From the IMG/VR virus record IMGVR_UViG_3300037246_003066, positions 1 to 35,812 of that record: DNA of 35,812 bases; one strand, written 5' to 3'. This document shows, piece by piece, positions 1 through 35,812 of this stretch. A program made the position numbers and the translations under genes. Below the pieces are notes generated by a model that worked only from the letters and a program-made list of their open reading frames with translations, was not told the origin of the DNA and ran no database searches. Source of the DNA: a virus. Numbering within the stretch: position 1 is the first letter of the stretch; each line of letters begins with the position of its first letter.

Positions 1-2
1 GG

Positions 3-179
3 TCGAAGTATGGCGCGGGTTTTTTGCGTGCGGAGGTCTTTTTGGGGGTTGCCGCCGTTTGGGTGAGTGGGCTGAAAATGGGGGTGGTGGGCTGGAAACT
101 GAATTTTCGGGCGCGCGGGCGGGTACCTTTTGACTCGCAGGCGCGCGATCATATTATGCGATTAAAAGTTGATGGTTAG
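3..179 (+). CDS. C-terminal end of an unrecognised protein (5' end outside window)
   Basis: This frame is open from the left edge to a TAG at 177-179 and would give the last 58 residues of a protein that begins upstream of the window. Its end is basic, finishing HIMRLKVDG. I do not recognise a family. The stop overlaps a candidate ATG at 172 of the next gene, the tight packing typical of this phage operon, and this is the main support for it being real. The sequence is very G-rich, which keeps frames open by chance, so a spurious frame is possible. Confidence 0.3.
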   Translation, partial: SKYGAGFLRAEVFLGVAAVWVSGLKMGVVGWKLNFRARGRVPFDSQARDHIMRLKVDG

Positions 180-600
180 TGGAGTTATGGCAAAGATGGC
201 AAATAGAAAAACCAAACGGCAAGGGAAAATCAGGCCGGGGGTTCAGTGGGCTCAGCGGTGTTTTGTGGATAATCCCAAGGTTGGACAGGATGAAGTGATT
301 GGTGGTAATTGGTGTGGGGAATGGCCTGGGTTGTTGTCTGATGAGGAGATGTTTACCAAAAAGAATTCACGGTGGTGGAGATGGGGGTTGGTTGAGGGGG
401 GGCAGTTGGTTGCTACGGCTTTGGCGGTGGGTGGGGTGCTGCTTAATAATGCGCGGATTCGGTGGTGCTTTCCGGTTTGGTTTGTTAGCAATGTGATTTG
501 CTTGCGGTATCATCTGCAGGCGCGGCTGTGGGGGATGGCGGTGAGGGATGTGATATTTATTGGCCTGGCGATAGCCGGGTGGTTTCAGTGGGGGAGTTAG
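172..600 (+). CDS. Small membrane protein resembling the core of PnuC-type NMN transporters
   Basis: About 142 residues, with a soluble basic N-terminal half and a C-terminal half that looks like two or three membrane segments: a run around VATALAVGGVLLNNARIRW, then FPVWFVSNVICLRYHLQARL, then VRDVIFIGLAIAGWFQW. The spacing of small residues, N-A/R-R-W after the first segment, the S-N followed by a Y/H-x-x-x-x-x-W-G loop, and a closing G-W-F-Q-W resemble the repeat unit of PnuC nicotinamide mononucleotide transporters, short forms of which occur in phages. This is pattern recognition only. The gene is shorter than bacterial PnuC (about 220-240 residues). Starts at ATG 172, 187 or 196 are possible; a GGAG at 181-184 sits best before ATG 196. 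The stop is 2 nt before the radical SAM gene, so the two are probably translated together. Confidence 0.5.
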   Translation: MVSGVMAKMANRKTKRQGKIRPGVQWAQRCFVDNPKVGQDEVIGGNWCGEWPGLLSDEEMFTKKNSRWWRWGLVEGGQLVATALAVGGVLLNNARIRWCFPVWFVSNVICLRYHLQARLWGMAVRDVIFIGLAIAGWFQWGS

Positions 601-602
601 AA

Positions 603-1454
603 ATGAAAAATGAAAAGATAATACGGGTGTTCCCGCGACGGACGAAGGCGACGCCGGATGATGAGATGGCGTTTGTGGGGGATCCACTATTTCCGGATTT
701 TCTGCCGGCGGCCGATGAGGTGCATGTGAGTTGTACGTTTACCTGGGATAAGGGGGAAGCGGAAAGATTGGTGCGGGCGTGGGAGGTGTATTTTCCGGGC
801 AAGGTGATACTTGGCGGGCCGGCGTACGATGACAGCGGCGGGGAGTTTGTGGGTGGCAGGTATTTGAAAAAGGGATATGTGATGACTACGCGCGGGTGCC
901 CGAACCTGTGTCCGTGGTGTTTTGTTCCACAGCGGGAAGGGGAGCTGAGAACTCTGGAGATTGTGGAAGGTAATAATGTGCTGGATAATAATCTGCTGGC
1001 GGCGCCGAAGGAACATATCACAGCAGTGTTTGAGATGCTGCGGAAACAAAGGAGGGGGGCATCGTTTACGGGTGGGCTGGATGCGAGGTTACTGAATGAT
1101 TGGCATATCGAATTGCTTAATAGTATTCGGGTGAAGCAAATATTTTTGGCCTATGACCATCGGGGGCAGTGGCCCTGTGTGGTCAGGGCCGCGGAGATGC
1201 TGCGAGAGGTGGGGTATAACCGGGAGAAACTGCGGTGCTATGTGCTGGTGGGTTATCAGGATGATACGATTGGCCAGGCGCTTGAGCGGTTAGAGGCGGT
1301 TTGGGAAATTGGGTTGATGCCGTTTGCTATGCTGTTCGAGCCGGGCTGCCGGCGGGATGCAATGGTGCGGGATCCGGAGTGGAGAAAATTGGTGAGGCAA
1401 TGGTCGCGGCCGGCGATTATTAAGGCGATGCACAGGGAAAAAGTTGGATGTTAG
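603..1454 (+). CDS. Radical SAM enzyme with B12-binding-like N-terminus, phage type
   Basis: A 283-residue protein starting at ATG 603, two bases after the previous stop; a longer open frame to 498 overlaps the upstream gene and is unlikely. Residues about 1-80 look like a Rossmann-like B12-binding-type domain (VILGGPAYDD). The radical SAM cysteine triad follows as CPNLCPWC (C99, C103, C106), which binds the 4Fe-4S cluster that cleaves S-adenosylmethionine. The rest is a plausible partial TIM barrel, with GGLDARLL and YVLVGYQDD strands. Free-standing enzymes of this type recur in phage genomes with unknown substrate. The position beside two DNA methyltransferases and a deoxyribosyltransferase-like gene suggests nucleotide or DNA modification; that part is inference. 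The C-terminal codons overlap the adenine methyltransferase start by 7 nt. Confidence 0.85.
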   Translation: MKNEKIIRVFPRRTKATPDDEMAFVGDPLFPDFLPAADEVHVSCTFTWDKGEAERLVRAWEVYFPGKVILGGPAYDDSGGEFVGGRYLKKGYVMTTRGCPNLCPWCFVPQREGELRTLEIVEGNNVLDNNLLAAPKEHITAVFEMLRKQRRGASFTGGLDARLLNDWHIELLNSIRVKQIFLAYDHRGQWPCVVRAAEMLREVGYNREKLRCYVLVGYQDDTIGQALERLEAVWEIGLMPFAMLFEPGCRRDAMVRDPEWRKLVRQWSRPAIIKAMHREKVGC

Positions 1455-2386
1455 ATTTGAATGAGAAACAGGAAATGAAGATTGGGTCGCTGGTGGCGTG
1501 GTTTGGGGGGAAGCGGACACTGGCGCCGAAGATTGTTTCGGAGCTGGGACCGCACACGATGTATGTAGAGCCGTTTTGTGGATCGGTGGCGGTGCTGCTG
1601 GCTAAGAAACCATCTCGGCATGAGATTGCCAATGATCTGCATGGGGATCTGATTAACCTGGCCAGGGTGATTGCATCGGATCGATGGGAGGAACTCTACA
1701 ATAGGCTGTATCGGACTTTGTGTTCGGAAGATATATTTAAGGAATGTAAGGTGGAATTCCTGGGCAGGGATATCGAGCCGCCGAAAACGATTAAAGATGT
1801 GGCAGATGAACATATCGAAAGGGCGTATATATACTTTGTCGTATCTTGGATTGGCAGGAACGGAACGTCTGGAACGAAGCGACAAAATTATCAACCTAGC
1901 AAGCGATGGACATCTGGTGGGGGATCAGGGGGAGTTAGGTTTGCCAGCGCGGTTGATTCGATAAGAGCTTGGCATGAAAGATTGCGTCGCGTGAATATTA
2001 TGAATATGGATGGATTCGAGTTGATCGAGAAGGTGGAAGATAGTCCCATGCTGGCGATGTATGTGGATCCACCGTATATGATGGGTGGGGCGCGGACTGG
2101 TGGAAGTGGAAGCGGGAAATATGAACATGAATTTGCCGAGGATGATCATCGGCGGCTGGCGGAGTTGCTGGGGCGGTTCGAAAAAGCGAGGGTGATCGTT
2201 AGCTATTATGATGATGAGCGGGTGGATGGGCTTTATCCTTCAAGCCGGTGGACTAAAAGGAAGGTATATAGGATGAAGGGAATAGCGAACGGGGGAGCAA
2301 GGGGATACAAAAAGACTGAAGCGCCGGAGGTTTTGTTGATTAATGGGGAATCGCTGGCTCCAAAAGAAAAGGGGTTGTTTGGATGA
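1448..2386 (+). CDS. dam: DNA adenine N6-methyltransferase, D12 class (Dam-like)
   Basis: A 312-residue protein. It shows the D12-class order of motifs: FGGKR (residues 19-23), the SAM-binding VEPFCGSVAVL (40-50), NDL (62-64) and the catalytic DPPY (207-210). It should transfer a methyl group from SAM to adenine N6 in a short DNA target; the target cannot be read from sequence. Phages use such enzymes to escape host restriction or to mark DNA for packaging or replication. ATG 1448 overlaps the radical SAM stop, and an internal ATG at 1475 with GGA upstream is an alternative that loses only the first nine residues and keeps all motifs. Its TGA overlaps the ATG of the HNH gene (ATGA), so it is translationally coupled at both ends. 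Confidence 0.9.
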   Translation: MLDLNEKQEMKIGSLVAWFGGKRTLAPKIVSELGPHTMYVEPFCGSVAVLLAKKPSRHEIANDLHGDLINLARVIASDRWEELYNRLYRTLCSEDIFKECKVEFLGRDIEPPKTIKDVADEHIERAYIYFVVSWIGRNGTSGTKRQNYQPSKRWTSGGGSGGVRFASAVDSIRAWHERLRRVNIMNMDGFELIEKVEDSPMLAMYVDPPYMMGGARTGGSGSGKYEHEFAEDDHRRLAELLGRFEKARVIVSYYDDERVDGLYPSSRWTKRKVYRMKGIANGGARGYKKTEAPEVLLINGESLAPKEKGLFG

Positions 2387-3252
2387 GTAGAGGAAACAGG
2401 GACAGGGTGATGGCGGCTGCGGCGGTGATTGTTGGGCGGCTGCGCAGAGAGAAAGGTGTTACTGTGCGGGGGTTGATGGGGGAATATGGGTGCGGGCATA
2501 ATGTGCTGATGGATGTGGTGTTTTCGGTGATGACGTTTGATGAATGGGTTGTGATCAGGAATAAACATCTGGCGGCCGGCGGGGCGGCGAGGCGGTTTAA
2601 GAAAGGGCATAAGGCCTGGAATGAGGGACGTAAGGGACTGTGTTACCCGGGTTCGGTTGCTACGCAATTTAAGAAGGGGCAGATCAGGGGGAGTGCAGCG
2701 CGAAAGTATCGGCCGGTTGGGAGCGTAACGCTGCGGAATGATAATGGCAAGCAGTATCGGTGGATTAAGGTTAAAGACGATGGGTCGGCTAGTGAAAAAT
2801 ATGTACCGCTGGCGAGGTATCGGTGGGAAAAGGTCAATGGGCCGTTACCAGATGGTATGTTTGTGGTGCATGAAGATGGCGATACGCTTAACGATGAGCC
2901 GGGGAACCTGGTGGCGGTTGGCCGGAAGGGGAATTTGAAATTGCAGAATAGCCGGGATCCGGGGATGGAAGAGAGGAGGAAAGAAAACGCTGCGAAGGCG
3001 CAAGGTAAGAAAGATGTTAATCGGAAACGGGGGCAATCGCTGCGGGCGGCGGCGTGGGCGAGGAAGAACCGCCAAGTGGGAGTTGTGTGGGATTGCTATG
3101 CGTGTGGTTGTGAATTGCAGCAAAAAGAGAAGCCGGTGAAGTGTGCGAAGTGTGGGTCTTTTGCGATGGTGAAGGTGGAAGGGGTGGTGGCAAGGGCCAC
3201 AGCCAGACCGGCAAGGGCCACAGCCAGACCGGCAAGGGCCGGTGCCAACTAA
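2383..3252 (+). CDS. HNH endonuclease with C-terminal zinc ribbon and repeat-derived tail
   Basis: A 289-residue protein. The N-terminus (1-60) looks like a helix-turn-helix-style DNA-binding segment. The HNH core lies at about 139-180: a conserved R-Y-x-W before it, then VVHEDGDTLNDEPGNLVAV with H163, D165, D167, N170 and the closing N175-L, the pattern of HNH_3-type phage nucleases. A zinc ribbon follows (C238, C241, C254, C257). The last 24 residues, an Ala/Arg/Pro/Thr repeat, are translated from the composite repeat and are not part of the fold. The natural stop has probably been lost to repeat invasion, because the same repeat also ends the small terminase gene. Such nucleases can be homing enzymes or assist terminase cutting; which applies here cannot be told. 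Confidence 0.85.
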   Translation: MSRGNRDRVMAAAAVIVGRLRREKGVTVRGLMGEYGCGHNVLMDVVFSVMTFDEWVVIRNKHLAAGGAARRFKKGHKAWNEGRKGLCYPGSVATQFKKGQIRGSAARKYRPVGSVTLRNDNGKQYRWIKVKDDGSASEKYVPLARYRWEKVNGPLPDGMFVVHEDGDTLNDEPGNLVAVGRKGNLKLQNSRDPGMEERRKENAAKAQGKKDVNRKRGQSLRAAAWARKNRQVGVVWDCYACGCELQQKEKPVKCAKCGSFAMVKVEGVVARATARPARATARPARAGAN

Positions 3253-3304
3253 AAGGCAACGGTACGAAAATAGAAGATGGATCCCCGCGTGCGCGAGGAT
3301 GACA
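3189..3304 (+). repeat. Composite repeat: GGCAAGGGCC units plus one palindrome
   Basis: Two full copies and one partial copy of the unit GGCAAGGGCCACAGCC, joined by AGACC, then a linker (GGTGCCAACTAAAAGGCAA) and a palindrome with arms CCCCGCG/CGCGAGG at 3276-3304. The first half is translated as the tail of the HNH nuclease. A nearly identical arrangement stands at 4698-4794 at the end of the small terminase gene. Confidence 0.9.
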
Positions 3305-3370
3305 ATTGGAGATCGACGGGGCGGCGGATAGCCGCGATAAATAAGTCCAGGACTTCCTTTCGTCGATTGT
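3305..3370 (+). repeat. Duplicated three-helix element, copy 1 (possible structured RNA)
   Basis: Between the palindrome and the next gene lies a segment that is repeated almost exactly at 6876-6941. It can fold into an outer helix ATCGACG/CGTCGAT (3312-3318 with 3361-3367) enclosing two hairpins, GCGGC/GCCGC (3321-3325 with 3331-3335) and AAGTC/GACTT (3343-3347 with 3351-3355). It has no open frame of its own. I do not match it to a known ribozyme or riboswitch core. Confidence 0.6.
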
Positions 3371-3400
3371 TGGCGATCGGAAACGAGAAATGAGGTAACG

Positions 3401-3796
3401 ATGAAAATATATATAGCGAGTAGTTGGAAGAATCAACATGCGGTAGAGATGCTTACAGCCGTTTTGAGAAACGAAGGACATGAGGTAAATAGTTTTGTAG
3501 AGCAGGCTTGTACAAAAGAGCGTTGTTATGAGAAAAATAATTTCGATAAGTGGGTCTGGTCGGATGAAGGAAAAAGTAAATTTGAATATGATACGAATAT
3601 GGCAACAACTGCTGATCTAGTTGTTTATATTGGGCCATCAGGTACAGACGCATGGGCGGAAGTTGGCGCTGCATGGCAGGCTGGAAAACTGATAATCGGT
3701 TTACATGCCAAGGGAGAACAAGCAGGGTTGATGAGGAGAATGGTTACTTGGTGTAAAAATTATAAAGAATTATTAGAACTTTTGAAAAGAGAATAG
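3401..3796 (+). CDS. Nucleoside 2-deoxyribosyltransferase-like protein
   Basis: A 131-residue protein. It starts MKIYIASSW, the usual first strand of this family, and carries the D-L-V-V-Y and GTDAWAEVGAAWQAGK block (residues 72-96). There the Glu (E87) corresponds to the catalytic nucleophile and D72 to the conserved base-site Asp. The family cleaves or transfers the N-glycosidic bond of deoxynucleosides or their monophosphates, so it would act in nucleotide salvage or in supplying unusual bases. Length fits (family about 130-160). The start has AATGAGGTAACG before ATG 3401. The coding sequence is clearly more A+T rich than its neighbours, suggesting separate acquisition. Substrate is unknown. 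Confidence 0.75.
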   Translation: MKIYIASSWKNQHAVEMLTAVLRNEGHEVNSFVEQACTKERCYEKNNFDKWVWSDEGKSKFEYDTNMATTADLVVYIGPSGTDAWAEVGAAWQAGKLIIGLHAKGEQAGLMRRMVTWCKNYKELLELLKRE

Positions 3797-3809
3797 AAAG
3801 GAAAAAGCT

Positions 3810-4136
3810 ATGAATCAGAATAAGTCTGTTGTGCCGGAGAATGTGGCGGGGATTGTTACATTGAGTGAACCGGTGATGATGATGGATGGGAAGATGTATG
3901 ATTGTCTTTGGGCGAGGCATTGGCGGGAGATGCCGGTGGCGGAAGAACCGAAGGAGCAACCGAAGGATGGTGAATTTGCATACGCGACGTTGGTGACCGA
4001 TCAGTTCTGGGGATTGATGGGGATGTTTGGGAAAGATAAAATGGTGTTTATTCCCGGTTGTGTGGTGATTGGATGGGTTGGGTGCAAGTTTATGCCGGAT
4101 AAAGATAATATTTATATTGTGGGTTGTGGTGAGTAA
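3810..4136 (+). CDS. Hypothetical phage protein
   Basis: A 108-residue protein with no family I recognise. A GAAAGGAAAAAGCT ribosome site precedes ATG 3810. The first half is polar with a Pro/Glu/Lys-rich stretch (VAEEPKEQPKDGE). The second half is hydrophobic and Gly/Cys containing (MVFIPGCVVIGWVGCKFM), perhaps a small beta domain rather than a membrane span. It ends at TAA 4134-4136, directly at a run of ten A. The next gene, the small terminase subunit, is open in the same frame, so only this stop separates them. Confidence 0.6.
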   Translation: MNQNKSVVPENVAGIVTLSEPVMMMDGKMYDCLWARHWREMPVAEEPKEQPKDGEFAYATLVTDQFWGLMGMFGKDKMVFIPGCVVIGWVGCKFMPDKDNIYIVGCGE

Positions 4137-4841
4137 AAAAAAAAGAAAAAGAAGATAACACCGAAGGCGAAGAAGGTCGCAACGGCGACTGCGAAGAAGA
4201 CGGCCAGGACGGCGGCAGCGGGGAAACGAAAAAAACCCGTTGCCGTCGGAGGCCCTACATCGCTGATTGTGGATACGGCTACGCTGGCGAGGTACTTTTG
4301 TACTGCTCAGCGGACGGTGAGGCATTGGGCCTTAGTTGAAGGGATGCCGAAACTTGGGCAGAATAAATATGATCTGGTGGTTGTGCGACAGTGGGAAGTT
4401 GATCGGCTGAAGAAAGAGATAGCGGCGCAGCAGGTCGATGACAGGCGATTGAAGAAATATTCGGCGGATGAGAGAAAGCATAGGGCAGAGCTGGTGCGGA
4501 TGCGGGCGGAGAGGATGAAGGGATTGCTGGTTGATCGGAAGGAAGTGGAACGAAAATCGATTGCGAAGATTGGGGCGGTTAAGAGCGGGATGGAGATGCT
4601 GGGCAGGCGGATCGCAGGGCGGATCGATGTTCCGGGGGCCGAGAAGATCGTCGATGAGGAAGTTGAGCTGTGCTGTAGGCGGTTTGGTGGCGAGGGTGGC
4701 AAGGGCCACAGCCTGACCGGCAAGGGCCGGTGCCAACTAAAAGGCAATGGTACGAAAATAGAAGATGGATCCCCGATCGTAGTCGGGGATGACAGAGGTG
4801 GCAAGGGCCACTGCCTAATTGAAGAGAAGATGGATCCCTGA
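4129..4841 (+). CDS. terS: Terminase small subunit, Nu1-like, with A-tract frameshift at its start
   Basis: The recognisable core is a winged helix-turn-helix at about 4257-4420 (VDTATLARYFCTAQRTVRHW then GMPKL and YDLVVVRQW), the DNA-recognition domain of Nu1-type small terminase subunits. These bind the packaging site and hand DNA to the large subunit. A long helical region follows, rich in Arg/Lys/Glu. The frame is open from the stop of the previous gene, and its start would encode a Lys-rich leader (KKKKKKITPKAKK), but no normal start lies in frame before GTG 4269. A GTG at 4129 begins MSKKK in the next frame and would enter this frame by a -1 slip in the A10 run at 4135-4144. Either start at GTG 4269 or slippage is possible. 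The last 48 or so residues are repeat-derived. Confidence 0.65.
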
Positions 4842-4859
4842 TCGTAGTCGGGGATGACA
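4698..4859 (+). repeat. Composite repeat ending terS: GGCAAGGGCC units and two palindromes
   Basis: Contains the GGCAAGGGCC unit twice, the same linker as at 3243-3262, a palindrome at 4764-4794 (arms CCCCGA/TCGGGG), another GGCAAGGGCCACTGCC unit and a second palindrome at 4829-4859. It supplies the C-terminal residues and the stop of the small terminase gene and reaches to within about 20 nt of the cytosine methyltransferase start. Confidence 0.9.
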
Positions 4860-4873
4860 AACGGAGAGTAAAA

Positions 4874-5896
4874 ATGACATGGTTGATGGTGCCGACAGAT
4901 TGCGGACGCTCGACTTGTTCTCAGGAATCGGGGGGATCTCGCTTGCCCTGGGCCCGTGGTGCCGGACCGTTTGCTATTGTGAGATCGACCCATACGCCGT
5001 CGGGGTTCTCGCGAAAGAGATGGCTAGAGGTAATCTCGACGTTGCGCCGGTCTGGAGTAATATTAGAACTTTCGGACCATCTGAACTTGCACAAGTTGAG
5101 TGGTATGCCGGTGGAGAAATTCAAGCGGTTACGGGCGGTTTTCCGTGCCAGGATATCAGCTCTGCAGGAAAGAGAGCCGGGATCAAAGGGAAACAGTCAG
5201 AACTCTTCTTTCAACAGATGCGAATTATTCGCATGGCGAGACCGCGAATTGTGTTTCTGGAGAATGTGCGGGGCATCACGAAAGGAGCACTTGCGGTTGT
5301 GCTCGGGGAACTGGCCGATTGCGGGTATGATGCAAAATGGAGAATGTTGTCGGCTCAGGAGATGGGAGCTCCGCATAAGAGAGATCGGTGGTGGTGCGTT
5401 GCCTACCCCTTCGGCAGCAGCGGCGACGCAGGGCTCGAACAAACCGGATGGCAAGTGGGGACAAACGCTGGTGGGGGCGGCGCGGGGGCAGATGTGGCCT
5501 ACCGCGACGGTGATGGATGCGGCGGGGTTTTGCGGCAAGCCGGACAAGGGCAGAGTGGGCCCGAACTCGGGACGGACATTGACGGGAAAGGTATTGGAGA
5601 TGGAGGGGCGGGGACCGCATGCGAAAATGTTGCCGACGCCGAGGGCATCGGAAGGGACCAGAACGGCTCAGTACAAACAAGGGGGCAAGCCACTGGGGTT
5701 GGCGGTACAGACATGGCCGACGGTAACGGCAAGGGATTCACGCAGCGGCAAAGGGAAAAGACAGGCTCAGAGAGGGCGGAAAAATGGGATGAGCCTGGGG
5801 GAATCGCAAGGTGGGCTGTTGAACCCGATGTGGGTCGAGTGGCTGATGGGGTACCCTTTAGGGTGGACAGACTTAGAAATCTTGGGAATGCGGTAG
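4874..5896 (+). CDS. Overlapping open frame inside dcm, conserved-looking WPTP/LNPxWVEWLMG family
   Basis: A 340-codon frame lies one base away from the methyltransferase frame and covers almost all of it. Its C-terminal half carries the signatures of a separate protein family often annotated beside or fused to phage cytosine methyltransferases: NWPIAGMMQNGE, repeated LPTP/WPT blocks (ALPTPSA, MWPTATVMD, MLPTPRASEG, WPTVTARD) and the terminal LLNPMWVEWLMGYPLGWTDL. Its ATG has the best-placed ribosome site (GGAG 7 nt upstream). I recall both sets of signatures as recurrent, so this DNA may encode two proteins. The alternative is that one reading is a frame shadow of the methyltransferase that databases have propagated. 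Function unknown. Confidence 0.4.
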   Translation: MTWLMVPTDCGRSTCSQESGGSRLPWARGAGPFAIVRSTHTPSGFSRKRWLEVISTLRRSGVILELSDHLNLHKLSGMPVEKFKRLRAVFRARISALQEREPGSKGNSQNSSFNRCELFAWRDRELCFWRMCGASRKEHLRLCSGNWPIAGMMQNGECCRLRRWELRIREIGGGALPTPSAAAATQGSNKPDGKWGQTLVGAARGQMWPTATVMDAAGFCGKPDKGRVGPNSGRTLTGKVLEMEGRGPHAKMLPTPRASEGTRTAQYKQGGKPLGLAVQTWPTVTARDSRSGKGKRQAQRGRKNGMSLGESQGGLLNPMWVEWLMGYPLGWTDLEILGMR

Positions 5897-5946
5897 TGCC
5901 GAGCTGTGCGAGGAAGGCGTTTGAGTTGTTGATGGGAATGAAATGA
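4879..5946 (+). CDS. dcm: DNA C5-cytosine methyltransferase
   Basis: A 355-residue protein with the m5C methyltransferase motifs in order: I, DLFSGIGG (12-19); IV, GGFPCQDIS with catalytic C90; VI, ENV (128-130); VIII, QEMGAPHKRDRWW (160-172); and X, LGNAVVP near residue 340. It flips out a cytosine and methylates C5 using SAM. The target-recognition region between motifs VIII and X (about 180-310) is Gly-rich and has no obvious fold, but the stretch VADAEGIGRDQN and the run W-A-V-E-P-D-V-G-R-V-A-D-G are typical of phage members. Probable roles are protection from restriction or regulation. GGAG at 4863-4866 is 12 nt from this ATG but only 7 nt from ATG 4874 of an overlapping frame, which is odd. 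The whole gene also reads open in that second frame (see separate entry). Confidence 0.93.
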   Translation: MVDGADRLRTLDLFSGIGGISLALGPWCRTVCYCEIDPYAVGVLAKEMARGNLDVAPVWSNIRTFGPSELAQVEWYAGGEIQAVTGGFPCQDISSAGKRAGIKGKQSELFFQQMRIIRMARPRIVFLENVRGITKGALAVVLGELADCGYDAKWRMLSAQEMGAPHKRDRWWCVAYPFGSSGDAGLEQTGWQVGTNAGGGGAGADVAYRDGDGCGGVLRQAGQGQSGPELGTDIDGKGIGDGGAGTACENVADAEGIGRDQNGSVQTRGQATGVGGTDMADGNGKGFTQRQREKTGSERAEKWDEPGGIARWAVEPDVGRVADGVPFRVDRLRNLGNAVVPSCARKAFELLMGMK

Positions 5947-6036
5947 AGAAAGATTTTCCCGCAAAGGCGCAAAGGCGCTAAGGTAGAAAAGGTGCAGAGA
6001 AGAAAAGATGGATCCCCGATCGAGCCGGGGATGACA
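5945..6036 (+). repeat. CGCAAAGG tract and palindrome after dcm
   Basis: Starts with AAGATTTTCCCGCAAAGGC followed by another GCAAAGGCGC unit. This module is seen again at 8034-8070 and inside the large terminase at 9730-9772. A palindrome with arms CCCCGA/CCGGGG follows at 6007-6036. No coding frame is evident. Confidence 0.85.
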
Positions 6037-6068
6037 GAGTAGTTGAGGATGACAATTGGAGATGAATT

Positions 6069-6818
6069 ATGTCTAAGATCGGATGGTGTGATAAGACTGT
6101 TAACCCGATAATCGGGTGTACGAAATGTAGCTCCGGGTGTGATAATTGCTATGCCGAGCGGATGGCCTGGAGATTGGCTCATAATCCGAAGACTGCGGCG
6201 GAGTATCGGCAGGTTACGGTCGATGGGAAATGGAACGGACGGACACTATGGCGGTCGGGTGAATTGGAGAAAGTTGAGAAATGGAAATCTGCTAAGCGGA
6301 TATTCGTGTGCTCGATGAGCGATCCGTTCCATGAGTCGGTACCGTGGGAGTGGTTGCTTATGCTCAATGAGTTTTTTGCTGCGCATCCGCAACATACGTT
6401 CATACTATTAACCAAGCGACCGTGGCGGGCGGTGAAGTTTCAAAAGGCGCATGCCATTATGAAGTGGCCGGGGAATGTTTGGATGGGGGTATCGGTTTGT
6501 GATCAATCGGAAGTTGGAAAGATAAAAATACTTGCGCAGATGAATGTAGCGGTGCGGTTCGTTTCGATTGAGCCGATGTTGGGGGAGATAGATTTGTGGG
6601 AGCCATTGGATGGTGAAGATTTGGACTGGGTGATTTGTGGTGGTGAGACGGGGCCGGGGGCACGGCCGATGAAAGAGAAGTGGGGGTGGGGAATATTGGA
6701 ACAATGTGATTGTGCGGAAGTGCCGTTCTTTTTTAAGGGGTGGGGTGGGGTGAGGAAGAAAAAAGGTAATGATGAAATTGACGGGAGGCGGTATCACGAA
6801 TTTCCGGTGGCAAGATAG
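6069..6818 (+). CDS. Phage Gp37/Gp68 family protein (DUF5131), radical SAM-like
   Basis: A 249-residue protein of normal length for this family. The N-terminus has the diagnostic WCDKTVNPIIGCTKCSSGCD then NCYAERMA, with cysteines at 17, 20, 24 and 27; the family is thought to bind an iron-sulfur cluster in a radical SAM-like barrel. Other family blocks are IFVCSMSDPFHESVP, FILLTKRP, VWMGVSV, RFVSIEPMLGEID and ICGGETGPGARPM. It is widespread in phages and mobile elements, usually near DNA metabolism genes, and its reaction is not established. Here it follows the cytosine methyltransferase and is separated from it by repeats. A GGAG at 6058-6061 precedes ATG 6069. Confidence 0.9.
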   Translation: MSKIGWCDKTVNPIIGCTKCSSGCDNCYAERMAWRLAHNPKTAAEYRQVTVDGKWNGRTLWRSGELEKVEKWKSAKRIFVCSMSDPFHESVPWEWLLMLNEFFAAHPQHTFILLTKRPWRAVKFQKAHAIMKWPGNVWMGVSVCDQSEVGKIKILAQMNVAVRFVSIEPMLGEIDLWEPLDGEDLDWVICGGETGPGARPMKEKWGWGILEQCDCAEVPFFFKGWGGVRKKKGNDEIDGRRYHEFPVAR

Positions 6819-6846
6819 CCACAGAGGGCACAGAGTAAGATGAGAA

Positions 6847-6875
6847 GATGGATCCCCGCGTGCGCGAGGATGACA
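6847..6875 (+). repeat. Palindrome copy (arms CCCCGCG/CGCGAGG)
   Basis: One palindromic unit, identical to the copy at 3276-3304 and like it followed directly by the duplicated three-helix element. The two were probably copied as one block of about 95 bp. Confidence 0.9.
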
Positions 6876-6941
6876 ATTGGAGATCGACGGGGCGGCGGAT
6901 AGCCGCGATAAATAAGTCCAGGACTTCCTTTCGTCGATTGT
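6876..6941 (+). repeat. Duplicated three-helix element, copy 2
   Basis: Nearly base-for-base repeat of 3305-3370, including the outer helix arms at 6883-6889 and 6932-6938 and both inner hairpins. Downstream, 6942-7045 holds only a GATCGGACGGATCGGATAG-type low-complexity run and the ribosome site of the next gene; I see no reliable promoter there. Confidence 0.6.
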
Positions 6942-7045
6942 CGGCGATGAAGATGATCGGACGGATCGGATAGATTGGACAGATGATGTAAATAATTGAT
7001 CGTCGCGTTGGCGGTTAGGCTGGATATGGAAAGGCTAGGTGTGTT

Positions 7046-7504
7046 ATGAAGACGGCGTTGGTGAAGAGTTGGAAAACTACTGTGTGCGGACTTATTGTGG
7101 CGGTGATTCTTATTTTGAAGCAGGTGGGTAATCTGCTGGATGATGATCCGGAAACGGTAATGTCAGTGGAGTTGATTCTGGGTGCTATAGGGGCGCTGGG
7201 GATCGGTGCGTTTGCCCGAGATAACGGGGTGAGCTCTAAAACGGCAGGGGCAAAGGTTGTGATATTTGGGCTGTGTTGTTTGCTGCTGCTCGGTGGGTGC
7301 GCTGGGGTGAACCTGAACGCCGGGTATGAGAATATGCTGGCGCAGAATGTGGCGTGGTCGGCGGATATGGCGGGGCGGGCCATGGCGGAGCCGCCCAGGG
7401 ATGGGTGCTATGTGGGTAAGTTTACGTGTGAGCAGGCGGCGGCGGTGATCGAATTGAACGCGGATCATTGGCGGTTGTTCTGGGAGGCGAGCCAGGGAGA
7501 GTGA
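7046..7504 (+). CDS. Holin-like domain fused to a lipoprotein-like domain
   Basis: A 152-residue protein. Residues 1-72 resemble small phage holins: a first membrane segment (TVCGLIVAVILILKQVG), an acidic DDDPETV loop, a second segment (VELILGAIGALGIGAFA) and the typical ARDNGVSSKTAGAK end. Directly after this comes a second hydrophobic run with a plausible lipobox, LLLLGGCAGVN (Cys 91), followed by about 60 soluble residues with two more Cys. This looks like a holin gene joined in frame to a small outer- or inner-membrane lipoprotein gene. An in-frame GTG at 7259 could give the lipoprotein alone. Together they would suit lysis: pore formation plus a spanin-like lipoprotein. No endolysin was found nearby. 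The fusion reading is inference. Confidence 0.6.
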   Translation: MKTALVKSWKTTVCGLIVAVILILKQVGNLLDDDPETVMSVELILGAIGALGIGAFARDNGVSSKTAGAKVVIFGLCCLLLLGGCAGVNLNAGYENMLAQNVAWSADMAGRAMAEPPRDGCYVGKFTCEQAAAVIELNADHWRLFWEASQGE

Positions 7505-7530
7505 GAAGTTAGAAGTTAGAAGTTAGAAGT
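7504..7530 (+). repeat. Short tandem repeat, unit GAAGTTA
   Basis: Nearly four head-to-tail copies of a 7-bp unit just after the holin-like gene. Similar short tandem tracts (GATTTGA-like at 18076-18092, GAGATCAG at 9705-9720) sit at edges of other repeat clusters. Confidence 0.8.
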
Positions 7531-7565
7531 GGAATATATGAATAAATGAAAGGAAGTGATAACAA

Positions 7566-7967
7566 ATGACAAGGACACCTGAGAATATAAATGAAGCGAT
7601 TGCAGAGGAAAGGGAGGCGGAGAAATCTCTGGTGGAGACGATGATCGATGAGAAACTGCCAGGGTTGATTGAGAAGTTGCCGAGTGAGCTGCAACCGCTG
7701 GCGAAGGTATTTGCGCCAGTGTTGGTAAGGATGAGCGTTGAAGAGATCAAGGCGTTTGTGAATGGCGCTTGGATCGACCCGGTGGGTGAATATCGAAAAT
7801 TGTATGCGCGGTTGGATACGCAGCAGGCAATTGACGCCGGTGAGACGCTGAAGGAATATTGGAAATCGCTGAATGTTGAAAATGCAAATGTTGTGCTCGA
7901 ACAGAATAAAGCGATTGATGATTTGCTGGTGGCGGGATTGTTGATGTTGAAAGTGGCGATGGCGTAG
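7566..7967 (+). CDS. Hypothetical helical phage protein
   Basis: A 133-residue protein predicted mostly helical, rich in Glu, Leu, Ala and Lys, with no Cys and no signal peptide. A clear AAAGGAAGTGATAACAA ribosome region precedes ATG 7566. It contains GEYRKLYARLDTQQAIDAGE and ends with a hydrophobic LLVAGLLMLKVAMA stretch that might be amphipathic. I do not recognise the family. Its place between the holin-like gene and the large terminase gives no firm clue. The gene stops exactly where a repeat cluster begins. Confidence 0.7.
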   Translation: MTRTPENINEAIAEEREAEKSLVETMIDEKLPGLIEKLPSELQPLAKVFAPVLVRMSVEEIKAFVNGAWIDPVGEYRKLYARLDTQQAIDAGETLKEYWKSLNVENANVVLEQNKAIDDLLVAGLLMLKVAMA

Positions 7968-7969
7968 GT

Positions 7970-8074
7970 GGCAAGGGGTGCCAAGGGGCACAGCCTAACT
8001 GGCAGAGCCAAATAAGAGGCAAGGGCCAATAAAGAAAGATTATCCCGCAAAGGCGCAAAGGCGCTAAGAAGAGG
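7970..8074 (+). repeat. GGCAAGGGGTGCC repeat and CGCAAAGG tract
   Basis: A GGCAAGGGGTGCCAAGGGGC module (also at 24061-24080), remnants of the GGCAAGGGCC unit, and the AAAGATTATCCCGCAAAGGC module. No palindromic unit is present in this cluster. The remaining gap to 8135 is AT-rich and holds only the AAGAAAGGAAAAG ribosome site of the next gene. Confidence 0.85.
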
Positions 8075-8135
8075 GATTGAAGAGTAGTTATTAATTAAAT
8101 TTTGGTTTTTTGTTTTAAGAAAGGAAAAGAAAGAA

Positions 8136-8417
8136 ATGGCACATAAGATTATGGGAAAGATGGTGAAGGATAAGATTAGCGGGTATGAAGGTATTGTAGT
8201 AGCCAGAACAGAATGGCTGCATGGATGTGTTCGTTTGACTGTTCAGGCGCAAGAGTTGGAAAAGGGATTGCCTGTGAATAATTGTTGTTTCGATGAGCCG
8301 CAACTTGAGGTTATCGGCGATGGTATAAGTGTGGCAGTGGCGGCTGGGGGCGTGGAAAAGCCAGTGCACGGGGATAGAGATGATCCGAACCGTGATGATC
8401 AGAATGTGACCAGATAA
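8136..8417 (+). CDS. Conserved small phage protein (KDxxxGxxGIV...GC...DEPQLE type)
   Basis: A 93-residue protein. Its first 70 residues match a pattern I associate with a widespread small phage family: KDKISGYEGIVVAR, a W/Y-L-x-G-C block (EWLHGCVRLTVQ) and a closing FDEPQLEVI. The fold is likely a small SH3-like beta barrel and the function is not known. The last 20 residues are a polar tail rich in Asp and Arg. A strong AAAGGAAAAG stretch precedes ATG 8136. Only 11 nt separate it from the next small gene. Confidence 0.7.
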   Translation: MAHKIMGKMVKDKISGYEGIVVARTEWLHGCVRLTVQAQELEKGLPVNNCCFDEPQLEVIGDGISVAVAAGGVEKPVHGDRDDPNRDDQNVTR

Positions 8418-8428
8418 AGGAACATTGG

Positions 8429-8644
8429 ATGTTGGTTGATGAGCTTATGGAATATTTCTTTGATGCGGTTGATGAATTGTCCGAGTTCGTGATAAGTGCG
8501 ATGGATGATTCGGATTTGCGATTGGATGGTCTAGTCGGATCGCCGCGGCCGAGGCGTTGTTATTATTTCGATGATTTATGCGGACGTTGCGAAATTTTGG
8601 ACCTTGTAAAGAAACTGCCGTTTTGGACGGCGGGGTTTGTTTGA
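8429..8644 (+). CDS. Hypothetical small acidic protein
   Basis: A 71-residue frame, acidic in the first half (DELMEYFFDAVDELSEFV), with a Pro-Arg-rich turn and a CGRC pair. AAAGGAACATTGG stands before ATG 8429, 11 nt after the previous stop. No family recognised. Tight spacing and a plausible ribosome site support it, but it is short and could be spurious. Confidence 0.45.
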   Translation: MLVDELMEYFFDAVDELSEFVISAMDDSDLRLDGLVGSPRPRRCYYFDDLCGRCEILDLVKKLPFWTAGFV

Positions 8645-8692
8645 TGAAGCTCCGCGCCACATTCGTTAGTAGTATGAGAGTTTGGATATTCG

Positions 8693-8723
8693 CCGGCAGC
8701 GAAGTCGCTGCGACTACTGCCGG
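8693..8723 (+). other. Inverted repeat upstream of the large terminase gene
   Basis: CCGGCAG (8693-8699) pairs with CTGCCGG (8717-8723), with a second inner pairing AGCGA/TCGCT. No T-run follows, so it does not look like an intrinsic terminator. The rest of the 8645-8803 gap is a repeat cluster. Confidence 0.4.
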
Positions 8724-8734
8724 TGGATATTTGT

Positions 8735-8792
8735 GGCAAGGGCCACTGCCTGATAGAAGAGAAGATGGATCCCCGCTTTCGCGAGGATGACA
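8735..8792 (+). repeat. GGCAAGGGCC unit and palindrome before terL
   Basis: One GGCAAGGGCCACTGCC unit, a short TGATAGAAGAGAA linker and a palindrome (arms CCCCGC/GCGAGG, 8764-8792). The palindrome is open in the terminase frame and could add residues MDPRFREDD if an upstream start were used. Confidence 0.9.
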
Positions 8793-8803
8793 TTTGGGTG
8801 GGG

Positions 8804-10924
8804 ATGACTTTTTGGAAGAAGTTGATGGTAACATGGACGGATAGAGAGCGAGAGGCGTGGCGGTGGCGGCCGAGGGTGGGGATCGAGGAGTGGGCGCGGG
8901 AAAACGTTGTGCTTACCAAGGATATGGGGGTTGATCTGGTGGGGCCTTATGATCCCGATATTACACCCTGGCATCTTGAGATATTTGCAGTGTTTGAGGA
9001 TCCGGATATCGATGAGATAGTGATTGTGGGGGCGGCGCAGTCGGGGAAATCTTTGCCGATTCAGATTATTGTTTGCTATACGATTGATCACAATCCGAAA
9101 AATATACTTTACTTTATTGATACGGATTTGAACGCGAGATACGTATCGCGAAAACGGGTCCAGAAAATAATAGATAGCTGCAGGTCGCTGGCCGGGAAGG
9201 TCGATCCGGTGCGCAAACGGAGTACGTGCGATATAAACTTCGATGGGGGGAACCTCACATTGGCAGGGGCGGGTGGGGTATCGCAGCTCGGAACGAAATC
9301 GGCGCCCCTGGTGTTTCGTGATGAGACGGCGAAGTGGACAGGTGCGCGAAATGAAGAGGCAGGGGCGCTCGAGCTGGCGGGTGAGCGGGTGATGGGGCAT
9401 GGGAGGTTCAAGATAATTGACCTGTCAACGCCGGTGATGGCTGGGGATGCGATATTGAAGCAATTTGCACTGTCCGATCAGGGGTACATATATCTGCCTT
9501 GTCCGCTGTGCGGGCATTATCAGAAGTTGGTGTGGAAACAAGTGGAATGGCCGAAGGTGACCGATACGAGGAAGAGTGTGAGCCCGGAGGAGGCCAGGGA
9601 CAATACGTGGTATGAGTGTATCGGATGTAATGGGAAGATACGGGATGGACAGAAGCGGTGGATGCTGGGGAATTATAAGAGGGTGACGAAAGGACAGAAA
9701 ATTGAGATCAGAGATCAGAGAGAAATAAAGAAAGATTATCCCGCAAAGGCGCAAAGGCGCAAAGGCGCAAAGGAAGAGAAGATGGATCCCCGCGTGCGCG
9801 AGGATGACAGTGCGGGGGAAGGCACGAAGGGAAGAAAAGAGAAGATGGATCCCCGCGTGCGCGAGGATGACAATGTTAGAGATCGGTGGGAAATTGAGTT
9901 GCCGGGAGGGGAGACTAAGCAATATGAATTGGTTGGCGGTGGGGTAAAGAATCGGCGGTGGGGGATACATTTCTCCAGGCTGTATGTGCCGTGGGTAAGT
10001 TGGGGGCAGCTTGCCAAACAGTGGCTGGAGATTGGGGACGATCTGTCGAAACGACAGACGTTCTATAATGGCTGTCTGGCGCTGCCGTGGAAGGTGCGGA
10101 CGCTCAAGGTCGATGAGAGTAAACTTGTAAAACATATCTGGCGGGATATGGAATCGCTGATTGTGCCGGATGGATATGAATATATAACGGCCGGGGCGGA
10201 TATTCAACAGAAGGAAATATATTTTTGTGTGTGGGCCTGGAGAGAAGATGGGGCCCGGCATCTGATCGAATATGGGGTGCTGCCAGAGGCGATTAACTCG
10301 CTGGAGGCTGTGGCGTCGATGAGTTATCCGACGGCCGGTGGGGACCGACGGATAACCGTGGGGGCACTGTATATCGACAGCAGATATCGCACTACAGAAG
10401 TCGAAGATTTTTGCAGGGGACATGCGAATTGCTATGCGTGCCAGGGGCTGGCTACGGATACGCCGCGGCAATATGGGCCGGTATCGCAAGGGTATATTAA
10501 GACGGATTCGAGAGGGCGCAAATTGCCGCAGAGCCAGTGGCGCTCTTATGTGCAGGTTCATACGGCGAGCTTCAAAGAAGAGCTGCATACCCGGTTCGAG
10601 ATTGAATGGGATTACAATAATCCGGCTGAGCCGCCCGAATTGTATATATCGATGCATCGTGATACGGAGATGTGGTTTATCGAACATCTGACGGCCGAAG
10701 AGCGGGTGGAGACTACCGATACGAGAGGCAGGGTTAGTTTTCGGTGGGTTGTGAAACGAAAAGGAAACCATGAGTTTGATGCTACTGTGTATGCGGCGGC
10801 GGCCTGGTGGTGGAATCGTAATGATTGGATCGGATTGAAGAGGCAGGGACAACGTAAAAAACGCAGGCGGCCGAGGGCGGTGGGATCGAAATTGCTGGAT
10901 GGTTTACCGGAGCTTGGCGGATGA
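8804..10924 (+). CDS. terL: Terminase large subunit, GpA family, with in-frame repeat insertion
   Basis: A 706-residue packaging motor from ATG 8804 (ATG 8825 with GGAAGAAG upstream is an alternative; further upstream is repeat). The ATPase domain has Walker A GAAQSGKS (76-83), a strand-Asp-Glu Walker B (LVFRDE, about 169-174) and a zinc-finger pair CPLCG/CIGCNG (C233, C236, C272, C275) typical of GpA-type terminases. The nuclease half begins near YITAGADIQQKEIYFCVW and includes YIDSRYR and HEFDATVYAAAAW. The protein cuts concatemers and drives DNA into proheads. Between the two domains, residues about 300-359 are encoded by repeat modules, including two MDPRVREDD peptides. This extra loop sits where family members go directly from the GNY(K) segment to the IHFSRLYVPW segment. 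The stop overlaps the next ATG. Confidence 0.95.
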   Translation: MTFWKKLMVTWTDREREAWRWRPRVGIEEWARENVVLTKDMGVDLVGPYDPDITPWHLEIFAVFEDPDIDEIVIVGAAQSGKSLPIQIIVCYTIDHNPKNILYFIDTDLNARYVSRKRVQKIIDSCRSLAGKVDPVRKRSTCDINFDGGNLTLAGAGGVSQLGTKSAPLVFRDETAKWTGARNEEAGALELAGERVMGHGRFKIIDLSTPVMAGDAILKQFALSDQGYIYLPCPLCGHYQKLVWKQVEWPKVTDTRKSVSPEEARDNTWYECIGCNGKIRDGQKRWMLGNYKRVTKGQKIEIRDQREIKKDYPAKAQRRKGAKEEKMDPRVREDDSAGEGTKGRKEKMDPRVREDDNVRDRWEIELPGGETKQYELVGGGVKNRRWGIHFSRLYVPWVSWGQLAKQWLEIGDDLSKRQTFYNGCLALPWKVRTLKVDESKLVKHIWRDMESLIVPDGYEYITAGADIQQKEIYFCVWAWREDGARHLIEYGVLPEAINSLEAVASMSYPTAGGDRRITVGALYIDSRYRTTEVEDFCRGHANCYACQGLATDTPRQYGPVSQGYIKTDSRGRKLPQSQWRSYVQVHTASFKEELHTRFEIEWDYNNPAEPPELYISMHRDTEMWFIEHLTAEERVETTDTRGRVSFRWVVKRKGNHEFDATVYAAAAWWWNRNDWIGLKRQGQRKKRRRPRAVGSKLLDGLPELGG
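9705..9872 (+). repeat. Repeat cassette inserted in frame within terL
   Basis: In order: GAGATCAG tandem copies, the AAAGATTATCCCGCAAAGGC module with three GCAAAGGCGC units, a palindrome at 9781-9809, a GGCACGAAGGGAAG module, and a second palindrome at 9844-9872. All of it is read through in the terminase frame without a stop. Confidence 0.95.
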
Positions 10925-11160
10925 GTAATGGATTGCTGGATGATTTGCCGGAGCTGGATGGCCAGCAACCTAAGCGGGCCAGGTCACGTCGCAAAACGGG
11001 GGTGATATACCTGCCGCCGCCGCTTAAATGTCCGTGGTGTGGGGCTAGCGAATACGAGCAATATGGAACGCCAACCAGGGGAAATGTGAAAATACGGTAT
11101 TATTTTTGTAAAAAAAGTTCGTGTGGCCGTAAGTTCCAGACTCATCAACCACTTAGATAA
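10921..11160 (+). CDS. Small zinc-finger protein
   Basis: A 79-residue basic protein with one zinc-binding site, CPWCG (C37, C40) and CKKSSC (C63, C68). The spacing resembles Ogr/Delta-type or transposase-like zinc ribbons that bind DNA. It follows terL with an ATGA overlap and is thus coupled to it. Its N-terminus (GLLDDLPELDG) closely repeats the last residues of the terminase (KLLDGLPELGG), so a short duplication may have created this start. Role unknown; late gene activation or assisting packaging are both possible. Confidence 0.65.
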   Translation: MSNGLLDDLPELDGQQPKRARSRRKTGVIYLPPPLKCPWCGASEYEQYGTPTRGNVKIRYYFCKKSSCGRKFQTHQPLR

Positions 11161-11245
11161 GATTATCGGGCTTGTTTTGGCATGTCCATTTTCCAGCCAG
11201 TGGAATAAATTCGCTTATACGGATTTTGTGGTCCATAATTACGCA

Positions 11246-11440
11246 ATGGCAACTTTAGCTCAACAACTTGAAAGTGTTCAGGCGGCGATCGAGAAGATCG
11301 AGGACGGGGCTCAAGATTATAGCTTGGATACGCAAAGGGTGCTGCGGGGGAAATTATCGACGCTTTATGAGCGGGAGAGGTCTTTGCAACGGCGGATTCG
11401 GGCTGAAGGTGGGCTTGGCAGGACAGTTGCGATGTATTGA
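11246..11440 (+). CDS. Head-tail joining protein, gpW-like
   Basis: A 64-residue helical protein starting MATLAQQLESVQAAIEKIED with a short beta-like QDYSLDT turn and a second helix LSTLYERERSLQRRIRAE. This helix-hairpin-helix length and placement between large terminase and portal match lambda gpW and similar proteins that plug the portal ring after packaging. The open frame extends upstream to 11123 but overlaps the zinc-finger gene; ATG 11246 is the natural start although its ribosome site is weak. Confidence 0.65.
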   Translation: MATLAQQLESVQAAIEKIEDGAQDYSLDTQRVLRGKLSTLYERERSLQRRIRAEGGLGRTVAMY

Positions 11441-11510
11441 ATGGGAATGACAGAGAAAATAGATTCCCGCTCCCCGATCATAGTCGGGGACAAGTTTCGC
11501 GGGAATGACA
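11441..11510 (+). repeat. Nested palindromes: one repeat inserted inside another
   Basis: An outer palindrome AGATTCCCGC...TTTCGCGGGAATGACA (11461-11470 and 11495-11510) is interrupted by a second palindrome whose arms are TCCCCGA/TCGGGGA (11471-11494). A remnant right arm, GGGAATGACA, lies at 11443-11452. Confidence 0.8.
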
Positions 11511-11531
11511 TTGTATTATAGGAGAATAATA

Positions 11532-11990
11532 ATGGCACAGGTAGTTTGTCCGAATTGCGGTAGAGAGCGGGTAGTGGTTGCAGGCAAGAAAAAGAATTGC
11601 AGAAAATGTGGGACTACGCTGACTGCAGATACCGGAAATGTCAAGCCGAAGCGAGTTGCGGCAAGTGATCAGGAAAGACGAAGGCAGCTTGCCGAGGAGA
11701 TTGATGCACTTAAGGCGCAAGTGGGAGAATTGAGAGTGGAAAATGATGAGTTGCGGGGTGAATTGGCGGGGCTTAGGGAGCATTTGGAAGATGTGGCAAA
11801 GGAAGATAGCGGTAAAGAGGATGAGAATGAGGTGGTCGGTCAGGATCTTGAACGGCTGACAGTTGGCCAGTTGCGACAGTATGCGGGGCAACGTGGGATT
11901 GAGCTGCCTGGTGGGAATAAGTCCAAGGGTGAGCTGATAGCGGTGATTGGGGCTGCGGGGAAATCGGATGGAGACGAAGAGGAAGATTAA
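11532..11990 (+). CDS. Zinc-ribbon, coiled-coil and SAP/Rho_N-like protein
   Basis: A 152-residue protein from ATG 11532 with TAGGAGAATAATA upstream. Order of parts: zinc ribbon CPNCG/CRKCG (C6, C9, C23, C26); a heptad-rich coiled coil at about 47-90 (LAEEIDALKAQVGELRVEND); an acidic linker; and a C-terminal SAP- or Rho_N-like helix-extended-helix (LTVGQLRQYAGQRGIELPGG, then a Lys-rich ELIAVI helix) that usually binds nucleic acid. Proteins with this C-terminal motif occur between terminase and portal genes in many phages. A head or packaging accessory role is inferred. Confidence 0.6.
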   Translation: MAQVVCPNCGRERVVVAGKKKNCRKCGTTLTADTGNVKPKRVAASDQERRRQLAEEIDALKAQVGELRVENDELRGELAGLREHLEDVAKEDSGKEDENEVVGQDLERLTVGQLRQYAGQRGIELPGGNKSKGELIAVIGAAGKSDGDEEED

Positions 11991-12001
11991 ACGTAAGAGA
12001 A

Positions 12002-12063
12002 GATGGATCCCCGATCGAGCCGGGGATGACAGAGATTTGTGGGAATGATAAAGATTTGTGGGA
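12002..12063 (+). repeat. Palindrome plus degraded copies before the portal gene
   Basis: A full palindrome at 12002-12031 (arms CCCCGA/CCGGGG) is followed by GATTTGTGGGAATGA twice in tandem, the second copy providing the portal ATG. The GGGAATGA parts look like worn right arms of the same element. Confidence 0.75.
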
Positions 12064-13524
12064 ATGATTTTGGGTAAGAGAGATAAAAGTTTTAGTGAGA
12101 GAGTCGATTTGGTGGTTGGGATGGTATCGCCCCGGGCGGCGTTTCGCAGAAAGCAGTTTCGGGCGGCCGGGGCTGCTATCGATAGGTTCGGGTATAATGT
12201 GCTTGATCGAGGGCGGACGCGGACGATACGGTCGGACTTGACGGGGTCGGGTGACCGGCAGCTTAATGAGATGAGACTGGCGGAGCTGCGAAATATAATT
12301 CGAGATATGGCCAGGAATAACCCGTTGGTTAAAGGATTGCTGCGGACGGAGAGGAATGGGGTGGTTGGCAGGGGAGTGAAGATTCATGCGCGGACGGGTG
12401 ATCCAGAATGGAACAAGGCGGCTGAAGCGCTGTGGAAAGAGGAGATGGTCGATCGGCCGTGTGAGACTACCGGGCGGTTCGGATATAATCAATATTTGCG
12501 GATGCTATATTTGGGTTACCGGCGAGATGGTGATGATGGGACGATATTGCTGGATAATGGGAAACTGCAGGCGTTCGAGGGTGAGCAGCTTGGGACGCCG
12601 TGGGGAAAAAACGATGCCAAGAATTTCAGGGTTGTTAATGGCATTGCCTATAGTAATAAAACGAACAGGGTGATCGGGTATTATATTGGGATACCGAATA
12701 AATGGGGATTTATCGGTTCGAAAGGGTATCAAAAATATCCGGCCGAAAAAGTAATACATTCGTTTAGTCCGGAGCGGTTTAGCAGTAGTCGTGGTGAACC
12801 GGCGCTGACATCGTCGGTCGATTATATCGATAAACTGTGCAAATATGTTGATGCGGAGTTGGTGGCGGCTTGCGTTAACGCCGCGTTTTCGATGTTCATT
12901 GCGCGAAAAGATGATATGGGTGGTCCGCCTTCGCTTGGGAATACTACCGATGGTGGGACAGGAAGTGGGACAGGGACTGATGAGGAGACGGGAAACCGGG
13001 AAGAAAAGATCGGGGCCGGGACGATTATATATGGTGAGACTGGGGAGAGCGCTACCGGGATCGGTCAGACGCGGCCGGGGGCGATGTTTGATCCGTTTAT
13101 GTTGAGGATGTTGTCTTTGATCGGAAGGCCGCTGTGTATGCCGCTGATGCTGATAACGCTGGATTATGCGGGCGCTACGTTTATGAATGCCAGAGTGGCG
13201 TATATGGAGTGCAGGGAGAATTGGGAGGTGGAGCAGGAGATAATACTGAAGTCAAATAGTTCGCGGGTGTGGATATGGTGGGTTGAACGGAAGATTAAGG
13301 AAAAAGCGTTGCCTGATCGGCCCGATGCGTTTTTGCATGAAGTGCAATGCAGGACATGGCCTTATGTGGATCCGTTTAAGCAGTCTAAGTCTAATCAGCA
13401 GAATCTTGAAAATCGGACTATTACCCGGTCGATTATCTGTAGCGGACAGGGACTGGAATACGAGGAGATCAATAAACAATTGAAAAAAGAAGATGCCGAT
13501 ATCGGGAGTGATGATGATGAATAG
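12064..13524 (+). CDS. Portal protein, lambda gpB family
   Basis: A 486-residue protein from ATG 12064 (the start is uncertain: TTG 12058 and ATG 12120 are also in frame). It matches lambda-type portals (Phage_portal_2): an early SPRAAFRRKQFRAAGAA segment, LRNIIRDMARNNPLVKGLLR, NGVVGRGVKIHARTGDPEWN, the VIHSFSPERFSSSRGEPAL block, DAELVAACVNAAFSMFIA and RPLCMPLMLITLDYAGATFM. Twelve copies form the ring at the head vertex through which DNA passes and to which terminase docks. A Gly/Thr/Glu-rich insertion around residues 295-325 is a likely loop. The 3' end overlaps the protease gene by about 11 nt. Confidence 0.9.
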   Translation: MILGKRDKSFSERVDLVVGMVSPRAAFRRKQFRAAGAAIDRFGYNVLDRGRTRTIRSDLTGSGDRQLNEMRLAELRNIIRDMARNNPLVKGLLRTERNGVVGRGVKIHARTGDPEWNKAAEALWKEEMVDRPCETTGRFGYNQYLRMLYLGYRRDGDDGTILLDNGKLQAFEGEQLGTPWGKNDAKNFRVVNGIAYSNKTNRVIGYYIGIPNKWGFIGSKGYQKYPAEKVIHSFSPERFSSSRGEPALTSSVDYIDKLCKYVDAELVAACVNAAFSMFIARKDDMGGPPSLGNTTDGGTGSGTGTDEETGNREEKIGAGTIIYGETGESATGIGQTRPGAMFDPFMLRMLSLIGRPLCMPLMLITLDYAGATFMNARVAYMECRENWEVEQEIILKSNSSRVWIWWVERKIKEKALPDRPDAFLHEVQCRTWPYVDPFKQSKSNQQNLENRTITRSIICSGQGLEYEEINKQLKKEDADIGSDDDE

Positions 13525-14575
13525 ATTTGATCAAAATACCAGACTTGCGGATGTGCCACCAGAGGCGATGGTGTTCAATATGCACGGTGAGTGTGCGTTC
13601 GAGGCGGGGGATGAGGAGAAGAAAAATATACGGTTGATGCTGTATGATGGTAGTGTTGTTGCCCATTGGTTTTGGGGAAATCTGGCGTTCGAGCTGAGTT
13701 CGATGAGGCTGGCGAAAAAAAGTGTACCGATACTGCATGATCACGAAACCGACAGACGGGTGGGATTTAGTACGAAGGCTACGTTCGATGGGGAATTTGT
13801 GATGGAGGGTAAGCAGCTCGATAATGAACATGCACAATCGATACGATCCGATGCAATGAATGGGTTTCCGTTCGAGTCATCGTTGCGGTTCGATCCGGAG
13901 AATAGTAAGATTACGCATATTCTGGAGGGTAGTGAGGTAGAGGTCAATGGCCATAGACTTAAAGGACCCGGGGCGGTGATAACGAATACGAGTGTGATGG
14001 AAGGGAGCGTTGTAACGTTTGGCGCTCTGAATAAATGTGAAACGAAAGTTTTTAATCATAATGGAAATAAAGACAAGGAGATTGACATGGCTGATACAAT
14101 TACAGTTGAATCTTTGGCGAAAGATTATCCGGATATCCATAAGGCGATTGTGGATGCGGCTTTTGCGAAAGGTCAGGAAGCGGTGAAAGAGCAGTTTGCG
14201 GCGTTTGAGAAACTGTTTGGCGATGATCCTGCATTGCTGGTGGAGCAGTTCGGTAAGGGCGCTACGATCGGGGATGCGATGGCAGTGCAGAATGCGCAGC
14301 TCAAGGAGAAACTTGCTGAGGCCAAAAAGCAAGGTGATACGCAGACCGGCGATGGCGATCAGGCTGCCAGGCAGGAATTTTCCGATGAGCAAAAGGAGCC
14401 CCAGAAGAAGGAGCAGGGGAAAGGGCCGGCGAATTTCGATGAGGCGGTGGATGAATATGCGAAATTGCATAAGTGCAAAAGGGGTAAGGCGATTAGAGAA
14501 TGTTCGGTTAAATATCCGGAGCTTCATAAGGCGATGAAACGGGCGAATATCAAAGTGGATGAGAATGATTTGTAA
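13514..14575 (+). CDS. Prohead protease fused to a scaffolding domain
   Basis: About 353 residues from ATG 13514 or 13517, with GGGAG at 13503-13507. The first 185 residues look like a herpesvirus-type or U35-like prohead serine protease: ILHDHETDRRVG with the candidate catalytic His, NGFPFESSLRF with the candidate Ser, the VEVNGHRLKGPGAVI strand and SVMEGSVVTFGA. The rest is helical and charged, with AKDYPDIHKAIVDAAF, a coiled region and a Gln/Lys/Glu linker, as expected for an internal scaffold. The basic C-terminus (KCKRGKAIRECSVKYPELHK) could bind the capsid. Such fusions assemble inside the prohead, then digest themselves. Family assignment is by pattern and position between portal and capsid genes. 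Confidence 0.75.
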   Translation: MMNRFDQNTRLADVPPEAMVFNMHGECAFEAGDEEKKNIRLMLYDGSVVAHWFWGNLAFELSSMRLAKKSVPILHDHETDRRVGFSTKATFDGEFVMEGKQLDNEHAQSIRSDAMNGFPFESSLRFDPENSKITHILEGSEVEVNGHRLKGPGAVITNTSVMEGSVVTFGALNKCETKVFNHNGNKDKEIDMADTITVESLAKDYPDIHKAIVDAAFAKGQEAVKEQFAAFEKLFGDDPALLVEQFGKGATIGDAMAVQNAQLKEKLAEAKKQGDTQTGDGDQAARQEFSDEQKEPQKKEQGKGPANFDEAVDEYAKLHKCKRGKAIRECSVKYPELHKAMKRANIKVDENDL

Positions 14576-14634
14576 GATTGTCGGCTGGTGATTTGGCCGA
14601 AGGTAAAAATAAACTCTAATTTTTGAGGTGTGAT

Positions 14635-15339
14635 ATGTTTATCGAAGGTAAAAAGACTTATACAACGGGGGAGGCGATTGCCAAGAGGAGACGGGTGAAG
14701 ATTGTCGGGAGTACGATAGAGTATTCGGACGATGGGGATTTTATCGGGGTTACCGAATATGGGGTCGGAAACGGTGAAGGTGTGTCGGTTCGTTCGAAGA
14801 GTGATCCGGGCAGTTTTGAGGTGACGGCGGCCGGTGCGTTTTTGGGCGGGTCGCTGCTGTACCCTGCTGCCGATGGGAAGGTAGATGCTGTGCCAAACGG
14901 TAATCCGATATATCAGGCGGTGGAGGCGGCTACTGCCGATGGTGATCTGATCGAGGCTGTGTGGATCGATTCATCGGGATGGCCGGCGAGTTTCGTAGGC
15001 AAGACGTTCGAGGCTGTTGCCGATAATAAGACGCTCGATATTCAGGATGTCGGTAAGGTGATGTATGTTACTGTCGATGCCAAGGTGGTTACATTGCCTG
15101 CGACTGCGGCCGGGTTGGATTTTGTCGTTATGAATGGCGGGGCAAATGCGGCTGTTGCGGTGAATGTTAGTCCTAACGCTGCTGATAAGATCATGGGTGC
15201 CGATCTGGCGGGTGTGGATGATAAAGACCGGATCAATACGAAGACTACTGCCAAGCTGGGTGATTATATCCATCTTCGGGCAGAGGGTACTGATGGTTAC
15301 CTTGTGGAAGAGGAAAAGGGTGTGTGGGCGGCGGAATAG
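14635..15339 (+). CDS. Capsid decoration protein, DUF2190-like, with extra C-terminal domain
   Basis: A 234-residue protein from ATG 14635, with GAGGTG just upstream. Residues 1-115 follow the DUF2190 pattern of small beta proteins that stud capsids: GEAIAKRRRVKIVG, GVTEYGVGNGEGVSVR, a F-E-V-T-A-A-G segment, LLYPAADGKVDA and GNPIYQAVEAATADGDLIEAV. The second half (TLDIQDVGKVMYVTVDAKVV to the end) is a separate beta domain, Ala/Asp-rich, similar in style to a domain in the spike gene at 30580-30780. It probably coats the head next to the major capsid protein encoded downstream. The 14576-14634 gap has a small hairpin TCGGC/GCCGA but nothing clear. Confidence 0.7.
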   Translation: MFIEGKKTYTTGEAIAKRRRVKIVGSTIEYSDDGDFIGVTEYGVGNGEGVSVRSKSDPGSFEVTAAGAFLGGSLLYPAADGKVDAVPNGNPIYQAVEAATADGDLIEAVWIDSSGWPASFVGKTFEAVADNKTLDIQDVGKVMYVTVDAKVVTLPATAAGLDFVVMNGGANAAVAVNVSPNAADKIMGADLAGVDDKDRINTKTTAKLGDYIHLRAEGTDGYLVEEEKGVWAAE

Positions 15340-15361
15340 AACGCCGAAAAAATAATTAACG

Positions 15362-15395
15362 GGTTCATCCGAGAGATAGGCCATCTCGAAGATGA
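15362..15395 (+). promoter_or_regulatory. Capsid mRNA leader with alternative pairings
   Basis: TCATC-CGAGA (15365-15374) pairs with TCTCG-AA-GATGA (15384-15395), a 10-bp hairpin with a two-base bulge. The same 5' bases (GGTTCA, 15362-15367) can instead pair with TGAACC (15428-15433) in the loop of the following terminator, so the two folds compete. No match to a named riboswitch is claimed. Confidence 0.45.
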
Positions 15396-15404
15396 GGTAA
15401 GAAC

Positions 15405-15454
15405 AAAAAGGCGGCTGTTTGGGAGCCTGAACCTTCCGAACGGGCGCTTTTTTT
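15405..15454 (+). terminator. Intrinsic terminator between decoration and capsid genes
   Basis: The arm AAAAAGGCGGCTGTTTGG (15405-15422) pairs with CCGAACGGGCGCTTTTTTT (15436-15454) with one G-G mismatch and a few G-T pairs; the loop is 13 nt and a run of seven T follows the GC-rich stem. The A-run on the other side makes it potentially bidirectional. It stands only 36 nt before the capsid start, with no room for a normal promoter, so it must be leaky or controlled. Confidence 0.75.
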
Positions 15455-15490
15455 GTTGCCCGATGGAAACAAGAATAAGGAGATGATACG

Positions 15491-16444
15491 ATGCCTAGAC
15501 CAGCGAGTGGAACAACGATAGGAAGGCCGGACCTGGCGGAAGTGGCCTTGGAATTTTTCGACGATCAGAATACTTTTATCGGTATGGAGGTATTGCCAGA
15601 GTTTCCGGTTGGGAGACAAACGGGGCAATATCCTGTGATACCAGCGGAGGCGCTGGCGAATATACCGGAGACAAAGAGAAAGCCCAGAGGGGCTTATACA
15701 CGCGATGATTTCGAGTTCGAGATGGATAATTATGCTTGTGAAGAGAACGGTTTCGAAGAGCCGATCGACGATGTCGAGGTGAAATTGTATAGCCATTATT
15801 TCGATGTGGAGACTATGGCTGCGCAGGTTGCGTTGGGAGTTGTTAAGCGTCGGCAGGAAAAGCGGGTTGCCGATATGATTTTCAATGCCTCCAATTTTAC
15901 CGCTCATGGAGTTACCCACGAATGGGACGATGCCACCAATGCAGTTCCGATAAAAGATGTGAATGCCGGAAAGCTGGCGATCGAAGAGGCGGTTGGGATC
16001 GAACCTAATACGCTGATTATCAGTAGGAGCACTTTTCTTGATCTGGGACTGAATGCTCAGATTATCGATCGGATTAAATATACGCATCCGGAGGTGGTCA
16101 AAGGTGAGTTGAGTAGGGCATTGTTGGCAGAGGCGTTCGGTCTTGATCAGGTACTTGTCGGCAAGGGTCTGTATAACAGTGCCAAAAAGGGACAGACTGC
16201 CAGTATGGCTCGGTTGTGGGATAACGAATACGCAATGCTGTGCGTAACTAATTCGGACAATAATATAAAAATTCCGTGTATCGGCAGGACGTTCCGGTGG
16301 GATGAAGATAGCCCGGTTGCCGTTGTGATGGAATCGTATCGTGAGGATAAGACTCGCGGTAATGTTATTCGGGCACGTCAATATACCGATGAGGAATTGA
16401 TTAATATTGCGACGGCTTATTTGTTCAATAATATCACTACGTGA
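15491..16444 (+). CDS. Major capsid protein
   Basis: A 317-residue protein with an AAGGAGATGATACG ribosome site before ATG 15491, the strongest site in the region. It has HK97-fold-like traits: an N-terminal arm (IGRPDLAEVALEFFDDQNTF), a long helix EKRVADMIFNA, the IEPNTLIISRSTFLDLGLN segment, AEAFGLDQVLVGKGLYNSA and a late beta-strand set ending SYREDKTRGNVIRARQY. Size, position after protease and decoration genes, strong translation signal and own terminator (16478-16509) all support capsid. It resembles phage capsid proteins that accompany lambda-type portals. Many hundred copies would form the head shell. Confidence 0.85.
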   Translation: MPRPASGTTIGRPDLAEVALEFFDDQNTFIGMEVLPEFPVGRQTGQYPVIPAEALANIPETKRKPRGAYTRDDFEFEMDNYACEENGFEEPIDDVEVKLYSHYFDVETMAAQVALGVVKRRQEKRVADMIFNASNFTAHGVTHEWDDATNAVPIKDVNAGKLAIEEAVGIEPNTLIISRSTFLDLGLNAQIIDRIKYTHPEVVKGELSRALLAEAFGLDQVLVGKGLYNSAKKGQTASMARLWDNEYAMLCVTNSDNNIKIPCIGRTFRWDEDSPVAVVMESYREDKTRGNVIRARQYTDEELINIATAYLFNNITT

Positions 16445-16477
16445 GCGTAGCGGTATTTTTTCAATATCTTGAATGTT

Positions 16478-16509
16478 ACCGCCCGCAATGGGCGGGCGGT
16501 TTTCTTTTA
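16478..16509 (+). terminator. Strong intrinsic terminator after the capsid gene
   Basis: A perfect 9-bp stem ACCGCCCGC/GCGGGCGGT with loop AATGG, followed by TTTCTTTT. It lies 33 nt after the capsid stop. A weaker outer pairing GCGGTA/TACCGC surrounds the AT-rich stretch just before it. Confidence 0.92.
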
Positions 16510-16545
16510 TACAACGATGGTCTGCAACCTGCGGTGCAACAATGA

Positions 16546-16573
16546 TTGACAACAAGTCTGGCTTCTATATATT
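16546..16573 (+). promoter_or_regulatory. Sigma70-like promoter for the secreted fibre-like gene
   Basis: -35 TTGACA (16546-16551) and -10 TATATT (16568-16573) with a 16-bp spacer. It sits between the capsid terminator and ATG 16590, so the transcript would have a leader of only about 10 nt, and no good ribosome site is seen. Confidence 0.7.
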
Positions 16574-16589
16574 TGTGAGACAAAATATT

Positions 16590-17870
16590 ATGAAAGCTAT
16601 AAATGCGCTTATTGTAATGTTGATTATTGTTGGGATGGGGTGGGGATGTGCATCGACGGCGGCGCCGCAGGATTTGAGCGGTCGATATCAGAATCAGATA
16701 ATGCCGATCGCTGGGATCGAATCGGATGGGGGGAACTTCTATTTTACCACCGGAGCACAGGTTATATATAATCATCTGGTGAGAGTTCCAACCCTTAGTT
16801 CTACGGGGAATATAAACTTATGCGGTGATCTTAATATGGATACAGGGCATGCGATCAACTTTATCGGCATGGAGGCTTCTCAAATTAAAGATATCGCCGG
16901 TGATCTAATAATCGATGCGTGGGGTAATTTGTTTATTAAGAGCGATTTGGATATAGACGGTTCAGCGGAGATAACCGGTACAATGGAGGCCGATACGGTC
17001 TATACCAGAAAGATTGACTTTTATTCGGAGCTGGAGACTTTTGCACGGATTGAGTATGGGGCATCTTCACCGGAGGAATTGAGTTTATATTCGCAGGAAT
17101 CTCCTATCGATATTTCCGCCGTTGTGGTAAAGGTCAGGTCTCATAGCGATGGAGAACTGAACCTAACGAGCAATGCCATAGAAATTCAGTCAGAGGACGA
17201 TCTTTGGGATTATATGACAATTGATCCGAACAGAATGGAAATTGGCGGGCGGATTTATCAGACGCATAGTAATTTTGACATCATATTCAAAAACGATACG
17301 GTTGACGGTTTTCTGGCAAAATTTGAGGGATATACTGATAAGATAACGTTTAATGCGGATATGAACATTGCCGGAGATATTGAAATGGTCGCAGGGACGC
17401 TTTGCTTTAGTGGAAGTCCGGGCGGGCTGATCGAAGGGGAGATATCGGGGTATAACGGCGGGATAACACTTACCTCAGTGGCGCAAGGGGACTGGGATCA
17501 GATAATGGCGTTTACCGTGAATGGGCCATCTAACGTGGTGGACCCGAACCATGTCGATGATCATATCGAGATTAAGAAGGAAGGGCGGTATGGATGCAGG
17601 TGGCGGTGGAGCGGGCATGGCACGGCGGTGGCGCATGATTGGGAGTTTCTGGCGTCGAAGAATAATAACACTACTATGTTTACCAATACCGCATCGATCT
17701 TTACCAATCTGACCACCCAAAAAGATGTGACTGTGCCGGGGGGTGGGACGATACTTTGCGATGTGGGGGATACGATAGAAATATGGGTACGAAGGAATAC
17801 ACCTGGGAATAATATCATACTGACAACCGAAACGTGCTGGTTGTATGTGGTACTTAGCGGAGGTGGGTAA
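16590..17870 (+). CDS. Secreted fibre-like protein with its own promoter
   Basis: A 426-residue protein from ATG 16590. Residues 1-25 are a Sec-type signal sequence (MKAINALIVMLIIVGMGWGC). The Cys could be lipidated, but GWGC is a poor lipobox, and cleavage near ASTAA is equally likely. The middle (50-320) is repetitive beta sequence (GNINLCGDLNMDTG, GDLIIDAWGNLFIKSDLDID) like a triple-stranded fibre shaft. The last 110 residues resemble a jelly-roll head (VPGGGTILCDVGDTIEIWVR). It looks like a phage fibre made for export or a lysogen surface protein. Promoter and terminator around it, and its position inside the head operon, suggest an inserted independent unit. The gene is more A+T rich than its neighbours. 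The stop overlaps the next ATG by one base. Confidence 0.7.
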   Translation: MKAINALIVMLIIVGMGWGCASTAAPQDLSGRYQNQIMPIAGIESDGGNFYFTTGAQVIYNHLVRVPTLSSTGNINLCGDLNMDTGHAINFIGMEASQIKDIAGDLIIDAWGNLFIKSDLDIDGSAEITGTMEADTVYTRKIDFYSELETFARIEYGASSPEELSLYSQESPIDISAVVVKVRSHSDGELNLTSNAIEIQSEDDLWDYMTIDPNRMEIGGRIYQTHSNFDIIFKNDTVDGFLAKFEGYTDKITFNADMNIAGDIEMVAGTLCFSGSPGGLIEGEISGYNGGITLTSVAQGDWDQIMAFTVNGPSNVVDPNHVDDHIEIKKEGRYGCRWRWSGHGTAVAHDWEFLASKNNNTTMFTNTASIFTNLTTQKDVTVPGGGTILCDVGDTIEIWVRRNTPGNNIILTTETCWLYVVLSGGG

Positions 17871-18069
17871 TGGCGCCTGAGAGTGATTGGCATAATAAAG
17901 TGACAGAACATGGTGTGAAAATCGAGAAGCTGGAAGAATCGGATAGGGACCTGTGGAATGCTGTTAAGCATTTACGCAACCGGTTGCCGCATTGGGCTAG
18001 TTGCTGATCGCGCTGCTGACTGGTTTTGCGGGGATTGCAATTACTTTTATGGTAAAAGGCGGTGAATAA
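17870..18069 (+). pseudogene. Small XhlA/holin-like membrane protein split by a frameshift
   Basis: ATG 17870 has an excellent GGAGGTGGG site and gives 45 residues (MAPESDWHNKVTEHGVKIEK to NRLPHWASC), stopping at TGA 18005-18007. The frame one base back, from 18001 to TAA 18067-18069, continues with a membrane segment LLIALLTGFAGIAITFMVKG. Joined, the two parts make a protein of about 67 residues with a coiled N-terminus, the sequence LRNRLPHWA and one C-terminal membrane span, like XhlA-type hemolysin or holin helpers. There is no slippery run at the junction. So this is a broken gene or a sequencing error rather than programmed shifting; two tiny genes are less likely. Confidence 0.6.
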
Positions 18070-18074
18070 GGAGA

Positions 18075-18148
18075 AGATTTGAGATTTGAGATGGAAGAAA
18101 TAAAGAAAGATTTTACCACGAAGGGCACGAAGGGAAAAGGCGCAGAGA
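18075..18148 (+). repeat. GATTTGA tandem tract and ACCACGAAGG module
   Basis: A short GATTTGA tandem, then AAAGATTTTACCACGAAGGG and further GGCACGAAGGG copies. The CACGAAGGGCACGAAGG module also occurs in the terminase insertion and at 35349-35371. No palindrome and no coding frame. Confidence 0.75.
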
Positions 18149-18169
18149 ATTAAGAAAGAAAAATCATAG

Positions 18170-18529
18170 ATGAGTAAAATTCGAGATATGGCGGATGGTG
18201 ATATTGGGATGTTCCAGAAGGAACTGGGGGATACGGTTACGCTTACACCGGCCGGCGGGGAGCCGACCGAGATTACGGCGATTCCATCTGAGATCGAGGG
18301 GGCTGGTAACCAGGGGCGAGATGGTAACCAGCTCGGACATAGACGGACCTGGCTGATCGATCCGGTGGATCTGCCTGCACCGAAGGATTATGAGGATACG
18401 ATAACAATCGGGACTGTGATTTATATGCTGGATAATCACAGGAATGAGGGGAGCTGGTGGCGGTGTGAGTTTACGGGTACGGAAAATATACAACGTAGTA
18501 GTGAGAAGCTGCACGCTGGAAAAACATGA
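18170..18529 (+). CDS. Head-tail connector or head-closure protein
   Basis: A 119-residue protein with a beta-rich pattern: an N-terminal helix (DMADGDIGMFQKELGD), a VTLTPAGGEPTEITAIPSE strand pair, a Gly/Arg loop, then WLIDPVDLP and DTITIGTVIYMLDN. This order, where the residue being checked is described by the operon position after the capsid and before the tail terminator, resembles head-closure proteins of the gpFII or gp16 kind that seal the portal and receive the tail. The family cannot be named with certainty. The start ATG 18170 follows a weak AAAGAAAAATC stretch. Confidence 0.55.
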   Translation: MSKIRDMADGDIGMFQKELGDTVTLTPAGGEPTEITAIPSEIEGAGNQGRDGNQLGHRRTWLIDPVDLPAPKDYEDTITIGTVIYMLDNHRNEGSWWRCEFTGTENIQRSSEKLHAGKT

Positions 18530-18541
18530 TGGGAGTTGAAA

Positions 18542-18994
18542 TTGACTACGGTGTCGATCGGATATCTTAAAGAGAATGTTGCGGATTCGACTACGTTTCG
18601 CACCTGGGTGGAGGCCGAAGATGCCGCCGGGGCGAAGGAACATATCTACGAGACGGCCGAGAAGGAACCGGGGATGCCCTTTGCATTGATAACTGCAGAG
18701 GCAGGCAGGGCGGAGCGGAATGGGATGGGGGTGAGCGATTCGTATCAGTGGGAAGGGGGGCTGGCACTGTGGTTCGATGCGATTGCAACGTCAACCGATG
18801 ATCGGGATGCTATTGCGGCTTTTATGGTGAGAGTCCAGCCGATAATCGAGGAGATATTGGAATATTCCGGGCGGCCGGGGTACCTGTCGATTGAATCGAT
18901 TGAGACTGAAGGGGCCGGGTTTGCTGAGATTGACCGGAAAGATGCGGATGGGAAAAAGACGGTACAAATAAAATATATGGTACGGTGGAAATAA
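18542..18994 (+). CDS. Tail terminator-like protein
   Basis: About 150 residues. No ATG start is available; GGGAG at 18531-18535 is 6 nt before TTG 18542, the best start (TTG 18536 also in frame). It has an alternating helix and strand pattern with DAIATSTDDRDAIAAFMVRV, a helix IIEEILEY and closing strands GFAEIDRKDADGKKTVQIKY then MVRWK. A C-terminal Y-x-V-R-W strand and position between the connector and tail tube genes fit gpU-like tail terminators that cap the tail at the head end. This is inferred from order and shape, not a firm family match. Confidence 0.5.
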   Translation: MTTVSIGYLKENVADSTTFRTWVEAEDAAGAKEHIYETAEKEPGMPFALITAEAGRAERNGMGVSDSYQWEGGLALWFDAIATSTDDRDAIAAFMVRVQPIIEEILEYSGRPGYLSIESIETEGAGFAEIDRKDADGKKTVQIKYMVRWK

Positions 18995-18995
18995 C

Positions 18996-19158
18996 TGCCA
19001 AGGGGCAGAGCCAACTAAAAGGCAAGGGATGGCAAGGGCCACTGCCTAACAAGAGAAGATGGATTCCCGATCGAGTCGGGGATGACAAACGAAGATGGAT
19101 CCCCGATCGAGTCGGGGATGACAAACGAAGATGGATCCCCGCTTTCGCGAGGATGACA
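18996..19158 (+). repeat. Repeat cluster with three tandem palindromes
   Basis: TGCCAAGGGGCAGAGCC and GGCAAGGGCCACTGCC units, then three palindromes at 19058-19087, 19094-19123 and 19130-19158 spaced exactly 36 nt apart (linker AACGAA). The third has different arms (CGCTTTCGCG) from the first two (CGATCGAGTCGG). Confidence 0.95.
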
Positions 19159-19175
19159 GATAAGGAGATTGAACG

Positions 19176-20078
19176 ATGCTTAATTATGATATTTATATGG
19201 TCGATCTGGACGGGACACCGATTGATGGGGTATCGAGCCAGACGATTAATAGTGGGACTGAGGTTGTTCGGAATATTGTCGATGGGCAGGTTGCTCCTGT
19301 GATGGGGTATGTGAATACTATCGTGCCGGTGATACCGTTCGAGACTAAAAAGATCGGGGCGATGCTGACTGCGTTCGGGGCGAATCCGCTGGCGGGGTTT
19401 CCGATTAAGGCGGCCGATACGGCTACGCTGTATTGCAGGTTGATGGAAGAGCTTGGGAGCCGGTCGGCAGATGGGGCGCTTAAAGTTTTGGTTAACATGG
19501 GGATAGTGATACCGGTATCGCTTAACGCCGGGGTCGATGCGACAGGCTCGATGCAGGTTGAAATACACACGATTACAGATGGGACTAATGCGCCGATCGT
19601 TACTACGCCAACTCAGTCGCTGGCCGGGACGCCGGATATGGATGAAGAGTTTACGGTGGGGCCGGCGAAACTTAATAATGTGGCGGTATCGGGGATTCAA
19701 AGTGTGTCGGTTGCGTTCGGTATTACATTGGCCAAGACTAAAGATGGTGGGGACGGGGCTGGGGTGGTTTATCCATCTTCGGCGTATATTCAGGGGGTTC
19801 AGCCGGTGATAACGCTGGTGACCAGGGATGTGGATTTGTTTGATACGTATAAGGAAGGGGTGGCGATTGCCAGTAGTACGCTGGTGCAACTTGCCAAGAG
19901 GGCGAAGGGCGGGTCGATTGCCGGTGGGAGTGTGCATCCGCAGTTTACGGTTGCCGAAGGGATGATTGTAGCTACGTCCATTGACGGGTCGCCGCAACAG
20001 GTGTCGATCGATATTTATCCTAGTGATGATTTGTCGAATCCGCTGATGGCTTATGTGCTGGCGACGTTGGCGACTTAA
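19176..20078 (+). CDS. Major tail (tube) protein
   Basis: A 300-residue protein with AAGGAGATTGAACG before ATG 19176. It is beta-rich with Ala/Gly/Val/Thr composition and no Cys beyond one. N-terminal strands MLNYDIYMVDLDGTPIDG and TEVVRNIVDGQVAPVMGYVN are followed by a long central segment and a C-terminal Ile/Val-rich half with IQSVSVAFGITLAK. Size, position before the chaperone-type genes and tape measure, and absence of enzymatic motifs point to the protein that stacks as the tail tube. Some N-terminal features also resemble domain-swapped tail proteins of myovirus type, but no sheath gene is present, so a siphovirus tube is preferred. Confidence 0.65.
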   Translation: MLNYDIYMVDLDGTPIDGVSSQTINSGTEVVRNIVDGQVAPVMGYVNTIVPVIPFETKKIGAMLTAFGANPLAGFPIKAADTATLYCRLMEELGSRSADGALKVLVNMGIVIPVSLNAGVDATGSMQVEIHTITDGTNAPIVTTPTQSLAGTPDMDEEFTVGPAKLNNVAVSGIQSVSVAFGITLAKTKDGGDGAGVVYPSSAYIQGVQPVITLVTRDVDLFDTYKEGVAIASSTLVQLAKRAKGGSIAGGSVHPQFTVAEGMIVATSIDGSPQQVSIDIYPSDDLSNPLMAYVLATLAT

Positions 20079-20141
20079 CTGGTGGGACGGTGAGTCGGTG
20101 GGACAGTAAATCAGTGGAATGACAATAATGGAGATTGAATG

Positions 20142-20384
20142 ATGGGTGATAAAAAGAATGAAGTACCTACGTTTACGATGGATCTGAGGGTGGATGACCG
20201 AACGGCGGTTGGGACGATCAAGAACCGGATGAGGTTGCTGACGTTGCCGGGTGATCGGGTGGAATATGATAAACTCGAAGCGGCGAAAAAAGAGTTTGAG
20301 GAATGGGTGGCTGAGAAAGAGAAGAAAGATGGATCCCCGATCGAGTCGGGGATGACAGAGGTGGCAAGGGCCACAGCCAGATAG
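20142..20384 (+). CDS. Small protein in tail-chaperone position, repeat-derived C-terminus
   Basis: About 80 residues from ATG 20142 (ATG 20139 also possible; GGAG at 20130-20133). Residues 1-60 are a compact soluble domain (VPTFTMDLRVDDRTAVGTIK, a second helix KLEAAKKEFEEWVAEKEKK). From about residue 61 the sequence DGSPIESGMTEVARATAR is translated from a palindrome and a GGCAAGGGCC unit, so the original stop has been replaced. It lies between tail tube and tape measure genes, where tail assembly chaperones usually are. No family match is claimed. Confidence 0.55.
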   Translation: MGDKKNEVPTFTMDLRVDDRTAVGTIKNRMRLLTLPGDRVEYDKLEAAKKEFEEWVAEKEKKDGSPIESGMTEVARATAR

Positions 20385-20524
20385 AAGAGAAGATGGATCC
20401 CCGATCGAGCCGGGGATGAGTGGCAAGGGCCACAGCCAGATAGAAGAGAAGATGGATCCCCGATCGAGCCGGGGATGAGTGGCAAGGGCCACAGCCTGAT
20501 AGAAGAGAAGATGGATCGGACAGA
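20328..20524 (+). repeat. Tandem array of a roughly 60-bp composite repeat
   Basis: Three palindromes (20328-20357, 20392-20420, 20451-20479) alternate with GGCAAGGGCCACAGCC units and a GATAGAAGAGAA linker. The period is 59-64 nt, and a broken fourth palindrome begins at 20510. The alternation shows that palindrome and GGCAAGGGCC unit can be copied together as one unit. Confidence 0.95.
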
Positions 20525-20552
20525 TCACAGATGGATTAGGAGATAAATATCG

Positions 20553-21281
20553 ATGAGTGGATTTTTGTATTTTTTTATTGGCGATGAGTTCAGGAATGCA
20601 CCTACCGATGAGCAGCTTAAAGAAATGAAGCTGGAGCATCTTGTGGGGGCTACGTTTTCGCAAGCGGCGTGGGGTGGTAATGAAACGATGGAAGGGGCGG
20701 GGGTGATATGTGCGATTGCGCAAAGCGGGCTAAGCGAAGGTGGGACTGAGCCGAAGGTGGGGTATTATCCGGATACGCAGCAGTGGGTCGCCGGCGGTGA
20801 GAAGTGGTGGATTGGGTGGGAGAAGGATAGCCGGCCTGGGCCGGTGGACCTGGTGCGTGGTGAGCAGATGCCCGGGTATGAAGTGAAGTTGGGAGATGGT
20901 GGTCTGTGGCTGGTGCCTTGTGAGAGGTTTCTGCCGAGAACATTAAAGCTGGATGGTGTGGGTGAAGTCCAGCGGGTGCCACTGGCTAAATTTGCGGCTA
21001 TGGGAGAAAAGACGGCTGTGGCGTGGGATGAATATCGTGCGGTAGTAAAGGCCAGAGATAAAAACAAAGTAGATGATTTGTTCAGTATCAGGTCGTGGAT
21101 CGAGATGGGGAATCACTTTTTGGGGGTTAATTATTGGGTCGGCAGGATAGAGGCCAATGAACTGAACTTGTGGAATGATCAGACGCTGGTTACTACGGTA
21201 GAGGCGATTTTGGATATACCGGGGCTTGTGAAGATGGAGGGGGATGGGGATAAAAAAAAAGAGTCTCCAGGCGGTGGCTGA
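20553..21281 (+). CDS. Putative tail assembly protein, likely extended by -1 frameshifting
   Basis: A 242-residue protein I cannot assign to a named family. It has several W residues (WWIGWEKDSRPGPVDLV), a R-F-L-P-R-T-L-K strand, and a C-terminal domain with HFLGVNYWVGRIEANELNLW and VEAILDIPGLVKMEG. It ends shortly after a run of nine A at 21252-21260. A -1 slip there would replace the last seven codons with a 45-codon extension to 21397. Just before tape measure genes, phages often make chaperone pairs by this kind of shift (lambda G and GT), so a chaperone role is inferred. GGAG at 20539-20542 precedes ATG 20553. Confidence 0.6.
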   Translation: MSGFLYFFIGDEFRNAPTDEQLKEMKLEHLVGATFSQAAWGGNETMEGAGVICAIAQSGLSEGGTEPKVGYYPDTQQWVAGGEKWWIGWEKDSRPGPVDLVRGEQMPGYEVKLGDGGLWLVPCERFLPRTLKLDGVGEVQRVPLAKFAAMGEKTAVAWDEYRAVVKARDKNKVDDLFSIRSWIEMGNHFLGVNYWVGRIEANELNLWNDQTLVTTVEAILDIPGLVKMEGDGDKKKESPGGG

Positions 21282-21397
21282 CCTGGCTGATGTGGAGGAA
21301 GGGGGAATTCGAGGATTATGAACCGACCCGCGCGGATATCGAACTTTACGAAAGGGAACTGGTAGTCAGCTATGATTACACAAGTTACTATAACTGA
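21252..21397 (+). other. A9 slippery tract and -1 frame extension
   Basis: In frame the codons are AAA AAA AAA GAG TCT, ending at TGA 21279-21281. One base back the frame continues from AGA 21260 through RRWLTWLMWRKGEFEDYEPT and on to YDYTSYYN, stopping at TGA 21395-21397 inside the next gene. An independent start at ATG 21290 has no good ribosome site, which favours slippage. A homopolymer error is the alternative. Confidence 0.5.
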
Positions 21398-21878
21398 GAT
21401 CGGGATGCCGGAGGCAATGTTCAAAGGGAAGGATGTATTCGGAAAAAAAATAGTTAAGCCGGTATTGAAACAACTGATAAAGATTTGGCATGAAAAATAT
21501 ATGCCGAGACATTTCAGGAGCGGGGCGCCCACTAAATATAAATATCGCCGGCGAAAACCGGAGAGTATGAGACGAAAACAGATACTCGCCCGGACACTTG
21601 GCAGATCGAATTTGCCGTTGGTCTTTACTGGCAGATTGCGGCGAGAGGTTAGCCAGACAATAAAGGTGGTTGGTACGAAAGCGGGTGCCAGGGGGACGCT
21701 AAAAGGGCCGCGGTATTTGTATAGGTATAGTAAGGGGGGCGCTCGGCCGCATCTGGCCGGTGAGATTACGACGGTAAGCGCCGATGAGATGGCCGAGCAG
21801 CTTAAATGGATAGAGCAGGAAACACTTAAACGGATTAACTGGGATAAGACAAAAAAGGTTGTGAAGATAAGGAAATGA
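21372..21878 (+). CDS. Tail or head-tail morphogenesis protein (virion morphogenesis-like)
   Basis: A 168-residue very basic protein. Its first half has KPVLKQLIKIWHEKYMPRHF, then KYKYRRRKPESMRRK, the H-F ... Y-x-Y-x-x-R pattern seen in phage virion-morphogenesis and HK97 gp10-like tail-completion proteins, followed by LPLVFTGRLRREV, where those families have L-V-x-T-G-x-L. It ends in a Lys-rich tail. Such proteins join or complete the tail. The start at 21372 overlaps the frameshift extension, and its stop lies 1 nt before the tape measure ATG. Confidence 0.6.
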   Translation: MITQVTITEIGMPEAMFKGKDVFGKKIVKPVLKQLIKIWHEKYMPRHFRSGAPTKYKYRRRKPESMRRKQILARTLGRSNLPLVFTGRLRREVSQTIKVVGTKAGARGTLKGPRYLYRYSKGGARPHLAGEITTVSADEMAEQLKWIEQETLKRINWDKTKKVVKIRK

Positions 21879-21879
21879 G

Positions 21880-23652
21880 ATGGGGTCGGCAAAGATAGAA
21901 TATGTTGCTGATGTGGCTAAAGTTGTTCAGGCGATGGACCGGATCATCGAGAAGCAGGTGAAGGTTCGACGCGGGGCTGAAGGTGTGGCAACGTCGGGAA
22001 GGAAGGCGGGGGATGAGATGGCCAAGGGGACGAAGAAGGGGACTGAGGAATTGTCTTCGATGGAGAAGGTGGGGAAAAGGGTTACCGATGGGCTTAAAAC
22101 CTATCTGGGGGCTGCGATGGGGATCGCAGGGGTGGCGAAGGCGTGGTCGTTTGTTAATGCGGAGATAAGGAAGGTGGCTGAGGCGCAAAGTATGTTGGCT
22201 ATGACCGGGAAGGAATATAACCGGGTATCGTTGCAACTGGCTAACCAGATGGGGCAGGCAAGGACTAATGTGGGACAAAGGCTATCGGCGGATGTGCTGG
22301 AATCGATACAGAAGGCGGGTAGATTCGGGGCGGATTGGCAGAGGGGAAAGGCGGCGGGGATTGCGGCGCATGTGGCGTTTGGGATACCGGGACAATTGCT
22401 GGCTGGGGAGGCGTTGGATATTGCGAAAGTGGGGGCTGAATTTGCGGGGTATAAAGGTATCGGTGCCGAAGAGACCGGGGGAATGTTTAAGGTACTCAAA
22501 CAGGCGGGGGTGACTGGAAAGATGGGAGCTGCTCGGCGGATGAGGCAGTTTGCGATGGCTTATGAGGCGGCGCTGAGTGTGGACCCATCGGCTAATATAG
22601 GGGGGATTGTGCGATTTATCGGGGAATATGTTAAAGGGGGCGGGACGTTTGAGATGGGGCTGGGGCGGTTTGGTGAGGCGATAGTGGGGACTGGAAGTGA
22701 GCAGGAGGCGGCGCAACGGTCCAGGCAGATGGTGATGATAATGCGTGGGGAGAAGATGCAGGCGACGCTTGCGGAGCGGATGGGGTTGGTGGAACCGTTG
22801 CCAGAGATGGTAGGGACCGGTAAAAAGGCAAAGGCTGAGAGGAAAAAAGCTGAGAAAGAACGGGCTAAGGAGTTGGTAAGATTGTTTTCGGCGATTCCGA
22901 TGGATGTTCGGATGGAACAATTTGGCGAATTTGCTGCGGGGGCCACTGAGACGCAATTGAAAGAGGCTGGGGTTGCAGATCGGCGGCTTGGGTGGGTGAT
23001 GGGGTTGTATGGTAAGGGTGGGTTTGCGAATATTATGAAGGAAAAACAAAGATTGATGGGGGCGACCGGTCAGCAGTTGCTGGATGAATTGGCTGAGTTT
23101 GGTGGGACATTTCAGGCGGCGGAGATGTTGGATGAGACAAAGGCGGCTTTGCTTGAGGGGAGGATAGGACGGAAGATTACGCTTGGTGAAACGAAAATGG
23201 GTGTATATCGGGCGATGCACAAGAGGCATATTGCTGGTGAGGAGGTATTACCATATTTTCGGCATGCGCCCGTTGCACATTTTGAAGATTGGTTGTGGAG
23301 AGAAAAGGGTGAGGTGCAGATAGTAGCTTATAGAACGATGGAGAAAAGACTAGAGAGGATTAAGAAGGCTTCTATTGATACCGGCGGTTTTTGGGGGACT
23401 GAGTGGAGGGGTGCCGGTACAGAGGCGGGCAGATTGTATGGTGAGGCTGTAGGATATCTTCCTACGATTAGTCCGGCTAATCTTGATCCTTTGACGCCGC
23501 GGGAAGTGGGGAAGATGGAGGAATATTTGGTGGTGTTGGAGGCGATGGTGGATGAACTTAAGAAAAATACGGATGCGATGAAAAAGAATACTGATGGGAA
23601 AGAGGAGGGGATGAGGATGAATGTGATGGATCCGGATGCTAATGTGGAATGA
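21880..23652 (+). CDS. Tape measure protein
   Basis: A 590-residue protein rich in Ala, Gly, Met, Glu and Lys. The first 70 residues are helical and Lys-rich, including ADVAKVVQAMDRIIEKQVKV as is common at tape measure N-termini. A Gly/Ala-rich segment (LGAAMGIAGVAKAWSFVNAE) may be a membrane-active stretch. Long helices follow (SMLAMTGKEYNRVSLQLANQ; AKAERKKAEKERAKELVRLF), and the end is a coiled EAMVDELKKNTDAMKKNTD. It is the longest gene between tube and baseplate genes, at the expected place. If one residue spans 1.5 A the tail would be short, around 85-90 nm. GAAATGAG precedes ATG 21880. Confidence 0.8.
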   Translation: MGSAKIEYVADVAKVVQAMDRIIEKQVKVRRGAEGVATSGRKAGDEMAKGTKKGTEELSSMEKVGKRVTDGLKTYLGAAMGIAGVAKAWSFVNAEIRKVAEAQSMLAMTGKEYNRVSLQLANQMGQARTNVGQRLSADVLESIQKAGRFGADWQRGKAAGIAAHVAFGIPGQLLAGEALDIAKVGAEFAGYKGIGAEETGGMFKVLKQAGVTGKMGAARRMRQFAMAYEAALSVDPSANIGGIVRFIGEYVKGGGTFEMGLGRFGEAIVGTGSEQEAAQRSRQMVMIMRGEKMQATLAERMGLVEPLPEMVGTGKKAKAERKKAEKERAKELVRLFSAIPMDVRMEQFGEFAAGATETQLKEAGVADRRLGWVMGLYGKGGFANIMKEKQRLMGATGQQLLDELAEFGGTFQAAEMLDETKAALLEGRIGRKITLGETKMGVYRAMHKRHIAGEEVLPYFRHAPVAHFEDWLWREKGEVQIVAYRTMEKRLERIKKASIDTGGFWGTEWRGAGTEAGRLYGEAVGYLPTISPANLDPLTPREVGKMEEYLVVLEAMVDELKKNTDAMKKNTDGKEEGMRMNVMDPDANVE

Positions 23653-23667
23653 GGATTGGATGCGAAG

Positions 23668-24057
23668 ATGAGTAGTATAGCTGGTTATACAATGTTTTTT
23701 GTGGGTGGGAAGCTGGCTCGGATGGGCGAGAAGGTTGTTGATATTAGTCGGGATGGGGTGGATGGTCATGCTTTCAAATTGATGTCGTTGAAGTCGGCGC
23801 CCAGTGTGATCCATACGTTTCGGGATTTCGATAGTGCGGGGGCGGCGGCGACGGCGATATTGGCATATAAGACGCTGCAGGGGGCTGCGGTTACGGTGGT
23901 CGATGAGGTTGGGTTTACTGATAATAATGTGGTGGTCAGGCGGGTGGATGCTACTGTGACGAAATTTACCGGGACGGCGGTGGGGGGGTTTGCCAGTGCG
24001 GCGAGTGGTAGGGTGGTTGTGAGGGCGCGGTGGTTGTTGCAGACAACGCAGGTGTAA
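23668..24057 (+). CDS. Small tail/baseplate protein
   Basis: About 129 residues from ATG 23668 (TTG 23656 also in frame). Beta-rich: KLARMGEKVVDISRDGVDGH has the G-x-D-G-H type turn seen in small tail-tip proteins; then a VIHTFRDFDSAGAAATAILA segment and VRRVDATVTKF and VVVRARWLLQ strands. No Cys, no signal peptide. It directly follows the tape measure and precedes a large baseplate gene, the place of distal tail-type proteins, though it is much smaller than a standard Dit. Family not named. Confidence 0.55.
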   Translation: MSSIAGYTMFFVGGKLARMGEKVVDISRDGVDGHAFKLMSLKSAPSVIHTFRDFDSAGAAATAILAYKTLQGAAVTVVDEVGFTDNNVVVRRVDATVTKFTGTAVGGFASAASGRVVVRARWLLQTTQV

Positions 24058-24059
24058 GT

Positions 24060-24210
24060 GGCAAGGGGTGCCAAGGGGCACAGGTGGCAGGCACCAGGCA
24101 ATAGGGAAGAGAAGAAAGAAGAAGATGGATCCCCGATCGAGCCGGGGATGACAAACGAAGATGGATCCCCGATCAGGTCGGGGATGACAATTAAACAAGA
24201 TGGATGACAG
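24060..24210 (+). repeat. Repeat cluster with two palindromes
   Basis: GGCAAGGGGTGCCAAGGGGC module, a CAGGTGGCAGGCACCAGGCA stretch that itself has self-complementary parts, and palindromes at 24124-24153 and 24160-24189 spaced 36 nt apart. A collapsed copy (GATGGATGACAG) follows at 24200. Confidence 0.9.
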
Positions 24211-24229
24211 ATGAGATAAGTGAGATGAG

Positions 24230-26275
24230 ATGGCATCGTCTATTAGTGAATTTCAGAGGCCGGATGTTTGGGTTCGCAGGAAATGGGCGGACCCGTGGGA
24301 ATTGGCGCCGCTGCTCAATGCGCTGGGGAGTATAGATGTTGGGGGGCCGGGGGTTGGGACCGCTACCTTTTTATGGGAGTATGGCCGGCGGTCGATCGAA
24401 GGGAATCCGACGCTGTTTGCTGCGCCGCCGTTTGCGTATCTGGGCTGGTTTGTGCAGATACGGGCGATCGAAAATGAAGAGGTGATCGAGCTTTGGACCG
24501 GGCGGTTTGTGGCCGATATGTTGAAGATCGATGGGGCGGTTAGTGATGTTGCTACCGGTAGGCAGATTTATCAGGCGGTGGATCTGGGGTATTTGCTGGA
24601 CCGGACAATTGTTCGAGATGCCAAGGCGATTCAAAATGGACGCGAAGTGCAGATCGATCGGGTGCCTAAGATGAATAAATCTACCGATCGGGGGTATAGT
24701 GAGATCGGGAACCGGTCGATTACGCGCGATGAAGATGGGATATATCGGTATTCGAGGGATGGGGCGCAGTGGTCGCATCAGCAGTTTTTGGCGATGTTGC
24801 TTTGGGATCATCGGCCGGGTGGGATACAGTTCGAGTTGACGGGGCAGGATTCGATGCTGGATTCGATCGCGTCCAGCGGGCGGGTTGAGGGGCTTACGCT
24901 GCGGAGTCTGCTGGATAGCCTGATTAGCCGGCAGAGAGGGTTTGTGTGGAAGATCGCGAAGGTCGGGTTCGATAGAGAGCCGATAATAGGAATCGAGGTG
25001 GCGACTGTTTTCGATGAGGAAATAACGGTGGGGGATGTTACGCTTAGCCCTAACCCGAATATAATCGAACTTGAGCTGGGGAATGTGCATACAACCGAAC
25101 AGTTGCAGTTGGAATTGTTGGATGTTAATAGTTTCGATGAGGTTCGGGTGAGGGGCGGTTTGGTATTAACCTGTTTTACGATCAATAAAAATACATTCGA
25201 GAAGGGATGGACCGGTCAAGAGGAAACCTATTATAAGGATGCGGCGAAAAATGTGGCTGAGTATGGTGAGATGGACGAAGAGGAGAAAATCACGTTAAAC
25301 GATGGGTATCGATCGCAGGATAGATTTCGGCAGGTGTATCGGCAGTGGCGGATGCCGGTGAACTGGGATTGGGATGTTGAGAATTTCAATGTTAATCCGG
25401 CGACCGATACGGAAGGTGGGTTGGTGGTGGACGTTGTCGATGGCGAAGATGTGATTGAATATGAAAAGGGGGATTACTTTAACGATGGGAAGGTGTTCGA
25501 GAAGAATTTGCCGCTTAAGACAGGATGGGATTATACAGGTAGCTCACCGGTGGATCGGCTGCCGCCGGATACGGTATCGGAGTATAGTACGCCGATGGTG
25601 TGGGTGGAATATGGTGGGAAGTATCGCAAGGTTAGCAGGCTATCGGAGGTGGTGGTCGATGATGATAATAACAGGGCTGCATCGTGTAGCGTTACGTTGC
25701 TTAATAAAATGATGGGATTCGAGCTTTCGGCGTCGCCTGGGCATGAGTTTGCGGATGGGCATTTCGATGGGGCGGAGCCGGCAGGGACGCCGACGGTGTT
25801 TGACTGGGAGGATATAATTGCTACTGTGGCGGTTCGGACCGATCAGAGGGTGGAGGTGGTGGTTGAGGCGGATGAGCCGATTGCGGGGGGGACTGATAGG
25901 ACGCTGGTGATCGATTTGCCATACGCACAGCTTTGGTATATAGCGCCCGAGACGGTTGTGGGGGTCGATGCTGAGGGGGCAAAGGAGGTATTTGGCGGGG
26001 ATGATAATATACTGAGAGACGATAAGGAGTTGCTGGAGTCGGTGGCGGCTGCGGCCATCGCGTGGTATGGGAAGCAAAGACAGACGCTGAGCGTGACTGT
26101 GCAATTTCTGACGGTTGGGGCGAAGGTGGGGGATCTGGTGCGGTCGGTGTCGGCGGGGCCGGCGGTGTATGATGAGGTTAATACGGTGGTTACGCAGGTT
26201 GTGCATGATTATATAAATGGGGCAACAACCGTAGTTACTAATTATAAGGAGCTGGACTTTGCCTCGATCAGATAA
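24230..26275 (+). CDS. Large baseplate or tail-tip hub protein
   Basis: A 681-residue protein with no signal peptide. The beginning (FQRPDVWVRRKWADPWELAP) and FGYL-like AAPPFAYLGWFVQIRAIENE region, followed by a predicted hub-type beta fold, resemble large tail-tip proteins. Middle segments include LRSLLDSLISRQRGFVWKI, typical of hub domains, and a long acidic region (LVVDVVDGEDVIEYEKGDYF). The C-terminal third (VAVRTDQRVEVVVEADEPIA; LSVTVQFLTVGAKVGDLVRS) looks like further hub-type beta domains ending TVVTQVVHDYINGATTVV. Length and place after tape measure fit the central tail-tip protein. No lytic catalytic motif was seen. Its end overlaps the next gene. Confidence 0.65.
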   Translation: MASSISEFQRPDVWVRRKWADPWELAPLLNALGSIDVGGPGVGTATFLWEYGRRSIEGNPTLFAAPPFAYLGWFVQIRAIENEEVIELWTGRFVADMLKIDGAVSDVATGRQIYQAVDLGYLLDRTIVRDAKAIQNGREVQIDRVPKMNKSTDRGYSEIGNRSITRDEDGIYRYSRDGAQWSHQQFLAMLLWDHRPGGIQFELTGQDSMLDSIASSGRVEGLTLRSLLDSLISRQRGFVWKIAKVGFDREPIIGIEVATVFDEEITVGDVTLSPNPNIIELELGNVHTTEQLQLELLDVNSFDEVRVRGGLVLTCFTINKNTFEKGWTGQEETYYKDAAKNVAEYGEMDEEEKITLNDGYRSQDRFRQVYRQWRMPVNWDWDVENFNVNPATDTEGGLVVDVVDGEDVIEYEKGDYFNDGKVFEKNLPLKTGWDYTGSSPVDRLPPDTVSEYSTPMVWVEYGGKYRKVSRLSEVVVDDDNNRAASCSVTLLNKMMGFELSASPGHEFADGHFDGAEPAGTPTVFDWEDIIATVAVRTDQRVEVVVEADEPIAGGTDRTLVIDLPYAQLWYIAPETVVGVDAEGAKEVFGGDDNILRDDKELLESVAAAAIAWYGKQRQTLSVTVQFLTVGAKVGDLVRSVSAGPAVYDEVNTVVTQVVHDYINGATTVVTNYKELDFASIR

Positions 26276-26708
26276 GCGAATGCAGTCGGCTATGGTCGGT
26301 GGGGGTGGGGCCGGTATGGGTACGGATGGGGCCGGGTCGCTGGCGGAGGATGTTACAAAGCTGCAGGAGGAGTCGAGTGGCAGGCTGGTCGAGGCGGCTG
26401 TTACGGGGATCGGGCGATCGGTCGGGCTGCGGGTTGCGCGGGTGGTCGATGATGCGACGGGTGGGGGTTATTATAATTGTCAACTGCAGAAACTTTCCGA
26501 GAGCAACTGGGAGAGTAATACGGATCCGTTTGCGAGTAATGAGAGTGCACAGATCGTTGTTTTGAATATTCCGGAGGCTGGTAAAACTGATAGTCATCAG
26601 TTGGAAGCGGATGATAAAATGTTTGTATGGCGGCAGATTGACGATGGTGACCCGGCGAAGATGAGGTGGATTGGGGTTGAGATTAATTTTATAAAGAGGT
26701 GTGTGTGA
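26259..26708 (+). CDS. Hypothetical tail-region protein
   Basis: About 149 residues. TTG 26259 has GGAG 6 nt upstream (26249-26252) inside the previous gene; ATG 26280 is an alternative start without a comparable site. The N-terminus is a flexible Gly/Met-rich segment (MVGGGGAGMGTDGAG), then a helix (LAEDVTKLQEESSGRLVEAA) and a beta domain with GGGYYNCQLQKL and a final MRWIGVEINFIKR. Proteins of this kind lie between hub and fibre genes in many siphoviruses. No family recognised. Confidence 0.55.
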   Translation: MPRSDKRMQSAMVGGGGAGMGTDGAGSLAEDVTKLQEESSGRLVEAAVTGIGRSVGLRVARVVDDATGGGYYNCQLQKLSESNWESNTDPFASNESAQIVVLNIPEAGKTDSHQLEADDKMFVWRQIDDGDPAKMRWIGVEINFIKRCV

Positions 26709-26786
26709 AAAAAAGAAGGCATCAGGCAGCAGGCAATAGGCACTAGAAGAAAGAGAAGATGGATTCCTGCCTTCGCAGGAATGACA
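26709..26786 (+). repeat. GGCAGCAGGCAATAGGCA tract and one palindrome
   Basis: ATCAGGCAGCAGGCAATAGG resembles the CAGGCACCAGGCAATAGG stretch at 24089-24106. The palindrome 26758-26786 has arms TTCCTGC/GCAGGAA, a variant in which both arms have changed together compared with the common CCCCG/CGGGG form. Confidence 0.85.
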
Positions 26787-26802
26787 GAGAAAGAAATTAA
26801 CG

Positions 26803-27471
26803 ATGGCGACGCATACGGTAAATGGCTGTAAATTAGACGATGGGACGTTTGAGTTTGAGGATACGGAAACCGGATGCGAAGGGGTTACGGTTACCGGGTG
26901 CATGGTGGATAGCGGTGAGCATAAAGGGGAAGTGGAGATAACGCACGATTATCCTGAAGGTTGTTCGGTGGATGAGTATGCGTGTTTTGATTCGGTGACT
27001 GGGAAATGGAAATTTGAGGTGGATGATGAATGTTGCGAAGAAGAAGGGGCGTGTGAACCAACGTGCAGCGAAGAAGATTGTGGATGTACAAATGCTCCTT
27101 GTTGTTATGCTGTAGAATATATGAACCAAGATACGCCTGAGCCTGTATTTGGATATGTAAAATGGGTAGAATTCGCAGAGGGAGGTTGTTGTTGGTTTGG
27201 GTGGGTAACAGACGGCGAAGGAGTTGCTCCAATTATTCTGGAATGTAATAATAACAATGATGAGTTTCGATGGGTATTTAATACAATAAGCTCACCCAGC
27301 GTTCTAACTTGCGGGGAAGTGGGTCTTGAATATGTTGAGTGTGATGGAGATGGTTATGAAGTAGATTTTACTTGCGATGATGGAGGAAGTTTTTCTTGTG
27401 ATGCGGGCTCTCTTTTTGAATCTGTAACTTTTACTCCAGATGATAGTTGTAATAGTGAATTTGAACCATAA
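26803..27471 (+). CDS. Cys-rich acidic protein
   Basis: A 222-residue protein with 21 Cys (almost 10 percent) and many Asp and Glu. Cys pairs and clusters include ECCEEEGACEPTCSEEDCGC then TNAPCC, and GGCCWFGW. No signal peptide is visible, though disulfides are plausible in virions. N-terminal residues 1-75 contain two similar blocks (VNGCKLDDGTFEFEDTETGC and VTGCMVDSGEHKGEVEITHD), suggesting a small repeated domain. From about 27050 on, the DNA is more A+T rich than the tail genes, as in the next gene. I do not know the family; position suggests a tail-associated or host-interaction protein. Confidence 0.65.
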   Translation: MATHTVNGCKLDDGTFEFEDTETGCEGVTVTGCMVDSGEHKGEVEITHDYPEGCSVDEYACFDSVTGKWKFEVDDECCEEEGACEPTCSEEDCGCTNAPCCYAVEYMNQDTPEPVFGYVKWVEFAEGGCCWFGWVTDGEGVAPIILECNNNNDEFRWVFNTISSPSVLTCGEVGLEYVECDGDGYEVDFTCDDGGSFSCDAGSLFESVTFTPDDSCNSEFEP

Positions 27472-28066
27472 TATTAAATGTAATTATTTGGTTGGCCGTC
27501 GTTGTTTATTGAAAACAGCATTTACAAGCGAGGCTTTTGCTACGCCGCAATTTTGCCGTGATGTTTGTGGCACAAATGATCCGATCAGGCAAAAAGAAAT
27601 GCTAAAAACGCATGGTCTTGTTGTTGATAACTTGCCATATCCTACAACGTTGAAAAAAGCGCATACACACAAAAAAGAATGTGGAGCACAAAAACAAAAA
27701 GCCGAGCGGCAAAAGCTACTTGACCAATTACCAAAAGGCGTAGCTCTCACTGTAAATCTGAAACGACACTTAAAGCAAATTGCTGTTCACTACGTCAAAA
27801 CACGAGAATATTATGTTTCCGATGAACACGAAAAAGCCAGGTTAGCAAAATGCGATAAATGCCCGGATGGAAAAATGGTTGTTAAAGATGGTGTGATGCG
27901 ATGTGCACTCAGAACATGCGGTTGTTATTTGGACAACCCGAGTAATCGTCCGGTGTTGGAAGGCAAAGCAAAGTATTGGGCAACGCCTTGCGATAACGGG
28001 CATTGGGATGGGATAGATGAGGTGATGAGGGGTGGCGGGAAAGAGAAGATGGATCCCCGATCGTAG
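27440..28066 (+). CDS. Cys-rich protein with C-terminal zinc-binding-like module
   Basis: Up to 208 residues. The start is unsure: ATG 27440 overlaps the previous gene by 32 nt. N-terminal Cys (KCNYLVGRRC, then FCRDVCG) are followed by a basic, Lys/Gln-rich helix, and the end has CDKCPDG, MRCALRTCGCYL and PCDNGHWD. This C-terminal pattern (C-x2-C, then C-x4-C-x-C, then C-x-x-G-x-W) recurs in phage proteins near tail fibre genes, probably binding zinc. The last residues KEKMDPRS come from the repeat that follows. A+T content is higher than in the surrounding genes, which suggests this and the preceding gene arrived together. Confidence 0.6.
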   Translation: MIVVIVNLNHNIKCNYLVGRRCLLKTAFTSEAFATPQFCRDVCGTNDPIRQKEMLKTHGLVVDNLPYPTTLKKAHTHKKECGAQKQKAERQKLLDQLPKGVALTVNLKRHLKQIAVHYVKTREYYVSDEHEKARLAKCDKCPDGKMVVKDGVMRCALRTCGCYLDNPSNRPVLEGKAKYWATPCDNGHWDGIDEVMRGGGKEKMDPRS

Positions 28067-28187
28067 TCGGGGATGACAGACGAAGATGGATCCCCGGTCG
28101 TGGCCGAGGATGACAAACGAAGATGGATCCCCGATCGTAGTCGGGGATGACAAACGAAGATGGATCCCTGCCTGCGCAGGGATGACG
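28048..28187 (+). repeat. Four tandem palindromes
   Basis: Copies at 28048-28078, 28085-28115, 28122-28152 and 28159-28187, separated by GACGAA or AACGAA with a strict 37-nt period. Arms differ from copy to copy (CGATCG..., CGGTCG..., TGCCTGC...) and each keeps its own pairing. Confidence 0.95.
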
Positions 28188-28192
28188 GAATT

Positions 28193-28573
28193 ATGGAATA
28201 TATTAAGAAAAAGGTGATTGTTGGTTTTTCGGTGGTGGTCGCTACTTACCAGGTTGGTGACTGGGGGCAGGTGCATACTAATGGGGGGGATGGTGAGATT
28301 AACTGGGATACGCCGGTTGGGCCAAAGGTGCTGCTGATAACTCCGCAGACGCAGATCGCGGGGGGGATAGCTGCTATAAAGGTGACGGTACGTGTTGATG
28401 TGCCCGGGACGTGGCGGTTCGGGGTGAAGGTGTGGGATAAATATAACAACGTACAGGTGGGTGATTCGATCGAAGAGAGTGAGTATATCGATATGGTGCC
28501 GTTGTATCCGGCGGGGATGAGCGGGGAGAGCTATGATTATGAAGAAAGTGAACTGGTATTGGCGTTAATTTAA
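28193..28573 (+). CDS. Hypothetical beta-sandwich protein
   Basis: A 126-residue protein from ATG 28193; the open frame goes back into the repeat (MDPCLRRDDGI from 28160), which is probably not used. The sequence is beta-rich: GFSVVVATYQVGDWGQ, the KVLLITPQTQIAGGIAAIKV segment, GTWRFGVKVWDKYNNVQVGD and a Glu-rich end YDYEESELVLALI. It resembles Ig-like or carbohydrate-binding-like modules of tail appendages, but no family can be named. Lying between the Cys-rich and spike genes, it is probably part of the appendage set. Confidence 0.55.
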   Translation: MEYIKKKVIVGFSVVVATYQVGDWGQVHTNGGDGEINWDTPVGPKVLLITPQTQIAGGIAAIKVTVRVDVPGTWRFGVKVWDKYNNVQVGDSIEESEYIDMVPLYPAGMSGESYDYEESELVLALI

Positions 28574-28580
28574 CCATAGG

Positions 28581-28680
28581 GTGGCAAGGGCCACTGCCTA
28601 ATAGAAGAGAAGATGGATCCCCGCTTTCGCGAGGATGACAATAGAAGAAAGATGGATCCCCGATCGAGTCGGGGATGACA
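28581..28680 (+). repeat. GGCAAGGGCC unit and two palindromes before the spike gene
   Basis: GGCAAGGGCCACTGCC, linker TAATAGAAGAGAA, a palindrome with arms CGCTTTCGCG at 28612-28640 and another with arms CGATCGAGTCGG at 28651-28680. AAGGAG of the spike gene starts directly afterwards. Confidence 0.95.
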
Positions 28681-28695
28681 GAAAGGAGCAACGTA

Positions 28696-31167
28696 ATGAA
28701 ACGGAATAAAATTGTTGTGTTGATGTTGATGGTAGTGATGACTATTGGGGGAGTTGCCGGCGGGCAGTTTGGCAATCAATATGCATCGCTTGCACCGGAT
28801 GCGAGTATTGTCAGATACGATAATGCCAAGGTGATACAACCATCGGATGACCTTATCGAATGGTATGACTGGCTGGCATCGTCGGATCGGGATGGGAAGA
28901 TGGGGGCGCTGTCGGCGGATAATCCGCGTTGGTTGATACTCTCTGTCGGGTGGTATGAATTAGCAGAAGAATGGTTGGTAGATACTTCTTATGTCTATGT
29001 GGTGTCGTTGTCTGGATCTAAATATGATACGGTGGTGTGGCGGACAGGGACTTCTTATGGCGATTATACAGCAAGAATCAAACCCTGCTATTTACAATTA
29101 TCTGGATTTACTATTGCAAGTGAAGACGGTGCCAATAGTGGTGCAGTGGTATTTGATGGAGCCAGCTATTCTAATGTGTGTAGAGCAAAGAAAGCTGTCG
29201 GGAGAACCGAGATCGAGAAAGGGGTTGACATGCTGCCGGCAGAGTTCACTGACGAGAATTATAATGCCTGGCATGCTTTCGTTCATTATCAATCACATGC
29301 CGGCGGTGAAGTGACGGCCGTCAGTGCGACTTTTCTTGAAAATACCACGGAATCCATAGTTTGGTTAGATGAAGTAGAGGTCGGTGGTGCCCTTTCAGAT
29401 GTAGTGAGTTTTGCCGATGGCGGCGGCGGAACGGTTCTTGTAACAACGGATGGGCCGCATGGTTTTGAAGATAATTATAAAGCTTCTATTGGAAATTCTG
29501 TCCATTATGACGGTTCGTATGTTGTGGATTATGTGAATGCGACGTCGTATAAGATAACTCATGCGTGGGATGGCGATGGTGAGGCTACTGGTGATATTTT
29601 ATCATGGGATGGTGAATTGGGTGTAGGTGAACGTCCGATTGTTGCCACGACTGACGGTGCGCATGGGATGTTGGTTGGAGATGTTGTTATTGTTACAGAT
29701 GGTCCGTTGTACAATGGTACTTATACAATAACAGGAGTTACAAGTGATACCTTTACTGTTACCGCAAGCGGTTTTGTAGGCACGGAGGATGGCACATGGA
29801 CTCGAAAGATTGGTGATGTATGGGAGGACTGTGTTTTTGGTTTGTCTTGGAAAGAACACTATTTCTATGATATGTGTTTTCGTACTGGAGGTAGTGGCGA
29901 TGGGAGTTCTTCTTTCTGGGGTGAGCACTTTGTGACCGGTAATTTTTACGATTGTGACGGTACTGCTGGATTTGCAACTTTTGGTATAGAAGTAGATCGG
30001 CCAGGAGCGAAAACTTATTGTCGGGATTGCATTGCGTTGGGATTTGGCTCGTTTGGCGGTGATAATCAATATCAGGCGGTTGGTGCACGATGGACTAGCG
30101 GGATTGACTGGAGTACATATATTAGATGCGATGCCGGGAGTGGGGCTTATGCGGGTTGTGGGGGGTGGGGTAGTCACTTCGGCGGTTTGATCGATAGTTG
30201 TACCGGTGGTTATGGTTGTGTTGCTTTGCTACGCACAATGTTCGGTACTGTAGTTAATAGTCATTTTGGTGATAAGAGTGTGGCGGGGGTTCCAGGTGCT
30301 GCGGGGAATGTTCTTACAGCGAAGCTCACGGGATTTATAGATCATGTGACGGCCGGTCAAGATTCCTATACTATGGGGAATAATGAGGGGACGGTTAGCG
30401 GTGTGGTGACAAACAGCAGAATATATAATAGCGGGCTGGGAAGTAAACAGGAGACCTGGCAGAATGTGCTTGTCGGGGTGGGATTGAATGAAAAGAGCGG
30501 AGCACTGGATTCCGGTGAGATCGGGACGTTTAGTGGTACGTTTGCTAATAATCATCCGGCAACGCCGTCGGCGGCAGGGACAACCGATACGATAACTATA
30601 AGTGCGTTCGATAACGGGCAGATTTATACGAATGAAGGGGCCGATGGCGATGATACGCTATATGTTCTGCCGCCGACGCGTTCGGGCATGGAATATACGA
30701 TTTGCAGGGTTGATTTTGCGGCAGGTGAGGATATACAAATCGATCCGGATGGTAGTGAAGTTATTTATAAGGCTAAAAGCTCAGGGAGAGTGGTGTGGGA
30801 TCCGGCGAACTTGATCGATGGGGCGGGAGAGACCAGCGCAGCGATTACCGTTACCGGGGCGGTGCTGGGTGATATTGTTTCTGTCGGGGCGCCTTACGAT
30901 ATGCAGGATTTGACTGCGACCGGATATGTACAGGCAGCCAATACGGTGGAGATACGTTTGCAAAATGACAGCGGCGGAGCCATCGATCTGGGCAGCGGAC
31001 CGTGGGAGGTGCTGGTCAGTCATAAGGTGCCGGTGAGCTGTGGGGCGGGGAAATATCATGGGTCGGATGCGGATGTGGATGCTTATTGGGAAGTTAAATT
31101 GAAGTGCTTCAAAAATGGTCAGTGGTTGATTGTCGAGGAAATGGGTGTCGGTGAATCGGAAATTTAA
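28696..31167 (+). CDS. Beta-helix tail spike-like protein with signal peptide
   Basis: An 823-residue protein from ATG 28696 with AAAGGAGCAACGTA upstream. Residues 1-21 are a Sec signal peptide (MKRNKIVVLMLMVVMTIGGV, small residues after). Short strand-turn repeats in the first 160 and again at about 390-600 (SNVCRAKKAV; GNFYDCDGTAGFATFGIEV; NSRIYNSGLG) suggest right-handed beta-helix rungs. Two copies of an inserted domain start near VLVTTDGPHGF and IVATTDGAHGM. The C-terminal part has a TLYVLPPTRSGMEYTICRVD domain like that in the decoration protein and a GYVQAANTVEIRLQNDSGGA strand pair. It probably binds or degrades host surface sugars, but no catalytic residues were identified. Part of it, about 28970-30270, is more A+T rich. 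Confidence 0.7.
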   Translation: MKRNKIVVLMLMVVMTIGGVAGGQFGNQYASLAPDASIVRYDNAKVIQPSDDLIEWYDWLASSDRDGKMGALSADNPRWLILSVGWYELAEEWLVDTSYVYVVSLSGSKYDTVVWRTGTSYGDYTARIKPCYLQLSGFTIASEDGANSGAVVFDGASYSNVCRAKKAVGRTEIEKGVDMLPAEFTDENYNAWHAFVHYQSHAGGEVTAVSATFLENTTESIVWLDEVEVGGALSDVVSFADGGGGTVLVTTDGPHGFEDNYKASIGNSVHYDGSYVVDYVNATSYKITHAWDGDGEATGDILSWDGELGVGERPIVATTDGAHGMLVGDVVIVTDGPLYNGTYTITGVTSDTFTVTASGFVGTEDGTWTRKIGDVWEDCVFGLSWKEHYFYDMCFRTGGSGDGSSSFWGEHFVTGNFYDCDGTAGFATFGIEVDRPGAKTYCRDCIALGFGSFGGDNQYQAVGARWTSGIDWSTYIRCDAGSGAYAGCGGWGSHFGGLIDSCTGGYGCVALLRTMFGTVVNSHFGDKSVAGVPGAAGNVLTAKLTGFIDHVTAGQDSYTMGNNEGTVSGVVTNSRIYNSGLGSKQETWQNVLVGVGLNEKSGALDSGEIGTFSGTFANNHPATPSAAGTTDTITISAFDNGQIYTNEGADGDDTLYVLPPTRSGMEYTICRVDFAAGEDIQIDPDGSEVIYKAKSSGRVVWDPANLIDGAGETSAAITVTGAVLGDIVSVGAPYDMQDLTATGYVQAANTVEIRLQNDSGGAIDLGSGPWEVLVSHKVPVSCGAGKYHGSDADVDAYWEVKLKCFKNGQWLIVEEMGVGESEI

Positions 31168-31184
31168 TTTGAAAGGGATTTGTG

Positions 31185-32213
31185 ATGAAGAATATGAAGA
31201 TATTGTTGGTTTGGTTTGTGTTGCTGATGGTTGGCTCGAGCGCATGGGCGGCCGATGAGATAGTGTTTGGCCGGGAAAGCGGGGGTGATTACTTCGTTAC
31301 TGTGATTCGAAAGAGTGACTTTCAGGTATGGTACGATACCGGGACTACCTGGGAGACGTGGGGGACATCGAGCAGAGACTTATCTGATTATGGGATGGCG
31401 GCGAGCGAGAAACAGGATACGGGGATATATACGGTTACGTTCGGGCAGGCCCAGTCGAATGCATCGATTGTTCGCGTATATGTTCAGGCAGGTGGCTCCC
31501 CGGCCGATATGGATGATTATGATGGTGGGTTTTCCTGGAAGTATCTGCAGGTGGATGTGATGGCGATCGGGACGGATAGCCAATCGGCGACGGATCTGAA
31601 GGATTTTGCGGATGATGGGTATGATCCTGGTACGGATAAGGTACAAGGCGTTGTGCTGGTCGATACGACTACTACCAATACGGATCTGGTGAGCGCCGCC
31701 GATGTGGTCGATGAGTGGGAATCGCAATCGCAGGCGGATCCGACCGGGTTTCATGTTAATCTACTCGAGATACTGGGGGTCTCGGCGAGTAGTCTGCTGG
31801 ATATGGTTACATTCAATCAGAACCGGACTACATCCGGCAAGGCGACCGGGTTGATAACGATCTATGATACGGATGACCAAACGCCGATCGGGACGAAAGT
31901 TCGTGATAATACCAATAGTCATTACATATACAGCAAGTTTAAGGATGTGGTGACACTCGCTGAGACGGTGACCAGTACAACCTGGAACGTGGCGGGTACG
32001 ATAATGACGAATGGGTCGGCGACCTGGGATACGGGTGGGGTTACGCTGGTAGAGGTAGGCGATATTGTGGAGGTGATTAGCGGGACGCAGGCGGAGGTTG
32101 GGGAATATGTGGTGCAGTCGGTTGACAGTAATACGCAGATAACGCTGGAAGAAGGAATCGCAGATGGCGGGCAGCCGTCGTCGGTTACATACATAATTAA
32201 ACAAACAAGTTAA
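31185..32213 (+). CDS. Secreted appendage protein with signal peptide
   Basis: A 342-residue protein from ATG 31185, with AAAGGGA upstream. Residues 1-21 form a clean signal peptide with an A-x-A type cleavage site (LLVWFVLLMVGSSAWA then ADE). The mature start (DEIVFGRESGGDYFVTVIRK) and the W-Y-D-T-G-T-T-W-E-T-W block form a small beta domain. A central linker carries VQGVVLVDTTTTNTDLVSAA, a segment I have seen in phage upper-baseplate or fibre-adaptor proteins, where it forms a coiled neck. The C-terminal part (GDIVEVISGTQAEVGEYVVQ) is another beta domain. It is likely a fibre or adaptor protein, unusual in carrying a Sec signal. Confidence 0.65.
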   Translation: MKNMKILLVWFVLLMVGSSAWAADEIVFGRESGGDYFVTVIRKSDFQVWYDTGTTWETWGTSSRDLSDYGMAASEKQDTGIYTVTFGQAQSNASIVRVYVQAGGSPADMDDYDGGFSWKYLQVDVMAIGTDSQSATDLKDFADDGYDPGTDKVQGVVLVDTTTTNTDLVSAADVVDEWESQSQADPTGFHVNLLEILGVSASSLLDMVTFNQNRTTSGKATGLITIYDTDDQTPIGTKVRDNTNSHYIYSKFKDVVTLAETVTSTTWNVAGTIMTNGSATWDTGGVTLVEVGDIVEVISGTQAEVGEYVVQSVDSNTQITLEEGIADGGQPSSVTYIIKQTS

Positions 32214-32216
32214 GCC

Positions 32217-32368
32217 GGCAAGGGCTACAGCCTAATAGAAGAGAAGATGGATCCCCGATCGAGCCGGGGATGACAGAGCCGGCAAGGGCCGGCGGGAAAG
32301 AGAAGATGGATCCCCGATCGAGCCGGGGATGACAAATAAAGATGGATCCCTGCTTTTGCGGGGATGAT
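32217..32368 (+). repeat. Repeat cluster with three palindromes
   Basis: GGCAAGGGCTACAGCC unit, palindrome 32246-32275, GGCAAGGGCCGGC unit, palindrome 32305-32334, then a variant 32341-32368 with arms CCCTGC/GCGGGG that no longer pair perfectly. Confidence 0.92.
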
Positions 32369-32387
32369 ATGAAAGACAGGTGGATAG

Positions 32388-33749
32388 ATGGTACCACAGG
32401 CAACAGATGGTAGTGGATTGACGGGCGGGATGTTCGGGCCGGGGTTTCATGCCGGAGGGCTGCTGGATGGGGCTAAGGGGCATGTGCCGGGTGTGGAGGG
32501 TTATTATATCTATCGGGGGCAGAATGGGGTGTTCGAGGAGGATCCGGTGGCGTGGGTTGAAGAGGGCCAAGAGACGGTGCTAATCGAAGGGCAGGGGCTG
32601 GCGCCTGTTGTCAGTGATAGTGATTGTAAGCTGTATCTTTCGTTTAATGGGGCTGCTGGTGGGGTCGAAGTCAGTGATCATAGCCAAAGTGATCATGATG
32701 TGGCTGTGGCCGGATCGTTCGAGCTGGATGATAGCCAGGTGCAGTTCGGGCCTACTAGCGGATATTTTGGCAGTAATGATAGTATTTTGATGATCGGGGA
32801 TCATCCGGACTTTAATTTCGGGACTGGTGAATTTACGATAATGTTATGGATGCGGAAACAGACGAATGTGTGTATATTCTACAGGCAATATGATGATTCG
32901 GATAATTGGATTGAGCTGAGGTATGATGAACTTGGGCCGGAAAAAAGGTTGACATTCAATTTCCGCAATGGTGGGGTCGGACCGTCAGATGCGATTGGGG
33001 ACATTACTCAGGTGGATGTGTCGGATGATACCTGGCATCATGTAGCAGTTACGAAGCATAGTGGTAATGTTATAGCGTTATACCTGGATGGTTCGCGAGT
33101 GGCCAGCCTGCCGATTGGGACGGCGTTGCCGGACCTGGCCGCCGATGTGGAGATTAATCATAGTGGCAATATGAGGGGTTGGCTCGATGATTTTGTGGTG
33201 ATTAAAGGCCAGGCACTCTATACGGGGGAGTCGTTTACGGTACCGGATCGGTCGTATGGGCACGATGATATTAATCGCTGGCAGTTTCGCAGACGCGGGG
33301 TATCGCCTGGTGGGAGGATGGGTGATTATTCGGTTGTTAATGAGGTTGTGGTCGATGCGGGTGGTGCGGTCCACTTTGCGGTGGGTAACGAGCCGCAATC
33401 GCTGGAGGCGAGGAACGTGCGGAATGGGCCGGGCCAGATCGATCTGAGGTGGATCTATGATAGCACTAATCAGCCGGCGACCCCTACCGGGTTTAAGATC
33501 TATATCGCTAATGGCCCCGACTGGGATCTGGTGGATGATGTGGATTATCATGCGGGTGGGACGCCCAGCTACCACTGGCGCAGCGATGCGCATGCGCATG
33601 ACCTGGAGATTGAATATAAGGTGGTGACCTACCGGACAGTCAGTAGCGTCGATTATGAGACAGATGGGCCTGCTGTGACCATAACCGCCGACGCCGAGGG
33701 GCCGCCGGCGGTGACGGAACTGTCGGTTACGATAATCGATGAAGATTAG
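32388..33749 (+). CDS. Tail appendage protein with LamG-like and fibronectin III-like domains
   Basis: A 453-residue protein without signal peptide. Residues about 1-75 are a Gly-rich attachment region. Residues about 80-270 are a LamG/concanavalin-type jelly roll: CKLYLSFNGAAGG, FNFGTGEFTIMLWMRKQTNV, DTWHHVAVTKHSGNVIALYL, and GWLDDFVVIKGQALYTGE with the D-D-F/L-V-I-x-x-G-x-A-L pattern of that family. Residues about 340-440 fit a fibronectin III fold (LEARNVRNGPGQIDLRW then YKVVTYRTVSSVDYETDGPA). Such proteins bind sugars or host surface. It is the last gene of the + strand tail operon; I see no clear terminator in the 47 nt before the convergent gene. Confidence 0.8.
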   Translation: MVPQATDGSGLTGGMFGPGFHAGGLLDGAKGHVPGVEGYYIYRGQNGVFEEDPVAWVEEGQETVLIEGQGLAPVVSDSDCKLYLSFNGAAGGVEVSDHSQSDHDVAVAGSFELDDSQVQFGPTSGYFGSNDSILMIGDHPDFNFGTGEFTIMLWMRKQTNVCIFYRQYDDSDNWIELRYDELGPEKRLTFNFRNGGVGPSDAIGDITQVDVSDDTWHHVAVTKHSGNVIALYLDGSRVASLPIGTALPDLAADVEINHSGNMRGWLDDFVVIKGQALYTGESFTVPDRSYGHDDINRWQFRRRGVSPGGRMGDYSVVNEVVVDAGGAVHFAVGNEPQSLEARNVRNGPGQIDLRWIYDSTNQPATPTGFKIYIANGPDWDLVDDVDYHAGGTPSYHWRSDAHAHDLEIEYKVVTYRTVSSVDYETDGPAVTITADAEGPPAVTELSVTIIDED

Positions 33750-33796
33750 CCACAGAGGCAAAGAGGGAAGAGGGGGTTAGGCTTTATCATATCGGA

Positions 33797-34024
33797 CTAT
33801 CGTTTGATTTTGAGGCCTAGATGGGCGAGGATTATATCTACTTTATCGTCGCTGAGATGATGTGTACCGTTTAACCAGTAATGGACGGTACCTTTTGCCA
33901 TGTGACCGCCCTGGGCCATGGCCTTAGCCAGGGCGCTGGCTGTGGCGGGTTGCAGGCTGGCTTTTTTGCGACGGGCAAGTTCATCTAAGGTGGCTTGGCG
34001 AAGAGTGATAATCTGCTTTGGCAT
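33797..34024 (-). CDS. Small helix-turn-helix regulator (XRE/Cro-like)
   Basis: A 75-residue protein on the - strand. It has a compact DNA-binding domain: an N-terminal helix TLRQATLDELARRKKA, then TASALAKAMAQGGHMAKGTV, HYWLNGTHHLSDDKVDIIL and a closing HLGLKI. The K-G-T-V-H-Y-W-L segment is the probable recognition helix. AAGAAAGAAAATC precedes its ATG at 34024. It lies 26 nt downstream of the ligase and is probably in one transcript with it from the promoter at 35284-35311. A role as phage repressor or Cro-like regulator of the right-end control region is likely but not proven; it is short for a lytic-lysogenic repressor with cleavage domain. Confidence 0.75.
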   Translation of the reverse strand: MPKQIITLRQATLDELARRKKASLQPATASALAKAMAQGGHMAKGTVHYWLNGTHHLSDDKVDIILAHLGLKIKR

Positions 34025-34050
34025 GATTTTCTTTCTTAAACAAAAGTTGG

Positions 34051-35247
34051 TTAATTAGTTATTTGCTTCGGTATTTCAAAGGGTTTGGCATTCGGGAGGC
34101 GTTTGGTTTTGTCGATGTTTACTATTTGAGGGATGAGGCCGCCGGCTTTTTTTATTATAACGGTATCGCCCTGGCGGAGTTCTTTGAATATGCCATTGAA
34201 ATTATGGAGATTGGCTCGCCTGACCATGGTATCGCCCATCTGGATTGGCTTTAGGATGGCTATGGGTGTTTGTTTGCCGGTTTTGCCTGTCTGGATGGTG
34301 ATGGTCTCGATGGTTGTTTCGGCTGGGGGGGATGGGAATTTGTAGGCGATGCACCATAGAGGTGATCTTGCGCTATTATCACCCATTAAATATTGATCGG
34401 TAATATCATTAAGTTTGATTACCAGACCATCGATTTGGTAAGGCAGGCTGCTACGAGTCTCTGTACGTTTTTGGCATATCTCGATGACACGGTCGAAATT
34501 GTCGGTAATTTTATAGCCAGAATCGATTGGAAGGCCGAGGGTTGCTAGCTTTTGGAGAGTTTGGTTTTGGTTGGCGGCGAAATCGGACGGCCAGGCCAGG
34601 CTGTGAGCGATGAAGCTGAGGCATCTCGAGGCGACGGTTTTGGGGTCGAACAATTTGAGAGTGCCGGCGGCAAGGTTGCGGGGGTTGGCGAAGGCTGATT
34701 TCTTATTGGCTTTGCGCTGTTGATTGATTCGACCGAACTGGGCATCAGTCAGGAATATCTCGCCGCGGACCTCCAGGAGCTCTGGTGGACTATCTGTGGT
34801 CAATCGTAGCGGGATCGATTTGATTGTTCGGACGTTGGTGGTTATATCGGAACCGGTATCGCCGTTGCCCCGGGTGAGTGCCTGGGTGAGCAGGCCATTT
34901 TCGTAACGTAGGGAGATAGCTACGCCGTCGATTTTGTTTTCGATTATATAAGATAATTTGCTGCCTCGGATTTCGAAGTTGCGGAGTAGCTTGAAGGAAT
35001 CGGTATTGGCGATGCCGAGCATTGGGATATCGTGGTGGACTTTGGTAAAACCCTTTAGAGTGGACCCCCCTACTCGTTGTGTGGGTGAATCGGGGGTGAT
35101 CGATTTGGGGTGGGCGGCCTCTAAGTTCTTGAGTTGCTTGAATAGGAGATCATATTGTTGGTCGGTGATCTCGGGTGCATCGAGTACGTAATATTGACGA
35201 TCGTGATAATTGATTTGGTCTCTGAGTTGTTCGATTGTTTGGTCCAT
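34051..35247 (-). CDS. ligA: NAD+-dependent DNA ligase, short form without zinc finger, HhH and BRCT
   Basis: A 398-residue protein. Domain Ia with the NMN-binding Y-H/D-x-x-Y-Y region (LRDQINYHDRQYYVLDAPEI) covers residues 1-60. The adenylation domain follows, with IENKIDGVAISLRY (active-site K105 in K-x-D-G), TRGNGDTGSDIT and EVRGEIF. The OB domain is at about 310-385 (TGKTGKQTPIAILKPIQMGD; VIIKKAGGLIPQIVNI). The protein ends just where bacterial LigA (about 650-700 residues) begins its zinc finger, and the stop is followed immediately by the helix-turn-helix gene, so this is a natural short form. It would seal nicks using NAD+. A G-rich + strand makes its protein rich in Thr, Ile, Pro, Gln and Lys. 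Ribosome site AAAGGG is upstream. Confidence 0.9.
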   Translation of the reverse strand: MDQTIEQLRDQINYHDRQYYVLDAPEITDQQYDLLFKQLKNLEAAHPKSITPDSPTQRVGGSTLKGFTKVHHDIPMLGIANTDSFKLLRNFEIRGSKLSYIIENKIDGVAISLRYENGLLTQALTRGNGDTGSDITTNVRTIKSIPLRLTTDSPPELLEVRGEIFLTDAQFGRINQQRKANKKSAFANPRNLAAGTLKLFDPKTVASRCLSFIAHSLAWPSDFAANQNQTLQKLATLGLPIDSGYKITDNFDRVIEICQKRTETRSSLPYQIDGLVIKLNDITDQYLMGDNSARSPLWCIAYKFPSPPAETTIETITIQTGKTGKQTPIAILKPIQMGDTMVRRANLHNFNGIFKELRQGDTVIIKKAGGLIPQIVNIDKTKRLPNAKPFEIPKQITN

Positions 35248-35283
35248 TTTAACGCCCTTTCTTGTTTGTTCCTTCTATGTTAA

Positions 35284-35311
35284 TTATACAATATGTTGGA
35301 CAAAAGTCAAG
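35284..35311 (-). promoter_or_regulatory. Strong sigma70-like promoter for the ligase operon
   Basis: On the - strand: -35 TTGACT (complement of 35306-35311) and a perfect -10 TATAAT (complement of 35284-35289), spacer 16 bp. Transcription would start near 35277, leaving a leader of about 30 nt with AAAGGG before the ligase ATG. It is the best promoter in the window. Confidence 0.85.
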
Positions 35312-35574
35312 GGGGAAACTGGGAAAAATCGGAAAGAAAGTGAGAATTTACCACGAAGGGCACGAAGGAAAATAGAGAAAAGAGGGGATATCCCCCCCCA
35401 CTGCCTGCCTTGGGGTTTGGGTTAAAGAAAAAGCCCGCCAACGGCCGATAAGTGGTTGGGAGAAATAAGTTAAGAAGGTTAAATAAAACAGGTGACTTAA
35501 ATTAGTTAAGTTAAGTAAAGTAAGAGACTTAGGAGAGTTGGGTTAAGTTAATTAAGTTATTAAGGAGAGATGCG
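35312..35574. other. Right-end control region without genes
   Basis: The gap between the divergent ligase and the + strand helix-turn-helix gene holds the ligase promoter, one ACCACGAAGGGCACGAAGG repeat module (35349-35371), a GGGGATATCCCC palindrome followed by a C-run (about 35385-35400), and an AT-rich part with repeated TTAAG words. A weak + strand promoter (TTGGGA, 17 bp, TTAAAT; about 35456-35484) is possible. No coding frame is convincing. Confidence 0.6.
35468..35564 (+). repeat. Cluster of TTAAG words, possible operators or iterons
   Basis: TTAAG occurs at 35470, 35506, 35511, 35543, 35552 and 35560, with related TTAAA at 35479 and 35497. The 10-mer GTTAAGTTAA is perfectly repeated at 35505-35514 and 35542-35551. 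They lie directly upstream of the next gene's ribosome site AAGGAGAG. Confidence 0.6.
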
Positions 35575-35812
35575 ATGAGGGTTATGACCAAGGAAGAAGT
35601 GGCGCTGCGGATTGGGGTATCGCGTAGCACTGTCGAGAACTATTTGAGGCAATGCCCCCGGGCCCAGGTGCGTGACAGGGCCAGGGGGAGGGCATTACGT
35701 GTGGATATCGATGAGCTGGTGGCGTTTATGAAAGAGAGTAAGCCTGGGATATATGGTACTATAATAATCGACGATCGAGAGATATCGTCTGAAGAGTTGG
35801 GTAAGACGATTC
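35575..35812 (+). CDS. Helix-turn-helix DNA-binding protein, partial (runs off window)
   Basis: An open frame of 79 codons to the window end, starting at ATG 35575 with AAGGAGAGATGCG upstream. The N-terminus MRVMTKEEVALRIGVSRSTV, then ENYLRQCPRAQ, is an excisionase or MerR-like winged helix-turn-helix, with GVSRSTVENYL as recognition helix. Then come RVDIDELVAFMKE, the typical C-terminal part of such a domain, and another segment (GTIIIDDREISSEELGKT). It faces away from the ligase operon, so it would be the first gene of a rightward operon, possibly early phage genes or the host-phage switch. Full length unknown. Confidence 0.75.
   Translation, partial: MRVMTKEEVALRIGVSRSTVENYLRQCPRAQVRDRARGRALRVDIDELVAFMKESKPGIYGTIIIDDREISSEELGKTI

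Follow-up and report, generated by a model that had tools for sequence, protein, structure and literature searches.

The gene ahead of the tape measure gene in this virus raises the question of whether it encodes one protein or two. The DNA analysed here, the whole of a virus record of 35,812 bases (the window), carries a gene for 242 residues with a run of nine As close to its 3' end. A preliminary description proposed that a -1 shift at this run adds an extension that overlaps the next gene, and that the gene is the equivalent, in this phage group, of the G/GT tail assembly chaperones. In lambda, a -1 shift produces gpGT alongside gpG, which outnumbers it 30:1. Binding to the tape measure protein is a property of the G part, and binding to the tube protein of the T part (PMC5009743). 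Features of the G/GT kind are an in-phase slippery site near the 3' end, a conserved out-of-frame C-terminal extension, and a position between the genes for the major tail protein and the tape measure.

The slip gene and its neighborhood

The features of the region are listed below; the gene at 20553-21281 is hereafter called the slip gene.

19176-20078, plus strand: major tail (tube) protein, 300 aa, so named from its position (profile of nine relatives, E 2.7e-54; cluster c2; no PHROGs match)
20553-21281, plus strand: short form, a 242-aa candidate G-like tail assembly chaperone (ORF, homologs, AlphaFold2 model)
21252-21260, plus strand: A9 slippery run, in phase as AAA AAA AAA, with the heptamer A_AAA_AAA at 21254-21260
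21260-21397, plus strand: T-like -1 frame extension, 45 residues plus stop; predicted long form of 281 aa
21372-21878, plus strand: 168-aa cluster c3 protein, putatively tail completion-like (no PHROGs or Pfam match)
21880-23652, plus strand: tape measure protein, 590 aa (profile of 14 relatives, E 1e-13, a whole-sequence value that coiled coils may inflate)

The A9 is present and in frame, as first described, and occupies codons 234-236 of the 242-aa ORF; the distance from run to stop had been given as 20 nt, and the actual separation of the A9 from the stop codon is 18 nt. The window thus has an in-phase slippery site (A_AAA_AAA) near the 3' end of the gene. When the last A of the run (21260) is read again, the -1 frame gives RVSRRWLTW...YTSYYN, 45 residues that end at a TGA (21395-21397) and share 26 nt with the ORF at 21372-21878; both the extension and its overlap read as had been claimed. 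The +1 frame after the A9 is closed within 19 residues. Throughout the 35,812 nt this is the only run of exactly nine As, and there is one A10 (4135-4144). An A8 at 21443-21450, early in the next gene, is also in phase for A_AAA_AAA; according to a reading by hand, shifting to -1 at this A8 would lead to a stop after two residues.

Gene order was compared over 20 longer regions from relatives (L171-L190), with L189, which gave no gene order, retained in the denominator. In 14 of the 20, as in the window, the slip gene has a homolog of the c2 tube protein on its upstream side, and a gene of 431-1019 aa lies downstream, directly or after c3, in 18 of the 20 and in the window; none was seen downstream in L179. 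The order of tube, slip gene and tape measure, and with it the position expected of a G/GT-kind gene, is therefore kept in most regions read, which bears out the earlier placement of the slip gene ahead of the tape measure, with the qualification that in the window c3 intervenes. The profiles that identify the tube and tape measure proteins were built from proteins occupying the same place in relatives (9 and 14, respectively). One of the 14, the tape measure of L171, matches PF10145 (PhageMin_Tail) at 4.3e-18; this domain was detected in five of eight viral records tested, one of them above the curated cut-off, and also in seven of 14 control genomes, and is thus a general family.

The c3 gene stands between slip gene and tape measure in the window, L174 and L190, and upstream of the tube gene in several relatives, so that its position appears mobile. 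The interval from tube to slip gene holds an 81-aa ORF (20139-20384); a gene of 127-129 aa (c19) occupies this place in L171-L173, and the c19 profile does not match the ORF.

A protein family in Planctomycetota and viral contigs

Because homologs were gathered with the zero-frame protein, their choice was independent of slip site and extension. In the searches made here homologs came from Planctomycetota genomes and environmental viral contigs, the assignment to Planctomycetota resting on the genome that holds L054, a Sedimentisphaerales bacterium. Among 392 genomes of that phylum the window protein matched 13 at E 0.01, and a profile (A2) of the window protein plus 11 members from this first search, run at E 0.001 against as many genomes, matched 12: 11 of the earlier 13 and one extra. 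The class of one matching genome gave 26 of 397, in part genomes already found in the phylum search, and nine genomes from the class of G043 yielded one profile match, already in the set. Scans of IMG/VR with alignments added 29 distinct viral contigs. The first scans of viral contigs, with the window protein, the terminase and a two-row alignment, had found one contig, which ends at residue 69 of the gene; nothing was found by scanning viral contigs with the protein of the next gene (21372-21878), by scanning genome contigs with the window protein, or by a scan with a three-member alignment (A4). Outside Planctomycetota there were no matches in 193 genomes from the phylum of an Omnitrophota genome, nor in 299 from that of a Roseibium genome, both weak negatives because neither set contained a positive control.

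The counts below refer to the window plus 32 genome loci (the genome-plus-window set, n=33) and to the 29 viral contigs. Dropped beforehand were L135 and L136 (E 0.005-0.007, not recovered by the profile); two partial matches, L148 and L168 (E 6e-6 and 9.5e-4); L206, L213, L215 and L221, which are the same contigs as L197, L195, L191 and L193; and L001, L003, L004 and L123, which represent one contig ending within the slip gene. L124-L134 duplicate the genes L137-L147, which were counted once. The partial matches L148 (147 aa) and L168 (168 aa) are weak homologs of the C-terminal part and have no A-run; in L148 the -1 frame is open for 167 nt beyond the stop, and this protein may be another type of chaperone.

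None of 31 aligned members (the window, the 29 viral contigs and one fragment) matched Pfam, PHROGs or NCBIfam at E 0.01, in agreement with the earlier suggestion of a new protein family, and none of six extensions (of the 53 available) matched Pfam or PHROGs at E 1. These comparisons provide no sequence link to named chaperone families, whether for the protein (Pfam, PHROGs, NCBIfam) or for the extensions (Pfam, PHROGs). The window protein, which on its own also had no PHROGs or Pfam match, found nothing in phage records by tblastn, nor did the window tape measure protein in phage records, nor the relative L200 in phage or plasmid records; in the same kind of records, relatives of the major head and portal proteins are distant ones only.

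Conservation of the -1 extension

Recovery of the extension was assessed with held-out profiles, in which the tested member was left out (for five members, near kin too) and six frames were searched up to 1.5 kb on each side of the stop. The extension of the window was found in the -1 frame at the run with an iE of 6.1e-12, the next best match within 1.5 kb being 0.35. Across the 33 members the -1 frame scored below 1e-5 in 18, and L158 scored 8e-4; L137 (0.002) and L138 (0.018) did no better than the best off-target match (0.0018, in L143), and the extension went unrecovered in L139, L145 and L163. The eight members that lack a heptamer gave no extension match below 0.008. With a profile made from the genome-plus-window set, and thus built without the viral contigs, all 29 contigs had their top match in the -1 frame, located at the run or beyond it, with an iE of at most 3.2e-7 in 28 and of 0.065 in L192.

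The extension is a short conserved domain with the motif R-W-L...W..G....Y.P[TS].A[DE]L..L; among 53 extensions the P is invariant, the G is present in 50 and the W in 48. Substitutions between the extensions of L137 and L138 fall mainly at third positions of the -1 frame (12 of 19, p 0.007); L151 and L169, which are further apart, lack this bias (31, 28, 33). Conservation of the extension, one of the checks proposed at the outset, thus holds in most relatives and goes beyond mere openness of the frame, as would be expected of a chaperone of the G/GT kind.

Homopolymers are prone to error, and phase variation at homopolymers has been described in surface genes (PMC3711429). The two frames might then once have been one gene, with the run as an indel: a pseudogene, an assembly error or a phase-variable tract. 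L161 resembles such a case, since its motif lies in the other shifted frame (iE 1.3e-12), with an A8 some 38 nt upstream of the zero-frame stop; it was counted as heptamer-bearing although its -1 extension lacks the motif, and an assembly error or a different shift may account for it. If indels explained the family, extensions in frame 0 should occur: the profile found none at the 3' end among 62 loci. Read by eye, the motif is instead in the -1 frame in 24 of the 25 genome-plus-window members with a site; the top match of the extension profile is in that frame in each of the 29 viral contigs, and in two members other slippery heptamers substitute for the A-run. We consider an indel origin very improbable.

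The slip site: ribosome or polymerase

A slippery heptamer in phase and within 180 nt of the stop occurs in 25 of the 33 members, 23 times in runs of eight to ten As, once as GGGAAAA (L144) and once as GGGAAAC (L154); each of the 29 viral contigs has an in-phase run of seven to ten As. In these site-bearing members the -1 frame is open beyond the zero-frame stop. On the coding strand of the 33 homologous loci, runs of eight or more As number 23 in 5,049 bp of 3' tails vs two in the other 107.6 kb, and the run is thus more than chance. The A-run, whose conservation the preliminary description had suggested checking, is accordingly a property of most relatives also. The site here is a run of As, which we take to be unlike lambda's own.

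Given two forms, the ribosome probably slips, on A_AAA_AAA. All 52 A-runs contain this heptamer in phase (permutation p 0.011), and the six runs shorter than nine are without exception at phases that permit it; in the part of these 52 genes that precedes the run, AAA accounts for just 161 of 388 lysine codons. In L144 and L154, moreover, GGGAAA replaces the run in exactly the ribosomal phase. Together the in-phase heptamers and these two replacements favor ribosomal slippage.

The same chaperone and the same two products would arise if RNA polymerase slipped on the A9, so that ordinary translation of transcripts with an extra A continued in the -1 frame (programmed transcriptional realignment). 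Against this, GGGAAAA and GGGAAAC have too few As for polymerase slippage, and the six short runs all keep the heptamer phase. What speaks for the polymerase is run length: 43 of the 52 runs consist of exactly nine As, with every one of the three codon phases represented, as expected if length itself matters, and at phases 1 and 2 nine As exceed what the heptamer requires. Nine As are used in this way in dnaX of Thermus thermophilus; reporter cassettes with 11, 9 and 7 As gave 63, 40 and 10% frameshifting, values that fit either level (PMC3711429). The near-constant A9 at every phase keeps polymerase slippage in play, as a reading that we regard as nested within the two-form one and as unlikely. 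Since the A9 is kept at every codon phase and classical ribosomal heptamers are few, the family offers a natural setting in which to tell slippage by the ribosome from slippage by the polymerase.

Two candidate stimulators were considered and rejected. Downstream RNA structure is not a general feature: folds of the 60 nt after the site have a mean z of -0.64 (window +0.86) and fall below -2 in seven of 54. Shine-Dalgarno-like (SD-like) motifs upstream appeared enriched in a first count (24 of 54 vs 15% in control windows), mostly on account of amino-acid content; with that content held constant 23 of 52 were observed vs 20.2 expected (14 vs 9.3 for motifs of at least 5 nt), leaving a weak signal.

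Predicted fold

AlphaFold2 with 31 sequences gave a model of the short form with pLDDT 92.0 and pTM 0.86, in which residues 1-143 are predicted to be beta-rich and residues 145-235 helical. In BFVD the whole model had a sole match under E 1e-3, an entry from an uncultured Caudovirales phage (A0A6J5LCU1) with the annotation 'Tail assembly chaperone' (E 9.9e-4, probability 1.00; 17% identity over 144 columns; TM 0.47 by target and 0.28 by query; rmsd 6.0); it is a match to the whole model, but the protein has 131 residues and its annotation is putative. A tape-measure-chaperone frameshift protein at rank 12 (E 0.56) is meaningless by itself. In the PDB the whole model had nothing significant (best E 0.19; Z at most 3.0, no chaperone). 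The helical domain folded alone (pLDDT 84) found no chaperone in BFVD and none among PDB chains (Z at most 3.8), which limits the weight of the whole-model match.

The predicted beta-rich domain in the N-terminal half, and the absence of a link in sequence or solved structure to known chaperones, are what one would expect if the frameshift were real and the product a structural component of the tail or some other factor in tail assembly rather than a tape measure chaperone. Position and frameshift jointly are, however, the hallmark of G/GT, and the closest predicted viral structure carries a chaperone annotation; we regard a non-chaperone product as improbable.

A probable two-form tail assembly chaperone

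Site, conserved extension and position all support the G/GT equivalence first proposed, and from them we infer the chaperone function. We put at about 0.88 the probability that the slip gene encodes a tail assembly chaperone in two forms, one short and one frameshifted, whichever machine slips. On this reading the long form is presumably produced and both forms would act as chaperones; the slipping machine and the binding partners are likewise deduced. Two products would share one start, as in the lambda kind of chaperone. The bulk would stop in frame at 21281 to give the short form (242 aa), and a fraction would enter the -1 frame at the A-run, acquiring 45 residues to give the long form (281 aa). 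On the lambda model, coating of the tape measure protein may fall to the part common to both forms and recruitment of tail tube subunits to the extension, with the A-run setting the ratio of short to long.

The likeness to lambda gpG/gpGT consists in a slip site near the 3' end, a -1 shift, and short and extended forms with a common N-terminus (PMC5009743), the shift and the extended form being predicted for the present gene, together with the location of the gene between those for tail tube and tape measure. The present protein differs in having a domain of about 140 residues, predicted to be beta-rich, ahead of the helical part, and in matching no named chaperone family. A cluster of HK97-like chaperones in the GeneTack survey has a predicted frameshift, measured at 6 and 7% in two genes (PMC3711429); that cluster resembles an HK97 protein, whereas the present family has no Pfam, PHROGs or NCBIfam match. 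The table of the same survey includes two Planctomycetes genomes (PMC3711429). With the dnaX gene of Thermus, and with two-ORF dnaX genes, the likeness is that nine or ten As give, or here would give, two forms; the Thermus case differs in being transcriptional slippage and in concerning a DNA polymerase subunit (PMC3711429). Tail genes of planctomycetal prophages are mentioned in PMC13092639, with no frameshift in the passage concerned. The literature on planctomycetal prophage and phage tail genes, chaperone frameshifts and transcriptional slippage, within a coverage that takes in few subscription papers, yielded no description of G/GT-type recoding in this group.

The family is undescribed; its function and the recoding on which it draws are very likely of known kinds. 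A likely role is thereby given to a family missing from the libraries searched, and G/GT-type recoding would extend to a group of Planctomycetota phages in which annotation overlooks the predicted second product.

Members without the site

Relatives lacking both run and open -1 frame had been named as evidence that would count against the proposal. Site and extension are both absent in eight of the 33; the other 25 and all the viral contigs keep the run or heptamer and an open -1 frame, and the proposal is supported. Five of the eight (L147, L155, L162, L164, L165) group in a single clade (local support 0.85), whose members have a long ORF that begins at or just beyond the slip-gene stop; in the three read further (L185, L178, L180) this ORF belongs to the tape measure cluster c4. 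Grouping and ORF arrangement make the absence look like a derived loss. The remaining three (L150, L160, L167) are scattered. A clade free of the frameshift raises the question of how tails are built there without a long form.

A broader scenario, which we hold to be doubtful and somewhat less likely than polymerase slippage as such, is that a Planctomycetota phage lineage sets its chaperone ratio by RNA-polymerase slippage on a fixed A9, that some members have converted to ribosomal GGGAAA(A/C), and that one clade does without the second form. If true, the recoding mode could be traced as it changes inside one protein family.

Other features of the virus

Genes elsewhere in the window include the following.

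1448-2386, plus strand: DNA methyltransferase
4874-5896, plus strand: DNA methyltransferase
34051-35247, minus strand: NAD-dependent DNA ligase

Tandem copies of a palindromic unit of 36-59 bp (GAAGATGGATCCCCGATCGAGTCGGGGATGACAAAC and kin) occur at 19055-19141, 20320-20517, 24121-24190, 28045-28168 and 28600-28680. The units are mostly intergenic in this virus, and the relative L003 has many copies; among the matches listed, the core of the unit is found in bacterial genomes of many phyla. Host-like interspersed repeats among the structural genes of a virus are an odd arrangement.
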